A stretch of DNA of 64,000 nucleotides from Sulfuricurvum kujiense DSM 16994 (lineage in GTDB: Bacteria > Campylobacterota > Campylobacteria > Campylobacterales > Sulfurimonadaceae), in NCBI RefSeq assembly GCF_000183725.1, contig NC_014762.1, forward strand, positions 744,001 through 808,000, in the 5' to 3' direction. Below the pieces are notes generated by a model. It searched no databases, was not told where the DNA came from, and saw nothing but the letters and a program-made list of their open reading frames with translations. This document shows, in pieces, positions 1-64,000 of the stretch (within the stretch, counting starts at the first letter, position 1; every line of letters starts with the position of its first letter). Position numbers and translations under genes: made by a program.

Positions 1-68
1 CCAAAAGCTTTTTGATCGCGTGTGAGCATCGCGGAGGCAGTCTGTTTAAAGCAACAGAGGAGATTTAA
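1..68 (+). CDS. proB: C-terminal end of a probable glutamate 5-kinase (partial)
   Basis: An open frame enters from the left edge and ends with TAA at 66-68, overlapping the fmt ATG by one base. The visible tail (FLIACEHRGGSLF, then a short end) resembles the C-terminus of ProB from Campylobacterota, which ends in FLL-x-GGTLF. ProB phosphorylates glutamate in the first step of proline synthesis and commonly sits just before fmt in this phylum. Only about 21 residues are visible, so the name is an inference from the tail and synteny. Confidence 0.5.
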   Translation, partial: KSFLIACEHRGGSLFKATEEI

Positions 69-979
69 TGACTCGTGTCATTTTTATGGGGACACCCGAT
101 TATGCGGAATCTATCTTAGAAGCTTTGATTACGGCAGACGATATTGAGGTCGTAGCCGTTTATACACAGCCCGATAAACCGGTAGGGCGAAAAGCGGTTT
201 TGACCCCTCCTGTCGTTAAAGTTTTAGCCGAAAAAGCGAATATCCCGGTTAAACAACCTACACGATTACGGGATGAAGAGGTTGTAACCGATTTACGCTC
301 CATCCCTTGTGACTTGATTATAGTGGCGGCGTACGGCCAGATTTTACCGAAAGCGGTTTTGGAGCATGCACCCTGCATTAATCTTCATGCGTCTATTCTT
401 CCGCAATACCGCGGTGCCAGTCCGATCCAGCAAAGTCTGTTGAACAACGATTCTCAAAGCGGCGTAACCGCTATGTGGATGGACGAAGGGCTTGATACCG
501 GGGCAATTATCAAAATTGAAACACTTGAGATTGGCGCGGATGAAATGGTAGAATCGTTGTATAAACGGTTGACCGATAGTGCAGTGCGTCTGACCCTCGA
601 TGTCATCCGCCATTGGGATCGCCGAAGCGCGATTAAACAAAATGATGCCGAAGCAACGTATTGCAAGAAAATTTTGAAATCCGACGGTTTGATCGATTTT
701 TCGGATGCATGCGAAATTTACAATCGATACCGCGCTTTTACGCCGTGGCCGGGGATCTTTACCGAATCGGGGCTCAAAATCAAAGAGATGCGTTTAGAAG
801 ATGAGAGCAGTTCCGGTGAGGCGGGAGTAATTAGTCGGATTGATAAAGAGGGCGTCGTTGTTCAATGTAAAAAAGGCTCTCTAAAGATCACGAGAGTTCA
901 AGCCCCCTCAAAGCAGGAGACTTCAGTCGTTGATTATCTCAACGGAAAACGGATAGGGTGTGGATATCCATTGGTTTGA
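68..979 (+). CDS. fmt: methionyl-tRNA formyltransferase
   Basis: Transfers a formyl group from 10-formyl-THF to Met-tRNAfMet in the cytosol, making the initiator for translation. At 303 aa it has full family length. The N-terminal formyltransferase domain starts with FMGTP (6-10); the catalytic triad is visible as N105 and H107 in INLHASILP and D143 in GLDTG. The C-terminal domain runs from about residue 205. The ATG overlaps the upstream TAA, with an AGAGGAG ribosome site before it, and the gene end overlaps birA by 20 bases, so proB, fmt, birA and parA are probably translationally coupled. Confidence 0.96.
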   Translation: MTRVIFMGTPDYAESILEALITADDIEVVAVYTQPDKPVGRKAVLTPPVVKVLAEKANIPVKQPTRLRDEEVVTDLRSIPCDLIIVAAYGQILPKAVLEHAPCINLHASILPQYRGASPIQQSLLNNDSQSGVTAMWMDEGLDTGAIIKIETLEIGADEMVESLYKRLTDSAVRLTLDVIRHWDRRSAIKQNDAEATYCKKILKSDGLIDFSDACEIYNRYRAFTPWPGIFTESGLKIKEMRLEDESSSGEAGVISRIDKEGVVVQCKKGSLKITRVQAPSKQETSVVDYLNGKRIGCGYPLV

Positions 980-1595
980 GTCGCTTGAATCGACTCAAAG
1001 CTTTCTCCTTGCAGAACTTAAAGCATCACGTCTAAAAGCCCCCGTATGTGTCGGAGCCGTATCTCAGACAGAAGGAAAAGGTTCACGGGGGAACAGCTGG
1101 ATCGGAAAAGAAGGAAATCTTTTTCTTTCAGTCGCTATTGAACGTTCAAGCTTGCCGGAAGATTTGAAACTGGAATCTTCATCGATCTATATGGCATTTT
1201 TAATGAAAGAGCTGTTGTCAACTTTCGGGTCGAATGTCTGGCTGAAATGGCCGAATGATTTTTATCTCGGAGAGAAAAAAATCGGTGGTGTCATCACAAA
1301 TTTGACCGGAAATACGCTGGTATGCGGAATCGGAATTAATCTCGTTTCAGCACCGGAGAATTTTGGAAAAATAGATATTCCCATTTCTGCATACGATTTA
1401 ACGAAAAGTTATAGTAAATTGTTTAAAAATTTACCATCGTGGAAGCTGATTTTTAGTAATTACCAGATAGAATTTGAGAATAGTAGAGTTTTTTTTACCC
1501 ACAACAATAATGAAAAAGTCGCATTAGAAAATGCCGTTTTGCTTGAAGACGGATCTCTGCAATGCGATGGCCAAAGGATATTTAGTTTACGATGA
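960..1595 (+). CDS. birA: biotin--[acetyl-CoA-carboxylase] ligase (no DNA-binding domain)
   Basis: Attaches biotin to the carboxyl carrier protein of acetyl-CoA carboxylase through biotinyl-AMP. The start is GTG at 960, inside the end of fmt. At 211 aa it is the short monofunctional class: there is no N-terminal winged helix, so it cannot act as a repressor as E. coli BirA does. Motifs seen: the ligand-loop region KGSRGNSW (40-47), KWPND (96-100), KIGG (107-110) and GIGINL (123-128). The loop is a variant of the usual GRGRxGRxW. It overlaps parA by an ATGA junction. The biotin ligase-parA arrangement is typical of Campylobacterota. Confidence 0.92.
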
Positions 1596-2380
1596 GTGAA
1601 GTTATTGTTATCGCCAATCAAAAAGGGGGAGTGGGTAAAACCACAACCGCCGTCAATCTAGCCGCATCCCTTGCGGTTGCAGAAAAAAAAGTATTGCTGA
1701 TCGATGCCGATCCGCAGGCCAATGCAACCACTTCGTTAGGGTATCATCGCAACAACTATGAGTTTAATATCTATCATGTATTAATCGGTGCCAAAAAACT
1801 TCGAGAAATTATTTTAAAAACATCATTGCAGAAACTTTTTTTAGCTCCATCCAATATCGGTCTTGTCGGAGTTGAAAAAGAGTATTACGATGCCGATAAC
1901 GCAACGGGGCGTGAACTCATTTTAAAACGGGCTATCGCTCAGGTTAAAGATGAATACGATTATGTCATCATTGACTCTCCACCTGCGCTCGGGCCGATGA
2001 CGATCAACGCGCTATCCGCTTCAAATTCGGTGATTATTCCGATTCAATGCGAATTTTTTGCATTGGAAGGGTTGGCACAGCTCCTTAACACCGTTAAATT
2101 GGTGCGTAAAACGATTAATCCGAAATTGACGATTAAAGGGTTTTTACCGACGATGTACAGTGCGCAAAACAATCTTTCGCGTCAGGTATTTGCCGATTTG
2201 CGCCAACATTTTCAGGGTAAATTGTTCAAATCGGGAGGAAACGATGACGATTATATCGTTATCCCCCGTAACGTAAAACTGGCTGAATCTCCGAGTTTCG
2301 GTAAACCGGCGATTCTTTACGATGTAAAATCAAGCGGTTCCATGGCGTACCAAGACTTGGCGCACGCGATTATCGCCTAA
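1592..2380 (+). CDS. parA: chromosome partitioning ATPase ParA/Soj
   Basis: Deviant-Walker ATPase that segregates the chromosome origin together with ParB. At 262 aa it is a small Soj-type ParA without an N-terminal HTH. The deviant Walker A motif KGGVGKTT is at 11-18, the A' motif DADPQAN at 38-44 and the Walker B region YVIIDSPP at 124-131. The ATG overlaps the birA stop (ATGA) and parB follows after 9 bases. The chromosomal role is inferred from its ParB partner and housekeeping neighbours. Confidence 0.95.
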
Positions 2381-2389
2381 AGGAATAGT

Positions 2390-3232
2390 ATGGCGAAAGC
2401 ATCCGCATTAGGTCGAGGTCTCGGTGCACTGTTAAGTGAAATCGAAGAGGCATACGATAATGAGCTTCCAAAAAAAGGGGGAGTAGAGGAGATAGCAGTC
2501 GCTAAAATCCGACCGAACCCCTATCAGCCGCGTAAACATTTTGACTCAGAATCTCTAGCCGAACTAGCCGAATCGATTAAAACACACGGATTATTGCAAC
2601 CTATTGTTATTAAAGAAGATCTTGACGGATATATTCTGATTGCGGGCGAACGCCGTCTTCGCGCCAGCAAACTGGCTAAAAACAAAACGATCAAAGCCAT
2701 CGTCGTATCGGTCAGTGATGAACAGATGCGCGAGCATGCATTGATTGAAAATATTCAACGTGATGAGCTTAATGTCATCGATTTGGCACAGGCCTATCAA
2801 GAATTGATCGATATTCACGAGCTGACACATGAACAGCTTTCTCAAACGGTTCATAAAAGCCGTACGCAGATTACCAATACATTGCGTCTTTTACAGCTGA
2901 ATGAAAAAGGGCGTAAAGCATTGGTAGACGGAAAAATTAGTGCCGGTCATGCAAAAGTGATTTTAGGATTAGAGTCCAACGAGCAGGCAATGATGATCGA
3001 TTCGATCATCGGGCAGAAACTCAGCGTCCGCGATGTTGAGAGCATGGTTAAAAAAATCAAATTGCCTGCAACTTCATCAAATACTTCTTTCGAAGTTGAA
3101 GGGCTAGATTTTGCGGCTCTCAAAAAACAATTGGATGCGCTTGGTTATAAATGTGGCACAAAAGGTTACAAACTTACCATCGAATTTAAAAATAATGGCC
3201 AAATTGAATCATTTTTAGACCTATTTTCTTGA
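2390..3232 (+). CDS. parB: chromosome partitioning protein ParB
   Basis: Binds parS sites, clamps onto DNA as a CTPase and stimulates ParA. The 280 aa contain a GRGLGALL N-terminal box (8-15) that fits the ParA-interaction segment. The ParB/Spo0J domain has CTP-binding motifs GERRLRA (86-92) and ENIQRDELN (120-128), a helix-turn-helix at about 146-170, and a C-terminal dimerisation domain. It starts 9 bases after parA. I saw no consensus parS (TGTTTCACGTGAAACA) in the parts I read. Confidence 0.95.
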   Translation: MAKASALGRGLGALLSEIEEAYDNELPKKGGVEEIAVAKIRPNPYQPRKHFDSESLAELAESIKTHGLLQPIVIKEDLDGYILIAGERRLRASKLAKNKTIKAIVVSVSDEQMREHALIENIQRDELNVIDLAQAYQELIDIHELTHEQLSQTVHKSRTQITNTLRLLQLNEKGRKALVDGKISAGHAKVILGLESNEQAMMIDSIIGQKLSVRDVESMVKKIKLPATSSNTSFEVEGLDFAALKKQLDALGYKCGTKGYKLTIEFKNNGQIESFLDLFS

Positions 3233-3272
3233 TATCCCCCCACGTTTAACTGTCCCTTCAATTTATAAGTTG

Positions 3273-3278
3273 TATAAT
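3273..3278 (+). promoter_or_regulatory. -10 box for the ATP synthase operon
   Basis: The 68-base gap between parB and atpF' contains TATAAT, about 23 bases before the ATG at 3301, with an AGGAGGT ribosome site between them. No good -35 is visible, which is common for sigma70 promoters in Campylobacterota. It would start the whole atpF'-atpC transcript. Confidence 0.5.
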
Positions 3279-3300
3279 CACGCAACTTTTAGGAGGTGGT

Positions 3301-3723
3301 ATGTTAGATATAAGTCCGATGCTGCTAGGCAGCACACTGATTGTCTTCCTTGTCCTTATTGCCCTGCTAAACAGTTTGCTTTACAAACCTCTTTTCAGTT
3401 ATATGGAAAAACGAGATGCAGATATTAAAAAAGATTTGGATCAAGTTGGCAACAACGATTCCGAAATCGCTGCATTTCATGCCAAAGCTGAAAAGATTAT
3501 GAGTGATGCTAAACTGGAAGCTGCAGCATTAAGAGAAAAAGTTATTGCTGAGGCCAAAGCGCTGGCAAATAGCAAAATAGAGACAAAACGTGCTGAATTA
3601 GCACTAGAGTACACAAAGTTCCAAGACGAGTTGTCCGAAGAACGAGCCCGTTTGATTGCTGCGCTTCAAAATGAAGCTCCTGCTTTCCAATCTGCTGTAT
3701 CAGCAAAACTAAGTCAAATATGA
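3301..3723 (+). CDS. atpF': F0F1 ATP synthase subunit b'
   Basis: One of two divergent peripheral-stalk subunits joining the F0 membrane sector to F1. The 140 aa show one N-terminal membrane helix (about 8-28) and then a charged, heptad-like helix to the end. An AGGAGGT ribosome site precedes the ATG by three bases. It overlaps the next b-type gene. Paired b' and b genes are usual in Campylobacterota, cyanobacteria and alphaproteobacteria and imply a heterodimeric stalk. The a and c subunits are not in this cluster. Confidence 0.9.
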   Translation: MLDISPMLLGSTLIVFLVLIALLNSLLYKPLFSYMEKRDADIKKDLDQVGNNDSEIAAFHAKAEKIMSDAKLEAAALREKVIAEAKALANSKIETKRAELALEYTKFQDELSEERARLIAALQNEAPAFQSAVSAKLSQI

Positions 3724-3731
3724 GGTATGCA

Positions 3732-4247
3732 ATGGGTAAAATAATCGTTACAGTATTACTGCTCAGCGCCTATCTATTTGGTTCAGATGCCGCTGCAGAA
3801 GGGTCTACGGATATCGTTCAGAGAACGGTTAACTTCCTAATTTTTGCCGGAATTTTAATTTATCTTTTGGCAGAGCCGATTAAAAACTATTTTAGCGGCA
3901 GAAGTACGGGAATCGCTGACGAACTTGACAAAGTTCAAGAACGTCTACGGGAGTCAAAGCGTCTTAAAGAGGCGGCTGAGCACAAAGTTGAAGAAGCAGA
4001 GCGCTTCGCGGCTGAATTGGCTGAGTCAAGTAAAAAAGAGAACAAAATTTTGTCTGACAAAATTTTGGCACAATGCGAACAAGAGCTTGAAATTATTGGA
4101 AAGCAAAATGGGGCATTGATGGAGCTTGATAAACGCAAAATGGTACGTGAAGTTGTTGATGAACTTATGACAGACGTGATGAGTCGCAGCAATGAAGCTT
4201 TGGGTAAAGAAGCAATGACCGAAATCTTGAAAAAGAAGGTGGCATAA
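3732..4247 (+). CDS. atpF: F0F1 ATP synthase subunit b
   Basis: Second peripheral-stalk subunit. I chose ATG 3732 because GAGGT at 3722-3726 is correctly spaced from it; an ATG at 3720 overlapping the atpF' stop would add four residues. The 171 aa begin with a signal-peptide-like hydrophobic stretch, then EGSTD, then the membrane helix (about 30-48), then a long charged coiled coil to the end. The extra N-terminal hydrophobic segment, ahead of the usual single anchor, is a feature of the Campylobacterota b subunit. The next gene, atpH, starts directly after the stop. Confidence 0.9.
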   Translation: MGKIIVTVLLLSAYLFGSDAAAEGSTDIVQRTVNFLIFAGILIYLLAEPIKNYFSGRSTGIADELDKVQERLRESKRLKEAAEHKVEEAERFAAELAESSKKENKILSDKILAQCEQELEIIGKQNGALMELDKRKMVREVVDELMTDVMSRSNEALGKEAMTEILKKKVA

Positions 4248-4784
4248 ATGCAGTATGAACTCATTGCTAAACGTTACATCAAGCCTTTAATGGAAGTTTG
4301 TGATCAGTCGTCATTGGAAAATTTGGCAGAGTTGCTCGGCAACGTTGCTAAAGCATACGACGATCAGAAATTTATTGCTATTATGAATAGCACTGATGTC
4401 ACGGCAAACGCTAAATGTCAACTGGTTTTAGATATGGTCGCTCCGGCGAACAGCTCAGAGATAAATAACCTTGTCAAATTATTGGCAGAAAACGGTCGTT
4501 TACTTTTGATCCCTGTCCTTGCAACGGAATTGAAACGCTCAATCGCAATTTCAAAACGTATGTATAAAGGTCGTATCTACAGCAACACTGTTGTCGATCA
4601 AGCGTCAGTTGATCTAATCGCACGTGATTTGGGAACCAAAACAGGTACTACAATCGCTTTGGATTATGTCGCATCTGATTATGACGGTATCCGTGTTGAA
4701 GTTGATGATCTGAATGTCGAGATCAATTTTTCAAAAAGCCGCCTCAACGCTCAACTTATTGAGCATATTTTAAAAGCAATTTAA
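4248..4784 (+). CDS. atpH: F0F1 ATP synthase subunit delta
   Basis: Peripheral-stalk protein that ties the b subunits to the top of F1. The 178 aa match the family length. The N-terminal helical domain begins [12 protein letters not shown], and the C-terminal part has the usual GRIYSN...[10 protein letters not shown]-type region before a beta segment. It starts one base after the atpF stop and ends 20 bases before atpA. Confidence 0.92.
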
Positions 4785-4804
4785 CCCTCGGGAAAGGAGA
4801 AATA

Positions 4805-6322
4805 GTGGTAGCAAAAGTACAAGCAGACGAAATCAGTTCGATCATTAAAGAACGAATTGGGAATTTCGAACTAAATGTAGATATTAATGAAACCGGAAAA
4901 ATCATCTCATACGGAGACGGAATCGCTCAAGTTTATGGCTTGAACAACGTTATGGCCGGTGAAATGGTTGAATTCGAAGACGGTACTCGCGGTCTTGTAA
5001 TGAACCTTGAAGAGAGCAGTGTCGGTGTTGTTATTCTCGGTAAAGGGAAAGAACTTCGTGAGGGTATGTCGGTAAAACGTCTCGGACGTCTTTTACGTGT
5101 ACCTGTCGGTAATGCACTTCTCGGACGTGTTGTTAATGCTCTTGGTGAGCCGATCGACGGTAAAGGTCCGATCGAAACAACTGAAGTTCGTTTCGTAGAA
5201 GAAAAAGCTCCTGGTATTATGGCTCGTAAATCGGTTCATGAACCGATGGCAACCGGTATTAAAGCGATTGACGCTCTTGTTCCGATCGGTCGCGGTCAAC
5301 GTGAGTTGATCATCGGTGACCGTCAAACAGGTAAAACGACTGTTGCTCTTGATACTATTATCAACCAAAAAGGTAACGGTGTTGTTTGTATCTATGTAGC
5401 CGTAGGTCAAAAAGAATCAACTGTTGCACAAGTTATCCGTCGTCTTGAAGAGAACGGTGCGATGGATTACACTATCATCGTTTCTGCGACTGCTTCTGAA
5501 GCGGCAGCTCTTCAATTCCTTGCTCCTTATACCGGTGTAACGATGGGTGAATATTTCCGCGATAACGCAAAACACGGTTTGATCGTTTATGATGATCTCT
5601 CCAAACACGCTGTAGCGTACCGTGAAATGTCATTGATCCTTCGCCGTCCTCCGGGCCGTGAAGCGTATCCGGGTGACGTTTTCTATCTACACTCTCGTCT
5701 CTTAGAGCGTGCAGCGAAATTGAACGATGAGATGGGTGCAGGTTCATTGACAGCACTTCCGATCATCGAAACTCAAGCGGGTGACGTTGCGGCGTATATT
5801 CCGACAAACGTTATTTCGATCACTGACGGTCAAATTTTCTTGGAAACTGATTTGTTCAACTCAGGTATCCGCCCTGCGATCAACGTAGGTCTTTCAGTAT
5901 CACGTGTCGGTGGTGCCGCGCAAATCAAAGCAACGAAACAAGTTGCGGGAACATTGCGTCTTGACCTTGCGCAATACCGTGAGCTTCAAGCGTTTGCTCA
6001 ATTCGCATCAGATCTTGATGAAGTGAGTCGTAAACAGCTTGAGCGTGGACAGCGTATGGTGGAAGTATTGAAACAACCTCCGTATTCTCCACTCGGTGCT
6101 GAAAAACAAGCATTGATCATTTTCGCGGGTAACGAAGGGTATCTTGATGATATCTCTGCAAACTCCGTTGTGAAATTCGAAGCGGATCTTTATCCGTTCG
6201 TTGAGGCTTCATACCCTCAAATTCTCGAAAGCATCCGTACAACATCAAAAATCGATGATGAGACGATGGCTCTAATGAAAAAAGCACTCGAAGAGTTTAA
6301 ATCTACTTTCGTTGCTGAATAA
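4805..6322 (+). CDS. atpA: F0F1 ATP synthase subunit alpha
   Basis: Non-catalytic nucleotide-binding subunit of F1. The start is GTG at 4805, supported by AAAGGAG about seven bases upstream; the first residues are MVAKVQADE. At 505 aa it is full length. The Walker A motif GDRQTGKT is at 171-178, and the alpha/beta signature with the catalytic arginine finger is in the [15 protein letters not shown] stretch. Codon use is strongly biased, as expected for a highly expressed gene. Confidence 0.98.
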
Positions 6323-6330
6323 GGATCTTT

Positions 6331-8633
<2,303 letters not shown>

Positions 8634-8659
8634 TTGCTTCTCGCCTTAAAGGAAACACT

Positions 8660-9049
8660 ATGGAAACACTCCAATTAGAAGTGCTAACGCCAAGCGGATC
8701 TATCTTTAACGGTCCGGCTAAAAGCGTCACCCTTCCGGGGGAAGAGGGAGAATTCGGTGTTCTCCCTGAACACGTTGCTCTAACAACATTGCTCCAAGCC
8801 GGAGTTGTTGATATACAAAAAGAGAACGGTAAAACCGAGTCAATCGTTGTGAATTGGGGTGTTGTACAAATTACCCAAAACAAAGTGGTTGTCTTGGTTG
8901 ACGGTGCCGTTGCAATCCGCGGAGAGAGCGAAGGCGAAATCGCAAAAGCTCTTGATGAAGCGAAATCATTGATTAACAGCATTGCAGATTCGAATGCAAT
9001 GATCGCTTCAGTTTCAGCACGTATCGATACTGCGGCGCACCATATTTAA
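8660..9049 (+). CDS. atpC: F0F1 ATP synthase subunit epsilon
   Basis: Rotor subunit that couples gamma to the c ring and can restrain ATP hydrolysis. The 129 aa have the N-terminal beta sandwich (LEVLTPSGSIFNG, LPGEEGEFGVLPEHVALTT) and a C-terminal helical hairpin. It is the last ATP synthase gene here; only eight bases separate it from tolQ, so the Tol genes may share its transcript. Confidence 0.96.
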   Translation: METLQLEVLTPSGSIFNGPAKSVTLPGEEGEFGVLPEHVALTTLLQAGVVDIQKENGKTESIVVNWGVVQITQNKVVVLVDGAVAIRGESEGEIAKALDEAKSLINSIADSNAMIASVSARIDTAAHHI

Positions 9050-9057
9050 TCACTGAT

Positions 9058-9624
9058 ATGTTTCAAACATTTGCTGATTATTATGACAAAAGCCATCCGG
9101 TAACACTTTTTGTGTTACTGGTCCTCTCTATTTATTTCATTGCGGTCAATTGGACTTTTTTTTACCGTCTATTTTCTTTGAATCAATGGATATCTACTGA
9201 AAACCAATCACTTGAATCATTATTGCTCGGTTCGCAAAAGATTCCCGATTTTGCCTATTTAAGCCATTTTACGAAATCATCATCACGTCTTTCTACTTCT
9301 TTATTCGATATGGCTTCGTATGCCGCTACGAAAGAAGCGACGAAAGGGCTGATGTTTCTCTCCGTTGTCGCTTCAACAACCCCTTTTATCGGCTTATTCG
9401 GCACCGTCGTTTCAATTTTGAGCACGTTTGACCACATCGGTCAAGCAAGCGGTACGATGAGCATAATTGCTTCGGGTGTATCGGACGCCCTTGTCGCAAC
9501 CGCATCCGGTATTTTTGTCGCTATTTTTGCCTATACCTATCATCAAATTCTAAAGCGAAAAGCTTTTGAGTTATCCGGATTGATCCGTATGCAAGGTGAT
9601 GCACTCCTCTCTAAAGAAGCATAA
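9058..9624 (+). CDS. tolQ: MotA/TolQ/ExbB proton channel protein
   Basis: Inner-membrane motor subunit that uses the proton gradient to energise the Tol system. The 188 aa show three membrane segments: about 15-38, 96-120 (in SVVASTTPFIGLFGTVVSI) and 140-165 (VSDALVATASGIFVAI), the last two forming the MotA/TolQ/ExbB domain. ExbB and TolQ cannot be told apart by sequence alone; the tolB-pal-cpoB genes downstream favour TolQ. It has no clear ribosome site of its own, so coupling to atpC is likely. Confidence 0.9.
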   Translation: MFQTFADYYDKSHPVTLFVLLVLSIYFIAVNWTFFYRLFSLNQWISTENQSLESLLLGSQKIPDFAYLSHFTKSSSRLSTSLFDMASYAATKEATKGLMFLSVVASTTPFIGLFGTVVSILSTFDHIGQASGTMSIIASGVSDALVATASGIFVAIFAYTYHQILKRKAFELSGLIRMQGDALLSKEA

Positions 9625-9626
9625 TC

Positions 9627-10016
9627 GTGTTTGATTGGGATGAAAAACCGGAATTGAACATTACGCCGCTTGTCGACGTAATGTTGGTTTTATTGGCCAT
9701 ATTAATGGTAATTTCGCCGAATATTGTCTATGAAGAGTTGATTCGCCTCCCAAAAGGGTCTGCACAAAAAGAGATAACCAAAAAAGAGTCGATAGAGATT
9801 TCAATCTCAGAGAATCGTAAAATAAAAATTGGGAAAGAGCAGTTTCAGGTCGAGACATTTGCGGATGATTTTATCCGTCTTGCACCTTCTTATAAAGCAG
9901 ATTCCACCGTACGTATAAGTGCTGACGGCCGTTTGAATTACAGTGATGTCATGAATGTTTTAGCCGTAGTTAAAAAAGCCGGTTTTCAAAATGTTTCTCT
10001 TGTTACCGCTCAATAA
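9627..10016 (+). CDS. tolR: ExbD/TolR family proton-motor protein
   Basis: Partner of TolQ in the proton-driven motor. GTG start two bases after tolQ. The 129 aa have a short cytoplasmic N-terminus with the NITPLVDVMLVLL motif; D17 at the start of the single membrane helix is the conserved proton-carrying aspartate. A periplasmic domain follows. Assignment to Tol rather than Ton comes from the gene cluster. Confidence 0.9.
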   Translation: MFDWDEKPELNITPLVDVMLVLLAILMVISPNIVYEELIRLPKGSAQKEITKKESIEISISENRKIKIGKEQFQVETFADDFIRLAPSYKADSTVRISADGRLNYSDVMNVLAVVKKAGFQNVSLVTAQ

Positions 10017-10057
10017 AATTCATTTCTAAAGTTTTTATTATGATGAGGATTTTATAA

Positions 10058-10798
10058 ATGGATATGCATCAGGAACGCTATTTTTATCTCAGCGGATTGA
10101 TTTCGATTTCTCTTTTTGTCACCATGCTTTTTTTTACGGTGTACAGCGTGATCCTATCTCCAAAAATTCAACAGTTTGCTATGACCAAAAGTGACGTGAT
10201 TAATGTCTCTATTGCTGTTTCCGATACAAAAGAGAATGTACAAACGTCTCCTGAGCCCGCAAGCGTACCTGTTGCACCTGAACAAACTCAAAAGGAAGAA
10301 GAGCCGGCTGCACAACCTGAACCCGTTCCGGAAATTTCCGATCTCTTTTCTGAAATCAAACCTCAGAAGGTTGCTAAAGAAGATAATAAGCGTCAAGAGC
10401 AGCTTAATAAAATTGAAAATGAAATTTTAACAAAAAGAGAGACTCCCCGATATTCGGAAAAAGTATCCAATGTCCAGTTAGCTAAACCTTCAATAAAAAT
10501 GGTTGTTCCAGGCGGATCGAGCGGGCCGCTTGTTAACGAATACCATGCTAAGATTCAAGGGCTGGTTTATACCTATTTCCATCCTCCCTCAGGAACGGCC
10601 GGAGAAGTAGCACGTGTAAGGATGAATATCAGTGCATCAGGCAAGTTAACGGGATATAAAGTGCTTCGTTATTCAGGAAATATTTCGTTTAACGGCGAAG
10701 TCGATTGGCTGAAAGATAGACTGAGTGCCATCCGTTTTCCGGAACATCCTGAGGGAAAAGATACGGTTTTAGAATTCATTTTGACGGCTAAGGAGTAA
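10058..10798 (+). CDS. tolA: TolA/TonB-like energy-transducing periplasmic protein
   Basis: Links the TolQR motor to TolB-Pal at the outer membrane. The 246 aa comprise a short cytoplasmic start, one membrane helix (about 10-33), a Pro/Glu/Gln/Lys-rich extended periplasmic region (about 60-140) and a C-terminal TonB/TolA-like domain (about 160-246). The low-complexity linker is shorter than in E. coli TolA. Its place between tolR and tolB makes the TolA role likely; sequence alone would allow TonB. Confidence 0.82.
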   Translation: MDMHQERYFYLSGLISISLFVTMLFFTVYSVILSPKIQQFAMTKSDVINVSIAVSDTKENVQTSPEPASVPVAPEQTQKEEEPAAQPEPVPEISDLFSEIKPQKVAKEDNKRQEQLNKIENEILTKRETPRYSEKVSNVQLAKPSIKMVVPGGSSGPLVNEYHAKIQGLVYTYFHPPSGTAGEVARVRMNISASGKLTGYKVLRYSGNISFNGEVDWLKDRLSAIRFPEHPEGKDTVLEFILTAKE

Positions 10799-10802
10799 TC
10801 AT

Positions 10803-12050
10803 TTGAAAATCATTCTAATTTTTCTAACATTAGTACAGTTTTCCTGGGGCGCAGACGCAACATTGGAAGTGGTAAAAGGGGTTGGGGGATTATCACCGTT
10901 GGCAATCGAAGATTCATCGTTGCAAACCAGTGATTTAAGCCGCAAATTTACCCAAATGCTAGCGGCGGATATGAATGTCGTCTCTTTATTTACCGTAGAT
11001 CAAAGCTACGCATCTGTGCCGTTTAATTCGTTATCACCATCTCCACAGCATCAGGATGCTCAGTACCTGATTCGATATCGTCTGGTGGATGACGGAGCAG
11101 GCGGAATGCGTGCGGATGTAAAGATGCTTCAAAACGGAAATGAATTCTTTGCCAAAAGCTATATTTTAAAGCAGAGTGAAATGGCCGTTTTTCTATCGCA
11201 CGCAATCGCGTATGATATTAATGCTAAATTGGGTGGCTCACCGATTGACTGGATTAAGCGCAAAGTCGTTTTCGTCCGATTGACGAGTCCGAAACGTTCT
11301 GAAATCGTAGTTTCTGATTATACGCTCTCGTATCAGAAAGTCGTTATGAGCGGAGGGATGTACGGGTTTGCAAAGTGGGCTAATAGTGAACAAAGCGAGG
11401 TTTATTACACCTCATTGTTAGATTTTAAACCGACAATTTATAAGTTAAGCCTCCAAAGCGGGAAAAAAGATAAGATCGTCAGTTCAGACGGCATGGCGGT
11501 ATGTTCGGATGTCAGTGAGGATTCTAAGCGTCTGTTACTCACCCTTGCTCCCAACGGGCAACCCGATATTTATCTTTTTGATTTGACATCGGGGGCTAAA
11601 ACACAAATCACCAATTATTCAGGGATCGACGTCAACGGACAGTTTATGGGGGACGGCTCGATTGCCTTCGTTTCAAATCGGCTAGGCTATCCGAATATAT
11701 TCTCGACTCGGATGAACAGTACGGCGGTATCACAATTGGTATATCACGGCAAAAATAACTCTTCATTGAGTTCGTACAAGAATTTTTTGGTTTATAAGGC
11801 GCGTGAAAACAGCGCTACGTTTGCAGGAAACTCATTTAATTTGCATCTTTTATCACTGAATAGCGGGAATGTACAACGCTTAACCGCAAGCGGGGAGAAC
11901 GATTTTCCGAAGTTTTCATATGACGGCGAAGCGATTTTGTATATTAAACAAGAGGGAGCCCGAAGTTCTGTCGGCGTCATCCGTTTCGGGGTCAATAAAA
12001 GCTTTGTTTTTCCGTTAAAAATCGGACGAATTCAATCAATTGATTGGTAG
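10803..12050 (+). CDS. tolB: Tol-Pal system periplasmic protein TolB
   Basis: Periplasmic beta-propeller protein that connects TolA to Pal in outer-membrane constriction. The start is TTG at 10803, four bases after tolA, followed by a signal peptide (KIILIFLTLVQFSWGADA). The 415 aa contain an N-terminal TolB domain (about 20-140) and WD40-like PD40 repeats with characteristic D-IYLFDL and FVSNRLGYPNIF blades. Full length for the family. Confidence 0.92.
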   Translation: MKIILIFLTLVQFSWGADATLEVVKGVGGLSPLAIEDSSLQTSDLSRKFTQMLAADMNVVSLFTVDQSYASVPFNSLSPSPQHQDAQYLIRYRLVDDGAGGMRADVKMLQNGNEFFAKSYILKQSEMAVFLSHAIAYDINAKLGGSPIDWIKRKVVFVRLTSPKRSEIVVSDYTLSYQKVVMSGGMYGFAKWANSEQSEVYYTSLLDFKPTIYKLSLQSGKKDKIVSSDGMAVCSDVSEDSKRLLLTLAPNGQPDIYLFDLTSGAKTQITNYSGIDVNGQFMGDGSIAFVSNRLGYPNIFSTRMNSTAVSQLVYHGKNNSSLSSYKNFLVYKARENSATFAGNSFNLHLLSLNSGNVQRLTASGENDFPKFSYDGEAILYIKQEGARSSVGVIRFGVNKSFVFPLKIGRIQSIDW

Positions 12051-12066
12051 AAAACAAATTTTACGC

Positions 12067-12072
12067 TATTAT
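12067..12072 (+). promoter_or_regulatory. possible -10 box for pal
   Basis: TATTAT in the 54-base gap between tolB and pal, 33 bases before the ATG, with a strong GAGGAG ribosome site at 12093-12098. It would give pal-cpoB an extra promoter, consistent with the need for more Pal than TolQRA. Weak evidence. Confidence 0.3.
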
Positions 12073-12104
12073 TCCACTTATATTTATTGTCCTGAGGAGA
12101 TATC

Positions 12105-12638
12105 ATGATGAAGAAAGTTGCTTTTTTAAGCGCAACAGTAGCAATGCTCGTTTTGAGCGGATGTAGTTCAAAAGAGCCTGCAATCGATGCATCTGCAAAT
12201 GCGAACGCATCTGCAGGTACAAAAGCAAACGGTTCTGATGCAAACTCAGTTATTTCACCGGTTAGCAATGCTAACGTTACAGATGCTAATGGCGCAAACG
12301 GTGCAAACGGTTCTGATGGCGGGTTGGTCAGCATTTTGTTCGACTATGACAAATTTGACATTCGTGCAGATATGCAAGATGCGATGGCAAAAAACGCGTT
12401 GTTGGTTAAAGGCAAAACAATCAAACTCGAAGGTAACTGTGACGAATTCGGAAGTGATGAGTACAACTTCGCGCTTGGACTAAAACGTGCAAATTCTGTT
12501 AAAGCAGCATTGGTAAACAGCGGCATCAGCGCTGATTCTATTGCTATGTCAAGTCTTGGAGAAAGCAATCCGGTATGTTTGGAAAAAAGCAAAGATTGCT
12601 GGCAAAAAAATCGTCGTGTAGATTTCAAACTTCCATAA
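12105..12638 (+). CDS. pal: peptidoglycan-associated lipoprotein Pal
   Basis: Outer-membrane lipoprotein that binds peptidoglycan and TolB. The 177 aa start with a lipoprotein signal ending LSGC (acylated C20). A low-complexity linker rich in Ala, Asn, Ser and Asp covers about 25-75. The OmpA-like domain (about 80-177) has the peptidoglycan-binding pattern GNCDEFGSDEYN...LGLKRA. The E. coli consensus has H or T after the first residues where this has N and C, which is common in Campylobacterota. The cpoB gene follows without a gap. Confidence 0.94.
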   Translation: MMKKVAFLSATVAMLVLSGCSSKEPAIDASANANASAGTKANGSDANSVISPVSNANVTDANGANGANGSDGGLVSILFDYDKFDIRADMQDAMAKNALLVKGKTIKLEGNCDEFGSDEYNFALGLKRANSVKAALVNSGISADSIAMSSLGESNPVCLEKSKDCWQKNRRVDFKLP

Positions 12639-13517
12639 ATGCGTCTGTTAGTCATTATTCCCTTTTTACTAACAATTACTGCATCCGCAACGGAACCCTC
12701 CGTTTTCGGTGCGGGTGATCTGAACTCCCCTAATCCTTACGGTCTTACCCACGAAGAAAAACTAATTTTAGAAAATAAAAAAGAGCTTCAATCCGTTATT
12801 CAAAAAAACAATATGCAAAATGCAAAAGTTGAGACGGTTACCGAACGTTTAGACGGGATGCAGGGGATTCTTGAAGGACTCGGACAACGATCTAACGAAC
12901 AAAGTATAATCTTACAAAAGCTTCAAGACAAACTTTCGGTTGAAAGTAACGGAAGTGTCAGTTTGGATGATCTCAGTAAACAAGTGAACGCCAATACAGA
13001 AAATATCGCCCAGTTTAAAGCACTTCTCGAAGAGCTTTCCCATGCGGTAGATGAAATCAATATGAATTATGTCTCGAAAGAGCAATTTGCGGTGTTGATA
13101 AAACAGCTTAAAGTCAGTGTGCCTGAGCGTCCGGCAGCGTCTTCTGCAAAAATGTCCAATGCCGATATTGAAAAAGAGGCAAATAAGCTTTTTTCTCAAA
13201 AAAAATACGATGATGCTCAAAGCTATTTTGAACAAATGATTCAAAAAAAGTATAAAGTCTCTGATGCATATTTTATGATCGGCGAGACACAGTTTGAACG
13301 TAAAAAATATAAAGAAGCCGTCTTAAGTTACAAGGAGTCGGCATCTCGCAACGAGAAAGCGCTCTATATGCCTACGTTGTTACTTCATTCGGGTATTTCG
13401 ATGGAAAAAACGGGAGATACGGCTACGGCTAAAGCTTTTTATCAAGCGACAATTTCCAAATTCGGCGGGAGCGGTGCTTCAAAAGAGGCACAAGAACGTC
13501 TGTCTAAGTTAAAATAA
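12639..13517 (+). CDS. cpoB: Tol-Pal associated protein CpoB/YbgF
   Basis: Periplasmic protein that in E. coli coordinates peptidoglycan synthesis with Tol-driven outer-membrane constriction. The 292 aa start directly after pal with a signal peptide (RLLVIIPFLLTITASA). A coiled-coil region lies at about 45-145 and C-terminal tetratricopeptide repeats at about 175-290 (ANKLFSQKKYDDAQSYFEQ, MIGETQFERKKYKEAVLSYK). The terminal position in the tol cluster supports the name. Confidence 0.87.
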   Translation: MRLLVIIPFLLTITASATEPSVFGAGDLNSPNPYGLTHEEKLILENKKELQSVIQKNNMQNAKVETVTERLDGMQGILEGLGQRSNEQSIILQKLQDKLSVESNGSVSLDDLSKQVNANTENIAQFKALLEELSHAVDEINMNYVSKEQFAVLIKQLKVSVPERPAASSAKMSNADIEKEANKLFSQKKYDDAQSYFEQMIQKKYKVSDAYFMIGETQFERKKYKEAVLSYKESASRNEKALYMPTLLLHSGISMEKTGDTATAKAFYQATISKFGGSGASKEAQERLSKLK

Positions 13518-13567
13518 GCGCCATTGTGCTAAATGTCTGTTTTCAGCATCACCATAGGTAAATGTGC

Positions 13568-13573
13568 TACAAT
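13568..13573 (+). promoter_or_regulatory. extended -10 promoter for slyD
   Basis: TACAAT preceded by TGC (an extended -10 pattern) lies in the 84-base gap after cpoB, 28 bases before the slyD ATG; an AAGAAGG ribosome site follows. No clear -35. Confidence 0.45.
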
Positions 13574-13601
13574 CGCAAAATCTTAAAAGAAGGCTAATCA
13601 A

Positions 13602-14123
13602 ATGGCAATTGAAAATAATCAAATTGTATCGATCGAGTATGAAGTACGTGACGGCGGAGTTGTCGTGGACAGCAATGTCGGCGGACACCCGTTGACATTT
13701 ATGTTTGGAAAAGGTCAAATTATCCCAGGTCTTGAAGCTGGAATCGCACACATGAATATGGGTGATAAAGGCGACGTATTGGTTAAAGCGCACGATGCAT
13801 ACGGTGATTACAACGAAGAAGCGCAGCAAGAACTTCCTCGTGAACAATTTGCAGGGATCGATTTGAATGTCGGTATGACATTGTACGGACAAGGCGAAGA
13901 CGGCGGAACCGTTCAAGTTGTGGTAAAAGAAATTAAAGACGATGCGGTCATTATCGATTTCAATCACCCTCTTGCAGGAAAAGATTTGATGTTCACCGTT
14001 ACTATTTCTAATGTACGTGATGCATCGGCAGAAGAAGCGATGACCGGAATTCCGGCGGAAAACAAAGTGGATAATAGCGGATGTTGTGGAAGTGGCGGTA
14101 ATCACGGCTGTGGATGTCACTAA
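13602..14123 (+). CDS. slyD: FKBP-type peptidyl-prolyl isomerase SlyD
   Basis: Cytosolic cis-trans prolyl isomerase and metallochaperone, in related bacteria important for nickel delivery to hydrogenase or urease. The 173 aa have the FKBP core at both ends of the domain (VSIEYEVRDG...GQIIPGLEAGIAHM) with the IF chaperone insert between (about 70-130). The C-terminal tail from residue 160 is Cys/Gly/His-rich (CCGSGG, HGCGCH), the expected metal-binding tail. The last codons overlap the next reading frame. Confidence 0.93.
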   Translation: MAIENNQIVSIEYEVRDGGVVVDSNVGGHPLTFMFGKGQIIPGLEAGIAHMNMGDKGDVLVKAHDAYGDYNEEAQQELPREQFAGIDLNVGMTLYGQGEDGGTVQVVVKEIKDDAVIIDFNHPLAGKDLMFTVTISNVRDASAEEAMTGIPAENKVDNSGCCGSGGNHGCGCH

Positions 14124-14880
14124 TTTTTTAACTGCATCGAACGCTTCTATTGAAGCGTTTAAAACCGCTAACCTACTAAAAGGATTAGGGGTTAACGCTA
14201 TCATTTTCGGAGAACGGGGGACGGGTAAACTTACCCTTGCCCGTTATATACTTCCCCATGCACCCATCATTGATGCCGGTCATTTTGATGAACTTCTTGA
14301 TGCATTGGAGTCGCATAGTGATGTCATTATTCATCGACTGGATAATGTCGCTAATCTAAAACGTCTTATAGAGACGATCCAAAAAACACGTACACGTGTC
14401 ATAGCAACCGGCGGAGGCCGTTATTCTCAAGATCAGTTGGATGAGATTTTTACGATTCGTCTTGCATTACCGCCATTGAGTGAGCGGCAGGAAGATGTTG
14501 CCGTATTGGTAGAAGCTTTTGTCAAAGAAGCAAGCCATACCCTAGGAAAATCTGAGCCATTTGATTATGAGGGGTTTATTCCTGACTTGAGTGAAAACGC
14601 TATTTCTCTACGGCGTCAAGTTTACATGCATTATTTGTTTGACAGCATTAATGAAAATGATTTGATGGAGATTATGGAACACTATTTGGAAGAAAAACTC
14701 GGAAGCAACAATGACTATAGGGCGTTTTTGCATCTGTACGAAGTTCCCCTTATCCGTGCGGGTATCAAACGGTTTAAGTCCCAATTACAGTTGGCTGAGC
14801 GGCTTGGATTGAACCGCAATACGTTACGGAAAAAAATTGCCGATCATGGCGAATACCAATTAGAAATCAAGGAGCATTAA
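14086..14880 (+). CDS. Fis-type regulator with a reduced sigma54-activator ATPase domain
   Basis: A 264 aa protein with a P-loop GERGTGKLTLARYI near residue 43, an AAA-like region, and a C-terminal Fis-type helix-turn-helix (QLAERLGLNRNTLRKKI). It looks like a sigma54 enhancer-binding protein cut down: the GAFTGA loop that contacts sigma54 is missing and the Walker B region (DVIIHRLDN) lacks the usual acidic pair. It therefore probably does not activate sigma54 in the normal way. The first start (14086) lies inside slyD; GTG 14110 is an alternative. It sits between slyD and fabD and overlaps fabD by one base. The target genes are unknown. Confidence 0.75.
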   Translation: MEVAVITAVDVTNFLTASNASIEAFKTANLLKGLGVNAIIFGERGTGKLTLARYILPHAPIIDAGHFDELLDALESHSDVIIHRLDNVANLKRLIETIQKTRTRVIATGGGRYSQDQLDEIFTIRLALPPLSERQEDVAVLVEAFVKEASHTLGKSEPFDYEGFIPDLSENAISLRRQVYMHYLFDSINENDLMEIMEHYLEEKLGSNNDYRAFLHLYEVPLIRAGIKRFKSQLQLAERLGLNRNTLRKKIADHGEYQLEIKEH

Positions 14881-15815
14881 TGTCAAAAAAAATCGCGATG
14901 ATTTTCCCTGGTCAGGGAAGCCAGAGCATCGGTATGGGTAAATCGTTTTATGAAAACAGCGCGCTCGCTCGTGAAATGTTTGAAAAAACGGGCGAGCGTA
15001 TCGGAGTTGATTTTGCAAAACTTTTGTTTGAGGAAAACGATCAACTCGATAAAACCGAATACACCCAACCCGCGATTTTATTGGTATCGATGATCGCCTA
15101 TAAATTGTTTCAAGAATCCCGACCGAGTGATGCCGTAATGTTTTTGGGCCACTCTTTGGGCGAATTTAGTGCTCTATGCGCCAGCGGTGCGATCAACTAT
15201 GTCGATGCGGTTGAATTGGTGCATAAACGTGGAAAGCTTATGTCTCAGGCATGTGAGAGCATTAATGCGGGGATGATGGCTATTTTGGGTCTTGATGACG
15301 CAGTGGTCGAAGAACTTTGCGCAAAAGCAAATAGCGAGGGCAAGCAGGTGTGGCCTGCCAATTATAACCAAGCGGGTCAGCTTGTTGTTGCCGGCATTAA
15401 AGAAGATCTTCAATCGATGGAGAGCGTATTCAAAGAAGCGGGTGCGAAGAGGGCATTATTGCTGAACATGTCAATCGCCAGCCACTGTCCGCTCCTCTCA
15501 AGTGCTATGGAGCCGCTGGGCGAAGCGATGGAAGCAATGGTGAATGACAGTTTCAGCGCTCCGATCGTATCGAACGTAACGACTGAAAAGTATGCGACGA
15601 AATCCGAGGCATTGAAACTGCTTAAAGTTCAGTTGATTCAGCCCGTTAAATACAAGCAATCGATCGAAGCGGTTGCCGGCGAGATCGATATGATGATCGA
15701 ATTCGGTAACGGTGCGGTTTTAAAAGGGCTGAATAAACGCAATGCCCCGGATGTCGAGACATTGGGCATTTCGGATATGGAATCGCTTAGCAAGGTTTGT
15801 GAAGCACTCTCATGA
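14880..15815 (+). CDS. fabD: malonyl-CoA:ACP transacylase
   Basis: Loads malonyl groups onto acyl carrier protein for fatty acid synthesis. The 311 aa are full length. FPGQGSQ (9-15), the nucleophile motif GHSLGE with S92, R117 and H202 (in ASHCPLL) give the complete active site. The ATG overlaps the stop of the upstream regulator (TAATG), and the gene end overlaps the next gene by four bases (ATGA). Confidence 0.96.
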   Translation: MSKKIAMIFPGQGSQSIGMGKSFYENSALAREMFEKTGERIGVDFAKLLFEENDQLDKTEYTQPAILLVSMIAYKLFQESRPSDAVMFLGHSLGEFSALCASGAINYVDAVELVHKRGKLMSQACESINAGMMAILGLDDAVVEELCAKANSEGKQVWPANYNQAGQLVVAGIKEDLQSMESVFKEAGAKRALLLNMSIASHCPLLSSAMEPLGEAMEAMVNDSFSAPIVSNVTTEKYATKSEALKLLKVQLIQPVKYKQSIEAVAGEIDMMIEFGNGAVLKGLNKRNAPDVETLGISDMESLSKVCEALS

Positions 15816-16570
15816 AAGTAGCTTTGATTCAATCTGCACCGAAACTCAGCCGATCGAATCTCGCTGACGTTCTCGCCTTGGTTGAATCAAACAAAAGTGC
15901 GGATGTCGTTGTTTTCCCCGAACTTGCTCTCAGCGGCTATCTTCTTCAAGATAAACTCTATGAAGATGCGTGGAAAATTGACGAGTTGGATGATCTTAAA
16001 AAGGCAAGTGAAGCATGTGATATCGTCATCGGTGCGGCACTGTGGGATGAGGGGCATGTTTATAACTCCGCCCTTTACTTTTCACAAGGCCAATTGCTTC
16101 ACATTCACCATAAAAATCATCTTCCGACTTATGGGATGTTCGAAGAGGGGCGCTATTTTAGCGCAGGCAATGAGATCATATCCTTTCAAACTCCTCACGG
16201 AAATGCCGTAATGGTCATATGCGAAGATGTATGGCGAGCAGAGACGATGGCCGAGATTGCTGCATCGGATGCAGAGGTTGTTTACGTATTGGCCGCTTCT
16301 CCGGCACGTGATTTTACGGAGGAGGGGATCAGCATTGAATCCCAATGGGATGCGTTGTTGAAATCTACCGCACTTTTGAGCCATAATTATGTTGTTTTCG
16401 TTAATCGTGTCGGATTTGAAGACGGGCTAGGTTTTTGGGGCGGAAGCCGTGTCATCTCTCCGATGGGAAAAATAGAGCAGCGTTTATCACTTTTTGAATG
16501 TGAAGAAAAAATATGTTCTCTCGACGGACGGTTGAAAAAACTGGGTCGATATTTAGTAAAAAACAGATAA
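15812..16570 (+). CDS. nitrilase/carbon-nitrogen hydrolase family amidase
   Basis: A 252 aa cytosolic hydrolase with the full nitrilase triad: E37 in FPELALSGY, K101 in HHKNHLPTYG and C137 in VICEDVW. This resembles the glutaminase domain of NAD synthetase, although no synthetase domain is attached. The substrate cannot be read from sequence; it is probably a small amide. It is coupled to fabD by ATGA and followed eight bases later by mtnN. The same order is seen in some Campylobacterota. Confidence 0.82.
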   Translation: MKVALIQSAPKLSRSNLADVLALVESNKSADVVVFPELALSGYLLQDKLYEDAWKIDELDDLKKASEACDIVIGAALWDEGHVYNSALYFSQGQLLHIHHKNHLPTYGMFEEGRYFSAGNEIISFQTPHGNAVMVICEDVWRAETMAEIAASDAEVVYVLAASPARDFTEEGISIESQWDALLKSTALLSHNYVVFVNRVGFEDGLGFWGGSRVISPMGKIEQRLSLFECEEKICSLDGRLKKLGRYLVKNR

Positions 16571-16578
16571 GGGAAAAA

Positions 16579-17271
16579 ATGAAAATTGCCATTATGGGTG
16601 CAATGCGCGAAGAAATAGAACCGATTTTAGCCGCATTGGGTAATTACACCATTGAGAAATATGCGGGAAATATATACTATCATGCTGAATATGCAGGTCA
16701 TGAGCTTATTATCGCCTATTCTAAAATAGGGAAAGTTTTTTCAGCGATTACCGCTACGATCATGTTGGAACGCTACGGTGCGAAAGCGCTTTTATTTAGC
16801 GGTGTCGCCGGAGGGATCAGCAAAGATTTGAAAATCGGCGATTTGATTATGGCAAGTGCTTTGTGTCAGCATGATGTCGATATCACCGCTTTCGGGCATC
16901 CTGAGGGCTTTATTCCCGAGAGCTTCGTTATGATCGAATCGGATGAGGATATGCGCTCTCTTGCTTCTGAAATCGCTGTTGATATGGGGGTTGATCTTTA
17001 TGAAGGGATTATTGCAACGGGAGATCAATTCGTCGCATCAAGCGAGCGAAAAGAATGGATAGAGAAGACGTTTAATGCCGATGCTTTGGAAATGGAAGGG
17101 ACAAGCGTAGCGTGCGTCTGTCAAAATTTCGGTGTTCCGTTTTTTATTCTCCGTGCGATCAGCGATGCGGCTGACGGTGATGCCGGAATGGATTTTGATA
17201 CGTTCCTCAAAAGCTCGGCACAGGTAAGTGCCAAATTTATTTTAGAGATGGTAAAACGCATTGGCGATTAA
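16579..17271 (+). CDS. mtnN: 5'-methylthioadenosine/S-adenosylhomocysteine nucleosidase
   Basis: Cleaves MTA and SAH (and in many Campylobacterota 6-amino-6-deoxyfutalosine for menaquinone synthesis) into adenine and the sugar. I use ATG 16579 (MKIAIMGAMREE) with GGGAAA just upstream; a longer open frame into the previous gene has no support. The 230 aa fit the family, with E12 in the N-terminal motif, LFSGVAGG, the ALEMEG substrate-binding motif and the catalytic Asp in AISDAADG. The futalosine role is inferred from the phylum. Confidence 0.95.
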   Translation: MKIAIMGAMREEIEPILAALGNYTIEKYAGNIYYHAEYAGHELIIAYSKIGKVFSAITATIMLERYGAKALLFSGVAGGISKDLKIGDLIMASALCQHDVDITAFGHPEGFIPESFVMIESDEDMRSLASEIAVDMGVDLYEGIIATGDQFVASSERKEWIEKTFNADALEMEGTSVACVCQNFGVPFFILRAISDAADGDAGMDFDTFLKSSAQVSAKFILEMVKRIGD

Positions 17272-18019
17272 ACTCAGTAAAAAAATTATGAGCAAAATCG
17301 GCCGTACCAATGCCGAATTCGCTCTTATTGAAGAGGGTGATCGTATCCTTGTCGGTCTTAGCGGCGGGAAAGATTCGCTGACCATGGTTCATGCATTGCG
17401 TGAACAGCAGCGGCGCGCCCCGTTTAAATTTGAGATTCTTGCTGTAACGGTAACGTACGGTATGGGCGAGGATTTGTCGGCTTTGATCGCACATTGTGCG
17501 GAGCATGAGATTCCCCATAAAATCTACGAGACCAATACCTATGAGATTGCGGCTGATAAAATCCGTCAGAACTCTTCGTTTTGCAGTTTTTTCTCACGGA
17601 TGCGACGCGGAGCATTGTACAGTGCCGCAAAAGAATACGGATGCAATAAAGTAGCTCTGGGACACCATCTAGACGATGCGGCGGAGAGTTTTTTTATGAA
17701 TTTGATCTATAACGGTCATATGAGAGCACTCGCTCCCAAATATAAAGCGGGGAACGGTTTGATCGTTATCCGTCCGTTGATACAGCTTAGAGAGCGTCAG
17801 CTAGCCGCCTGCGCGTTGGAAAACGAGATGCCGACGATCGGAGATGAAGCGTGTCCGTCAATGCGCTTTGATGTTAAAATGCCTCATGCCAGAGCGAGTA
17901 TGAAAGTGATGCTCGCAGAGATGGAAGCAAAATACCCGGATCTGTTCGTCTCTATCAACTCAGCATTCGGCCATATCAGTGACGATACCTTTTTCGATCC
18001 TAAGCGCTTTTCTTTATAA
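17261..18019 (+). CDS. TtcA-like PP-loop ATPase with altered cluster cysteines
   Basis: A 252 aa protein of the tRNA 2-thiocytidine synthetase (TtcA) family, with the ATP pyrophosphatase loop SGGKDS near residue 36 and GHHLDDAAESF. In E. coli TtcA three cysteines bind the iron-sulfur cluster: two in CxLCSRLRRG and one in PCNLC. Here the matching regions read FCSFFSRMRRG and GDEACPSM, so the first Cys is kept but the second is Phe, and the first Cys of the later pair is Asp. The start is TTG 17261, overlapping mtnN, or ATG 17288. The function may be tRNA thiolation or something else. Confidence 0.78.
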   Translation: MAIKLSKKIMSKIGRTNAEFALIEEGDRILVGLSGGKDSLTMVHALREQQRRAPFKFEILAVTVTYGMGEDLSALIAHCAEHEIPHKIYETNTYEIAADKIRQNSSFCSFFSRMRRGALYSAAKEYGCNKVALGHHLDDAAESFFMNLIYNGHMRALAPKYKAGNGLIVIRPLIQLRERQLAACALENEMPTIGDEACPSMRFDVKMPHARASMKVMLAEMEAKYPDLFVSINSAFGHISDDTFFDPKRFSL

Positions 18020-18950
18020 ATTCGACCACTTTATGATCGGCACGGCTCAGTGAGAGCTGTGTGATCTCTTCTATCGTAAACCATTCGAACTCTTCTTCGA
18101 CATCTTCATGACTTAGGTAAACGTTTGCTTCAAGGGTAAAATGGCTGTAGTGCTGCGTAATATTTCCTAATGCTGTACCACCCGGTATTTCTGTTGTTTC
18201 ATAAAATCCCCATAATCCGTGTAAGAAACGTTCTTTCCGTTGCATTAGTGCGTATCGGCTATGGCGCTGATAAACAATGATGGAGCGTTTTCGGATGGGC
18301 TTGCGTGTTTTAGCTTTTGCATCAGGATAGGTGAGGGGATCTGTTTTTCCTTGGCAGCTCTCCTTAAACGGGCAAACTTCGCACAGCGGTTTTTTGGCAA
18401 GACATACCGTAGCGCCTACATCCATCATCGCCTGATTGTATTCAAACGGATGGCTGGAATCGAAGAGGGCATAAGCGTATTCCCACAGTTTTTTTTCATT
18501 TCGCTCTTTTAGAGCAAAATAGCGATGCAGTATCCGTTTGACATTTGCATCAAGTATGGGGAGGCTTTCACGGTACGCAAAGGCGGCAATCGCATGGGCG
18601 GTAGAACGTCCGATGCCGCTGAGATTCATCAAATCATGGGCATTGTCGGGGAGGATGCCGTTACATTGACGGGCGGCATGATGCAGATTTTTGGCTCGTG
18701 TGTAGTATCCGAGTCCTTCCCACATTTTAAGAACATCATCCAAATCGCTTTCGGCTATATCCAGCAGGGTCGGAAAACGTTCTAAAAACGGAAAATAGAA
18801 CCGCTCGAGGACGGTTTTGACCTGAGTCTGTTGAAGCATGATTTCGCTGACATAGATGTGGTAAGGATTATCAGTCGTACGCCAGGGCAGATCGTGGCGA
18901 CCGTTTTTATTGTACCATTGCAGGAGAGAAGTTTGAGGGGTAAGTTCCAT
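18000..18950 (-). CDS. mutY: A/G-specific adenine glycosylase MutY
   Basis: Removes adenine mispaired with 8-oxoguanine. The 316 aa contain the catalytic E36 (SEIMLQQTQV), a helix-hairpin-helix (LSGIGRSTAHAIAAF, 110-124), the catalytic D134 (PILDANV) and the iron-sulfur cluster cysteines C183, C190, C193, C199 (C-x6-C-x2-C-x5-C). A NUDIX-like domain that reads 8-oxoG is in the C-terminal quarter (about 225-316). The gene is convergent with the TtcA-like gene and overlaps its end by 20 bases. Confidence 0.95.
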   Translation of the reverse strand: MELTPQTSLLQWYNKNGRHDLPWRTTDNPYHIYVSEIMLQQTQVKTVLERFYFPFLERFPTLLDIAESDLDDVLKMWEGLGYYTRAKNLHHAARQCNGILPDNAHDLMNLSGIGRSTAHAIAAFAYRESLPILDANVKRILHRYFALKERNEKKLWEYAYALFDSSHPFEYNQAMMDVGATVCLAKKPLCEVCPFKESCQGKTDPLTYPDAKAKTRKPIRKRSIIVYQRHSRYALMQRKERFLHGLWGFYETTEIPGGTALGNITQHYSHFTLEANVYLSHEDVEEEFEWFTIEEITQLSLSRADHKVVEFIKKSA

Positions 18951-19034
18951 TTGAGAATTGTAGCGAAATCATTTTATTATAGTGAATTCAGAGATATGGT
19001 AAGGATATTATTTTGATAGGTTGATATATTTAGC

Positions 19035-19040
19035 TATAAT
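19035..19040 (+). promoter_or_regulatory. -10 box for the type I restriction operon
   Basis: TATAAT in the AT-rich gap between mutY and hsdR, 34 bases before the chosen hsdR ATG at 19075. It lies inside a longer open frame that begins at 19021, which argues for the later start. No clear -35. Confidence 0.4.
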
Positions 19041-19074
19041 TAAGAATCATATATATTGGGTGAAAAGGTTGGGA

Positions 19075-21462
19075 ATGGCTTCTAAAAAAGATTTATCTGA
19101 AAGAGACATTTGTACCCAATTTATTTTACCTGCTTTAATCAAAGCGGGATGGAATATCGAAACCCAAATTAGAGAAGAGGTAAGTTTTACCGACGGTAGA
19201 ATTTATGTCAAAGGAAATAAAACGGCTCGTGGTGTTCGAAAACGGGCTGATTATATTCTCTATTACAAACCCAATATACCCATTGCGATAATCGAAGCCA
19301 AAGACAATAAACACACCGTAAGAGCTGGAATCCAACAGGGGATTGAATACTCTACCATTTTAGATATTCCCACTGTATTTAGCAGTAATGGGAATGGATT
19401 CTACGAATACGACAAAACCTTGTCAAATGGACAGATAGAACGTGAAATTTCTTTGGACAATTTCCCATCTCCTGAAGAACTTTGGAAACGATACCAAAAG
19501 TATAAAGGGATTACTTCTCCCGAAGAAGAAAAAATCATTGCACAAGATTATTATTTTGACGGTGGAAATCGAAGTCCGAGATATTATCAGCAAATAGCTA
19601 TCAATCGAACAGTCGAAGCAATCGCAAAAGGGCAAAATAGACTTCTCCTAACAATGGCAACAGGAACGGGGAAAACCTATACCGCTTTTCAGATTATTTA
19701 TCGACTTTGGAAGAGTGGAACGAAAAAGAGAATTCTCTTTCTTGCCGATAGAAATGCCCTGATTGATCAAACTAAACGGGGTGATTTCCGACATTTTAAA
19801 GATGTTATGACAGTCGTAAAGCAAAAAAAGATTGATAAATCGTTTGAAATTTATTTGGCTTTGTATCAAGGATTGACTAACTACGATGAAGACAAAGATG
19901 CTTATCGTGAATTTAGTTCTGATTTCTTTGATCTAATCGTTATTGATGAGTGTCATCGAGGAAGTGCCTCCGAAGACAGTGCGTGGAGAGAGATTTTAGA
20001 ATATTTCAAAAGTGCAACCCATATCGGTTTAACCGCTACTCCCAAAGAGACAAATGAAATTTCAAGCACTGAATATTTCGGTGATCCAATTTATACCTAT
20101 TCTCTTAAACAAGGGATCGAAGATGGATTCCTCGCTCCTTATAAAGTCATCCGTGTCGGATTGAATGTCGATTTGGAAGGGTGGAGACCTGAAAAAGGGA
20201 AAACCGATAAATTCGGTAATGAGATTGAAGACAGGCTTTACAATAAAAAAGATTTTGAAAAGAATCTTGTGATCGATGAGAGAACCGAAACTGTCGCTAA
20301 AAAGATTACCGAATTTTTGAAGAAGACCAACCGTTTTGATAAAACAATCGTCTTTTGTATCGACATCAATCATGCAGAACGGATGAGAGCCGCACTTGCG
20401 AATGAAAATGCGGATTTAATGGCACAAAATCCAAAATACATTATGCAGATTACAGGGGACAATCAAGAGGGAAAAATGGAGTTGGATAACTTCATCAATC
20501 CCCAAGAACGATACCCCGTTATAGCAACAACTTCCAAGCTGATGACGACAGGGGTAGATGCTCAAACGTGTAAGTTAATTGTTTTGGATAGCAATATCGC
20601 TTCAATGACGGAGTTTAAACAAATCATTGGTCGAGGAACTCGTATCAATGAGGAATACGGCAAAACCTTTTTCACCATTATGGATTTTAGAAACGTGACG
20701 GATTTGTTTGCCGATTATAATTTTGACGGCGATCCCGTTCGTATCAAAGAAATCTCCGAAACCGATGAGATTGAAACACCCGAAGACGAAGAGAATAATG
20801 ATGAGCCGATTACCGATGATGAGACGGGCGAAGAGATAATTTTTGAACCGCCGACGATTCGAGATGGAGGAGAGATTGAAGAACCGCCGCCTGAGCCTCG
20901 CGGAAAAATCTTTGTGAATGGGGTCAATGTCGCTGTTTTAAATGAGCGGATCCAATATATGGACACTAGCGGAAAGCTGATTACGGGGAGCCTCAAAGAT
21001 TACACCAAACAGCAGGTGAAAAAAGAGTTCGCTTCATTGGATGAATTTCTCAATCGATGGACTTCCAGTGAGCGAAAACAAGCTCTTATTGACGAATTGG
21101 AAGACAAAGGGATCATTTTAGATAACTTTCGTGAAGAGATTGGTCGGGATATGGATATTTTTGATTTAATATGTCATGCCGCATTTGATAAACCGCCTCT
21201 TAGTCGAAAAGAGAGGGCAGAAAATGTTAGAAAACGAGACTATTTCACCAAATACGGGGATAAAGCGAAAGCCGTTTTGGAAGCTCTTTTGGATAAATAT
21301 GCCGATGAAGGTATCGAAAATATCGAGAGTATGAAAGTGCTGACGGTTCAGCCGTTTGATCAAATCGGATCACCTGTGGAAATCGTCTCCCTTTTCGGCG
21401 GAAAACAAAAATATTTGCAAGTCATAGCAGAACTAGAAAACGAATTATACAAGGTAGCATAA
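19075..21462 (+). CDS. hsdR: type I restriction enzyme, R (endonuclease/translocase) subunit
   Basis: DNA translocase and nuclease of a type I restriction-modification system. I use ATG 19075 (MASKKDLSERDIC); an earlier ATG at 19021 would place the promoter in the gene. The 795 aa have an N-terminal PD-ExK nuclease (D59, E74-x-K76 in IAIIEAK), a superfamily 2 helicase with Walker A ATGTGKT (195-201), DECH (291-294), GLTATP and QIIGRGTR, an acidic linker rich in Glu/Asp at about 575-630, and an EcoEI-type C-terminal domain. hsdM follows after one base. The R-M-S order with R first and the small R subunit are like EcoEI-type systems. Confidence 0.93.
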   Translation: MASKKDLSERDICTQFILPALIKAGWNIETQIREEVSFTDGRIYVKGNKTARGVRKRADYILYYKPNIPIAIIEAKDNKHTVRAGIQQGIEYSTILDIPTVFSSNGNGFYEYDKTLSNGQIEREISLDNFPSPEELWKRYQKYKGITSPEEEKIIAQDYYFDGGNRSPRYYQQIAINRTVEAIAKGQNRLLLTMATGTGKTYTAFQIIYRLWKSGTKKRILFLADRNALIDQTKRGDFRHFKDVMTVVKQKKIDKSFEIYLALYQGLTNYDEDKDAYREFSSDFFDLIVIDECHRGSASEDSAWREILEYFKSATHIGLTATPKETNEISSTEYFGDPIYTYSLKQGIEDGFLAPYKVIRVGLNVDLEGWRPEKGKTDKFGNEIEDRLYNKKDFEKNLVIDERTETVAKKITEFLKKTNRFDKTIVFCIDINHAERMRAALANENADLMAQNPKYIMQITGDNQEGKMELDNFINPQERYPVIATTSKLMTTGVDAQTCKLIVLDSNIASMTEFKQIIGRGTRINEEYGKTFFTIMDFRNVTDLFADYNFDGDPVRIKEISETDEIETPEDEENNDEPITDDETGEEIIFEPPTIRDGGEIEEPPPEPRGKIFVNGVNVAVLNERIQYMDTSGKLITGSLKDYTKQQVKKEFASLDEFLNRWTSSERKQALIDELEDKGIILDNFREEIGRDMDIFDLICHAAFDKPPLSRKERAENVRKRDYFTKYGDKAKAVLEALLDKYADEGIENIESMKVLTVQPFDQIGSPVEIVSLFGGKQKYLQVIAELENELYKVA

Positions 21463-21463
21463 A

Positions 21464-22900
21464 TTGGGTCATAACATCAGTGGAATTATAAAAACAATCC
21501 GTAATTTAATGCGTGGAGACAAGGGTGTCAATGGTGACGCTCAACGAATCGAACAGCTCGGATGGATGATTTTTCTCAAAATCTTTGATGACAAAGACAT
21601 CGAAATGGAACTTCTCGATGATAACTATGTCTCGCCCATCCCTGCTGAATTGCAGTGGAGAAACTGGGCTTCGGATGATGAGGGATTGACGGGAGAGGCA
21701 CTCTTAGTATTTATCAATACGGAGCTATTTCCTACTTTGCAAAAATTGGCATTAGGAACGACTAATAAACGGGCGATTTTGGTTCGTGAAGTGTTCGAGG
21801 GAAACAATAACTATATGAAGTCGGGGACGATTATCCGACAAGTTATTAACAAGCTCAATGAAGTCAATTTCAACAGCTCCGAAGACCGTCATATGTTTGG
21901 GGATATTTATGAAACTATCCTCAAAGAGCTGCAAAGTGCGGGAGATAGCGGAGAGTTTTATACCCCTCGTGCGATCACCAATTTTATCACCGATAGGGTT
22001 GATCCGAAACTCGGTGAAATCGTTTTTGACCCTGCTTGCGGAACGGGGGGATTCCTCACCTCGGCGATTGAGCATATTCGACAAAAAGAGGTCAAAAACA
22101 TCGATGACCGTCTAACGCTTCAAAAGTCTATAAAAGGAGTGGAACTCAAACCGCTTCCTCATATGCTTGCTCTTACAAACCTCGTTTTGCACGATATAGA
22201 AGTGCCGAATATCGAATACGATGATGCCCTCTCAAAAGAGTTGAGTTCGATTACCCAAAAAGATAGAGTGGATGTCATTCTTGCCAATCCTCCGTTCGGT
22301 GGAAATGTGACGGACGGGATGGAGATGAATTTCCCGATGATTTACCGCACGAAAGAGTCGGCAGATTTGTTTTTGATTCTGATAATACAATATCTAAAAG
22401 ACGGAGGAAGAGCGGGGATCGTTCTCCCTGATGGATCACTGACGGGGGAGGGGGTAAAAGCCCGTATTCGTCAAAAGCTCCTCGAAGATTGTAATCTACA
22501 CACAATCATCAGACTTCCGAATTCGGTTTTTCAACCGTATGCCAGTGTCGCTACGAACCTTCTTTTTTTTACCAAAGGAGAGCCGACAAAAGAGATTTGG
22601 TATTACGAACACCAACTTCCAGTAGGACAGAAAGCATATAACAAAACGAATCCTATTCAACTCAAAGAATTTGATCCGATAAAAGCATGGTGGGATAACC
22701 GTTTAGAGAGTGAACAAGCGTGGAAAGTTGATATCGAGACGATAAAAAATAGTGGATATAACCTTGACTTCAAAAATCCTCATAAAAAAGAGGAAGAAGA
22801 GATACACACTTCTACTCAACTTCTTGAGATGCTTCATCAATCATTTGCTAAAAGTGAAGTATTGTTGAATATGTTAAAAAGTGAATTAACTAATGAATAA
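21464..22900 (+). CDS. hsdM: type I restriction enzyme, M (N6-adenine methylase) subunit
   Basis: Methylates adenine in the recognition site and forms M2S and R2M2S complexes. TTG start one base after hsdR (MGHNISGIIKTIRNLMRG). The 478 aa have an N-terminal HsdM helical domain, AdoMet-binding motif I DPACGTGGF (189-197) and catalytic motif IV NPPF (275-278). The end overlaps hsdS by eight bases, so synthesis is coupled. Confidence 0.94.
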   Translation: MGHNISGIIKTIRNLMRGDKGVNGDAQRIEQLGWMIFLKIFDDKDIEMELLDDNYVSPIPAELQWRNWASDDEGLTGEALLVFINTELFPTLQKLALGTTNKRAILVREVFEGNNNYMKSGTIIRQVINKLNEVNFNSSEDRHMFGDIYETILKELQSAGDSGEFYTPRAITNFITDRVDPKLGEIVFDPACGTGGFLTSAIEHIRQKEVKNIDDRLTLQKSIKGVELKPLPHMLALTNLVLHDIEVPNIEYDDALSKELSSITQKDRVDVILANPPFGGNVTDGMEMNFPMIYRTKESADLFLILIIQYLKDGGRAGIVLPDGSLTGEGVKARIRQKLLEDCNLHTIIRLPNSVFQPYASVATNLLFFTKGEPTKEIWYYEHQLPVGQKAYNKTNPIQLKEFDPIKAWWDNRLESEQAWKVDIETIKNSGYNLDFKNPHKKEEEEIHTSTQLLEMLHQSFAKSEVLLNMLKSELTNE

Positions 22901-24800
22901 AGTTTTACTTGGAGACATTCTTACGGAAAGTAAGGTAGAATCACTTAATCCAGACCCAAATAACAGAATTACTGTAAGATTAAACGTTAAAGGTGTTGAA
23001 AAAAGACCTGTCAAAAATGACACCGAAGGTGCTACTAAATATTATATAAGAAGTTTCAATCAATTCATTTATGGCAAACAAAATCTCTTTAAAGGTGCAT
23101 TTGGAATCATTCCAAAAGAATTAGATGGCTTTGAAACGAGTTCTGACTTACCTTGTTTTGATATAGACATAAATAGATGTAAGCCTGAGTGGATTTTATA
23201 CTTTTTCAAAAAAGGGAATTTTTATAAAACACTTGAAAAGATTGCACGAGGAGCAGGTTCTAAACGGATAAGTCCAAAAGATTTTTTTAAAATTGAAATC
23301 CCTTTGCCCTCTATCGATCAACAGGAAAGCATTTTAAATAAAATATCTTCCATAACTAATTATAGTATTCGTATAGAAGATGAAATTTTTAGCCAACAAA
23401 ATCTCCTAAAAAAACTCCGTCAATCGATACTTCAAGAAGCTATCGAAGGGAAATTGACAGCGCAATGGCGAAAAGAAAATTCAGACGTAGAGTCAGTATC
23501 CAAACTACTCAAAAAAATAAGGGATGAGAAAGAACGACTTATCAAAGAGAAAAAAATTAAAAAGGGTGCAGAGGTTTCACCAATTCTTACCAATGATATT
23601 CCATTTATTATCCCTCAAAATTGGGGTTGGTGCAGATTAGGGAATCTTTTAAGATCATTAGAATATGGCACATCGAAAAAATGTTTTCAAGAGAAAAAAT
23701 ATAATACTCCGATTTTAAGAATACCTAATATATCATCTGGAATTATTAATGTCGATGATTTAAAATTTACAGATCTTTCTGAGAAAGAAAAAGCACAGTA
23801 TACTCTTGAAAATAATGACATCTTAATTATCCGTTCAAATGGTAGTAGAGAAATAGTTGGTAGGTCGGTATTGGTATCCAATGAATTCCAAAATTATGGA
23901 TATGCAGGGTATCTAATTCGTTTGCGTTTCATTGGTATTTCAATAGATGCTAAATATATTCAGTATGCGTTGAGAAGCCCATATATAAGAGAACAAATAG
24001 AAATGCCGTTAAGAACGACTGTCGGAATTAACAATATTAATAGTGTTGAGATTTCCAATCTTTTAATTCCCTTGCCTCCAATAGAAGAACAGAACGTGAT
24101 TGTTGAAAAAGTAGAAAATCTTTTTGCTATGTGCGATGACCTTGAACAACAAATCAATGAATCCAAAGCCAATGCTGAAATGTTGATGCAATCAGTTCTT
24201 AAAGAGGCGTTTGAAGAAAAATCGGAAGTCGATACAACGGAGCCACACGCACCGAAAACCTTCCAACGCAGTGTCCTTGCCGCCTACTTGATCGATAACA
24301 GTCAAGATGATCAATTTTTCGGACACGTCAAGCTCCAAAAAATGCTTTATATGTGTGAAGCGGTCAATAATCTGGATTTTGATACAGACTATAAACGTCA
24401 TGCGATGGGTCCGTATGATCCAAAACTGATTCGATCCGTGGACTCTCAACTAAAAAAAGCAAAATGGTTTGAAGTGAAAAAATTGGATGGTGAAATAAGT
24501 AGATATGTTTACCACCCTCTCGAAAAAGTAGAAGAGTACAAAAAATATGTAGGGCGATATTGGGATCAGCAAAAAATAGAGCATATTTTTCATCTTATGA
24601 AACCGATGAGGACGTTGCAAGCCGAAATCGTAGCGACACTTTACAGTGCCTACACGGATTTGAAAAAGGCTAACGTATCTATTACCGATGCAATACTTAT
24701 TAATGAAGCACGGAATAACTGGCATGATAATAAAAAAAATATAGCCGTCGAGACATGGGAAAAAGCAATCGAATGGATGAAAAGTAAAAATCTGTTGTAA
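22893..24800 (+). CDS. hsdS: type I restriction S subunit fused to a Panacea/SocA-like C-terminal domain
   Basis: Specificity subunit. The 635 aa are about 200 longer than usual. Residues 1-145 are target recognition domain 1, ending in the conserved IPLPSIDQQESI. Residues 150-230 form the central conserved helix with QEAIEGKLTAQWR. Residues 235-405 are recognition domain 2, ending IPLPPIEEQNVI, followed by the distal conserved helix to VLKEAFEEK (435-443), the natural end of an HsdS. After a short polar linker comes a separate domain (about 457-635): VKLQKMLYM (479-487) and AMGPYDPKL (504-512) match the KLqKLlY...A...GP pattern of the Panacea (SocA/DUF4065) antitoxin domain. A small RNase-like ORF follows after 15 bases. 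HsdS is firm; the extra domain is my reading of short motifs. Confidence 0.88.
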   Translation: MNKVLLGDILTESKVESLNPDPNNRITVRLNVKGVEKRPVKNDTEGATKYYIRSFNQFIYGKQNLFKGAFGIIPKELDGFETSSDLPCFDIDINRCKPEWILYFFKKGNFYKTLEKIARGAGSKRISPKDFFKIEIPLPSIDQQESILNKISSITNYSIRIEDEIFSQQNLLKKLRQSILQEAIEGKLTAQWRKENSDVESVSKLLKKIRDEKERLIKEKKIKKGAEVSPILTNDIPFIIPQNWGWCRLGNLLRSLEYGTSKKCFQEKKYNTPILRIPNISSGIINVDDLKFTDLSEKEKAQYTLENNDILIIRSNGSREIVGRSVLVSNEFQNYGYAGYLIRLRFIGISIDAKYIQYALRSPYIREQIEMPLRTTVGINNINSVEISNLLIPLPPIEEQNVIVEKVENLFAMCDDLEQQINESKANAEMLMQSVLKEAFEEKSEVDTTEPHAPKTFQRSVLAAYLIDNSQDDQFFGHVKLQKMLYMCEAVNNLDFDTDYKRHAMGPYDPKLIRSVDSQLKKAKWFEVKKLDGEISRYVYHPLEKVEEYKKYVGRYWDQQKIEHIFHLMKPMRTLQAEIVATLYSAYTDLKKANVSITDAILINEARNNWHDNKKNIAVETWEKAIEWMKSKNLL

Positions 24801-24815
24801 AAGGAAGTATGGGGT

Positions 24816-25226
24816 ATGCCCAAACAACTAATCTGTGATTTGATGAAAGTTGCATTATCGGATAGCCGCTCCCAAGACTATATCACTTTTCCTCTGCATG
24901 AAAAGTGCATAAGACGGGTTCATGCTATTCTGAATCTAAATCTGACGGGCTATCAATGTTATATCCATTGCAATGATATTCGTCATGTCTATAATAGACA
25001 TCCATTAGACCACCATTATTTATGCTACATTCCCGATATACTAAAAAATTTCAATAGAATAGAAAAAGAAAACACAACAGATCGAAGAACGGGCAAATCA
25101 CAGCTCGTTTATAAATTTTACAAAAAATATAACGGCAATGTCGTGAAATTGGTTAAAGTAAGAGTACACCAAGATAAAACAATCAATTTGAAAACATTGT
25201 TTACGATAGGGGATGAGGGGCAGTAG
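24816..25226 (+). CDS. small protein resembling PBECR-type (barnase/EndoU/RelE-like) nucleases, candidate toxin
   Basis: A 136 aa cytosolic protein with no signal or membrane segment. AAGGAAG at 24801-24807 is a good ribosome site for ATG 24816. The pattern DIRHVYNRHP (54-63), YIPDILKNF (71-79), RIEKEN, then two or three strands ending LKTLFTI (125-131) resembles the phage-associated PBECR nuclease-fold families, in which conserved His/Arg/Lys act on RNA. Candidates here are R56, H57, R61, H62, K100 and T130. It sits directly after an HsdS with a Panacea-like antitoxin domain, the order antitoxin-toxin expected of such pairs. It could instead be an unrelated small defence accessory. The gene is confident; the function is inferred. 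Confidence 0.75.
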   Translation: MPKQLICDLMKVALSDSRSQDYITFPLHEKCIRRVHAILNLNLTGYQCYIHCNDIRHVYNRHPLDHHYLCYIPDILKNFNRIEKENTTDRRTGKSQLVYKFYKKYNGNVVKLVKVRVHQDKTINLKTLFTIGDEGQ

Positions 25227-25242
25227 ACCAAAAACTACTGCA
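25221..25242 (+). terminator. hairpin at the end of the restriction operon
   Basis: GCAGTAG and CTACTGC form a seven-base perfect stem with an eight-base A-rich loop. The left arm contains the stop codon of the small RNase-like gene. No T-run follows, so it may be a weak terminator or an mRNA end stabiliser. Confidence 0.35.
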
Positions 25243-25547
25243 TTCTACGGGTGTGGACTGATGAATTAACCCCAGTCTGACGTTCTAAACGGACTCCGAT
25301 GGTTTTTAAGGAAAAAAAATGGACATATCAACAGAATATGCCACTTAAAATCTACCGAAGTAAACTTTGAGTGGAACATCTTGTCACTATCTTAACACAA
25401 CTTCATTAATGCAATATAAATCGTCTATATTTGTAAGATTTTTATATCGAACACATCTTATAATGCGATTGGACTGAAATTATACTTAAATTATTTTAAG
25501 TATAGCTTGTACTCTAAACGCTTATTTTGTCAATTGTTGCGGTGTCA
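25243..25547. other. AT-rich intergenic region with one perfect inverted repeat
   Basis: No open frame of note on either strand. At 25481-25504 there is a perfect 10-base inverted repeat, TATACTTAAA-TTAT-TTTAAGTATA, which is too AT-rich and lacks a T-tract for a standard terminator; it lies beyond the end of the small minus-strand gene at 25548 and could be its 3' hairpin or an operator. The rest appears featureless and may be the right boundary of the restriction island. Confidence 0.5.
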
Positions 25548-25703
25548 TCAGCGATTGAAATACCAAAACGCTCCGAGGATGAGAATACCGAAAAAGGCAG
25601 CTTTAAAAACCCATTTCATCAGCTTGAGATAGACTAAAAAAAGGATAACTCCGACCAGTCCCATCGAACCAAGTCCATATCCGCTCATTAAAAAATCGAT
25701 CAT
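25548..25703 (-). CDS. 51-residue membrane protein
   Basis: Reading the minus strand from ATG at 25703 to TGA at 25548 gives 51 aa with two closely spaced hydrophobic segments (about 14-27 and 33-48) separated by a KLMKW turn. A well-placed GGAG lies about seven bases before the ATG. No family is recognised. The strong ribosome site and clean membrane-protein composition make it probably real; function unknown. It is divergent from the YigZ-family gene. Confidence 0.6.
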   Translation of the reverse strand: MIDFLMSGYGLGSMGLVGVILFLVYLKLMKWVFKAAFFGILILGAFWYFNR

Positions 25704-25729
25704 TTATGCTCCAAAAGTAAATGCGCCAT

Positions 25730-25747
25730 TATAGCAAATGCTATAAT
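25730..25747 (+). promoter_or_regulatory. -10 box with overlapping inverted repeat, possible leaderless start
   Basis: TATAAT at 25742-25747 lies only seven bases before the ATG at 25755, so transcription would begin at or next to the start codon. A six-base inverted repeat TATAGC-AAAT-GCTATA (25730-25745) overlaps the -10. No ribosome site is present before the ATG. This suggests a leaderless mRNA, and the repeat could be an operator. Confidence 0.4.
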
Positions 25748-25754
25748 CGCATTC

Positions 25755-26330
25755 ATGAATACCGTGAATCAAATTTTTACCGATATGATCGAGATCAAAG
25801 GATCGAAATTTATCGCATTTTTAATGCCCATTTCTGAGTATGAGGAACAGATGTCTTATCTGCGTTCCATTCATCCCAAAGCGGTTCACTTTGTCAGTGC
25901 TACCCGGAGTCTGAATGAGTTTGATCAGATCGTCGAATACAGCGGTGATGACGGCGAGCCTAAAGGGACTTCAGGGAAGCCTACGCTATCAGTGCTGCAG
26001 GGACATGAACTCATCAATGCCGCAGTGATTACGGTACGCTATTTCGGAGGGACGAAACTGGGACCCGGTGGACTGGTGAGGGCGTATGCCGAAGCGGCAA
26101 ATGCGGCGTATGCCCAAGCAGAGTTATTGCCCTATGAAAAGCTTTACACACAACGCTTTTCCTGTGAATATACGAACGTTTCGATGGTGGAATATGAGAT
26201 TACCCAAAAAGCTATTCGATGTATTAGTAAAGTATTCGGAGAAAGAGGGGCGGAATTTACGATAGAAGCGACTGCGGAGAAGCTGGAGATTTTCTTTGAT
26301 ACGCTGGGTCGAGCAATACAAAAAATCTAG
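25755..26330 (+). CDS. YigZ/IMPACT family protein
   Basis: A 191 aa protein of the UPF0029/IMPACT family. The signature is clear: IKGSKFIAFLMP near the start, HFVSATRSLN, and SGDDGEPKGTSGKPTLSVL followed by VTVRYFGGTKLGPGGLVRAYAEA. Bacterial YigZ has an N-terminal Impact domain and a C-terminal EF-G-like ferredoxin fold; the latter is present from about residue 130. The biochemical role in bacteria is not established. It is convergent with the histidine kinase, with ten bases between the genes. Confidence 0.9.
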   Translation: MNTVNQIFTDMIEIKGSKFIAFLMPISEYEEQMSYLRSIHPKAVHFVSATRSLNEFDQIVEYSGDDGEPKGTSGKPTLSVLQGHELINAAVITVRYFGGTKLGPGGLVRAYAEAANAAYAQAELLPYEKLYTQRFSCEYTNVSMVEYEITQKAIRCISKVFGERGAEFTIEATAEKLEIFFDTLGRAIQKI

Positions 26331-26340
26331 TTCGGATCGG

Positions 26341-28305
26341 TTAGGGTGTTTTATCCTCTTCCATGCTTTTATCATAGATAGGAATCATTATCGTAAAGCA
26401 GGTTCCCGCATCGATGTTCTGAAAGGTAAGGGCACCATGGAAGTGGTCTTCGATAATTGATTTGGACATATAGAGTCCCAATCCTGTCCCGTTTTCGGAT
26501 TTTGTCGAAAAATAGGGTTCAAAAATTTTATCCGCAATAGCACCCGAAATATCTCCTGCGTTATCGCAGACATTTATAGCTATAGAACCGTCTGTTTCTT
26601 CTACAAGGATTGTAATTTTTCCTGGATGGATACCACGTTCTACGATGGCATCATGAGCGTTTTTGATCAAATTCATCAATACTTGGGTCAATTCGTTTTT
26701 TGAAAGGTACCCCATTTTATCGGTTGAAATCGTCAATGTCGTTTTGATTTTGGCATATTTTAAAAAGACATCGCACAGCCTTAAAGCCAGTTCGACGATT
26801 TCTCCGATATTTTCAGGCCGTTTCGTCTCGTCATTTTTATAATAATTGCGAAAATCATCGATGGTTTTGGACATATACTGTAAATGTTCATTGAACTGAT
26901 CATGCGATTGTTCAAAATTCCCCTCATCCCATTGCCCCAGTTTATGCTGAAAATAGAGGTTTTGTATGATGATGGCCAGGGTATTAAGCGGTTGTCTCCA
27001 TTGATGGGCGATCATGGAGATCATTTCACCCATTGCCGCATGTCTGGACTGGTGAAAAAGAATGGCATTTTTTTCTTTGATCTCTTGGCGTTGTTTGTCA
27101 ATTTTGTGTTCAAGATACTCTTGATTCTTCTCTTTTTCTATCAACAGCTCTTTTTGTAGTTGGATTTTTTCATCTTTTGCCGCATGAAATCTTTGGGCCA
27201 GGATAAGAGCGAAAAATATGATTTCGATCAAAGCCCCGAATAAAAAAGCGTACCGGTTGATATCGGTGTTTTCCAAAAAGCCGTTGAACGTTAATACCAT
27301 CATCCCCATTGTCGGCATATAAATCATGAGGGCAATGAGATAGAAGGGGGTTTGCATCTTGCCGTTTTGCCAGATTTTAACGGCAAGCGTAAGTAAAATC
27401 GTGATAAACACAGTGGAGAGAATATTAAAAAACAGTGTTGCTAAAGGTATTTCGAGATGGATTAAAACTCCCAATGTCAAAAAAGAGACAGCAAAGAGTT
27501 TGAATAACCGGTTCATTTTAGGGAAATACTTTTCCAATTCAAGGAACGTTTTGGAAAAAAGGGCCATAAATGCCAAAACTACGGTACCGACGACGTGAAG
27601 TCCCTGTTCCCACGGATGAAAGCCGATATAGAGATAACAGCCGTTGAACATAGTGACAAAAGCGATAAATGATGAGACGTATCCGATATAGTAGGCATAT
27701 ATCCGCTCACGCATCTCGACTAACAAAAATATATTCAGAATCATAATGATAAAAAGGATACCTGAGTAAAAAGGGTAAAACGTTCTTAGGGTCAAACGAC
27801 TAGGTCTAAAAAACTCTTTTTCGCTGTAAAGTGTAAAAGCACCGATTTGGGCATTGATCGTCTGTCCTTGGAGAAAGTATGTTTTTGACATCCCGGGAGC
27901 TATCGTGAGGCGAAAAGTGGGGTTTGCATCTTCGATTTGACGCTCGTTAAGGTGTGTTAAAAGTCCGGCACTGTGCTTTACCCATCCTGATTCAGTCGGT
28001 TCATAAAGATTAAAAGTGGACCAAAACGGCTCGCCAAAGTACAGGATGAAATCATTGTCTCGACTCTTGTTCTCAATAGTTAGTTTGAACCATACGGTTC
28101 CGTCTTTATATCCGAATGAAAATTGGGAAGGGACTGTCTGGGTGAAATTTTTATCGGCAATTTCATCGACCGATAAAAGCGATTTTTCATCATAAACATA
28201 AGGGATGGAAAACTTAGAAATTTGATCTGTATTTTCAGCAATTACGATTGAAGCAAATGAGGAGGAAACGTAGAATATAAATGGCAAAATAATCCGAAAA
28301 AACAT
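26341..28305 (-). CDS. orphan 7TMR-DISM sensor histidine kinase
   Basis: Membrane sensor kinase of 654 aa. I use ATG at 28305 (MFFRIILPF) with AGGAG seven bases upstream; an ATG at 28338 lies before that site. Layout: signal sequence, periplasmic DISM extracellular domain (about 25-165), seven-helix membrane region (about 175-375), coiled coil (375-425), HisKA box with H434 in MIAHQWRQPLN, N box NLIKNAHDAI, and ATPase motifs around SENGTGLGLYMSK. DISM domains are thought to bind carbohydrates or other small ligands. No response regulator lies next to it. A paralogue is at 42052-44028. Confidence 0.9.
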   Translation of the reverse strand: MFFRIILPFIFYVSSSFASIVIAENTDQISKFSIPYVYDEKSLLSVDEIADKNFTQTVPSQFSFGYKDGTVWFKLTIENKSRDNDFILYFGEPFWSTFNLYEPTESGWVKHSAGLLTHLNERQIEDANPTFRLTIAPGMSKTYFLQGQTINAQIGAFTLYSEKEFFRPSRLTLRTFYPFYSGILFIIMILNIFLLVEMRERIYAYYIGYVSSFIAFVTMFNGCYLYIGFHPWEQGLHVVGTVVLAFMALFSKTFLELEKYFPKMNRLFKLFAVSFLTLGVLIHLEIPLATLFFNILSTVFITILLTLAVKIWQNGKMQTPFYLIALMIYMPTMGMMVLTFNGFLENTDINRYAFLFGALIEIIFFALILAQRFHAAKDEKIQLQKELLIEKEKNQEYLEHKIDKQRQEIKEKNAILFHQSRHAAMGEMISMIAHQWRQPLNTLAIIIQNLYFQHKLGQWDEGNFEQSHDQFNEHLQYMSKTIDDFRNYYKNDETKRPENIGEIVELALRLCDVFLKYAKIKTTLTISTDKMGYLSKNELTQVLMNLIKNAHDAIVERGIHPGKITILVEETDGSIAINVCDNAGDISGAIADKIFEPYFSTKSENGTGLGLYMSKSIIEDHFHGALTFQNIDAGTCFTIMIPIYDKSMEEDKTP

Positions 28306-28376
28306 CCCCTCTCTCCTCTCTCTATCGGCATTTAGCATAAAAAATTATTATACAGCAATAACTCTCAAGCTTTATA

Positions 28377-29342
28377 TTAAATTTTGCTCCAGAGTTTTTC
28401 GCTTAGTTTAAGCTCTTCGATCAGTCCGATCGTATAATGCAGGGTATTGACATATTCCATTGCTTGTTTGTACTCGAGAAGCGAGGTAAATACGGAAGGT
28501 TCAAAAAGGTCTTTACCCGTATTGATGGCAACGTGAATATGATTTTGGACAAAAGAGATGAAAAGGGGGTGAGGGATCTTTTTTTGAAAATCTACAATTC
28601 TTTGCATCATTGAATGGGTTAGAATATAGCGCGTTTCGATAGGGTCATTGCCGTAAACAACGAATTGCTTTTCAAATTCCGGATCGTCCAATTGTATTAC
28701 TTTGTCACGTGAGAGATTTATGGACTGCAGCCATCCTCCGATCAAATCACCGAATGTTTTTTCGGCAAGATCGGGGAGAACAACCGTTTTGCTTTTAACG
28801 TATTTATTGAATTCTGCGACAAGAAAAAGCCCTCGGAACAGCGTATGCCATTGGGTTCGCCCTTTGGAATCTCGGGTCTGGTATTCGGCATGGATATCGG
28901 AAAATTCGATGGGGATATTGTGAACCGATCCTCTGACACAATCGTTACCGCCGTATCGGTCGATAGAGTGGTTAAACAATGCCGAGCGTTCGAAAAGATG
29001 ACGGGGTAGAAACAGATAGGGGGTATAGCTTAGCTGCGGATCGATGGCTTGAATGAGAGGAGAGATGATCCGTTCTTTGAAGTCTTTCGTATAGTCGCGG
29101 ATCAGCATTTTATAGATAACTCCGCCGAGTGCGACCATCCCGACAAACAAAAAAATCATGAACGGAGAGAAAAGACCGAAGCGTTCTTCAATCCAGAATG
29201 CGATAACTAAGAAAATAACGGCACCAATGACTCCATAAAATTTCATTTGAGAAAGGATAGCTATCCGCGTTTTTTCGAGTTCACTCAGCTGCGGATAGAG
29301 CTCTTTGTAATAAAAATCGGTGAGCTCGGATACAGATTTCAT
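28377..29342 (-). CDS. DUF3137 membrane protein
   Basis: A 321 aa protein with two membrane helices near the N-terminus (about 33-50 and 57-77) and a soluble domain after it containing HTLFRGLFLVAEFNK, the typical DUF3137 segment. It overlaps the lemA stop by four bases on the same strand. LemA-DUF3137 pairs are common in bacteria and are thought to work together at the envelope, but their function is not known. Confidence 0.82.
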   Translation of the reverse strand: MKSVSELTDFYYKELYPQLSELEKTRIAILSQMKFYGVIGAVIFLVIAFWIEERFGLFSPFMIFLFVGMVALGGVIYKMLIRDYTKDFKERIISPLIQAIDPQLSYTPYLFLPRHLFERSALFNHSIDRYGGNDCVRGSVHNIPIEFSDIHAEYQTRDSKGRTQWHTLFRGLFLVAEFNKYVKSKTVVLPDLAEKTFGDLIGGWLQSINLSRDKVIQLDDPEFEKQFVVYGNDPIETRYILTHSMMQRIVDFQKKIPHPLFISFVQNHIHVAINTGKDLFEPSVFTSLLEYKQAMEYVNTLHYTIGLIEELKLSEKLWSKI

Positions 29343-29899
29343 GATCGGTTGAATAACTCTTTGACGTTGATATTTTGGCGTTCATTGAGAGTGATTTCAA
29401 AAACGGTGCGTCGGCTCAGATTCATCCATCCGGCCAACAGATTGGTCGGGAACATCTCTATGGCATTGTTGAGGTCGGTGACCGATTGATTGTAGGCACG
29501 GCGGGCGGCAGAAATCTGCTCTTCGATTTCATTGAGCGAACGCATCAGATGACTAATATTTTCATTGGCTTTGAGATCGGGATACGCCTCCATCGCAACG
29601 GTGATGGATCCCAGAGCCGCTGAGAGTTTTTGATCATACGCAATTTTCTGCTCATTTGTGAGATTTGGCTTCATCGCCTCTGCACGGAGCTCGGTAACTT
29701 TTTCCAATACGGACTTTTCATGTTCCATATACCGTTCAACCGAAGCCACGAGATTCGGGATCAGATCAAACCGTTTTTTGAGAACGGCATCAACACTTGC
29801 AAAGATATTATCAACCTGATTTTTTTTGCCGATGAGTGAGTTGTACATTAAAACAGTAATTACAACGAGGAGAATGAGAATAACAATAAACAGATTCAT
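29339..29899 (-). CDS. lemA: LemA family protein
   Basis: A 186 aa protein with one N-terminal membrane helix (about 2-20), then YNSLIGKKNQVDNIFASVDAVLKKRFDLIPNLV, the family hallmark, and helical segments to the end (EEQISAARRAYNQSVTDLNN). LemA proteins have an N-out topology with the helical domain facing the cytoplasm or periplasm depending on the member. First gene of a two-gene operon with DUF3137. Function unknown. Confidence 0.93.
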   Translation of the reverse strand: MNLFIVILILLVVITVLMYNSLIGKKNQVDNIFASVDAVLKKRFDLIPNLVASVERYMEHEKSVLEKVTELRAEAMKPNLTNEQKIAYDQKLSAALGSITVAMEAYPDLKANENISHLMRSLNEIEEQISAARRAYNQSVTDLNNAIEMFPTNLLAGWMNLSRRTVFEITLNERQNINVKELFNRS

Positions 29900-29984
29900 T
29901 ATATTTCCTTTTGTGAAGTAGTCCTTAATTTTAAGCGAAATTTTCTAAAGAGAGGTTTATAGTTATTTAAATAGGAGGTGTGAT

Positions 29985-30266
29985 ATGCAAGTTACTTCAT
30001 ATACTTTTCAAACGCCTTATCCTCAACCGTTTCAGGTAGGCCGTCCTGATCCTGCCAGCACAAAAAAAGAGGATAGTACTCAAAATACAGGGGCGGTAGA
30101 AAACCAGAAAGTCTCAGTCGGTGAGGCCAAAATCAAACCGACTCTTGATTCGGGGATTTATGTTTCTCTGAGCACGCTTGAATCGGGCAGTTCACAAAAG
30201 GGTGTTTCCGAATTTAAATCGTTAAGCAGCGTCAATCAGGCACAAAAAGCTTATTCGGTCAATTGA
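29985..30266 (+). CDS. hypothetical protein, 93 residues
   Basis: A small soluble-looking protein with an excellent ribosome site (AGGAGG at 29971-29976). The sequence is Ser/Thr/Gln/Pro-rich and low in hydrophobics, with no signal peptide, so it is likely intrinsically disordered; the end (FKSLSSVNQAQKAYSVN) looks like a short helix. It is not recognised. The style recalls small proteins associated with flagellar or export systems, but nothing next to it supports that. Its last 16 bases overlap the convergent YjdF-like gene. Confidence 0.6.
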   Translation: MQVTSYTFQTPYPQPFQVGRPDPASTKKEDSTQNTGAVENQKVSVGEAKIKPTLDSGIYVSLSTLESGSSQKGVSEFKSLSSVNQAQKAYSVN

Positions 30267-30871
30267 TAAAGATCGTTTGAGAGTGTACGGCGCGAGCGTC
30301 GTATAAAAGGGGTATGCAGGAGTGCCGCGATGAGTGCTCCGAGATAGCCGCATGCCATATCTTTCTGCGCATCCCACTGATCTCCCTGGATTCCTAAAAA
30401 TGCGGTTCCCAAGTCAGGATGTGTCATTTGGGTAATGAGCCATTCGGCTACTTCATAAAATCCGGAAGCGGAAAATAGAAAAAGAAGGGTAAGAGTTGAT
30501 ATGAGCTTATGCGATTTTTGAAAGGATGAGAACCATTCATAAAACGGTAAAAAGAGTAACAGCCCAAACAGAAAGTGAATGAGGCGGTCATAATGGTTGC
30601 GTTCGAACCCGAAAAAATCGGTAACGGGTGTGAAATAGGGCATTTCGCTGTAGGTGTAGTGTGCGCCGATTCCATGTAAAACAAAAAACACAAAGAGCAT
30701 CCAGGCACTTGCATTGGAAAAACCGAACCGTTTCTCGCTCCCAATAATAATCGGTAGAGCTATAAAGACCAAAATATTTTCCAGCGCCCAGTCATTCCGA
30801 TAGGATGGATGGATTGCCAATACCAGCCAAATAAAAATATAAACGATAAAAAGAGAAGGTTTGAGTTTCAT
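30251..30871 (-). CDS. YjdF-like (DUF2238) membrane protein
   Basis: A 206 aa integral membrane protein. The start is ATG at 30871 (MKLKPSLFIVYIFIW); an open frame that continues upstream reads through the tRNA-Asp gene and is not real. About six membrane segments are seen. Conserved DUF2238 features are ENILVF, the HGIGAHYTYSEMP stretch, FGFERNHYDRLIHFLFGL and EVAEW...QGDQWDAQKDM. Function unknown. It lies just downstream of the tRNA operon on the same strand and may receive readthrough. Confidence 0.85.
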   Translation of the reverse strand: MKLKPSLFIVYIFIWLVLAIHPSYRNDWALENILVFIALPIIIGSEKRFGFSNASAWMLFVFFVLHGIGAHYTYSEMPYFTPVTDFFGFERNHYDRLIHFLFGLLLFLPFYEWFSSFQKSHKLISTLTLLFLFSASGFYEVAEWLITQMTHPDLGTAFLGIQGDQWDAQKDMACGYLGALIAALLHTPFIRRSRRTLSNDLYQLTE

Positions 30872-30932
30872 TTGAATATGATAGCATAATAGAAAGATAC
30901 AATGTGATTGTTTTAGAAAGAGAGAGTAAAGG

Positions 30933-31009
30933 TGGCGCAGCGGACGGGACTCGAACCCGCGACCTCCTGCGTGACAGGCAGGCATTCTAACCAACTGAAC
31001 TACCGCTGC
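30933..31009 (-). tRNA. tRNA-Asp(GTC), copy 2
   Basis: The minus strand folds as a cloverleaf: acceptor GCAGCGG/CCGCTGC, discriminator G, encoded CCA, anticodon stem CCTGC/GCAGG with loop CTGTCAC and T-arm with GGTTCGAGTCC. Last gene of the tRNA array; identical to the copy at 31129-31205. Confidence 0.97.
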
Positions 31010-31021
31010 AACCTAAACGAA

Positions 31022-31097
31022 TGGTGGGAATTACAAGACTCGAACTTGTGACATCTACCTTGTAAGGGTAGCGCTCTACCAACTGAGCTAAACTCCC
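31022..31097 (-). tRNA. tRNA-Val(TAC), copy 2
   Basis: Acceptor GGGAGTT/AATTCCC, discriminator A, encoded CCA, anticodon stem CTACC/GGTAG with loop CTTACAA. Identical to the copy at 31218-31293. Confidence 0.97.
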
Positions 31098-31128
31098 GTG
31101 AGTTTAAAAAATAAATCGAAATAACATA

Positions 31129-31205
31129 TGGCGCAGCGGACGGGACTCGAACCCGCGACCTCCTGCGTGACAGGCAGGCATTCTAACCAACTGAACTACC
31201 GCTGC
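31129..31205 (-). tRNA. tRNA-Asp(GTC), copy 1
   Basis: Same cloverleaf and sequence as the copy at 30933-31009, with encoded CCA. Confidence 0.97.
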
Positions 31206-31217
31206 AGCCAAAAATTA

Positions 31218-31293
31218 TGGTGGGAATTACAAGACTCGAACTTGTGACATCTACCTTGTAAGGGTAGCGCTCTACCAACTGAGCTAAACTCCC
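31218..31293 (-). tRNA. tRNA-Val(TAC), copy 1
   Basis: Same sequence as the copy at 31022-31097. Twelve bases separate it from the following tRNA-Asp, the same Val-Asp spacing as in the second pair. Confidence 0.97.
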
Positions 31294-31315
31294 GAAAAAT
31301 ATCTATTCGAACAAA

Positions 31316-31391
31316 TGGCGACCCCTAAAGGATTTGAACCTCTGTTCCTACCATGAAGTGATAGTGTCCTTGGCCACTAGACGAAAGGGTC
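31316..31391 (-). tRNA. tRNA-Glu(TTC)
   Basis: Acceptor GACCCTT pairs with AGGGGTC (one G-T pair), discriminator G, encoded CCA. The anticodon loop ACTTCAT is closed by CTATC/GGTAG. T-arm contains GGTTCAAATCC. Confidence 0.96.
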
Positions 31392-31407
31392 ACTTATATC
31401 AACAATA

Positions 31408-31483
31408 TGGTGTCCCGTGATGGATTCGAACCATCGACCCCCTCATTAAAAGTGAGATGCTCTACCGGCTGAGCTAACGAGAC
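31408..31483 (-). tRNA. tRNA-Lys(TTT)
   Basis: First gene of the array. Acceptor GTCTCGT/ACGGGAC, discriminator A, encoded CCA, anticodon loop CTTTTAA, T-arm GGTTCGAATCC. The operon promoter lies 39 bases upstream. Confidence 0.97.
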
Positions 31484-31521
31484 CTCTTCAATCATCAAAA
31501 CTCGGTGATTGTGAGGGCGAA

Positions 31522-31550
31522 ATTATAGGGGAAAGATGTTGTTTTGTCAA
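31522..31550 (-). promoter_or_regulatory. consensus sigma70 promoter of the tRNA operon
   Basis: On the minus strand TTGACA (31550-31545), a 17-base spacer and TATAAT (31527-31522): both hexamers and the spacing are perfect. It points at the Lys-Glu-Val-Asp-Val-Asp array. A perfect -35 is unusual for this phylum and fits a gene set with very high expression. Confidence 0.85.
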
Positions 31551-31564
31551 GGAAAAAAAGCGAT

Positions 31565-32656
31565 TTAGGTAAAAAATAATTCTTTATCAATATTTAGAAG
31601 CATTTTAACGGCCATTAAGACACTCTGTTCTTGGATATAGTTACGATCTCCTTCGAAGTAAAAACGTTCGGTATGTACGGAGGTTTTGGAGCGTGCACTG
31701 ATATAGACGGTTCCGACCGGCTTGGCTTCACTGCCGCCGGTAGGGCCTGCAATGCCGCTGATCGAGAGGGCATAATCGGCAAAACTGACATTCATTGCCC
31801 CCTCTGACATCTCTAAAACAACTTCGGCACTCACCGCACCGTGTTGTTCCAATGCCGCCTCGTCAACGGCAAGCCAGTTGGCTTTGAGGGTATTGGAATA
31901 GGTAATCAGTGAACCGTCAAAAATATTAGACGCACCGCTTTGGGAAGTAAAAAAATGGGCGAGCGATCCGCCGCTGCAGCTTTCGGCAAAAGAGAGTTTT
32001 TTATGGTGATGACTCAATTTTTCAATAATAAATGCGGCAATATTGGTGGCGGCAATGACCTTATGATGCATGAGCCCGCGTGCGGATGCGATAAACTGCG
32101 AGAGATTTCCGTGCTTCCGTGTCTGGATACGGATTTTGAGCCATCCTTCGATGAGTTCGCTAAATTCAAGTCTTACATCGAAATTTTGGGCTAGCGGTTC
32201 GAGGAGGGTTTGGGCACTCAGAAGTTCTTCGTTAAAAAGATGAATAGTGGCATAACGTGATTCTTCATCGATGAGTATCGGAGGGAGAACTTTCCCTTCA
32301 TTTGCCAAAACTACATTAATCTCAGACGTGTTATGGGTGAGAAGATAGCTGCCGTTTTCGAGAATACTGGCACGCGAGGGGATAAGCATCTGCTCTTTTA
32401 AAACCTGATTGTCGGCGGTCACCGTGCTTAGGAGTTTTCCAACGATGGTAAAGGTGTTTTTGGTCGTAACGATGATGAGTTTCGATTCGTGTTTCAAAAG
32501 TCCTTCAAGGTGCAGAAACAACCCTTTGTCCGACTCTTCAAAATAGTTGATCGAGTCGATAGAAGCAAGACGATTTTTAATACTTCGGAGGATATAGCGT
32601 TCATACGCTTCATTCAAAATCAGCCGATTACCTACGAAAATAACATCACGTTTCAT
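31565..32656 (-). CDS. CinA family protein with nicotinamide-nucleotide amidohydrolase domain
   Basis: A 363 aa protein. The C-terminal part (about 205-360) is the PncC/CinA amidohydrolase, which deamidates NMN in pyridine nucleotide recycling; its motifs LSFAESCSGGSLAHFFTS, GSLITYSN and SISGIAGPTGG are intact. The N-terminal 200 residues are shorter and poorly matching compared with the MoCF/COG1058 domain of full CinA and may be degenerate. It is divergent from ileS; its end lies next to the tRNA promoter. Confidence 0.83.
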   Translation of the reverse strand: MKRDVIFVGNRLILNEAYERYILRSIKNRLASIDSINYFEESDKGLFLHLEGLLKHESKLIIVTTKNTFTIVGKLLSTVTADNQVLKEQMLIPSRASILENGSYLLTHNTSEINVVLANEGKVLPPILIDEESRYATIHLFNEELLSAQTLLEPLAQNFDVRLEFSELIEGWLKIRIQTRKHGNLSQFIASARGLMHHKVIAATNIAAFIIEKLSHHHKKLSFAESCSGGSLAHFFTSQSGASNIFDGSLITYSNTLKANWLAVDEAALEQHGAVSAEVVLEMSEGAMNVSFADYALSISGIAGPTGGSEAKPVGTVYISARSKTSVHTERFYFEGDRNYIQEQSVLMAVKMLLNIDKELFFT

Positions 32657-32730
32657 TGGTTAAATCCTATTTGTTGCATAGCAAATTTTTTATCTGCCCA
32701 AAGGGCAAGCTTTAGTGCCATAGCGGCAAG

Positions 32731-32760
32731 CGCAGCTAAAGGGATTTTATTCCTTTGGCG
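32731..32760. repeat. weak copy of a dispersed intergenic repeat
   Basis: CGCAGCTAAAGGG followed after a short spacer by CCTTTGGCG. It resembles the 3' half of the elements at 35723-35776 and 55783-55838 (GCGTAGCCAAAGG ... TTGGCG) and can form the same imperfect hairpin. It lies in the divergent gap between cinA and ileS. Confidence 0.4.
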
Positions 32761-32812
32761 TTTTTCATCAAGAGTATAGCACAGTGACAGCAAAATTTAA
32801 TCACCCAAACGC

Positions 32813-32818
32813 TATAAT
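32813..32818 (+). promoter_or_regulatory. -10 box for ileS
   Basis: TATAAT with GC just before it, 26 bases ahead of the ileS ATG; AAGGT precedes the start codon. No obvious -35. Confidence 0.5.
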
Positions 32819-32844
32819 GCACCACTTTTTATATAAGGTAACAG

Positions 32845-35601
32845 ATGGATTATAAAGAGACCCTCCTTCTACCTCAGACCGAATTTCCGATGCGCGGAAA
32901 TTTGGTTCAAAACGAGCCTGCGCGCTATGCCGCATGGATTGCCAAAGACGTTTACGGCCGAATGAAAGCAAATCGTAAAGATGCGCAAAGTTTTACATTG
33001 CACGACGGTCCTCCGTATGCCAACGGACATACCCATATCGGGCATGCATTGAACAAAGTCCTTAAAGATATTATTGTCAAATATCATTATTTTAACGGAA
33101 AATCGGTTCGCTTTACTCCCGGCTGGGACTGTCACGGTCTTCCGATCGAGCAGCAGGTCGAGAAAAAACTGGGCGGGAAGCAGAAAAAAGAGCTTCTCAC
33201 TACCGCTGAAGTGCGCCAAATGTGCCGCGATCATGCAAAAGAGTTTATCGATATTCAGCGCGAAGAATTTAAAAAACTGGGCGTTGTCGCCGATTGGGAC
33301 AATCCGTATCTGACGATGGATTCCAAGTTTGAAGCCAACATTTACCGTACTCTTTGTTCGGTTGCCAAAAAAGGGCTGTTGATCGAGCGTTCAAAACCGG
33401 TTTACTGGAGCTGGGCGGAGCGTACCGCACTTGCCGAAGCGGAAGTCGAATACGAAGACAAAGAAGACTACTCGATTTACGTCGCGTTTGAGCTCAATGA
33501 CGATGCCAAAGTACGTGCCGGGATTGAGGGGAAAGCGGCGATCGTCATCTGGACGACGACACCGTGGACGTTGCCGGCGAATACGGGGATCTCTCTAAAT
33601 CCCGATGAAGTATACGTACGAACGTCAGACGGATATATCGTCGCGGAAAAACGCTACAACGCACTGATCGAAGAGGGTGTATTCACCGGAACCGTCGTAC
33701 AAAAAATCGAAGCGAAAAAATTTGAAAACAGCTATGCGATCAACCCGCTAAACGGCCGCGGATCTCATTTGGTTCTCGGGGAACACGTATTGATGGAGAA
33801 CGGTTCGGGGTGTGTTCATACCGCGCCGGGGCATGGGGAAGACGACTACCGCGTAGGTCTTCGCTATAACCTCGAAGTGGTAATGCCGGTCGATGAGACG
33901 GGATGCTACGATCAGACGGTCGTACGAGAAAAACTTCTTCCGAATGCCGAAGAGTTTGTCGGAACCCATATTTTCAAAGCGAACGAGCCGATTATCGCCC
34001 TTTTAGGCGAAAGTGCGTTGAAAGTCTCCAAATTCCGCCACTCCTACCCGCACTGTTGGCGTTCCCATACACCGCTTATCTATCGTGCGACAAAACAGTG
34101 GTTTATCAGCGTGGACGGAACCCCTGAGGGGGAGAGCAAAACACTTCGAGAAATCGCGCAGGCTGAAGTGGCTAAAACGGCATTTTATCCGGAGAGCGGG
34201 CGTAACCGTCTAGGTTCTATGGTCGAAAACCGCCCGGACTGGTGTATCTCTCGTCAGCGTGACTGGGGAGTTCCGATCGCATTTTTCCGGGTCAAAGCGA
34301 CGGGTGAAGTGATCTTGGATGAGAAGGTGCTCAACTATATCGCGATGATTTTCGAGATGCACAGCACCGATGCGTGGTATTCGATGAGCATCGAAGAGCT
34401 CCTGTATCCGGGATCGGGATACAAAGCCGATGAACTCGAAAAAGTTTCCGATATTTTGGACGTCTGGTTTGACAGCGGCTCGACGTGGAATGCGGTACTC
34501 AAATCCCGCAACTACGATGCCGGGCAATATCCTGCCGATTTGTATATCGAGGGTTCAGACCAGCATCGCGGATGGTTCCAATCCTCCCTCTTTTTGAGTA
34601 CGGCAGTGGAACATATCGCTCCGTATAAAGCGCTCCTCACTCACGGCTTTACCGTCGATGAGAAGGGCGAGAAGATGTCAAAATCCAAAGGGAACGTCGT
34701 TGCCCCAGAATCGGTTCTCAAAGAGTACGGGTCTGAGATTTTGCGTTTATGGGTTGCGATGAGCGATTATCAGGGAGATTTGAAAATCTCCGGTAATATT
34801 CTCAAACAAACGGCCGATCAATACCGTAAGCTTCGTAATACGTTTCGTATTATGCTGGCGAATCTCGATGGTCTTGAAGAGGTTGTCCCTTACTCTGAGA
34901 TGGGCGAAATCGATAAATGGATCGTTGCCAAAGCCAAAGAGGTGTTTGACGAGACCCATCGTTTATTCGGAGAATACAATTTCGTTCACGGAATGAGCGC
35001 TTTGAACTATTTCATCGTGAATGAACTCAGCGGTGTCTATATCGATATCACGAAAGACCGTATGTATTGTGATGCAGCTGATTCAGCGGAGCGCCGCTCA
35101 ACCCAGAGTGCCATGGCGATTATCGCTAAATCGATGCTGGGACTGATCGCTCCGATTTTGACCTATACCGCCGATGAGATTTTCGAAAATGCACCCTCAG
35201 TCATCAAAGGATCGGCAAACGACATTTTCGATGTCACGTATGCCTCGATCGAGAGTGTTGAAAGCAGTTGGGACGAAGCAACGATGAAAGTGATTCGTGA
35301 GAAATTCAATGAGATCGTAGACGGATTGAAAAAAGAGAAAGTGATCAAGAATACCCTTGAACTCGTTATCTCAACAAAATCAGAGTGCGCCAAAGAAATG
35401 AAAAAAGCGGATATCGAAGAGTATCTTGTCATCTCTAAATGGTGTGCTTGTGAGCTGAAAGATATTTTGGGAACGTTTGAGATCGAAGGGGAGACGTTTA
35501 ATATCGCCCTTGCATCCAAAGCAAAATGCCCTCGCTGCTGGAAATATCACAGTGAAGACGAAGAGACATTGTGTCCCCGTTGTGCGCAGGTCGTTGCCTA
35601 A
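32845..35601 (+). CDS. ileS: isoleucyl-tRNA synthetase
   Basis: Charges tRNA-Ile. The 918 aa match the bacterial class. The HIGH motif is HIGH at 64-67 (in GHTHIGHALNK), the CP1 editing domain follows with TTTPWTLPAN, and the KMSKS signature is at 610-614. A C-terminal zinc ribbon is intact (CPRCWKY...CPRC, about 892-910). The stop codon overlaps the ATG of a small membrane protein (TAATG). Confidence 0.97.
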   Translation: MDYKETLLLPQTEFPMRGNLVQNEPARYAAWIAKDVYGRMKANRKDAQSFTLHDGPPYANGHTHIGHALNKVLKDIIVKYHYFNGKSVRFTPGWDCHGLPIEQQVEKKLGGKQKKELLTTAEVRQMCRDHAKEFIDIQREEFKKLGVVADWDNPYLTMDSKFEANIYRTLCSVAKKGLLIERSKPVYWSWAERTALAEAEVEYEDKEDYSIYVAFELNDDAKVRAGIEGKAAIVIWTTTPWTLPANTGISLNPDEVYVRTSDGYIVAEKRYNALIEEGVFTGTVVQKIEAKKFENSYAINPLNGRGSHLVLGEHVLMENGSGCVHTAPGHGEDDYRVGLRYNLEVVMPVDETGCYDQTVVREKLLPNAEEFVGTHIFKANEPIIALLGESALKVSKFRHSYPHCWRSHTPLIYRATKQWFISVDGTPEGESKTLREIAQAEVAKTAFYPESGRNRLGSMVENRPDWCISRQRDWGVPIAFFRVKATGEVILDEKVLNYIAMIFEMHSTDAWYSMSIEELLYPGSGYKADELEKVSDILDVWFDSGSTWNAVLKSRNYDAGQYPADLYIEGSDQHRGWFQSSLFLSTAVEHIAPYKALLTHGFTVDEKGEKMSKSKGNVVAPESVLKEYGSEILRLWVAMSDYQGDLKISGNILKQTADQYRKLRNTFRIMLANLDGLEEVVPYSEMGEIDKWIVAKAKEVFDETHRLFGEYNFVHGMSALNYFIVNELSGVYIDITKDRMYCDAADSAERRSTQSAMAIIAKSMLGLIAPILTYTADEIFENAPSVIKGSANDIFDVTYASIESVESSWDEATMKVIREKFNEIVDGLKKEKVIKNTLELVISTKSECAKEMKKADIEEYLVISKWCACELKDILGTFEIEGETFNIALASKAKCPRCWKYHSEDEETLCPRCAQVVA

Positions 35602-35732
35602 TGATCGACGTCACACAAGCGGTTCCGCTCAGTTTTATCGCACAAACAGTCGGAGTCATTTTTATCGTAATCGCCATCGGAATCGCGATGGTCAAACAAG
35701 CAAAACAAAAAAAAGGCTCACTGCCGAAGTGA
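35601..35732 (+). CDS. 43-residue single-pass membrane protein
   Basis: Starts at the ATG that shares a base with the ileS stop (TAATG), so it is probably made by translational coupling. The 43 aa have one hydrophobic helix (about 9-31, FIAQTVGVIFIVIAIGIAMV) followed by a basic tail rich in Lys and Gln, which predicts the C-terminus in the cytoplasm. No family recognised. Its stop lies within the repeat element at 35723. Confidence 0.55.
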   Translation: MIDVTQAVPLSFIAQTVGVIFIVIAIGIAMVKQAKQKKGSLPK

Positions 35733-35776
35733 ACTCAGCGTTAGCGTAGCCAAAGGTTTTTAATCCGATGGCGTAT
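35723..35776. repeat. dispersed intergenic repeat upstream of gatA
   Basis: Shares the exact core CAGCGTTAGCGTAGCCAAAG (35736-35755) with 55797-55816, plus the flanking GCCGA on the left and TGGCGTAT on the right (35769-35776). The arms CCAAAGG and the distal TGGCG-containing half can pair imperfectly. It stands 20 bases before gatA. Confidence 0.75.
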
Positions 35777-35796
35777 TTAGATAGAAAGGAAAGTGT

Positions 35797-38587
<2,791 letters not shown>

Positions 38588-38686
38588 ATAATCCTTATTA
38601 AACTAATGGACATTAAGCCGTTAGGGAAACATGGGAAAATGCGGGCTATATTGATACAATTGCACAAAACAACCTAAAGGATGAAC

Positions 38687-39958
38687 ATGCAACTTCAAAC
38701 TGAAGCACTCCACGCGGGATACGAAAAAGATACGCAACGAACGATGGCTGTACCAATGTACATGAGTACGGCATTTGATTTTGGCAGTACCGATTTTGCT
38801 GCAAGTAGCTTTAATCTACAGCAAGGTACGGACAATGTTTATACCCGTGTAGGCAACCCTACAACAGCTGTTTTGGAAAAACGATTTGCTGTTTTAGAAG
38901 GTGGGAGTGGTGCGCTAGCTGTGAGCAGCGGTATGAGTGCAATATTTTACAGTATCCTCAATGTTGCCCAAGCGGGTGATAATATTATCGTTGCTAATCA
39001 GCTCTACGGCGGAACGGTTACCCTTTTCTCTCAAACGCTAAAACGTCTTGGGATTGAAGCCCGTTTTTTTGATATTCACTCTCCTGATGCCATCGAAGCG
39101 TTAGTGGATGAGCATACCAAATGTCTCTTTTTTGAGAGTATTACCAATCCGAGTATCGATGTTCCGAACTTTGAGGTACTTATTGCGATTGCCAATAAAC
39201 ATAACATTATTACAATCGTTGATAATACGGTTGCGACACCTATGTTATGTCAGCCGTTATTGCTCGGTGTGGATGTTGTCGTTCACAGTGCAAGCAAATA
39301 CACCACAGGGCAGGGGCTTGCTATCGGCGGATTGATCGTTGAGCGAAAAGATTTGGCCGAAAAAATCAAAGGAAACGCCCGTTATCCCGATTTTAATACA
39401 CCGGAAGTGAGCTATCACGGATTAGTGTTTGCCGATTCGGTGGTGAGTGGTATCTTATTTACCTTTAGAGCCCGCATGGTGCTTATGCGTGATACGGGTG
39501 CCGTATTAAGTCCTTTTAATGCGTGGTTATTTATCCAAGGGGTTGAGACATTGTCGCTACGAATGAAACAACACTCACAAAGTGCGTTGAGTATTGCCCA
39601 GTGGCTTGAGAAACACCCTCGGGTCAAAAAAGTGAACTATCCGCTTCTCGAAAGTGACAAAAGCTATGCCAATGCTCAAAAATATCTTGCCAAAGGTGCG
39701 AGCGGATTGTTGAGCTTTGAGGTCGAAGATTTTGAGACGGCAAAAAAAGTGTTGGATTCTGTCCAAATATTCTCCATTGTCGCTAATATCGGAGATAGTA
39801 AATCGATCATCAATCACTCTGCGTCGACAACCCATCAGCAACTCAGTCCTGAGGAGCTGAAAAAAGCGGGAGTAAGCGCGGGATTGATCCGTTTAAGTGT
39901 CGGACTCGAAGATAGTGATGATTTGATTGCAGATTTGAAATCGGCGTTAGACGCATAG
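38687..39958 (+). CDS. metY: O-acetylhomoserine aminocarboxypropyltransferase (sulfhydrylase)
   Basis: PLP enzyme that makes homocysteine from O-acetylhomoserine and sulfide. I prefer ATG 38687 because AAAGG at 38676-38680 is seven bases from it; ATG 38681 would be too close. The 423 aa have the Cys/Met metabolism PLP fold: AVSSGMSAI, the Asp-binding VDNTVATP and the PLP lysine in SASKYTTGQG. metX follows at once and supplies its substrate. It could be confused with cystathionine gamma-synthase, but the length and the metX pairing favour MetY. A sulfide-rich habitat would suit this route. Confidence 0.92.
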   Translation: MQLQTEALHAGYEKDTQRTMAVPMYMSTAFDFGSTDFAASSFNLQQGTDNVYTRVGNPTTAVLEKRFAVLEGGSGALAVSSGMSAIFYSILNVAQAGDNIIVANQLYGGTVTLFSQTLKRLGIEARFFDIHSPDAIEALVDEHTKCLFFESITNPSIDVPNFEVLIAIANKHNIITIVDNTVATPMLCQPLLLGVDVVVHSASKYTTGQGLAIGGLIVERKDLAEKIKGNARYPDFNTPEVSYHGLVFADSVVSGILFTFRARMVLMRDTGAVLSPFNAWLFIQGVETLSLRMKQHSQSALSIAQWLEKHPRVKKVNYPLLESDKSYANAQKYLAKGASGLLSFEVEDFETAKKVLDSVQIFSIVANIGDSKSIINHSASTTHQQLSPEELKKAGVSAGLIRLSVGLEDSDDLIADLKSALDA

Positions 39959-39970
39959 AAAAAGGGCTTT

Positions 39971-41068
39971 ATGTTAAACCTTCAAATTCATAGTGAACAT
40001 TTCACCAATCCGCTCTATTTAGAGAGCGGGCGTATCTTGGAGCCGTATGATATCGTCTATGAGACGTACGGCGAGCTCAATGAAGCGCGGGACAATGTGA
40101 TCGTGATTTGCCATGCACTGACAGGTTCTCATCATGCGGCGGGAACGTATGAGGGGGACAATAAACCCGGTTGGTGGGACGGCCTTATAGGACAGGGAAA
40201 AGCGGTCGATACCGACCGGTTTTTCGTGATCTGTACCAATGTGATCGGGAGCTGTTTCGGCTCAACCGGACCGATGTCTCTGCGTTATCCGTATAACGAT
40301 CCTTACCGCTATAAATTTCCCGTAATCACTATTTTGGATATGGTCAAAGCGCAGCGGATTTTATTCGATCGTTTGGGGATCCATCAGGTCCATGCCGTAA
40401 TCGGCGGTTCGATGGGGGGAATGCAGGCACTGGCATTCGGCGTCTTTTTCCCCAATTTTGCCAAAAAAATTATCGCTATGGCGACGACGGCGGCAACGCA
40501 GCCGTGGGCTATCGCGTTTAACAAAGTGGCGCAAGAGGCGATACTCAAAGATCCCGAATTCAAAAACGGCTATTATGATCCCGAAGTGATACGGGAGAAC
40601 GGGCTAAGCGGTATGGCAATCGGGCGGATGGCGGGGCATATCAGCTTTTTGTCACATCAGTCGATGGCAAAAAAATTCGGACGCGAATACAAACGGACGG
40701 ATGGTTTGTTTGAATTATTCGGAAAGTTTCAGGTCGAATCGTATCTGGAGTACAACGGGTACAATTTTACGAAATGGTTTGATCCTCTTTCGTATCTTTA
40801 CATTACCAAAGCGATCAATATCTACGATCTTTCACGCGGGTTCGATTCGATCGAAGAGGCTTTGAATAAAATCAATGCCGAGCTTTATCTGGTCGGATTT
40901 GAAAAAGATATCCTTTTTCTCCCTTCTGAAATGGAATCTATCCATACGGCGATGTTGGCAATGGGAAAAACCAACAGCGACTATCTCGAAGTTGTCAGCG
41001 ATTACGGGCATGACGCTTTTTTGGTGGAAATCGATAAAATAGAAAATTATGTTCGGGAGGCACTATGA
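39971..41068 (+). CDS. metX: homoserine O-acetyltransferase
   Basis: Activates homoserine with acetyl-CoA, feeding MetY. The 365 aa are alpha/beta-hydrolase fold: the oxyanion region CHALTGSHH (48-56), nucleophile S147 in GGSMGG (145-150) and a C-terminal DYGHDAFL with the catalytic His. The starting AAGGGC... ribosome site is weak. The end overlaps xseB by four bases. Confidence 0.94.
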   Translation: MLNLQIHSEHFTNPLYLESGRILEPYDIVYETYGELNEARDNVIVICHALTGSHHAAGTYEGDNKPGWWDGLIGQGKAVDTDRFFVICTNVIGSCFGSTGPMSLRYPYNDPYRYKFPVITILDMVKAQRILFDRLGIHQVHAVIGGSMGGMQALAFGVFFPNFAKKIIAMATTAATQPWAIAFNKVAQEAILKDPEFKNGYYDPEVIRENGLSGMAIGRMAGHISFLSHQSMAKKFGREYKRTDGLFELFGKFQVESYLEYNGYNFTKWFDPLSYLYITKAINIYDLSRGFDSIEEALNKINAELYLVGFEKDILFLPSEMESIHTAMLAMGKTNSDYLEVVSDYGHDAFLVEIDKIENYVREAL

Positions 41069-41259
41069 AGAGTGATGAGAGTTTTGAAACAAAAATTACC
41101 AATGCCAAAGCCATTTTAGAAAAATTGATGGATCCCGCGTTGCCGATGAATGAGAGTGTAAAGGCGTATGAAGAGGGGATGAAAGAGCTTAAATTAGCCG
41201 AGACGATGCTTCAAAATGCACAGCTACAGATACAAATCATCAAAAATCAGGAGCAATAA
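41065..41259 (+). CDS. xseB: exodeoxyribonuclease VII small subunit
   Basis: Helical 64 aa protein that binds the large XseA subunit in exonuclease VII, which degrades single-stranded DNA. The family pattern is clear: FETKITNAKAILEKLMDPALPMNESVKAYEEGMK, then an ELKLAETMLQNAQ helix. It overlaps metX by an ATGA junction and is overlapped at its stop by the next gene (TAATG). xseA is not in the window. Confidence 0.88.
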   Translation: MKSDESFETKITNAKAILEKLMDPALPMNESVKAYEEGMKELKLAETMLQNAQLQIQIIKNQEQ

Positions 41260-42050
41260 TGCGTGCTGCCATACTGCAACTTCCTTCTATCGGAATGGGG
41301 AGCAACAAACTTGAAAGTTATGCCCGTGTCGCTCAGCAAAAAGGGGTAAAACTGATTTTATTGGGAGAATATCTTCTAAACCCTTTTTTCAAAGAGCTGA
41401 TTCAGATGCCTTTGAATATGATTTCCGAACAAAGTGCCCATCAAATTGAAACGCTTAAAGCGTTAGCCGCAAAATACGAGCTTACGTTTGTCGCACCGAT
41501 TGTAACGGTAAAGAAAAAAGAGTGTACGAAGATGATCGCGAAAATAAACGGCCGAAGCGTTACCTATTATCCGCAGCAATTTTTGATTAATTATCCTCAC
41601 TGGAATGAGGAGAAGTTTTTTAACAATCCGGTAGAAGCGGTAAAACCTCCGATGATTTTTGCGTGCGAGGGGCTAAAATTTGCCGTAATGAGCGGTTTTG
41701 AGACCCATTTTGACCCCTTGTGGCAGGCGGTGGATACAAAGATGGTCGATGTCGTTTTGGTTCCGAGCGCTTCGACGTTTGAATCCCACAACCGTTGGCG
41801 TGAACTCATCAAAACGAGAGCGTTTACCCATAACTGCTACATCCTTCGCGCTAATCGGGTCGGTGAGTATTGTGATGAAAAACACGCGTGGAAATTTTAC
41901 GGCGATTCCATGGTTGTCTCTCCTGATGGAGAGGTCGAAGCGGACCTGGGGAATACCGAAGAGCTTTTAATTGTGGATTTGGATCGAAAAACTCTTACCG
42001 AATCGCGGAAAGGTTGGGGATTCAAAGAGGCGTTGCGCAAACGAATTTAG
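41259..42050 (+). CDS. nitrilase-fold protein lacking the catalytic cysteine and lysine
   Basis: A 263 aa protein with the nitrilase alpha-beta-beta-alpha fold. The glutamate is kept (E37 in LGEYLLNPFF). The nucleophile region reads AVMSGFETHF (143-152), so a Gly (146) stands where the family has Cys. The lysine motif region reads YYPQQFLINYPHW, with Gln in place of the usual KxHL. It is therefore unlikely to be an amidase by the standard mechanism; it may be a binding or regulatory protein. It overlaps xseB by one base and precedes the second DISM kinase, with two bases between. Confidence 0.8.
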   Translation: MRAAILQLPSIGMGSNKLESYARVAQQKGVKLILLGEYLLNPFFKELIQMPLNMISEQSAHQIETLKALAAKYELTFVAPIVTVKKKECTKMIAKINGRSVTYYPQQFLINYPHWNEEKFFNNPVEAVKPPMIFACEGLKFAVMSGFETHFDPLWQAVDTKMVDVVLVPSASTFESHNRWRELIKTRAFTHNCYILRANRVGEYCDEKHAWKFYGDSMVVSPDGEVEADLGNTEELLIVDLDRKTLTESRKGWGFKEALRKRI

Positions 42051-42051
42051 C

Positions 42052-44028
42052 GTGCGAAAACTAATTTTTCTTGCCGTTTTTTTTGCGTTAACGCTTCACT
42101 CATCTCTGTTAACGCTGAAAAAAGATGTTATCTCTCCCGCTAATGATGCGATTTCTTACGTGGAAGATGTTTCAGGTAAGATAGACTTTGAGCACATAAA
42201 ATCTCAACAATTTACCCCCTATCTGAAAGAACGGAGCGTTAATTTCGGATTTACAAAATCGGTTTTTTGGTTTAAGATCGATCTTCGTAACCTTTCGGCT
42301 ACAGATGAAACCCGGTGGTGGGTAAAAATCGATTATCCTCTCTTGGAATATATCGATATCTATTTGATTACGCCGGACGGGACGCTGATCAAACATGAAA
42401 AAATGGGGACATCCCAACCGTTTTCTTTGCGCGATATCGGATCGCACTACTTTATTTCGAACCTTCCTCTTAAAAATATTCCTGATTCGACATTGTACCT
42501 GCGGGTAAAAACCCAAAGTTCGATGCAGCTTCCACTCTCCATTTTTTCTTCGGAAACACTGATGGAAGAGTTGGAGCAAAACAATTTTTTTGTGGGGATA
42601 TATTACGGGATTTTCTTTATTGTATTGCTCTACAACATCGTATTGTATATTTATACCCGCGACCGCAATTACATGCGCTATATTCTGTTTTTGCTCTCTT
42701 TTATCTTATGGCAGCTCTCTTTTGACGGATTGGGAATTAAATACATTTGGGGCGATACTCTGTGGTTCATTGAACACGGATCGAGCATGTTTATCGCATT
42801 AACGTCGTTTTTCGCTCTCTATTTCAGCCGCCATTTTTTAAATACACCGTTGTATGCTCCGAAAGTGGACAATCTGATTGTTCTAATGATGCTTATCAGT
42901 TTTTTGATGGTGGCGGCCTCGTTATATTTCTCTTACAGCATAGTGATTCCGTTTAATGCGGCGCTCGCTTCGGTTTTGCCGCTGTTGCTGCTTATCGCAG
43001 GTCTCAGCGTCATGCGGCATGAATACAGAGCCGCACGTTTTTATGTAGCCGGCTGGAGCTCATTTTTGATCGCTACTATTATTTTCACATTAAATAAATT
43101 CGATCTTATCCCGAGCTTTTACGGAATCAATAACGTGCAGCAGGTCGGATCGGCCATCGAGATGATTTTTCTCTCTCTGGCACTGGCCGATAGGGTCTAT
43201 CTGCTACAGCGCGAATACATTGAAAAATTAAATCGGCTAAACGTTACGTTGAGGGAGAAAGTAGAGTGTGCATTGAACGAAGCGCGTCTTAAAGACCGTC
43301 TATTCGTCCAGCAGTCCAGACTCGCGGCGATGGGGGAGATGATTGAACAGATCGCTCACCAGTGGCGCCAGCCGCTCAATACGCTGGCATTGATCAATCA
43401 GGATATGTATGTAAAGCATAAGCTCGGAAAATGCGATGTACAATGTTTTGAGGAAGCGCATGAAAGTATTGATACGCACTTGCAGTACCTTTCCAAAACG
43501 ATTGACGATTTCCGTAATTTTTACAAAACCGATAAATCAAAATCACTCGAAGATGTAGGAATTTTGGCTGCGGAAGCATTGAAGCTCAGTGACGTCTTTC
43601 TCAAATACGCGAAAATCAAGACCCGTCTTGATATTTCCACGACCCGTCAGGTGAATATTGCAAAAAATGAGATGATACAGGTTTTGATGAATCTGATTAA
43701 AAATGCGCATGATGCGATTGTAGAGAAAAAGATCAGTGACGGGAAAATAACTATCCGTGTTGAAGATGAAGCAGAAACCGGGATCAGAATAAGTGTTGAG
43801 GACAACGCCGGAGGGATTGCATCCGACATAATCGGCAATATTTTTGATATCTACTTTACGACAAAAGATGCCGAGCACGGCAGCGGGCTTGGACTTCATA
43901 TGTCCAAATACATCATTGAAGAGAGTTTCGGAGGAAAAATCTGGGTTGAAAATATCACTAACGGTGCGCGATTTATTATCGTACTCCCGCTGGATGAGAG
44001 TAAAACCACAGTAATCGGCTCAGATTAA
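42052..44028 (+). CDS. 7TMR-DISM sensor histidine kinase
   Basis: Membrane kinase of 658 aa. I use GTG 42052, one base after the stop of the upstream gene; it gives a clean signal peptide (RKLIFLAVFFALTLHSSLL). A frame beginning at 41971 lies inside that gene. Layout: periplasmic DISM domain (about 25-165), seven membrane helices (about 175-375), coiled coil, HisKA with H436 in QIAHQWRQPLN, N box NLIKNAHDAI, DNAGGI and GSGLGLHMSK. It is a close paralogue of the kinase at 26341-28305, sharing long identical stretches after the H box. No response regulator is adjacent, so its partner is encoded elsewhere. Confidence 0.9.
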   Translation: MRKLIFLAVFFALTLHSSLLTLKKDVISPANDAISYVEDVSGKIDFEHIKSQQFTPYLKERSVNFGFTKSVFWFKIDLRNLSATDETRWWVKIDYPLLEYIDIYLITPDGTLIKHEKMGTSQPFSLRDIGSHYFISNLPLKNIPDSTLYLRVKTQSSMQLPLSIFSSETLMEELEQNNFFVGIYYGIFFIVLLYNIVLYIYTRDRNYMRYILFLLSFILWQLSFDGLGIKYIWGDTLWFIEHGSSMFIALTSFFALYFSRHFLNTPLYAPKVDNLIVLMMLISFLMVAASLYFSYSIVIPFNAALASVLPLLLLIAGLSVMRHEYRAARFYVAGWSSFLIATIIFTLNKFDLIPSFYGINNVQQVGSAIEMIFLSLALADRVYLLQREYIEKLNRLNVTLREKVECALNEARLKDRLFVQQSRLAAMGEMIEQIAHQWRQPLNTLALINQDMYVKHKLGKCDVQCFEEAHESIDTHLQYLSKTIDDFRNFYKTDKSKSLEDVGILAAEALKLSDVFLKYAKIKTRLDISTTRQVNIAKNEMIQVLMNLIKNAHDAIVEKKISDGKITIRVEDEAETGIRISVEDNAGGIASDIIGNIFDIYFTTKDAEHGSGLGLHMSKYIIEESFGGKIWVENITNGARFIIVLPLDESKTTVIGSD

Positions 44029-44084
44029 GATCGATTTTTATTGAAACGATGGTAAAGTACTAAAATATTTACCGGAGAGATCAT

Positions 44085-44762
44085 ATGATGAACTATTTTC
44101 ACCGTCAGGTACAGTTATGGGGCGAAGAAACGCAAAAATCCCTGCAATCAAAGAGAATAGCCGTTATCGGAAGTGGAGGGCTTGGAACGTCCTTAGCGTT
44201 CGCTCTGGGTGCATCCGGGATCGGTGAAATCCATATGATCGATTTTGATACGGTAAGTCTGCATAATATTCACCGACAAATCGCTTTTAGAATGGGCGAT
44301 GAGGGGAAATTTAAAGCCGACGTTACGGCACAGTTGATTGAGCAGCGCTGTCCGTATGTAAAAGCATATTCTCATGTATGCCGATTTGGAGAGTTTGCCG
44401 AAAAGAATATTGAGGTTGATCTGATAATCGATGCCACCGATAATCTCCCTTCCCGCGGAGAAATAAATTCCTACGCCAAGTCTAAAGGGTTACCGTGGGT
44501 ATACGGATCGGTGGAGGCCTTTAACGGACAAGTATGCTTTTTTGAAGAGGCATCGTTTAACGAACTGTTTAAAATCACCCAAAAAACACCTGAGGGGATT
44601 GCCGCGCCGATCGTTATGCACATCGCTTCGTTGCAAGCCAATTTAGCGCTCCGCTATCTTGCAGGGCTCAGTGTGAAAAAAGACAAACTCTATTATCTTT
44701 TTTTCAATGGTGAAGGGGAATTGGTAACGCAAAAATTTGCGTTACCTAAATCTGAAGGTTAA
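44085..44762 (+). CDS. ThiF/MoeB/HesA-type adenylyltransferase
   Basis: E1-like enzyme that adenylates the C-terminus of a small ubiquitin-like sulfur carrier. The 225 aa have the nucleotide loop IGSGGLGTS (28-36), the acidic D53/D55 in MIDFDTVSLHNIHRQ and the DATDN motif. The CxxC zinc pairs of full-length MoeB and ThiF are absent. Whether it serves thiamine, molybdopterin or another carrier cannot be told; no ThiS or MoaD is next to it. GGAGAG is the ribosome site. It is convergent with the cytochrome gene and overlaps it by four bases. Confidence 0.82.
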   Translation: MMNYFHRQVQLWGEETQKSLQSKRIAVIGSGGLGTSLAFALGASGIGEIHMIDFDTVSLHNIHRQIAFRMGDEGKFKADVTAQLIEQRCPYVKAYSHVCRFGEFAEKNIEVDLIIDATDNLPSRGEINSYAKSKGLPWVYGSVEAFNGQVCFFEEASFNELFKITQKTPEGIAAPIVMHIASLQANLALRYLAGLSVKKDKLYYLFFNGEGELVTQKFALPKSEG

Positions 44763-45211
44763 AGGGCGGAGATATATTTGGCCAAGGCGTCGATTTGAGC
44801 ATCGTTTAGCCCTTTGGCTTGTCCTTGCATGAGCGCTTTCATTTCTCGTCCGTATGTACCGTTTTGGTACCCTTTGAGTGCATCTGCAATCTGCTGCTCA
44901 CTGAGTGTTGCGATGATTTGGGATTTATTCAAAGCCGATTTTTCAGCTTTTGCACCGTGACATGAAGCACATTTTTGAGAAAACAGTGCATTAGCGTCCA
45001 CGGAAGCATTTTCAACAGCTGCAGGGGCCGCCGCCGCACTCGGAGCCGCAACCGTTTCATTCAGCTCGGCAGGGGCAGCCGCTGAACTGTTTTCTTCAGC
45101 AAGAGGCGTTGAAATTTCCTGAGATCCATTGGACTCTGATGCTTGTTTTGGAGTAGATTCACTGCATCCGATTAGCAGTAGGGAACACAGAACGGGAATA
45201 AAGATTTTCAT
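44759..45211 (-). CDS. c-type cytochrome lipoprotein
   Basis: Membrane-anchored periplasmic monohaem cytochrome. The 150 aa start with a lipoprotein signal ending LIGC (C16). An Ala/Glu/Ser/Pro-rich linker (about 20-70) follows, then a class I cytochrome c domain with haem site CASCH (81-85) and a likely axial Met at M124 or M128. The gene has a GGAG ribosome site and an upstream TAGTTGACTA motif. Its redox partner is unknown. The linker and the first residues resemble the small lipoprotein encoded just upstream. Confidence 0.88.
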   Translation of the reverse strand: MKIFIPVLCSLLLIGCSESTPKQASESNGSQEISTPLAEENSSAAAPAELNETVAAPSAAAAPAAVENASVDANALFSQKCASCHGAKAEKSALNKSQIIATLSEQQIADALKGYQNGTYGREMKALMQGQAKGLNDAQIDALAKYISAL

Positions 45212-45291
45212 AAAGCATGACTCCTATAGTTGACTAAAGGAAGTGTAGTATATTTTAGTTTGATTTTGTTTTAAAGAGGAAGGTTTCGAAG

Positions 45292-45320
45292 AAAGAAAGT
45301 TTCACACCGAAGTGTGAAAC
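45292..45320 (-). terminator. UUCG-tetraloop terminator of the small lipoprotein gene
   Basis: On the minus strand GTTTCACAC-TTCG-GTGTGAAAC is a perfect nine-base stem with a C(UUCG)G tetraloop, followed by TTTCTTTC. It lies 18 bases after the stop of the gene at 45339-45560. Confidence 0.75.
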
Positions 45321-45338
45321 ATGCTAATAAGTTAAAAC

Positions 45339-45560
45339 TTATTTAGCTGGAGCAGCTTCAGCAGCAGGTGCAGCAGCTTCTTCAGCAGCAGGTGCAGCAG
45401 CTTCAGTAGTCATGTTAGCTTCTTCAGCAACAGGTGCAGCAGCTTCTTCAGCTACAGGTGCAGCAGCTTCTTCAGTAGCAGCAGGTGCTTCAGTAGTAGC
45501 AGACTCGCTGCATCCGATAAACATTGCAGCCAAAAGCAACGCAGAAATGATTTTCATCAT
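45339..45560 (-). CDS. small Ala/Glu-repeat lipoprotein
   Basis: A 73 aa lipoprotein. I use ATG at 45560 (MMKIISALLLAAM), supported by AGGAG eight bases upstream. The signal ends FIGC and the mature part is almost entirely repeats of AAAPVAEE/TEEAAAP type, without a folded domain. The DNA is repetitive too (45352-45490), which allows copy-number change by slippage. A consensus-like promoter precedes it and a strong terminator follows, so it is probably expressed on its own at a high level. Function unknown; an envelope spacer role is a guess. Confidence 0.72.
   Translation of the reverse strand: MMKIISALLLAAMFIGCSESATTEAPAATEEAAAPVAEEAAAPVAEEANMTTEAAAPAAEEAAAPAAEAAPAK
45352..45490. repeat. 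tandem GCAGCAGCTTCTTCAG-type repeats inside the lipoprotein gene
   Basis: Units of about 24 bases carrying GGTGCAGCAGCTTCTTCAG recur four to five times with small changes and encode the AAAPVAEE repeats. Confidence 0.7.
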
Positions 45561-45589
45561 GGTAAGGCTCCTTAAAAAAATATGGCGGA

Positions 45590-45620
45590 AGTATACCACT
45601 AGAACCCCTATGGTTGTCAA
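45590..45620 (-). promoter_or_regulatory. promoter of the small lipoprotein gene
   Basis: On the minus strand TTGACA (45620-45615), a 19-base spacer and TATACT (45595-45590). The spacer is two bases longer than ideal. Transcription would start about 20-25 bases before the AGGAG ribosome site. Upstream (45621-45818) is AT-rich with long T-runs and a CCCC/GGGG inverted repeat at 45657-45671; no gene is seen there. Confidence 0.55.
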
Positions 45621-45818
45621 GTACTTTTGCGTAATTTCACAAAAATTTTTTAAAAGCCCCTAAAATAGGGGGTTCAAAAAGATCAAAAACTTATCAAAAC
45701 AGTTGAAAATTAGAGTAGATCAGTGACAAAAAAATGTATTTTTTTTAAATTTTTTTCTTTTTTTGGCTTTTGTTTACTAATGATTATCTTTTGAAAGGCA
45801 TTTTTAGAAGAAGATCGG

Positions 45819-45844
45819 CCTGCCGCAGAAGTTGGCGCGGCAGG
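45819..45844 (-). terminator. terminator hairpin of the efflux operon
   Basis: CCTGCCGC and GCGGCAGG form a perfect eight-base G+C-rich stem with a ten-base loop, 15 bases after the stop of the outer-membrane factor gene. The minus-strand tail reads CCGATCTTCTTCT, so the U-tract is imperfect. Confidence 0.6.
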
Positions 45845-45859
45845 TTTGGGATACTGTTT

Positions 45860-47293
45860 TTATCGTCCGGAGGGGAGATAATCGGGAAGAGGAGGAGTCA
45901 GCTCTTCGCTCCATCCTCCCCCTAATGCTTTATAAAGAGATACGGAAGCGACAAGCGCATTTTGTTTGGCTATGATCAGCTGCTGTGATGCCTGGATCCA
46001 TTGCTGTTGTACGAGGAGCATATCGCTGTAGCTGATACTTCCTACTTGATAACGGAGTTTGCTTTGCGTGAGTGCTTTTTCGATGGCTGCAGTGCGTGCA
46101 CTTTGATAGGTTGTCTGCTCTTGTACTCTAGCGCGCTGGGCGATGGCGTTGTCGGTATCATTGAAAGCGCTTACAATTGATTTTTTGTATTGTGCGATAC
46201 TTTTGTTCCGATCGGCTTCCGCTGTTTTAATTTGTCCTGCTATTAGGCCTGCCGAAAAGAGAGGAATACTGACAGACGGTGCAATCTCCCATATTCGTGC
46301 CGGATCAGAGACGAAATTGCTCAGTTCTATACTTTGTACTCCTAACATTCCTGTGAGCTTGATACTCGGAAAATAGGCGGCGCGGGCAACGCCGATTTTG
46401 GCATTGGCCGCGATCAGATTCTGCTCCGCCATTGCGATATCGGGGCGTCTGCTAAGCACGCTTGAGGGGAGCGCATCAGGGATTGTCGGAATAGTAATCG
46501 TATCGATCGGCGAAGCCTGAACCGGGGCAGGATTGCGCCCCAACAAGATGTTAAATGTCGATTCTTCGGAAGTTTTGGACGCTTCCAGCTGTGATAGAGT
46601 CGCTTTGGCACTCTCCCGCTCGGATACCGATTGCAGTAAAACCGCTTCAGCAATAACACCGTGTTTGTATTTAAGCTCGTTAAGGGTGACCAGCTCATTA
46701 TTGAGGGCTACGTTCTGACGAGCCAAATCGATTTGACGCTGAAGAGATGCGAGTTTAAAATACGAAGCGGCAACACTGGATGCAATCGAGAGTTTCATCG
46801 TTTGAGAAGCATATTCGCCGGATAAGAGGGTTGCCCGTGCCGCTTCGTTAGCACGGCGTACTTTTCCGAACAGGTCAATCTCATAACTTGCCAGCGATAA
46901 AGAACCGGCATAGGTTGAGGTGATTCCTTCACGCAGTTGATACCCTCCGTTAGAGGCGTTATCTACCGATTTACGATTCATTGATCCGGTCGCATTGATC
47001 TGAGGATAGAGATACGATTTTGCCTGATCGAATTGCCCTAACAGAGCATCGACGGAGGCTTGGGAAGATTGGACATCATAATTGGTTGTGAGCGCTTCCT
47101 CTATCGCCTGCGTCAGAGCGGTATCGTTGAAAGTTTTCCACCATTGTATATCAACAGCCTGTACGGCGGATCGGTTAGAATCGCTGTGGATAAACGTTTC
47201 AGGTACAGCCAGATCGGGCCGGACGTAATCAGGACCGATAGCACACCCTGCAAGAAGCCCTGAGAGGATGAGCGAGAGTGAAATATTATTCAT
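45860..47293 (-). CDS. NodT-family outer-membrane efflux lipoprotein (TolC-like)
   Basis: Outer-membrane channel of an RND efflux pump. I use ATG at 47293 (MNNISLSLIL) with AGGAG seven bases upstream; the frame extends eight codons further without support. The 477 aa begin with a lipoprotein signal ending LLAGC (C17), then IGPDYVRP, the typical start of OprM/NodT factors, and two outer-membrane efflux repeats with long helices (about 60-255 and 265-460; LSRRPDIAMAEQNL). It overlaps the pump gene by eight bases. Last gene of the marR-pump operon. Confidence 0.93.
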   Translation of the reverse strand: MNNISLSLILSGLLAGCAIGPDYVRPDLAVPETFIHSDSNRSAVQAVDIQWWKTFNDTALTQAIEEALTTNYDVQSSQASVDALLGQFDQAKSYLYPQINATGSMNRKSVDNASNGGYQLREGITSTYAGSLSLASYEIDLFGKVRRANEAARATLLSGEYASQTMKLSIASSVAASYFKLASLQRQIDLARQNVALNNELVTLNELKYKHGVIAEAVLLQSVSERESAKATLSQLEASKTSEESTFNILLGRNPAPVQASPIDTITIPTIPDALPSSVLSRRPDIAMAEQNLIAANAKIGVARAAYFPSIKLTGMLGVQSIELSNFVSDPARIWEIAPSVSIPLFSAGLIAGQIKTAEADRNKSIAQYKKSIVSAFNDTDNAIAQRARVQEQTTYQSARTAAIEKALTQSKLRYQVGSISYSDMLLVQQQWIQASQQLIIAKQNALVASVSLYKALGGGWSEELTPPLPDYLPSGR

Positions 47294-50200
47294 GAGAAAC
47301 TCCTTTGTCCGGGGCAATTTTTTCTTTTATCGTTGAAACCCAGTAGTAAAGGAACGGAATGAAATACCGTTCGATAAAGGTAGCCGCCAACATCCCGCCG
47401 AACATCGCCACCCCTATTGAGAAACGTCCTGCCGCTCCCGCTCCCGAGCTGAAAATAAGCGGCAGCATCCCTGCCAAAAAGGCAAAAGAGGTCATCATCA
47501 TCGGACGGTAACGCAGACGTGCCGCTTCCATTGCCGAATCGTAGATGCTTTTGCCCATTAGTCGCTGCTCTTCGGCGAATTCGACGACCAGGATCGCATT
47601 TTTGGCCGAAAGGGCGATCAACGTCAGCAATCCGATTTGGAAGAAGACGTTGTTATTAAGAAACGGAATGAGCCATACTACCGCATATGCCCCCATAATC
47701 CCATACGGTACGGCAAGCATAATCGAGATAGGCAGTGTCCAGCGCTCATACAATGCCGCAAGGATGAGATACACCATCATTAAAGCAAATGCCATAATCA
47801 TAAGCGCTTTGGAACCGACGAGTTTCTCCTGAAGATACAGCCCCTCCCAATCGTAACTGACCGAATTGGGCAGTACGGTATCCCCTTTTTCTTCCAAAAT
47901 TTTGATCAGATCGCCTGAACTGTATCCCGGAGCGGGTGAGCCCATGACGGTTGTACAGAGAACCCCGTTAAAGTGTTCGATCGAGGAAGGGGCACTCGAC
48001 ATTTTGGCGGTAACCACCGATGAAAGAGGGACGAGTTGTCCGCTGGAAGAGCGAACCCATGCCCGTCCGATATCTTCCGGCGTTGCGCGGTACGGGGAAT
48101 CGGCTTGCATCTGTACCCAGTAGGTTTTACCGTTCTTATCAAACTGATTGACGTACATCGCTCCGATCGTCGCTTGGAGCGTTTGGAACACGTCGCTGAT
48201 GGAGAGCCCCATCATTTTAGCTTTTTCGCGATTTACCTCGATTGAAAGGGTCGGCGTATTCATATTCATCGTCGTCATCGGGTTTTTAATGCTCGGCTCT
48301 TGACGTAAATCGGCGACGAAAGCGTTGGTCGCTTCGGCGAGTTTGTTGTAATCATTATCCCCCGGCTGCAAGAGGCGAAGGCTGAACATATCCGAAGGCC
48401 CCATACCGCGAATCGGTGGAGGCGGCATCCCGAAAACTTTAGCCTCTTTGATAGAGGCGAATTTCGGTCCGAGCGAGTTTAGGATACCGAATACCGCCAA
48501 TTCTTTGGTGGTACGCTCAGACCACGGTTTGAGCCGTGTGAAAATAACGGCGGAGTTTGGCTCTTGGGAGAAGGTGAGGACATTAAGCCCTGTGATTGCC
48601 GTATATTTGTAAATACCCTCCTGCTGAGCCAAAATCGCTTCAACCTGTTTGACGACCTCCAGTGTTCGGTTTGCCGTCGCACCCTCAGGGAGGTTGATAC
48701 TCGTAATAAAATACCCCTGATCTTCCATCGGCAAGAATGCACTCGGGAGTGTTTTATGGAAAAAACCGATGAAAAAGTAAGTTGATAAATAGATAACCAG
48801 GAAAATCAGTGACTTTCGGATCATAAAGCCCGATCGGCGGACGTAGCTTTCGGTCATATTCCCGAATGCCCGGTTAAACCAGCGGAAAAAACGTGCCGGT
48901 TCTTTGTCATGGTGTTTGAGGATCAACGCACCGATTGCCGGAGCAAACGTAAGCGCCATAAATCCTGAGAAAACGACGGAAATGGCGATAGTGGCGGCAA
49001 ATTGTTTATAGAGCTGCCCCGTCATTCCCCCTAAAAACGTTGCCGGAATAAAGACGGCACACATAACAAGGACGATCGCGACGACGGGACCTGAAATCTG
49101 AGCCATCGCTTTGATCGCCGCTTCACGCGGTGAGAGTTTTTCATGCTGAAGTATCCGCTCCATATTCTCGATAACGACGATGGCATCATCTACGACGATA
49201 CCGATGGCAAGTACCAGACCGAAAAGGGTGAGGGTGTTGATCGAATACCCCAACAGATACATTCCGATAAAGGCACCCGTAAGCGAGATCGGGATCGATA
49301 GGATCGGAATCATTGCCGCACGGGAACTTTGCAAAAAGAGGTAAATGACCATACTGACAAGTACGATGGATGCCAGAAGGGTAAATACGACCTCTTCGAT
49401 TGAGATTTTGACGAAATCGGTCGTATCGTACGGGATATCGTAGGTAATCCCTTTCGGGAATTTTTTGGATAGTTTTTCCATTTTCGCGGCGACCGCGGCG
49501 GAAGTATCGAGCGCATTGGCATTGACGTCGGCGAAAATCCCTATCATTGCGGCCGGTTTGCCGTTTACCCGTCCGAAAAATTCGTAGTTCTGGCTGCCGA
49601 GTTCGACACGGGCAACGTCGCGCAGACGGATCATTGAGCCGTCATTTTTTGCTCTGACAATGATGTTTTGGAACTCTTCAGGCGTTGAGAACCGCCCTTT
49701 GGATGTCAGCTGCATCGTCCACATCTGCTCATCGTTTGTGGGAGCCTGCCCTAAACGGCCGGGTGATACTTGGAGATTTTGATCTTTGATTGCCGCGGCA
49801 ATTTCAGAGGCGCTTACCCCGAGTGATGCCATTTTATCAGGGTTGAGCCAGACACGCATCGCATAATCGCGTTGGCCGAATATCTGGCTTCTTCCGGCAC
49901 CGGGGATTTTTTTGACTTCGTCAAGAAGATTGGCGGAGATATAGTTACTGATCCCGGTCGCATCATAGCTTCCATCGGGAGAGGTGATAGCGACGATCAG
50001 CAAGATATCGGACGTTTTCTTTTGTACGGTTACACCCAGATCACGGGTAGTTTGGGGAAGCTGAGCCAGAACCGAGTTAATACGGTTTTGAACATCGACC
50101 GCCGCCATGTCCTGGTTAACGCCGATATTGAAGGTACAGGTGATTGTCGCGCTTCCCGGCAGTGCCGCCGCTTTGGACGACATGTACATCAATCCGTCCG

Positions 50201-50417
50201 CCCCCGAGATCTGTGATTCCAGAGGAGTCAGAATATTGTTTGCGATCGTTTGTGCATCGGCTCCCGGATATTGTGCCGTAACGACAACCGTAGGGGGAGT
50301 GAGATTCGGCAACTGCGAAATCGGAAGGGTCTTGATCGCCACAAATCCGAGCAGCATGATTATCATGGCGATGACTGCTGAAAAGATAGGGCGATTGATA
50401 AAGAATTTACTAAACAT
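47286..50417 (-). CDS. RND multidrug efflux transporter, HAE1 family (AcrB/MexB-like)
   Basis: Inner-membrane trimeric pump. The 1043 aa are full length for HAE1 transporters. It has twelve expected membrane helices, a first helix RPIFSAVIAMIIMLLGFVA, the proton-relay GIVVDDAIVVIENMER with the Asp pair in helix 4, and periplasmic domains with LPGSATIT- and GIFADVNANALDTS-type segments. The adaptor gene is two bases upstream and the outer-membrane factor overlaps its end, so all three parts of the pump are made together. The substrates are not readable. Confidence 0.95.
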   Translation of the reverse strand: MFSKFFINRPIFSAVIAMIIMLLGFVAIKTLPISQLPNLTPPTVVVTAQYPGADAQTIANNILTPLESQISGADGLMYMSSKAAALPGSATITCTFNIGVNQDMAAVDVQNRINSVLAQLPQTTRDLGVTVQKKTSDILLIVAITSPDGSYDATGISNYISANLLDEVKKIPGAGRSQIFGQRDYAMRVWLNPDKMASLGVSASEIAAAIKDQNLQVSPGRLGQAPTNDEQMWTMQLTSKGRFSTPEEFQNIIVRAKNDGSMIRLRDVARVELGSQNYEFFGRVNGKPAAMIGIFADVNANALDTSAAVAAKMEKLSKKFPKGITYDIPYDTTDFVKISIEEVVFTLLASIVLVSMVIYLFLQSSRAAMIPILSIPISLTGAFIGMYLLGYSINTLTLFGLVLAIGIVVDDAIVVIENMERILQHEKLSPREAAIKAMAQISGPVVAIVLVMCAVFIPATFLGGMTGQLYKQFAATIAISVVFSGFMALTFAPAIGALILKHHDKEPARFFRWFNRAFGNMTESYVRRSGFMIRKSLIFLVIYLSTYFFIGFFHKTLPSAFLPMEDQGYFITSINLPEGATANRTLEVVKQVEAILAQQEGIYKYTAITGLNVLTFSQEPNSAVIFTRLKPWSERTTKELAVFGILNSLGPKFASIKEAKVFGMPPPPIRGMGPSDMFSLRLLQPGDNDYNKLAEATNAFVADLRQEPSIKNPMTTMNMNTPTLSIEVNREKAKMMGLSISDVFQTLQATIGAMYVNQFDKNGKTYWVQMQADSPYRATPEDIGRAWVRSSSGQLVPLSSVVTAKMSSAPSSIEHFNGVLCTTVMGSPAPGYSSGDLIKILEEKGDTVLPNSVSYDWEGLYLQEKLVGSKALMIMAFALMMVYLILAALYERWTLPISIMLAVPYGIMGAYAVVWLIPFLNNNVFFQIGLLTLIALSAKNAILVVEFAEEQRLMGKSIYDSAMEAARLRYRPMMMTSFAFLAGMLPLIFSSGAGAAGRFSIGVAMFGGMLAATFIERYFIPFLYYWVSTIKEKIAPDKGVSHE

Positions 50418-50419
50418 AA

Positions 50420-51550
50420 TTATTTCGTATTCGGAATGATTTCCGCTCCCGGTTTGAGTTTAGGAAGAGCGTCTGCGGCGATTTTGTCTCCGGCATTGAC
50501 TCCGCTTTCGATCAGGATGTTTTCCCCTACCCATTCTCCCGGTACAACCGGTTTTGCGCTAACGGTATTGTTTGCTTCGATGGCATAGACAAATTTTCCT
50601 TGCGGACCTGTAAGAAGTGTTTTTTGGGGAACATAGAGGGCATTTCTCCACTCCATCCCTTTGACTTTGACCTGAACAAACTGTCCGGGGAGCAGTTTGC
50701 GGTCGCTGTTATCGATTACGGCGCGATAGGTGATGTTTCCGGTTGTCGAATCGACAAACGGTGCAATAAAGTTAATAGAACCTTTTCGTGACAATGTCGT
50801 TCCGTCACTAAGGGTAAGCTCGATTTCGTATTTACCGTCTTTCGGCGGAACAAGGCGCCCGGATGCAATTGCATTTTGACGGGCAAGCTTTTCATTTTCG
50901 CTAAATGTAAAATTGACGTACATCGGATCGGTCTGATAGACGGTTGTGAGCAGCCCGTTCGCTCCGGCGGCAACGTAGGTACCGACATCGATTTTGGATT
51001 TGTCGACAAAGCCGCTGATCGGAGCGGTAACGGTGGTATAGCTGAGGTTCAGTTTCGCCTGTTCCAATGAGGCTTTTGCAGCCGATAGTGCCGCAGCCGT
51101 ATTGCGTTCATTGGCGGTTGCGGTATCGAGATCCTGCTGACTTGCGGCATTGGCTTCTGCAAGCGGTTTGATACGATTGAGGACCGCTTTGGCATTGGTA
51201 TAGTTCGCGGAAGCGAGATCATAGGCCGCTTTGGCATTGTTAAGAGAATTTTTCAGATCGCTCGGATCGATAACGAATAACGTCTCCCCTTGTTTTACGG
51301 CTGAGCCCTCGGTGTAAGAGCGTTTTTGCAGATATCCGTTGACCCGGGCAAATACCTGTACGGTATTAAATGCCTGTGTTTGTCCTGTCGCCTGCAAGAG
51401 GGCAGGGAAATTACCCGTTTTGACTTCGGAAGCTGTCACGGGCACAGGACCTTCAGGCGGTTTTTCCATTCCTGCGGCTTTGGGACGTTCACATCCGCCG
51501 AACACTAAGATCAATGCGGCTGAGAGGGAGAGGGTGGTGAGACGATTCAT
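50420..51550 (-). CDS. RND efflux periplasmic adaptor (AcrA/MexA-like)
   Basis: Membrane-fusion protein joining pump and outer-membrane factor. I use ATG at 51550 (MNRLTTLSLSAALIL), with AAGGA seven bases upstream. The 376 aa start with a lipoprotein signal ending FGGC. The order is lipoyl half (VFARVNGYLQKRSYTEGSAVKQGETLFVID), a coiled-coil hairpin, the second lipoyl half (TVTAPISGFVDKSKIDVG), a beta barrel and a membrane-proximal domain. It overlaps marR by four bases (ATGA). Confidence 0.94.
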   Translation of the reverse strand: MNRLTTLSLSAALILVFGGCERPKAAGMEKPPEGPVPVTASEVKTGNFPALLQATGQTQAFNTVQVFARVNGYLQKRSYTEGSAVKQGETLFVIDPSDLKNSLNNAKAAYDLASANYTNAKAVLNRIKPLAEANAASQQDLDTATANERNTAAALSAAKASLEQAKLNLSYTTVTAPISGFVDKSKIDVGTYVAAGANGLLTTVYQTDPMYVNFTFSENEKLARQNAIASGRLVPPKDGKYEIELTLSDGTTLSRKGSINFIAPFVDSTTGNITYRAVIDNSDRKLLPGQFVQVKVKGMEWRNALYVPQKTLLTGPQGKFVYAIEANNTVSAKPVVPGEWVGENILIESGVNAGDKIAADALPKLKPGAEIIPNTK

Positions 51551-52008
51551 TCGGATTCCTTTGGGGTGTAGTTTAGGGTAAGGCACATTTGTTTTAATAC
51601 GCGCAGGGCTATAGCCAGATCGTCAGGATCGATCCCCTCATGGAGGTATCGGGTAGCTTCTTCCAACACTTTCATGGTCGGCTGTTCAAGCGCGATTCCC
51701 TGACGGGTAAGGGTGACATGATTGCACCGTTTGTCCTGACACGCGGTTGCCCTTTGGATCAGAGAGCGTTTTTCTAATCCGGCGATCAGCCGGGTAACGC
51801 TGGTTTTGTCTTTGCCGACGAAATCGGCAATATTTTGCTGGGTAGAACTTCCTTCTTTCCACAAAACCACCATCACTTTAAACTGCTCAATCGTCATATC
51901 GATACCGTGAAGGGCGAGTTGCCGTGTCAGATAGTTACGTGCGGCGAAAGCGGCATGGTTGCTTAAACAACCTAATGATTCATGGGTCGGGCATTCGCAT
52001 CGATTCAT
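51547..52008 (-). CDS. MarR family transcriptional regulator of the efflux operon
   Basis: A 153 aa winged-helix regulator. The DNA-binding core is at about 35-110: FKVMVVLWKEGSSTQQNIADFVGKDKTSVTRLIAGLEKRSLIQR. The N-terminus carries several cysteines (C4, C6, C14) that could sense oxidants or metals. It is the first gene of the marR-adaptor-pump-factor operon and has an inverted repeat 15 bases upstream of its start, so it probably represses its own operon until an inducer or a thiol stress releases it. Confidence 0.9.
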   Translation of the reverse strand: MNRCECPTHESLGCLSNHAAFAARNYLTRQLALHGIDMTIEQFKVMVVLWKEGSSTQQNIADFVGKDKTSVTRLIAGLEKRSLIQRATACQDKRCNHVTLTRQGIALEQPTMKVLEEATRYLHEGIDPDDLAIALRVLKQMCLTLNYTPKESE

Positions 52009-52023
52009 AATCTAAACTCCTAA

Positions 52024-52041
52024 TAGTTGACTATGCAACTA
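52024..52041 (-). promoter_or_regulatory. candidate MarR operator
   Basis: Perfect inverted repeat TAGTTG-CATAGT-CAACTA (minus strand) between the promoter and the marR ATG. The 18-base size fits MarR sites. A related TAGTTGACTA occurs before the cytochrome gene at about 45225. Confidence 0.55.
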
Positions 52042-52050
52042 ATTGGGCGA

Positions 52051-52080
52051 ATCCTAATTCATTTTTAGGTTGAATGTCAA
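52051..52080 (-). promoter_or_regulatory. promoter of the marR-efflux operon
   Basis: On the minus strand TTGACA (52080-52075), an 18-base spacer and TAGGAT (52056-52051), followed by the operator. The -10 matches four of six positions. Confidence 0.5.
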
Positions 52081-52124
52081 GAACAAATTGTTAATAATAT
52101 TAATCACAAAGCTCAAAGATGCAG

Positions 52125-52130
52125 TATAAT
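52125..52130 (+). promoter_or_regulatory. -10 box for the polysaccharide deacetylase gene
   Basis: TATAAT 28 bases before ATG 52158. It lies downstream of an in-frame ATG at 52119, which therefore is unlikely to be the start. Confidence 0.5.
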
Positions 52131-52157
52131 CCCACCAATTTTTTCAGGGTGGGTGCA

Positions 52158-52955
52158 ATGGTTCGTTTGGTTGTGATTTTGGCGGTATTAATGGGTGTTC
52201 TATGGGGTGCGGCGAGCGATAGAAAAGTCCCTGTTTTGTGTTATCACCGTTTCGGGACTGAAGTAGTCGATTCCATGACGATCAAATCCGCTGCGTTTAC
52301 TGAACAGATGGAGTGGCTCAAAGCCAACGGCTACACGGTTATCCCTCTGGATACGGCTGTCGGATATCTTCAAGGTAAAATCAAATCGATCCCCGCAAAA
52401 TCGGTCGTCATTACGGTCGATGACGGCCACAAAAGCGTCTATAGCGATATGGCTACGATCGTCAAAAAATACCGCATTCCGGTGACACTCTTTATCTACC
52501 CGAGCGCAATCTCCAACGCCAAGTATGCGATGACATGGGACCAAATCCGCGAGCTTGAAACAACGAAACTGTTTCATGTTGAGTCTCACACCTATTGGCA
52601 TCCGAATTTCAATCATGAGAAGAAAAAACTCTCAAGCGAAGAGTATGCCAAGTCGGTTGACAAACAGCTCGGCGGTGCGAAGAAAAAACTCGAAGAGAAG
52701 ACAGGGCATGAGATTAAATACCTTGCTTGGGTATTCGGTATTTATGATGACACGCTTCTTGTTGATGCAAAAAAATCAGGGTATACGACGGCATTTACAA
52801 TCGACAGAAAACATGCTTCTTCAACTGATAATATGATGGCGTTAGGGCGTTATATGGTGATTAGCAAACACACGATCAAAGATTTTGAACGTATGGTGAA
52901 CGGATCGGAAGAAAAAATGCCACAGGGGAAAAATAACCTAAAAATGACCTACTAG
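52158..52955 (+). CDS. periplasmic polysaccharide deacetylase family protein
   Basis: Carbohydrate esterase 4-type protein, probably removing acetyl groups from peptidoglycan or another glycan outside the cytoplasm. From ATG 52158 it has 265 aa and a signal peptide (VRLVVILAVLMGVLWGAAS). The NodB domain starts at VPVLCYHRF and has the metal-binding Asp in VVITVDDGHKS and the second motif VESHTYWHPNF (H-x3-H-like pattern). The substrate is unknown. The YHRF start is like the PgaB/IcaB subgroup, but no biosynthetic cluster is present. Confidence 0.88.
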   Translation: MVRLVVILAVLMGVLWGAASDRKVPVLCYHRFGTEVVDSMTIKSAAFTEQMEWLKANGYTVIPLDTAVGYLQGKIKSIPAKSVVITVDDGHKSVYSDMATIVKKYRIPVTLFIYPSAISNAKYAMTWDQIRELETTKLFHVESHTYWHPNFNHEKKKLSSEEYAKSVDKQLGGAKKKLEEKTGHEIKYLAWVFGIYDDTLLVDAKKSGYTTAFTIDRKHASSTDNMMALGRYMVISKHTIKDFERMVNGSEEKMPQGKNNLKMTY

Positions 52956-53038
52956 CTATATAATTCCGCCTTTAATAATCAAGAGAATATTTTTTTGAGT
53001 ATCTATGTAGAGATTAATAAGGGATAACCGCAACACGA

Positions 53039-54049
53039 ATGGCAAAAGTAGTCCGATTAATAATAAACGATCAATATGTACCTTTAAAAACGGATAAGTT
53101 TATCAAAGGTGAGGTTGTCCCTTTTGACGTTTATATCAAACGCTATAATGATTTCGTCATTATCATCGAAGCCGGAACTTTATTGAATGAGGGCCTTTAT
53201 CATAAACTTTTACAACAGGAAAGAATTTATATCGTCAATCATGACGTCAAAAAACTAAAATCATATTTTTCTCACTCTACCATCTCTTTGGATGAAGAGA
53301 AGACGAACAATCTAGACCCGTTATCTGCGGCATTAGCGATCAAAGAGAAATCATCGGCGATTAATGAAATCGAAAAGAGGCTTTTTTTTGTCTATTCGAC
53401 GGTATCGGAATTGATGGGGTCTATTTTTGAAAGCGGAAACGAAAAACTTCCTCTTGACGCGCTCTCAGGTTGTGTGAATGAAATTGTAAATGTCCTTTCC
53501 TATAAGAGTCATGTATTGCCGATTATTTTAAAAATACTTCCCGACACCTATTCAACACATAATCACAGTACCAATGTCGCCTATTTTGCTACGATTCTGG
53601 GCATTATGCTGAAAATGGACAATGAAGAACTCATCGATCTCTCTTTTTCAGCACTGTTGCATGATATCGGTAAGCTGCGGATTGATGAATCTATTTTGGA
53701 AAAATCGTCTTCTTTGGACGATGATGAATTTGAATCGATCAAACACCACTCGCAGATGGGGTGCGAGATATTGGAGCACAACGGAATCGAAAATCAAACG
53801 ATTTTAAAAGGAATTCGGCATCATCACGAAAGGTTGGACGGGTCAGGGTATCCCGATGGCCTTCGAGGGAAACTGATTCCTCAAAATGCCCGTATTATCG
53901 GTGTATGCGATGTTTTTGATGCCCTCACGACCAACCGGACTTTTCGTGAAAACTACACCAGTTTTGAAGCCTTGTTGTTAATGAAGCGTGAGATGCATAT
54001 GCAATTGGATGAAAAACTGGTGGATATGTTTATCCAGCTGCACCGATGA
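53039..54049 (+). CDS. HD-GYP domain protein (cyclic-di-GMP phosphodiesterase)
   Basis: Degrades cyclic-di-GMP, so it probably affects motility or attachment. The 336 aa have an N-terminal domain (about 1-130) resembling DUF3391-type sensors of HD-GYP proteins. The catalytic domain has LLHDIGKLRID, an HHSQMGCEIL helix, HHERLDGSGYPDGL (the GYP signature complete) and ARIIGVCDVFDALTTNR. All metal ligands appear to be present, so it should be active. No membrane segment. An AAGGGA is upstream of the ATG with 11-base spacing. Confidence 0.9.
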   Translation: MAKVVRLIINDQYVPLKTDKFIKGEVVPFDVYIKRYNDFVIIIEAGTLLNEGLYHKLLQQERIYIVNHDVKKLKSYFSHSTISLDEEKTNNLDPLSAALAIKEKSSAINEIEKRLFFVYSTVSELMGSIFESGNEKLPLDALSGCVNEIVNVLSYKSHVLPIILKILPDTYSTHNHSTNVAYFATILGIMLKMDNEELIDLSFSALLHDIGKLRIDESILEKSSSLDDDEFESIKHHSQMGCEILEHNGIENQTILKGIRHHHERLDGSGYPDGLRGKLIPQNARIIGVCDVFDALTTNRTFRENYTSFEALLLMKREMHMQLDEKLVDMFIQLHR

Positions 54050-54121
54050 TGATTTACGTGTGCCTATATGGACGAGAATAAAAAAGAGAAGGTCGCTTAG
54101 TAAATTACAGCCGTCTAACGC

Positions 54122-54127
54122 TATAAT
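54122..54127 (+). promoter_or_regulatory. -10 box for dapC
   Basis: TATAAT in the 110-base gap after the HD-GYP gene, 33 bases before the TTG start of the aminotransferase gene. The rest of the gap shows nothing else of note. Confidence 0.45.
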
Positions 54128-54159
54128 ATAGCTATTAATTCCATTATAAAGACCGTCCT

Positions 54160-55296
54160 TTGCATTTTGAACCGTATCCATTTGAAAAACTTACCGCTCT
54201 ACTGGAAGGGATTACCCCAAATTCTGCCTATTCGCCTATCGCTTTGACGATCGGCGAACCGCAGTTCGAGACCCCCGCATTTATCCAAAAATCGCTTGCC
54301 AAGCACTCCGAAGAGCTTCGCCGATATCCGAAAACGGCAGGGGAAAGCTATCTGAATGATTCGATGCGCGGTTTTGTCGAACGCCGATTCGGGGTAAAAC
54401 TAAAAGCGAATGAATTGGTCAGTTCATTCGGGACCCGCGAAGTGCTTTTTAATTTCCCGCAGTACTATCTGTTCGATAAAAAAGAGCCGGTCATGGCGTA
54501 TACGAACCCGTTCTATCAGATTTATGAGGGCTCTGCGATCGCGTCACGCGCGAAAGTGATCCATTTGAATCTGAGCGAGCAAAACGGGTTCAAACCGGTT
54601 ATTGACGAAGCGGAACTCGCTGGATGCGATCTCGTGATTTTGAATTTTCCCAACAATCCGACGGCATCGGTACTGAGCCTTGAGGAATTGGGTGATTGGG
54701 TAAAACTGGCGCTCAAACACGATTTTTGTCTCATCAACGACGAGTGCTACAGCGAGATTTATACCGATCAGAAAATCCCCTCGCTTCTCGAAGCGTCGCT
54801 CTATGTCGGCAACAGTTCGTTTAAAAACGTCCTCGTTATCAACTCGATCTCCAAACGCTCTTCCGCACCGGGTCTTCGCAGCGGATTTATCGCGGGAGAC
54901 GGCTCGATTTTAAAAGGGTACGCACAGTATCGCACCTATGTCGGATGCGCGTCTCCGCTTCCGTTGCAAGCGGCTGCGGCCATGGCGTGGGCGGATGAGT
55001 ATCATGTGGCAAAAGCGCGTGAGGTATATGCGGAAAATTTCAAAGCGGCGCAGGAGATTTTGGGGATTGAGACCTCAGATGCGACGTTTTACGTTTGGCT
55101 CAAAGTCCCTAACGCACTCGAATTTACCCAAAGACTTTATCGTGACTATAACGTCAAAGTGTTGCCGGGAGAGTTTTTGGCACGTGAGGATGCACGCGGC
55201 GAAAACCCGGGAATCGGCTATATCCGTATCGCTCTTGTCGAAGAGACGGTACGAACCATCCAAGCACTTGAACGCTTAAAGGAGGCATTGTCATGA
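54160..55296 (+). CDS. dapC: succinyldiaminopimelate transaminase-type aminotransferase
   Basis: PLP class I/II aminotransferase that acts in lysine and diaminopimelate synthesis. The start is TTG 54160 (MHFEPYPFEKL, as in Campylobacter DapC-like proteins). The 378 aa have the substrate-binding ALTIGEPQF, the LNFPNNPT motif, DECYSEIY and the PLP lysine in SISKRSSAPGLRSGF. The small next gene overlaps it (ATGA). The specific name rests on resemblance to Campylobacterota DapC; related aminotransferases are close. Confidence 0.82.
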   Translation: MHFEPYPFEKLTALLEGITPNSAYSPIALTIGEPQFETPAFIQKSLAKHSEELRRYPKTAGESYLNDSMRGFVERRFGVKLKANELVSSFGTREVLFNFPQYYLFDKKEPVMAYTNPFYQIYEGSAIASRAKVIHLNLSEQNGFKPVIDEAELAGCDLVILNFPNNPTASVLSLEELGDWVKLALKHDFCLINDECYSEIYTDQKIPSLLEASLYVGNSSFKNVLVINSISKRSSAPGLRSGFIAGDGSILKGYAQYRTYVGCASPLPLQAAAAMAWADEYHVAKAREVYAENFKAAQEILGIETSDATFYVWLKVPNALEFTQRLYRDYNVKVLPGEFLAREDARGENPGIGYIRIALVEETVRTIQALERLKEALS

Positions 55297-55754
55297 AAGA
55301 GTTGAAAGAAAAAATTTTCCAAGCGCAAAGCGAGGGGGATATTGCCTCTTTGTATGTTCTTGAATCTCAGGCGCATGAGACGTTTGACGAAGATACGCTG
55401 ATGGCCTATTATGCCAATATCCTCGATTTGGCGCTGGAGCGCCTGACGAATGCATTGGAAAATCTCGAAAAGCTCGATATGACCGAAGTGCAGGACTTTG
55501 CAACCCTTCGCGCCTTGTACGAATACGCGATCGAGCATTACAGCGCGGGAAGTGCAACGGATGCGAGTGCGTTGTTTGAAGTGCTCGGTGGAATCAGCAA
55601 TGACGAAGCGTTTTCTGCAGCGATGAAAGTGCATCGTGCAGGGTGTGATTCACGGATTTCGTTTGACGATTTTATCGACGAGTATGTCGATATGGCCGCA
55701 ACGCAAAACGGCGGAAAATTTTATATCAGCTTTTTCAAAAAAGAGATCGAATAA
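55293..55754 (+). CDS. conserved hypothetical helical protein
   Basis: A 153 aa acidic, helix-rich cytosolic protein, coupled to dapC by ATGA with GGAGG ahead of its ATG. No motif is recognised; it seems composed of repeated helices (ALERLTNALENLEKLD, ALYEYAIEHYSAG) and could bind a partner protein. It probably belongs to a Campylobacterota-restricted family given its fixed place between dapC and murC. Function unknown. Confidence 0.75.
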   Translation: MKELKEKIFQAQSEGDIASLYVLESQAHETFDEDTLMAYYANILDLALERLTNALENLEKLDMTEVQDFATLRALYEYAIEHYSAGSATDASALFEVLGGISNDEAFSAAMKVHRAGCDSRISFDDFIDEYVDMAATQNGGKFYISFFKKEIE

Positions 55755-55782
55755 CAAAAGCGCACCAGTGCGCTGGGCTTCC

Positions 55783-55838
55783 CGCCGAGGGAAACACAGC
55801 GTTAGCGTAGCCAAAGGGGGCTTTGCTCCCTTGGCGTA
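55783..55838. repeat. dispersed intergenic repeat upstream of murC
   Basis: Contains the same 20-base core as 35736-35755 (here 55797-55816), followed by a G-rich loop and CCCTTGGCGTAT (55828-55839). Left half: GCCGAGGGAAACA. CCAAAGGG and CCCTTGG form an imperfect hairpin. A separate perfect inverted repeat AGCGCA-CCAG-TGCGCT lies at 55759-55774. It ends 15 bases before the murC ATG, so it may act in the leader of that gene. Confidence 0.75.
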
Positions 55839-55853
55839 TCAAAAGGAGACAAC

Positions 55854-57164
55854 ATGAAAATTCATTTTATCGGCATCGGCGGGATCGGTATTTCGGGACT
55901 GGCAAAATACATGCGCTTCAGCGGACACGAAGTAAGCGGTTCGGACATGAAAGAGACGCACATTACGCAGCGTCTCATTGACCGCGGCATTACGGTTCAT
56001 ATCGGGCATGACGCGTCGAATATCCCTGAGGGGTGCGATTTGGTGATCCATTCGGCGATTATCCGACCGACCAACTCTGAGATCGTGGAAGCCCATCGCC
56101 GCGGGATTGAAGTGCTTCATCGCCGCGATGCATTGCTGCGTATTTTGAGTGAGAAAAAAGTGTATGCGGTGTGCGGAGCGCACGGCAAGAGCACGACGAC
56201 GGCAATTTTGGCGGCGATTATGGACGGAAGTGCGATTATCGGTGCGGAATCCAAAGGGTTCGGCTCCAACGTCCGGTATGACGGGAGTACCGACATTATG
56301 CTTTTCGAAGCGGATGAAAGCGACGGAAGTTTTCTCAACTCAAACCCTTACTGCTCGATCGTCACCAATGCCGAGCCGGAGCATATGGAGTACTATAACT
56401 ACAATATTGACGAGTTTCACAGCGCGTATCGTCGTTTTGTTGAAATGGCTCCTGTACGTGTTATTAATGCCGAAGATCCATTTATGGCAACGCTGGAGTG
56501 CGATGCGCTGCGTTTGTATCCGAGCGTCGATATTACCAATATCACCTATACATTGATCGATGATGAGCCCTACACCCGTTTTCACCTCAAAGGATTCGGA
56601 GAATTCGAGGTGTGGGGATTCGGCGAACATATCGCGATGGACGCCGCATTGGCGATCATGGCCGCGGCGCAGACGATGAGTATCGCTTCAATCCGTGTCC
56701 GTTTGCTCAATTTCCGCGGAATCAAAAAACGGTTCGACGTGATTTTCAAAGGGAGCGACCGCGTCATTATCGATGATTACGCCCACCACCCGACCGAGAT
56801 CAAAGCAACGATGCAGTCGCTTAAAACCTATACCGAGCTCAAAGGGTTTGAACGTATCGTAGCCATTTGGCAGCCGCATAAATATTCCCGTACCATCGAT
56901 AACCTTGATGCCTTTGTCGAGTGCTTCGAAGGGTGCGATACACTGATTATTCTTCCGGTCTGGGCCGCGAGCGAAGAGCCTCGTGAGATCGATTTTGAAG
57001 GGCGCTTTGCTGGGTATAACCTTATTATGGCCGATAAGCTTCACCGCGAAGGAGATACGATTCAAGTGATTGTCGCAGATGAAGTGGTGAAAACGTACGA
57101 TAAAAACGTTATCGTCGGATTCGGAGCGGGCGATCTGACCTATCAGCTCAGAGGAACCAAATAA
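55854..57164 (+). CDS. murC: UDP-N-acetylmuramate--L-alanine ligase
   Basis: Adds the first amino acid of the peptidoglycan stem. The 436 aa have the N-terminal Rossmann motif GIGGIGISG (6-14), the ATP-binding AVCGAHGKSTTTA, the EADESDGSF motif and DDYAHHPTE in the C-terminal domain. AAAGGAG is the ribosome site. Shorter than E. coli MurC (491) but normal for Campylobacterota. Confidence 0.96.
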   Translation: MKIHFIGIGGIGISGLAKYMRFSGHEVSGSDMKETHITQRLIDRGITVHIGHDASNIPEGCDLVIHSAIIRPTNSEIVEAHRRGIEVLHRRDALLRILSEKKVYAVCGAHGKSTTTAILAAIMDGSAIIGAESKGFGSNVRYDGSTDIMLFEADESDGSFLNSNPYCSIVTNAEPEHMEYYNYNIDEFHSAYRRFVEMAPVRVINAEDPFMATLECDALRLYPSVDITNITYTLIDDEPYTRFHLKGFGEFEVWGFGEHIAMDAALAIMAAAQTMSIASIRVRLLNFRGIKKRFDVIFKGSDRVIIDDYAHHPTEIKATMQSLKTYTELKGFERIVAIWQPHKYSRTIDNLDAFVECFEGCDTLIILPVWAASEEPREIDFEGRFAGYNLIMADKLHREGDTIQVIVADEVVKTYDKNVIVGFGAGDLTYQLRGTK

Positions 57165-57167
57165 GCC

Positions 57168-57497
57168 ATGGGTTACCTCCTCTGGTTCGGGATTGTCGCC
57201 CTTGTCTTTGCGCTGATGCATTTTTTTACGGAACTCAGTGCCAAACAAAAGGGAATAATCTCTCTCGTCGTCACACTGTTGGTCATAGGGGCCATCGCCT
57301 ATAATATCCGGAGTGACCGTGATCGCGAACAGGTCAACAGCGTCGTACTGAAATATGAGCAGGGGCAAATGCTGATGTGTCGGGGGACCGAGGTCAACAG
57401 TACCACGTTCGATTACAGTGTCGGGACGCAGAGTTTTGTCGGGAACCGCGGAACGAAATATTTTCAGCAAATCTTTAATGCGCGTGAGTGTCAATGA
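57168..57497 (+). CDS. hypothetical two-helix membrane protein
   Basis: A 109 aa protein with two N-terminal membrane helices (about 3-20 and 33-50) joined by a short SAKQKG loop, then a soluble domain with GQMLMCRGTEVNSTTFDYSVG and the end QQIFNARECQ. It starts three bases after murC and overlaps mutS2 by the ATGA junction. It is probably conserved in Campylobacterota at this place. Function unknown. Confidence 0.75.
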   Translation: MGYLLWFGIVALVFALMHFFTELSAKQKGIISLVVTLLVIGAIAYNIRSDRDREQVNSVVLKYEQGQMLMCRGTEVNSTTFDYSVGTQSFVGNRGTKYFQQIFNARECQ

Positions 57498-59713
57498 CGC
57501 GTCTCTCCTCCAACCTCGCTGAGCTTTTCGGAAAGCTCGATCTTCTTCCTCATATCGCTTCGCTGGAGCAGTTTTTCTCTCGGGAGCAGAATATCGCCAT
57601 CCCCGGAGACCAGGAGCGGCACTTTCGCTATATTCAGGCCCTCGATGCGCTGGAGTTCAAAGCCCCGCCGAAAAGTGTAGGCTTTGAGTCTATCATCAAC
57701 CACCTCAAAAAGCAAGGGGTTTTACGGTTCGAAGAGATTCACGAACTTCTCAAAGTCGTCCGCTATTTTCGTCTGATGCGTAATCATAACTTCGCAGGTC
57801 TTATCGGCGAGTGGATGGAGACGATTATCATCCCCGAACCGTTTGGTGAGATCGATGAGTATTTCGATCATGAGGGGAACTTTATCGAATCGCGTGACGA
57901 AGAACTCCATAAAATCGCACAGCGGATCAAAGCGATCAAAACGGAGATTAATGATTCTATCAAGCGTCTCTTTCACACCCAAAAACTGACCCCCTACCTC
58001 GTCGATACCCAGATCCACTATATCAACGATGAAGAGACGCTGCTGGTGCGCGGCGGGTTTAACCACGTCCTCAAAGGCTCGGTCGTCGGTCGGACGGGGG
58101 CGGGATTCTTTTACGTCGCCCCCGACGCGGTGCTCCGCTCCAAAGAGCAGCTGCGCTATGTGATGCAGGAGCGGGAGACGAAGCTCTATGAATACGCAAA
58201 ACGCTTTTCGGCAAAACTCTCCAACCTCGTCCCTTTCATCGGATTTTGTGATCGCGAGTTCGAGCGGTTTGACCACTATCAGGCACGCGTGCTGTTTGCC
58301 CGTGCACGCGATTTTGCGATCCTCAAACCCCAAAACAACGCCGATGTCGTCCTCGAAGAGTTTTCCCATCCCGCCATCCATAAGCCTAAACCGATCAGCG
58401 TCGATTTTCGCTCCAACCTCCTGATGATCACGGGGGTCAATGCGGGGGGTAAAACGATGCTCCTCAAATCGCTCCTCTCGGCGAGTCTGATGGCGAAATA
58501 TCTCATCCCGATGAAGATCAACCCTCACAAATCGCGGATCGGGAGTTTTAAACGGATCGAAGCGGTCATCGACGATCCCCAAAGCGTCAGCAACGACATC
58601 TCCACCTTTGCCGGGCGGATGGTGCAGTTTAGCCATCTATTTGAACACAAAAGCGCCCTCGTAGGGGTCGATGAGATCGAGCTGGGAACCGATAGCGACG
58701 AGGCGGCGGCACTCTTTGCCATCGTCCTCGATGAGCTGATTAAACGGGGTCAGAAGATCATCGTCACCACCCACCACAAACGGCTCGCGGCATTGATGGC
58801 GGATAGGAGCGATGTCGAGCTGATGGCGGCGCTGTATGACGAAGAGCGTCGCGTCCCGACCTATGAGTTTTTGCAAGGGGTGATCGGAAAGAGCTACGCG
58901 TTTGAGACGGCGTCGCGCTACGGGATCAATCCCGCCATCATTACTCGTGCCAAAGCACTGTACGGCGAGAACCACGAAAAACTGAGCGTCCTCATCGAAC
59001 GGGGAAGCGAGCTGGAGCGGGAGTTGAAGCGGAAAAACCGAGAGGTGGACGAACGGCTCGAAGCCCTCAAAGCGCAGGAAGCGGCACTCAAAGAGGCGCG
59101 TGAACAGCTGCGAAGCGATCTGGATGCGGAGAAAGCGAAGCTTCGCGCAGGGTATGACGAAGCGGTGCGCGAGGCCAAAGAGGCGGCGCGCGGCATGGAC
59201 ATGGCGGCCATCCACCGACAGCTAAACAAAGCGCAGGCGAAACTTCCGAAAGCGGAGCCGATCAAAATCGCCGAACCCGAACCGATCCGCTACGAAGTAG
59301 GGCAGGCGGTGAAATACCGCACTCAGCGCGGTACGGTCGTCAGCGTCGGGGCGAAAGACGCGATGATCGAGGTGGAGGGGATGCGCTTACGGGTCAAACT
59401 GAGTGACCTTAAACCGAGCGGCAATCTCCCGAAAAAGCCGAAGGTCACCGTCACCTCTCAAATCGATCAAAAAAGCGGTCTCAAACTCGATCTTCATGGA
59501 CTTCGAGGGGAAGAGTCATGCGAGCGGATGGATAAATTTCTCTCTGATGCACTCTTGCAGGGATTTGATGAGGTGATTATCTATCACGGGATCGGGACGG
59601 GGAAACTGGCCTACGCCGTCAAAGAGTTTCTAAAAGAGCACCCGAGTGTCAAAAGCTTTAGTGATGCGCCACAACATTTGGGTGGATTTGGGGCGAAAGT
59701 GGTGAGGCTCTAA
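57494..59713 (+). CDS. mutS2: MutS2 family ATPase with Smr domain
   Basis: MutS2 proteins bind branched DNA or collided ribosomes and in Campylobacterota limit homologous recombination and repair oxidised DNA. I use ATG 57494 (overlap with the previous stop) over GTG 57488. The 739 aa lack the MutS mismatch domain I. The Walker A motif GVNAGGKT is at 314-321, followed by the signature DEIELGTDSDEA. A long coiled coil (about 490-570), a KOW-like VGQAVKYRTQRG segment and the C-terminal Smr nuclease domain (LDLHGLRG...IYHGIGTGKL) complete it. Full length. Confidence 0.95.
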   Translation: MTRLSSNLAELFGKLDLLPHIASLEQFFSREQNIAIPGDQERHFRYIQALDALEFKAPPKSVGFESIINHLKKQGVLRFEEIHELLKVVRYFRLMRNHNFAGLIGEWMETIIIPEPFGEIDEYFDHEGNFIESRDEELHKIAQRIKAIKTEINDSIKRLFHTQKLTPYLVDTQIHYINDEETLLVRGGFNHVLKGSVVGRTGAGFFYVAPDAVLRSKEQLRYVMQERETKLYEYAKRFSAKLSNLVPFIGFCDREFERFDHYQARVLFARARDFAILKPQNNADVVLEEFSHPAIHKPKPISVDFRSNLLMITGVNAGGKTMLLKSLLSASLMAKYLIPMKINPHKSRIGSFKRIEAVIDDPQSVSNDISTFAGRMVQFSHLFEHKSALVGVDEIELGTDSDEAAALFAIVLDELIKRGQKIIVTTHHKRLAALMADRSDVELMAALYDEERRVPTYEFLQGVIGKSYAFETASRYGINPAIITRAKALYGENHEKLSVLIERGSELERELKRKNREVDERLEALKAQEAALKEAREQLRSDLDAEKAKLRAGYDEAVREAKEAARGMDMAAIHRQLNKAQAKLPKAEPIKIAEPEPIRYEVGQAVKYRTQRGTVVSVGAKDAMIEVEGMRLRVKLSDLKPSGNLPKKPKVTVTSQIDQKSGLKLDLHGLRGEESCERMDKFLSDALLQGFDEVIIYHGIGTGKLAYAVKEFLKEHPSVKSFSDAPQHLGGFGAKVVRL

Positions 59714-59743
59714 AAGATCTCTTTTAGTAATGAGGATAATCAT

Positions 59744-60742
59744 ATGGCAATAAGAATATTTCAAAATGATGAAAAGATTTTATTGAGATTTGTCGCGTTT
59801 TCTTCATTCCCAATAAAAGGTTCTTACCGTTATAAAGATGTGCTTCAAATAATGTCACTACCTGACGAAGCGCCAAAGCCACAATATATAATGGGTGCGC
59901 TGCACCCTCTAATTATTGAGTATAGATATGACACCATTGATGAAGAAAATGTAGCAAGTATTGCAACTGATAGCTTTGATGAGAGAATTCTTGAATCACA
60001 ATATGCTTTTACAAAGCAGGATGAAATACTGTGTGTATTATCTGTAATTACAAAATATCTTATTACCAAGGACGAAAACGGTAAAAGATGGGTTTTATGT
60101 GATAAAGATGAGGACTGGATTTCTGTTGAACGCGGGGTAGGTTATTTCTGGACGGGGATGAGTCAATTCGGTGCTGAACTGACAGATATTGATACTGCAA
60201 GTATTCCTGAGATTCATTATGAACAATATTACGGTAATGATGCATTTTTGGGTGAGTCATTTAAGCTCAGTGACTCTACTTCTTCGCTTTTGGATAAATA
60301 CTTTTCATTAGATGAAGCTAAGAAAGAAGCATTTTTATCTGCATGTGTTTTGTTTGAACGTTCATCCCGTACTTGGGTAATATCCCATAGTCTTGCATAT
60401 ATTGGTTTTATTTCAAGTATTGAAGCTCTAATCGAATACGAGAACAAGGATGTAAAAACCGAGAAGTGTTCTGATCCTGATTGTGGTCAACCGAAATATA
60501 AAGTAAGGCAAAAATTTCTCGCATTTGCAAGAGACTATGGTAATGATAGTCGCGAGTTTAAAAAGTATGCGGACAAATTATATAATCGGCGATCACAAAT
60601 TGGTCATGTTGGAAAACTACTTTCTCATGATTTGGCAGGGAAAATTTCTGGCCCTGTTGTAGAAATGAATGATGGAATGGAATTAAGAAATTTACAGCGT
60701 GTTGTAAGAATTATGATGATTAATTGGCTTACTAAGGTTTAG
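59744..60742 (+). CDS. hypothetical protein with an ApeA-like HEPN C-terminal domain
   Basis: A 332 aa cytosolic protein, more AT-rich than its neighbours. The C-terminal part has the HEPN signature: a helix with SSIEALIEY (224-232), then KLYNRRSQIGHVG with R283-x4-H288 (the Rx4-6H RNase motif). A C242-x4-C247 pair before it may bind a metal. The N-terminal 180 residues are not recognised. ApeA-like HEPN proteins are found in phage defence, where they cleave RNA. No partner gene is next to it. The domain call is from motif and helix pattern, not a database. Confidence 0.65.
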   Translation: MAIRIFQNDEKILLRFVAFSSFPIKGSYRYKDVLQIMSLPDEAPKPQYIMGALHPLIIEYRYDTIDEENVASIATDSFDERILESQYAFTKQDEILCVLSVITKYLITKDENGKRWVLCDKDEDWISVERGVGYFWTGMSQFGAELTDIDTASIPEIHYEQYYGNDAFLGESFKLSDSTSSLLDKYFSLDEAKKEAFLSACVLFERSSRTWVISHSLAYIGFISSIEALIEYENKDVKTEKCSDPDCGQPKYKVRQKFLAFARDYGNDSREFKKYADKLYNRRSQIGHVGKLLSHDLAGKISGPVVEMNDGMELRNLQRVVRIMMINWLTKV

Positions 60743-60782
60743 ATAATTTATGAAACTGTTTAACTATTAGTCAAGGTTAGAT

Positions 60783-60841
60783 ATGAAAAAAGTCCTAATC
60801 CTTAGCGGTGCAGGGATCAGCGCCGAAAGCGGAATCCGCAT
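60783..60841 (+). pseudogene. truncated 5' end of a second cobB-like sirtuin gene
   Basis: About 58 bases match the start of the intact cobB at 62857 with only four differences, all at third codon positions and synonymous. The similarity stops after GIRI (residue 19), where a palindromic repeat begins; the frame then ends at TAG within that repeat. The upstream bases are not shared with the intact gene. It is a remnant and no product is expected. Confidence 0.85.
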
Positions 60842-60852
60842 CTTTCCCCTCG

Positions 60853-60874
60853 TTCCCAAGCTCTAGCTTGGGAA
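60853..60874. repeat. perfect palindromic repeat (TTCCCAAGCT-CT-AGCTTGGGAA)
   Basis: Ten-base perfect arms with a two-base centre, placed exactly where the truncated sirtuin loses similarity. This GTTCCCAAGCT palindrome type is, as I recall, dispersed in many proteobacterial and cyanobacterial genomes as a REP-like element. Confidence 0.7.
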
Positions 60875-61170
60875 TGCATACTCTCATCTCATTAAAACCT
60901 TTGTCACTTTTTTTGTTTCAGCAAAAGCTTCTGTACTTTTCTGTTTAGCTGAAAAGTACCAAAAGAACATACCGTGATCCAAGAACGCTCGCGTGACTCC
61001 TTGCACTTCTGCACCGCACTCGGCTCTAGGAGTTAGATCGTGGAGATTTTGATTTTATCTCTTTTCGCATTCCGCGAAAATCATTTCCATCCAATTGTTT
61101 AGCCCTCACACCATACCTAGAGCAATGACACTTTTTTTTCTTTACTAAAAAGAAAAGGATATTTAATTTT
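60875..61170. other. non-coding decayed region in the accessory patch
   Basis: No convincing gene on either strand. It has an inverted repeat GTACTTTTC/GAAAAGTAC at 60934-60960 and a CTTTTTTTTCTTT/AAAAAGAAAAG pair at about 61128-61157, both of the sort seen in decayed repeats around mobile DNA. An 89-residue minus-strand frame at 61026-61295 spans the antitoxin promoter and start and shows no known features. Confidence 0.5.
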
Positions 61171-61173
61171 CGT

Positions 61174-61197
61174 GTATAATATTCCGTAAGATTATAC
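61174..61197 (+). promoter_or_regulatory. promoter and candidate operator of the toxin-antitoxin pair
   Basis: TATAAT at 61175-61180 is inside an inverted repeat GTATAAT-N10-ATTATAC (61174-61197). GGGAG follows before the ATG at 61209. The repeat fits autoregulation by the antitoxin. Confidence 0.6.
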
Positions 61198-61208
61198 GGG
61201 AGATTACG

Positions 61209-61514
61209 ATGGTAGCCTATAAATCCAACGAAATGATGAGTTCGACCGATGTCGCGAAAAACTTCGGCGCAGTTCTCTCCAAACTCGCGAACCACGAAGT
61301 CGATAAAATTTGTGTTTTGCGAAACAACAAACCTGAAGCGGTAGTGTTAAGCGCACTCGAATACGAACAGCTACGCGATTATCGTCATTGGAATACGATG
61401 AGCGAAAAAGAGTATCTTCAAAAATCGCATGAGAGTATCGATAGTTCACGGAACTATTCAATAGAAGAAGTAGATGCCTATCTCGAACGGATCATCGACT
61501 CGTATGAAAGTTAG
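61209..61514 (+). CDS. type II antitoxin, Phd/YefM family
   Basis: A 101 aa protein with the Phd/YefM DNA-binding fold: KSNEMMSSTDVAKNFGAVLSKL (5-26), then KICVLRNNKPEAVVLSALEYEQL (34-56). The C-terminal tail (about 60-101) should wrap around the toxin. It has a good ribosome site and overlaps the toxin gene by 11 bases, so the pair is coupled with antitoxin first. Confidence 0.88.
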   Translation: MVAYKSNEMMSSTDVAKNFGAVLSKLANHEVDKICVLRNNKPEAVVLSALEYEQLRDYRHWNTMSEKEYLQKSHESIDSSRNYSIEEVDAYLERIIDSYES

Positions 61515-61794
61515 AATTCTTCCCTCTTTTATCGCCAAACTGCAGTTTGTTTTGGAAAAGATTGCCGAGGATAAAAAAAGCGCGGCACACACATTTCGCC
61601 GTGAGATTTTGCGTGAGTGTTATAGTCTCAGCGATTTTCCTTATCGATGCCGTCGCTCGATCCATTATAACGACGATAACATCCGCGATCTAATTTTTAA
61701 GGGTTGGACAGTGATATATAAAATCCAAGATGATGAAATAAAAGTATTTGCATTGACAAAATACGAAGATTATAAAGACGAGAGTGATCAATAA
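61504..61794 (+). CDS. type II toxin, RelE/ParE superfamily
   Basis: A 96 aa protein from ATG 61504 (MKVRILPSFIAKL) inside the antitoxin gene. The RelE/ParE pattern is visible: VRILPSFIAKLQFVLEKIAED, a helix-rich first half, then the strand-rich end IRDLIFKGWTVIYKIQDDEIKVFALTKYEDY. RelE members cleave mRNA on the ribosome and ParE members poison gyrase; the sequence does not decide between them. A frame starting at 61474 in the antitoxin is not supported. Confidence 0.85.
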   Translation: MKVRILPSFIAKLQFVLEKIAEDKKSAAHTFRREILRECYSLSDFPYRCRRSIHYNDDNIRDLIFKGWTVIYKIQDDEIKVFALTKYEDYKDESDQ

Positions 61795-62075
61795 CCCAAA
61801 CCGACAATAAAACCGCAGTAGAACATCTCAAAAAATATTTTAGTCTCCCAAGTGTTTCAGTGATGCTCCCCTAAGAATCACTGTTTTCCCCAGGAATCGG
61901 AACTCTCTTATTTATCTTCCGTATTTGTATATTTTTTTGTTTCACAGTAAAATCTTTAAAATATTTCATTTTGTTGAATATTGCGTACCAACTTCGATAT
62001 TTAGATATGTTGCATGTCATCTCTTGAATGTTTGGTAATCAAGTATATTGTAGGAATAAATAGTTAGGGGTTTTT
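61795..62075. other. intergenic region with a possible coding remnant
   Basis: The first 70 bases contain an open stretch reading TDNKTAVEHLKKYFSL without a start codon, then a stop, which may be the remnant of a lost gene. The hairpin-like pair around CAGTGAT/ATCACTG at about 61859-61882 follows. The rest is AT-rich. No clear promoter for the next gene is seen. Confidence 0.4.
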
Positions 62076-62750
62076 ATGCTGATCATCCGAATTCTTCTCA
62101 TTACTCTTTCACTTACGTTAAGTTTGCTGGGATCAAATGCCTTTGCACAGGACATCAACCTTCAGCCAAAGTACGGTGTACAGCCGAAGAATGATGCGCA
62201 GAAAGCAGCTGATGAAAAGTTTCTTGCAAACATTGACAGTTACTACAAAGGCGACCGAAAGAAAGCTGCAGCAGACGTCGCTACCCGTGGTTGGCAGTTT
62301 CTGCGGCAGGGAAATGCACCGGATGCGATGAAGCGCTTTAACCAAGCATGGCTACTGGATAGTTCAAACGGTAATGCCCTTTGGGGAATGGCTGCATTTG
62401 AGGCAGGTTCGGGAAAACTCAATGAATCATTAACGCTCTTCGCAGAGGCAGACCGTATTATCGGTGATGACATAGATTTTTCCGTAGACTATGCCAAGCT
62501 TCTTGGCGTCATTGGTGCTCAAACAAGAAATAAAGCCATGCTCAACGACGCTTTCACCCGTTTTGCTCGCATTCACGAAAAGGCTCCGCAACATACACTA
62601 AACCTTCAAAACTGGGCCATTATGTTGTTCTATGCTGGCAACTTTGCTGAGGCATGGAAAAAAATTAAGCTGGCTGAGGCAACACCGCGCCATGCAGAAC
62701 TTGATCCAAGGTTTCTCACTGCTCTCCAAAATAAGATGCCTCGGCCATGA
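62076..62750 (+). CDS. secreted tetratricopeptide-repeat protein
   Basis: A 224 aa protein with a signal peptide (about 1-24, ending SNAFA) and two to three TPR-like repeats: RGWQFLRQGNAPDAMKRFNQAWLLD (70-94), NGNALWGMAAFEAGSGKLNESLTLFAEAD (97-126) and LNLQNWAIMLFYAGNFAEAWKKIKLAE (175-201). Probably periplasmic, binding a partner protein. Its codon use is different from the flanking mutS2 and cobB, and it lies in the accessory patch, so it may be acquired. Function unknown. Confidence 0.75.
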   Translation: MLIIRILLITLSLTLSLLGSNAFAQDINLQPKYGVQPKNDAQKAADEKFLANIDSYYKGDRKKAAADVATRGWQFLRQGNAPDAMKRFNQAWLLDSSNGNALWGMAAFEAGSGKLNESLTLFAEADRIIGDDIDFSVDYAKLLGVIGAQTRNKAMLNDAFTRFARIHEKAPQHTLNLQNWAIMLFYAGNFAEAWKKIKLAEATPRHAELDPRFLTALQNKMPRP

Positions 62751-62856
62751 CTAAAAAAGACTTACAACCCTGTACTAGATAGGAATTTCATCTTTTTTGG
62801 TTAATTAGCTATAGGGTGAGAATCGAGACGAAAGTTGTTTGGTTTAAGGAGATTGT

Positions 62857-63552
62857 ATGAAAAAAGTCCTAATCCTTAGCGGTGCGGGGATCAGCGCCGA
62901 GAGCGGTATTCGCACATTCCGTGATACGAATGGACTATGGGAAGAATACGACGTGATGGAAGTGTGCTCGCTCACAGGGTTCGAGCGTAATCCCAAACTG
63001 GTCGCCGATTTTTACGATGCCCGCCGTCGCGACCTGCATGACAAACTCCCCAATGCCGCCCACGAGATGATCGCCCGCCTCAAACAGCATTACCCCGATC
63101 AGATCGAAGTACTGACCCAAAACGTCGACGATCTGTTCGAGCGTGCGGGGTGTCCCGATGTAATCCATCTGCACGGCACCCTCACCGATCTGCGGTGCGA
63201 GGAGTGCGGATGGGTTTACGAGATCGGATATGAGTCGCAGGAGGGATCGACGTGTCCGTCGTGCGAGAGTGATAACATCCGCCATAACGTCGTGATGTTC
63301 GGGGAAGAGGCACCGATGTACGCAGAACTTCAACGAGCAATCGAAGAGTGTGATTTGTTTGTCGTCATAGGTTCAAGCGGTCAGGTGATCAATACGGCGT
63401 GGATCGCTCAATGGTTTGAACACTCGATCCTCAATAACCTCGAATCCGATGATATGCTCGATCCGTTTTTCAAGACCCTCTACATCGAAAAAGCAACCAC
63501 CGCTGCGCCGAAGATCGAGGCGGAAATCGAGTATTTTCTGGCTTTACAATAG
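62857..63552 (+). CDS. cobB: NAD-dependent protein deacylase (sirtuin)
   Basis: Removes acyl groups from lysines using NAD+. The 231 aa are full length for bacterial sirtuins. Motifs: GAGISAESGIRTFRD (9-23), TQNVDDLFERAG, the catalytic His in HLHGTL, and a zinc site of two CxxC pairs (CEEC...CPSC). Y53 and R56 in FYDARR match the Tyr-x-x-Arg signature that lets SIRT5-class enzymes and CobB take succinyl and malonyl groups, so it is likely a desuccinylase as well. TAAGGAG gives the ribosome site. Confidence 0.93.
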   Translation: MKKVLILSGAGISAESGIRTFRDTNGLWEEYDVMEVCSLTGFERNPKLVADFYDARRRDLHDKLPNAAHEMIARLKQHYPDQIEVLTQNVDDLFERAGCPDVIHLHGTLTDLRCEECGWVYEIGYESQEGSTCPSCESDNIRHNVVMFGEEAPMYAELQRAIEECDLFVVIGSSGQVINTAWIAQWFEHSILNNLESDDMLDPFFKTLYIEKATTAAPKIEAEIEYFLALQ

Positions 63553-63616
63553 AATCTGTAAAATTAGTTAATTTTATGTTATAGTAAAGCAGTAATTTTT
63601 GAAAAAAGGGATCATA

Positions 63617-64000
63617 ATGAAGCATTTTCTTCTATCAGCGGTAATGGCCGCTGTCACTTTTACGGCACCGACATGTGCAGCCGATGTCGGTGTTTCGGTT
63701 ACCGTTGGTCAGCCGGGTTTCTATGGTCGGATTGATATCGGTGATTTCCCGCAGCCGAGACTAGTCTATAAACAGGCGGTCATTATTGAGCATGGGATAC
63801 CGATGAATCGAGAGCCGATTTATTTGCGCGTTCCGCCGGGGCATGCCAAAAATTGGAAAAAACACTGTCACGAATACGGTGCCTGCGGCGAGCGGGTTTT
63901 CTTTGTACACAACGACTGGTACGAGCGCGAGTATGTTCCGCGTTATAAGGAAAAACACGGTGACCGCGGGTATGACCACCGTGACAAAGGCAAAGGGAAT
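63617..64000 (+). CDS. secreted protein of unknown function (cut by the window end)
   Basis: An open frame from ATG 63617 runs through the right edge (128 residues visible). It starts with a signal peptide (MKHFLLSAVMAAVTFTAPTCA) and continues ADVGVSVTVGQPGFYGRIDIGDFPQPRLVY, then YLRVPPGHAKNWKKHC, a pattern I associate with a conserved periplasmic protein family in proteobacteria. Two Cys (in KHCHEYGAC) may form a disulfide. The visible end is His/Lys/Asp/Gly-rich. AAAAGGGA precedes the start. Function unknown. Confidence 0.8.
   Translation, partial: MKHFLLSAVMAAVTFTAPTCAADVGVSVTVGQPGFYGRIDIGDFPQPRLVYKQAVIIEHGIPMNREPIYLRVPPGHAKNWKKHCHEYGACGERVFFVHNDWYEREYVPRYKEKHGDRGYDHRDKGKGN

Follow-up and report, generated by a model that had tools for sequence, protein, structure and literature searches.

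The type I restriction operon of Sulfuricurvum kujiense DSM 16994 is followed closely by a small ORF, which raises the question of whether a toxin is encoded there and, if so, what keeps it under control. The window, i.e. the whole 64,000-nucleotide stretch of this 2.8-Mb genome that was analysed, carries on its plus strand hsdR (19021–21462), recognised by matches to ResIII and EcoEI_R_C, hsdM of the same operon (21464–22900; N6_Mtase, E = 1.1e-72), and hsdS (22893–24800), whose 635-aa product is a type I specificity subunit with Methylase_S domains (E = 7.2e-17). After a gap of 15 bp, an ORF of 136 aa follows on the same strand (24816–25226). An earlier note on this DNA had proposed that the ORF is a PBECR-type toxin and that an extra domain at the C terminus of HsdS is its antitoxin. 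In the comparisons below, G plus a number labels a genome and L plus a number a locus.

The assignment of the ORF was borne out by a match to the Pfam family PBECR3 (PF18812) at E = 2.2e-11 and 44.1 bits, with a cutoff of 30; by Pfam, membership lies with PBECR3 and not with ToxN, CptN, or TenpN. The protein is a predicted metal-independent endoRNase. In a family alignment, H57, H62, K126, and T127 were invariant among 18 PBECR3 relatives, and H57, H62, and T127 supply the helix His and C-terminal Thr/Ser that mark the family. For six pairs of relatives, dN/dS ranged from 0.10 to 0.26, the two closest pairs giving 0.12 and 0.10, which indicates that PBECR3 is under purifying selection. The structural model was of middling confidence (pLDDT 73.6), and a fold search of this model against solved structures returned no significant match and no RNase. 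Searches with the single query protein P0001 gave no viral relative and no phage record. PBECR domains have been suggested to cleave RNAs of the host or of CRISPR systems (PMC5512222), and from this precedent we infer that PBECR3 would be a toxic endoRNase.

Directly 3' of the PBECR3 ORF lies a conserved element that the earlier note had missed. It was found in the 260 bases after each PBECR3 stop codon in 16 loci, all 16 of which carry it as a stretch of ~100 nt on the opposite strand. In the window, it corresponds to a predicted structured ncRNA at 25219–25313 on the minus strand, convergent with PBECR3 and overlapping its last codons. The covariance model R1 matched here with 85.6 bits (E = 7.9e-15), the window sequence being among the 16 sources of R1, and the next best match had 14.6 bits. 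The predicted fold, given here in minus-strand letters, consists of P1, a 7-bp hairpin at the 3' end (25220–25241) with the loop UUUUUGGU and its 3' strand over the PBECR3 stop codon; a short helix, P2, whose 5' strand CGG (25296–25298) pairs with CCG at 25248–25250; and an H-type pseudoknot, in which a 5' ACCA (25300–25303) pairs with UGGU of the P1 loop (25227–25230).

For scoring of covariation, two alignments were used: A10, which is MAFFT-based and holds 16 sequences, and A11, with 29 sequences (28 distinct) found by the covariance model. In A10, 97.3% of cells paired; double-change cells numbered 33, compared with 8.9 in shuffles, and pairing was destroyed on sliding. For the 28 distinct sequences of A11, P1 and P2 together were 99.6% paired, with 59 double-change cells against 15.0 in shuffles and a covariation score of 0.657, compared with 0.241 in shuffles and 0.04–0.14 when slid; the A10 count is the safer one, because cmsearch alignments such as A11 are fitted to the model. 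Every scored cell of P1 was paired in both alignments, with both-side changes in 5 pairs. P2 was paired at 100% in A10 and 98.8% in A11, with both-side changes in two of its three pairs and CGG/CCG, UAG/CUA, UGG/CCA, and GGG/CCC as variants among the relatives. The pseudoknot was kept in structural register in all 16 of the first loci, two of them (L148 and L149) by way of ACCG/CGGU; three apparent failures were due to a one-base alignment shift, and a third compensated ACCG/CGGU pseudoknot was seen in L230. The window RNA keeps all helices, and its single-sequence fold was no more stable than shuffles (z = −0.09).

Wobble cells in A11, read on the minus strand, comprised 13 G-U and 0 A-C, which places the RNA on the strand opposite to PBECR3; a plus-strand reading was ruled out by these cells, which come from host loci. 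For the 12 viral copies in A12, G-U and A-C were equal at 2 each, a count that is neutral on strand. Ahead of the RNA, a near-consensus sigma70 site (TTGACA, a spacer of 17–18 nt, TATAAT) was present in 12 of 16 loci with 11–12 of 12 matches, a quality reached in <1.5% of shuffles in most loci. At the place of the TTGACA-N17-TATAAT of its relatives, the window has a weak promoter-like site (25335–25364, minus strand; TTTACT, 18 nt, CATATT) with 8 of 12 matches by hand (alignment A8); the best site of an automatic scan had 9 of 12 and was not above shuffles. Because this promoter is weak, the window copy of the RNA may be poorly expressed. Among phage copies, few have a clear promoter. No Rfam match was obtained for the RNA in the window and five relative loci, and the pseudoknot RNA is previously undescribed. 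In G360 (L146, 1241–1307), an Rfam Flavo-1 RNA (49.8 bits) lies 87 nt upstream of the PBECR3-associated RNA, without overlap.

PBECR3 genes of the window-type clade, searched for with a profile from four relatives, were present in 17 of 399 genomes of the order Campylobacterales; within the window's own genus, 3 of 41 genomes had one. Solo genes of ~135 aa lie 3 bp after dnaE in G029 and G016, and in G328 PBECR3 and metH overlap by 4 bp. Type I-F cas genes accompany four copies, which lie 2 or 120 bp after cas1 (G536, G510), just ahead of a cas3 remnant (G480), or between cas2-3 and csy1 (G442). A further four follow phage-type integrase genes or their remnants at 37–86 bp (G557, G268, G360, and G443), G387 and G222 have PBECR3 without a close partner gene, and additional solo copies are found on viral contigs. 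Neither HsdS nor a DarG-like domain was found beside the PBECR3 relatives. As a separate observation, PBECR3 with its RNA occurs in or beside type I-F cas operons at L161, L162, L163, and L165, in four genomes and at two different junctions. The 3' end of dnaE was also noted as an insertion hotspot in the window's genus (L044/G029, L168/G016, and L178–L207): DNA directly after the dnaE stop codon differs in most of the compared genomes of the genus, and in G029 the dnaE end is present again ~230 bp beyond PBECR3.

A survey for the RNA took in the same 399 genomes, together with viral contigs and one plasmid. The RNA was present in all 17 PBECR3-bearing genomes and in 23 of the 399 overall, with no PBECR3 detected in 6; the association also holds in G016, in pACLO, and on PBECR3-bearing viral contigs, and the RNA adjoins PBECR3 in every intact case. 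At the loci of other PBECR3 proteins, the RNA was not found (0 of 42). Where PBECR3 is part of a long ORF (G173, G439, G496, and G562), the RNA is antisense to that ORF and lies within it; at L224, L225, L226, and L227, it is retained there immediately behind the PBECR3 domain. Some RNA-only host copies show PBECR3 remnants (G222 C6, G294, and G328 C50), and on the Arcobacter cloacae plasmid pACLO the RNA lies next to a broken PBECR3. The G359 locus is an orthologue of the G387 locus (86%/80% identical) in which only the PBECR3 gene is missing and the RNA is kept. That the toxin is lost and the RNA retained, whereas no intact PBECR3 gene of the clade is without the RNA, fits the prediction for a toxin–antitoxin pair. 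Distances between PBECR3 proteins and between their RNAs were correlated (Mantel r = 0.69, p = 1e-4), a correlation that linkage alone also gives.

On viral contigs with the exact RNA core, PBECR3 was intact in L233, L237, and L242 and present as remnants in L235 and L239; L234, L236, L238, L240, L241, and L243 carry the RNA only. In L234, L236, and L240, the RNA lies just after a gene, which in L240 encodes an RNA_ligase-family protein, and a ribonucleotide reductase-like gene lies just beyond the RNA in L240 and L241. Behind an RNA ligase-like gene, the phage RNA may act as an antitoxin decoy in concert with RNA repair. No copy of the RNA was found in annotated phages.

What the sequence comparisons show is that PBECR3 and the RNA go together, that the RNA has a covarying fold and in most relatives a promoter of its own, that the toxin gene can be lost while the RNA stays, that phages carry RNA-only copies, and that the module lies behind unrelated genes. 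The explanation that we consider probable is that PBECR3 and the convergent RNA form a mobile two-part module behind hsdS, similar to type III systems, with the RNA inhibiting a toxic RNase. Read-through of the host operon would supply PBECR3, and the RNA, transcribed from a separate promoter, would bind and inhibit it by type III-like logic. When the RNA level falls, on phage infection or locus loss, the RNase would be freed and growth or infection aborted. Riding behind defence and housekeeping genes, such a module would addict the cell to its host operon or defend against phages. A wider claim, which we put forward tentatively as falling just short of probable, is that this could be a new protein–RNA addiction or anti-phage family, mobile between host operons, with one convergent pseudoknot RNA keeping a PBECR-fold RNase silent; it would guard restriction and type I-F CRISPR loci, and phages would counter it with the RNA alone.

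The position of the RNA allows for a type I-like mode of action, by which it would be an antisense RNA on the read-through PBECR3 mRNA and would not act on the protein. It reaches into the 3' end of PBECR3, and its base pairing with the 3' UTR of that message would be perfect. A covarying pseudoknot is needless for antisense action, however, and speaks for more than antisense pairing, and the RNA-only copies in phages lie apart from any PBECR3 and have diverged in internal sequence with the structure kept. We therefore regard antisense action as unlikely, though not negligible.

The type I-F cas settings bear on another possibility, namely that, instead of acting as an antitoxin, the RNA serves PBECR3 as substrate, guide, or processed partner, as in an RNP effector aimed at crRNAs or phage RNAs. 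Four copies tied to these genes would suit such an effector, as would the cleavage of host or CRISPR RNAs by PBECR domains that PMC5512222 proposes, but retention of the RNA after toxin loss and the phage RNA-only copies fit an inhibitor better, and a variable guide segment was not seen; a substrate or guide role is distinctly unlikely in our view.

The inhibitory-RNA module proposed here resembles type III toxin–antitoxin systems (ToxIN, CptIN, and TenpIN; PMC5086642) in joining an endoRNase, in this case predicted, to a cognate pseudoknot RNA; the pseudoknot is present as ACCA/UGGU and compensated ACCG/CGGU, and the antitoxin role is putative. In known type III systems, the toxin shares an operon with an array of RNA repeats, which precedes it and is separated from it by a terminator (PMC5086642). 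Here, by contrast, the RNA is a single copy of ~100 nt that lies 3' of the putative toxin gene on the other strand and, in most loci, has a promoter of its own; that putative toxin is PBECR3 instead of ToxN, CptN, or TenpN. An antitoxin-like RNA, pseudo-ToxI, is carried by phage PhiTE (PMC3475682), and the RNA-only copies in phages recall it. The PBECR domains of phage polyvalent proteins (PF18812; PMC5512222) are of the same family, with the conserved His/Thr pair; the window type differs in that the gene, of 135 aa, stands alone, has a partner RNA, and is found mostly on bacterial chromosomes. In the open-access literature, two papers name PBECR, and no partner RNA is mentioned in the passages on these domains that were consulted. 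CreTA, the RNA guards of CRISPR-Cas (PMC9458426, PMC10097628), are likewise addiction-like modules with an RNA component and are associated with CRISPR-Cas, type I-F included. There, the toxin CreT is itself an RNA and is kept repressed by Cascade together with CreA (PMC9458426, PMC10097628), whereas the module described here has a putative protein toxin and does not need a Cas protein outside cas operons.

If this reading is true, a cognate inhibitor RNA would give PBECR domains a function. To our knowledge, no biological control of these domains is known. RNA-antitoxin systems would also gain a toxin superfamily and a new arrangement of genes, and the placement at type I restriction and type I-F cas genes would extend the guard idea of CreTA to protein toxins. 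The RNA-only copies of phages make an arms race directly testable, and the RNA, for which there is no Rfam match, is easy to probe.

The second part of the earlier proposal concerned the HsdS protein itself. An additional C-terminal domain of ~180 residues (aa ~448–635; 24252–24797, plus strand) is indeed real: it folds separately in the AlphaFold (AF2) model with a mean pLDDT of 95.3, and a scan of 84,980 genomes (alignment A4) detected 114 relatives, 80 of which were kept. Its best match among solved folds was 7yk3_D, the C-terminal domain chain of the DarG antitoxin in the M. tuberculosis DarTG complex (PDB 7yk3), with Z = 15.4 over 168 residues and a runner-up at Z = 6.8; this likeness emerged by fold search alone, a sequence search of the PDB having returned nothing. 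The NCBIfam DarG model (NF048014) was matched by 15 of 58 extension relatives (best 1.7e-9). The extension shares the VKLQKMLYM and GPYD motifs with Panacea (SocA/DUF4065; PMC8832971, PMC10440598), but differs in that the window protein has no significant match to Pfam SocA_Panacea (PF13274), which 3 of the 58 relatives match weakly (best E = 0.0025). A comparison of the extension profile with one single Panacea protein gave no support, and a single-protein search of genome contigs with the extension found nothing. Given the fold and the NF048014 matches as against the few weak SocA_Panacea ones, the extension is better described as an antitoxin-type domain that is DarG-like than as a clear Panacea domain, so that the antitoxin type named in the earlier note stands and the Panacea label is not confirmed. 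Unlike DarG, the HsdS proteins lack the N-terminal macrodomain, their N-terminal part being HsdS, and no DarT was identified next to them: the next ORF in the window is PBECR3, and none turned up among those downstream ORFs of relatives that were classed. Besides HsdS, the domain also turns up on HsdM and as standalone proteins.

Forty-eight other HsdS proteins (complete cases) bear the extension, with Methylase_S confirmed in all 48; the remaining hosts are HsdM, proteins of ~1100 aa, or, in Bacteroidota, standalone proteins. Directly downstream (within ~20 bp) of at least 15 extension-bearing hsdS genes lies hsdR, and DUF3990, DUF6037, GIY-YIG-like, and DUF1016 genes follow other extension hosts. 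A survey of hsdS–ORF pairs had been set beforehand as a test of the proposed pair, and the nearest relatives of the extension (Malaciobacter, 71% identity; G278, 62%; G055, ~65%) are followed by a different ORF, by DUF1016, or by no ORF, with PBECR3 absent. A PBECR3 profile search of the extension loci found none of the window's type (0 of 88), and the convergent RNA was likewise absent from all 88. The pairing of extension and PBECR3 is therefore one seen a single time.

The idea that the extension is a type II protein antitoxin of PBECR3, with loss of the restriction complex freeing the toxin, draws on the 15-bp adjacency, on the fold shared with the toxin-binding domain of DarG, and on toxin-like ORFs after other HsdS extensions, such as a DUF3990 gene overlapping by 4 bp. 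Window-type PBECR3 lies at no other extension locus, however, nor the extension at any other PBECR3 of the clade; at least 15 extension-bearing HsdS are succeeded by hsdR directly; and it is the RNA partner that always accompanies PBECR3. We consider a protein antitoxin of this kind very unlikely, and it was rejected on comparative grounds, as the two-gene pair is not conserved across genomes. The broader notion of the ORF as a controlled toxin that adds an addiction layer may hold, with the RNA then most likely the controller. That the RNA region is instead a DNA mobility element (an att site or element end) with a secondary RNA-like structure is hardly credible: modules at gene 3' ends and behind integrases, and the duplicated dnaE end beyond the module in G029, would accord with it, but the RNA is also kept inside the long PBECR3 ORFs of four genomes, and covariation through G-U and not A-C in host loci, together with the conserved promoter, indicates a transcribed RNA.

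We judge the DarG-like extension of HsdS to be general to type I restriction systems and separate from the PBECR3 module. In Spirochaetia (L103, 5659–6162, and L110), a DUF3990 gene overlaps by 4 bp an hsdS with a DarG-like extension, and this HsdS–DUF3990 arrangement is a better candidate for an HsdS-fused antitoxin with its toxin. The standalone genes of Bacteroidota that resemble the DarG C-terminal domain (L084–L108 and L007) directly follow an ORF of ~200–220 aa, which resembles an ECF sigma factor by a weak Sigma70_r4 match.

Follow-up and report, generated by a model that had tools for sequence, protein, structure and literature searches.

A single gene directly downstream of mutS2 in Sulfuricurvum probably encodes a HEPN RNase that works on its own and carries its regulatory domain at the N-terminus; its RNase activity and its place in phage defence are proposed by analogy with characterized HEPN proteins. 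The gene lies in a stretch of 64,000 nucleotides (hereafter the window) from a Sulfuricurvum genome of 2.8 Mb, and its family, rare and of scattered occurrence, may serve in protection against viruses. HEPN RNases are common to CRISPR, abortive infection, and toxin systems, and for few of those that consist of one protein is it known how infection is sensed. A compact protein encoded by one gene, with an N-terminal domain that is confidently modelled yet unassigned, provides a tractable route to a new trigger. More speculatively, and with appreciable doubt, the family could represent an undescribed group of one-gene anti-phage RNases from about eight phyla, in which a new N-terminal sensor, possibly with a helix-grip/START-like pocket, gates a zinc-knuckled HEPN domain, and for which Sulfuricurvum maintains slots that swap genes without a recognised integrase. 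Such slots between conserved genes also offer a way to further accessory and defence genes in Sulfuricurvum, outside the classical defence islands.

The gene and its family

The ORF (59744–60742, +) has an ATG start and encodes 332 aa. Its start is separated from the mutS2 stop codon by 30 bp, with a GAGG sequence situated 8 bases before the ATG. The G+C content of the gene is 35.2% and its GC3 is 25.5%, compared with 54.4% and 66.3% for mutS2 and a G+C of 44.3% for the window, in agreement with the original prediction of an AT-rich 332-aa gene after mutS2. Between the window gene and the copy in a second Sulfuricurvum genome (G029), dN/dS is 0.26 (0.21 for the C-terminal part), five times higher than the 0.05 of mutS2; a more distant pair of relatives, located at a nif site in G020 and G027, gives 0.085. 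Simultaneously, dS between the window genome and G029 is 0.44 for the HEPN gene vs 0.82 for mutS2, as expected if the gene spread between strains, and the base composition could contribute to this difference. By these comparisons, the ORF is a real gene on which purifying selection acts. A promoter scan at the gene found five sites against a shuffle mean of 5.6, no excess, and four terminator-like sites were found against a shuffle mean of 1.4, all located within the gene itself.

Four of 60 related genomes carry the gene, including that of the window (G000, G029, G027, and G020). The G029 copy is 79% identical to the window protein and occupies the same position after mutS2. The copies in G027 and G020, both Sulfuricurvum, are 33 and 35% identical and lie between nifE and nifN (names that represent a reading of the sequences), with one further gene in the same interval of G027. 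A contig scan of the species collection with the protein alone gave no relative; a five-row profile gave ten loci there, one of which repeats G020 (L009 is the same record as G020, titled Sulfuricurvum, and is also the same as L004). One more relative was found on a Pantoea soli plasmid and two more by phylum-wide searches. The family alignment thus refers to 16 proteins, the window's included, leaving out G798 and G863, which match the family in the HEPN part alone (hhalign 93.9 and 95.3%), and a second piece from G440 of 29 positions at a contig end.

The sources nominally span eight phyla, including Campylobacterota, Pseudomonadota, Bacteroidota, Chlorobiota, Elusimicrobiota, Nitrospirota, Fidelibacterota, and Acidobacteriota, and seven of the nine new loci found by the profile come from MAGs, where misbinning of contigs is possible; the Pseudomonas, Stenotrophobium, and Pantoea plasmid copies are not from MAGs. 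In the gene's own phylum, five of 397 genomes matched and four were accepted, the fifth match (G425, 51 aa with five stops) being set aside as chance. The phyla of G441 and G439 gave three of 398 and three of 296 genomes, respectively, each including the centre genome and one HEPN-only match. Across the genomes searched, the family is therefore described here as rare and scattered. No relative was found in viral contigs with two profiles, nor in phage records by tblastn.

In the family tree, the five members with an extra N-terminal stretch of 74–94 residues (L013, L014, L016, L018, and L100) are grouped with a support of 95/93. The nif-site pair groups with the Chlorobiaceae, Robiginitomaculum, and Pseudomonas relatives (99/98), apart from the window pair (100/100), in a midpoint-rooted tree with weak deeper forks (59/60). 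Most simply, these sequences suggest that Sulfuricurvum acquired the gene twice, at two places.

The window protein receives no name from Pfam, NCBIfam, or PADLOC. Other family members show weak PADLOC matches, in two cases to DzbB (best E 0.0014) and in a single case to PDC-S06 (E 0.035), and PHROGs gives weak matches alone, to families of unknown function or to one DNA methyltransferase (best E 0.0038). Broad-term literature searches, which could not prove an absence, returned no name for the family among the matches listed. The family is apparently unnamed.

Predicted HEPN and N-terminal domains

According to PMC3710099, HEPN domains carry an Rx4-6H motif at the end of helix 3 and an acidic residue within helix 2, and helices 2 and 3 are separated by an insert. 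The AlphaFold2 model of the full window protein, built from 13 sequences, has a pLDDT of 82.1 and a pTM of 0.83. Its C-terminal part (residues 190–332; 60311–60739, +) contains predicted helices 191–210, 215–233, 270–289, and 304–331, with an insert (residues 234–269) that includes a short helix (254–265). R283 and H288 are situated at the end of helix 3, E227 is located in helix 2, and the insert lies between helices 2 and 3, corresponding to the HEPN layout.

A comparison of the model with the PDB by VIA places HEPN proteins at the top. The best 17 entries are all HEPN, from about nine different proteins among which Csm6 and HepT recur, with Z of 10.2–7.3 over model residues 190–332; they include 1ufb and 7bxo, which we take to be HEPN proteins and whose titles do not contain the term. 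Representative matches are 2hsb (Z 10.2, rmsd 3.1 over 110), Csm6 8jh1 (Z 9.5, rmsd 5.1 over 124), HepT 5yep (Z 9.0, rmsd 3.6 over 114), and AbiV 9bj7 (Z 8.4, rmsd 3.1 over 106). Further down, beginning with metavinculin (rank 19, Z 6.3), unrelated bundles are mixed with more HEPN entries, among them 3c8g, 5yjc, and RnlA 6y2p, and for helical bundles a Z below about 13 may reflect a common arrangement. No ApeA entry was recognised among the rows listed, a result that carries no weight against a relation to ApeA. In Foldseek, the five best rows are Csm6 chains of 6tug, with E of 0.063–0.55 and probabilities of 0.96–0.54, none reaching E 0.001. The window protein has no sequence-profile match to any HEPN model, a BFVD fold search with the model gave nothing meaningful, and a sequence search of solved structures gave no meaningful match. 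Residues 190–332 are thus predicted, on the basis of the model, to form a HEPN domain, in line with the HEPN-type protein of the original prediction.

The conserved residues are consistent with such a fold. Q35, I36, P55, W116, E227, C242, C247, R283, S284, and H288 are shared without exception by all 16 proteins of the alignment. The window protein contains exactly one Rx4H match, R283-S-Q-I-G-H288 (60590–60607, +), the predicted RNase active-site motif at the end of helix 270–289; the invariant acidic residue E227 (60422–60424, +) lies in helix 215–233, and the Cys pair C242/C247 (60467–60484, +) lies within the insert. Both the Rx4H motif and the preceding Cys pair had been noticed in the sequence, and a lack of R283/H288 conservation among homologues had been named as the result that would tell against a HEPN assignment; that result did not occur, and with the motif and the Cys pair kept throughout, more than chance is indicated. 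The acidic residue is situated outside an Ex3[KR] motif (E227-A-L-I-E), and S284 follows the arginine; Ex3[KR] and an N, D, or H after the arginine are typical of HEPN proteins, not obligatory, according to PMC3710099. The Cys pair is spaced as CxxC in 15 of the 16 proteins and as Cx4C in the window protein alone, and L015 and L017 carry a second CxxC. These cysteines suggest a zinc ribbon or knuckle in the HEPN insert.

The invariant motif also bears on the question of catalysis. Some HEPN families have lost the catalytic motif (PMC3710099), and a non-catalytic or housekeeping RNA-binding HEPN protein, for example an RNA-processing or ligand-binding factor, would be conceivable on that ground; it is improbable here, as the motif is retained in every aligned protein, and the very patchy presence of the gene in related genomes (4/60) and in its phylum (4 accepted of 5/397) is ill-suited to a housekeeping role. 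Even less probable, to the point of being hardly credible, is a type III CRISPR ancillary effector of the Csm6 type activated by cyclic oligoadenylate. Csm6 chains are the best Foldseek matches, but the match is confined to residues 190–332, no CARF-type row occurs among the N-terminal matches listed, and no cas gene was recognised among the ORFs of 54–64 kb; the Cas10 model PF22335 was non-discriminating, matching four of four genomes at 6 to 18 places each, E. coli also among its matches.

The N-terminal domain (residues 1–189; 59744–60310, +), modelled alone by AlphaFold2, has a pLDDT of 82.4 and a pTM of 0.79, and consists of beta strands and a long helix (residues 80–103). It contains the invariant Q35, I36, P55, and W116, and R29 and D32 are nearly so. 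In VIA against the PDB, START domains lead the matches (6l1m, Z 4.1, rmsd 3.8 over 85; 3p0l, 3.6; 5i9j, 3.6), and none of 1000 chains reached a Z of at least 5. A START-domain identity was set aside, as a Z of 4.1 is too weak and gives a hint at most. The N-terminal half, described as unrecognised from the sequence, thus keeps that description in the form of a confident model with no clear PDB fold match. It is probably a regulatory domain and is proposed as the sensor of the protein.

Variable slots and gene neighbours

The HEPN gene is located in the interval between mutS2 (57488–59713, +; identified by Pfam and by comparison across genomes), the left border, and ligA, a 676-aa ORF by reading of the sequence, which begins at approximately 64376, just beyond the window; the interval starts at 59714. 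Directly after the HEPN gene lies a 66-bp sirtuin 5' remnant (60782–60847, +) that is 91% identical to the start of an intact SIR2-family gene (62857–63552, +; Pfam) in the same interval, so that the truncated sirtuin noticed downstream is real, though small. A dispersed repeat copy (60932–61050, +) was detected by genome self-comparison, and 17 of 23 other matching genome rows fall in it. A pair of Phd/YefM-like (29.4 bits, cut-off 29.8) and ParE (34.4 bits, cut-off 23) genes follows at 61209–61794 (+). One further copy of the repeat was observed just beyond the window end in the same orientation (G000:C4:808036-808121).

The region next to mutS2 was read in 22 genomes (L006, L116–L136), of 32 with a mutS2 match of at least 690 of 741 residues. 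In the 19 of these 22 Sulfuricurvum genomes with both borders placed, the mutS2–ligA interval ranges from 337 to 6828 bp with varying content. A total of 118 ORFs of at least 70 aa, called mechanically and some surely spurious, fall into 51 similarity groups, 33 of which were seen once. A Phd-type group and a ParE-type group are each present at 10 slot loci; among the single genes are Fic, HNH_2, DUF2971, and, below the cut-off, a DUF5677-like gene. The HEPN gene takes the first slot position in two of the 22 genomes, and slot cargo often starts at, or tens of bases from, the mutS2 stop codon. Between G000 and G029, the detected homology is lost at the HEPN stop codon and reappears at 63571.

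In addition, extra pieces of the mutS2 3' end exist elsewhere, mostly nearby, in G035, G033, G013, G002, and G009. In one of these genomes (L122 in G035), an ORF at 1299–1805 after reverse complement encodes 168 aa composed of the first 98 residues of a sirtuin and the last 71 residues of MutS2. Separately, an HNH-like gene of 104 aa (17.8 bits, cut-off 21.4) takes up the entire slot in G379 (L118:524-838) and occurs in four loci.

In the Sulfuricurvum genomes read, the mutS2–ligA interval thus serves as a slot for a changing set of genes. A decayed integration site had been proposed in its place; however, the changing slot content, the sirtuin fragment, and the dispersed repeat point to repeated replacement by recombination, against one decayed integration site, and the nearest tRNA ends at 31483. 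No integrase or transposase was recognised among the ORFs listed for 54–64 kb, six of them scanned against Pfam. Site-specific integration into mutS2 is likewise not proposed, as no integrase was recognised among the slot ORFs inspected by eye (10 of 51 groups scanned). The tRNA in question belongs to a six-tRNA cluster (30933–31483, −) in the order Asp-Val-Asp-Val-Glu-Lys, with a tandem Asp-Val repeat.

The nifE–nifN interval was compared at 26 loci (L137–L162). It measures 5 bp in three and 592–1387 bp in nine, including G020; in the remaining 14, nifE lies beyond the 1.5-kb flank or the contig. Its content includes HepT-MNT in G029 and PIN-like frames, by reading of the sequence, in G000 and G024. 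As far as these loci indicate, nifE–nifN is a second variable slot, in which a distant HEPN relative is kept in two other Sulfuricurvum genomes.

The neighbours of the whole family were compared as well. The 5-kb surroundings of 14 independent copies contain 127 ORFs of at least 60 aa; among these, one inter-locus similar pair was found at E 0.001, and it resembles sensor-kinase parts by reading of the sequence. With no recognisable shared partner gene among the 14 loci, the gene seems to act alone, noting that four loci (L010, L011, L014, and L104) end within approximately 1.2 kb downstream of the gene, so that a partner there might have escaped notice. Eight of the 14 loci have defence, toxin, or mobile genes nearby, some with TA or mobile genes alone, a raw count among the neighbours scanned. 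The Pantoea plasmid copy is accompanied by an Mrr-type nuclease, VapBC, AAA_13, and an Abi family gene, and the Elusimicrobia copy by HsdM, HsdS, Schlafen AlbA_2, and HsdR. The Chlorobiaceae copy adjoins AAA_15/DUF3696 and RNA ligase genes; the Robiginitomaculum copy has a conjugation coupling protein nearby, with AbiEii 4.8 kb away. A ParE-type toxin is found in Bryobacteraceae, a mutator transposase in Pseudomonas, and an integrase fragment just below the cut-off in G528; the window gene has the Phd-like/ParE pair. No defence or mobile gene was found among the neighbours scanned at the nif site, L014, L015, L016, L017, and L105. The proposal of a self-contained defence gene is supported in its first part, the gene having no recognisable conserved partner, and partially in its second; association with defence genes is clear for the Pantoea plasmid and Elusimicrobia, and none was seen in six of the 14 loci as far as examined.

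These neighbours could also be read in terms of growth control, in which the protein would be a stress toxin (a solitary mRNA interferase) restrained by an unlinked antitoxin or by its own N-terminus, with no phage role. The slot neighbours of the window gene, a toxin–antitoxin pair and other small genes, fit this reading, as do the HepT-MNT and PIN-like frames that the nif slot holds in other genomes. Nevertheless, it is considered rather unlikely, given the lack of a recognisable shared partner gene and the restriction, Abi-type, or AAA_15/RNA-ligase genes at four (L005, L010, L011, and L013) of eight informative loci.

Proposed mode of action and comparison with known systems

A one-gene RNase triggered by infection or stress, in the manner of Tha or ApeA, is the most likely function by analogy, with RNase activity and phage defence following from the same comparison. 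HEPN proteins form homodimers (PMC13405049), and HEPN RNase chemistry is metal-independent (PMC3710099). In the proposed mechanism, a HEPN dimer would pair the R283/H288 sites to form a metal-independent RNase centre, assisted by S284 and E227, and the two cysteines of the insert would hold a small zinc knuckle, thereby stabilising this part. Until the arrival of an infection-derived signal, the RNase would be restrained by the N-terminal domain; the signal could be a small molecule or, as in the case of Tha, a protein of the phage. Cellular and phage RNA would then be cut, so that the cell is arrested and the phage stopped. The gene itself would move alone and settle in slots bordered by conserved genes, alongside toxin–antitoxin pairs and further small genes. 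The dimer, the RNase activity, the zinc, the trigger, and the defence role are what we infer from related proteins.

In the case of ApeA, a HEPN defence system (PMC10952713, PMC7699616) whose activation by deoxydinucleotides is the subject of a preprint title cited in PMC13405049, the likeness lies in the arrangement of a beta-strand-rich N-terminal domain followed by a C-terminal HEPN domain and in a single-gene defence role, putative in the window protein, as described for ApeA in PMC3710099 and PMC10952713. The difference is that the window protein has neither ApeA Pfam domain. PF18739 (HEPN_Apea) gives no match in the window protein, nor in its own genome even at E 0.1, and PF18862 (ApeA_NTD1) gives none in the window protein and is absent from the list of 13 families obtained with 14 members. 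As a positive comparison, a bona fide ApeA with ApeA_NTD1 and HEPN_Apea, observed in another Sulfuricurvum genome (G026, L077:1435-2853, −), scores 46.5 bits with PF18739 and 1.3e-13 with ApeA_NTD1.

If the protein were a divergent ApeA whose N-terminal domain has been shortened, this would account for sub-threshold PF18739 matches in one of the 14 members (E 0.047) and in L100 (E 0.23), and for the hhalign alignment of the 16-row family with seven ApeA-type proteins, in which the Rx4H motifs and a preceding YF.L stretch are paired (E 0.014). The probability of that alignment is 3.1%, obtained with a small and uneven ApeA profile (seven rows, 18–36% identity to the first row) that may be underpowered. 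Furthermore, the N-terminal half has approximately 189 residues compared with approximately 300 for ApeA-NTD1 as described in PMC3710099. Membership is thus unlikely, and the ApeA-like assignment of the original prediction is not retained; the window protein may work like the ApeA/Tha class, by analogy and without demonstrated ApeA membership. A Cys pair in the HEPN insert and a YRYxDxFQI motif are seen in the present family, ApeA being compared by the hhalign alignment alone.

Tha, the tail-activated HEPN anti-phage protein of S. aureus prophages (PMC11087260), is likened to the window protein by description, not by sequence. It is reported there as a single protein of 301 aa in which an N-terminal domain cannot be discerned and the C-terminal HEPN part carries the Rx4H motif R265NSIMH270, with HepT 5yep and Csm6 5yjc as DALI neighbours; both entries are also VIA rows of the window protein. 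However, Tha is prophage-borne and accompanied by the Ith inhibitor gene, and its N-terminal part has a pLDDT below 50 (PMC11087260), whereas the window gene is chromosomal with no partner recognised and its N-terminal part is confidently modelled.

Compared with Csm6/Csx1, the window protein shares a predicted HEPN RNase domain, Csm6 being its best Foldseek match, and shows no sign of a CARF domain among the N-terminal matches listed, nor of a CRISPR context among the ORFs of 54–64 kb. The HEPN fold is likewise common to the HEPN-MNT system (HepT-MntA; 5yep, Z 9.0), but the genes adjacent to the window gene are mutS2 and the Phd-like/ParE pair by Pfam, with no nucleotidyltransferase, and the window protein is much longer. 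AbiV and Abi_2 (AbiD/F) also possess the HEPN fold (AbiV, Z 8.4), and an Abi_2-like gene (23.2 bits, cut-off 25.6) adjoins the Pantoea relative; in contrast, the window protein has no Pfam AbiV or Abi_2 match, and hhalign against that one Pantoea neighbour gives a probability of 0.1%.
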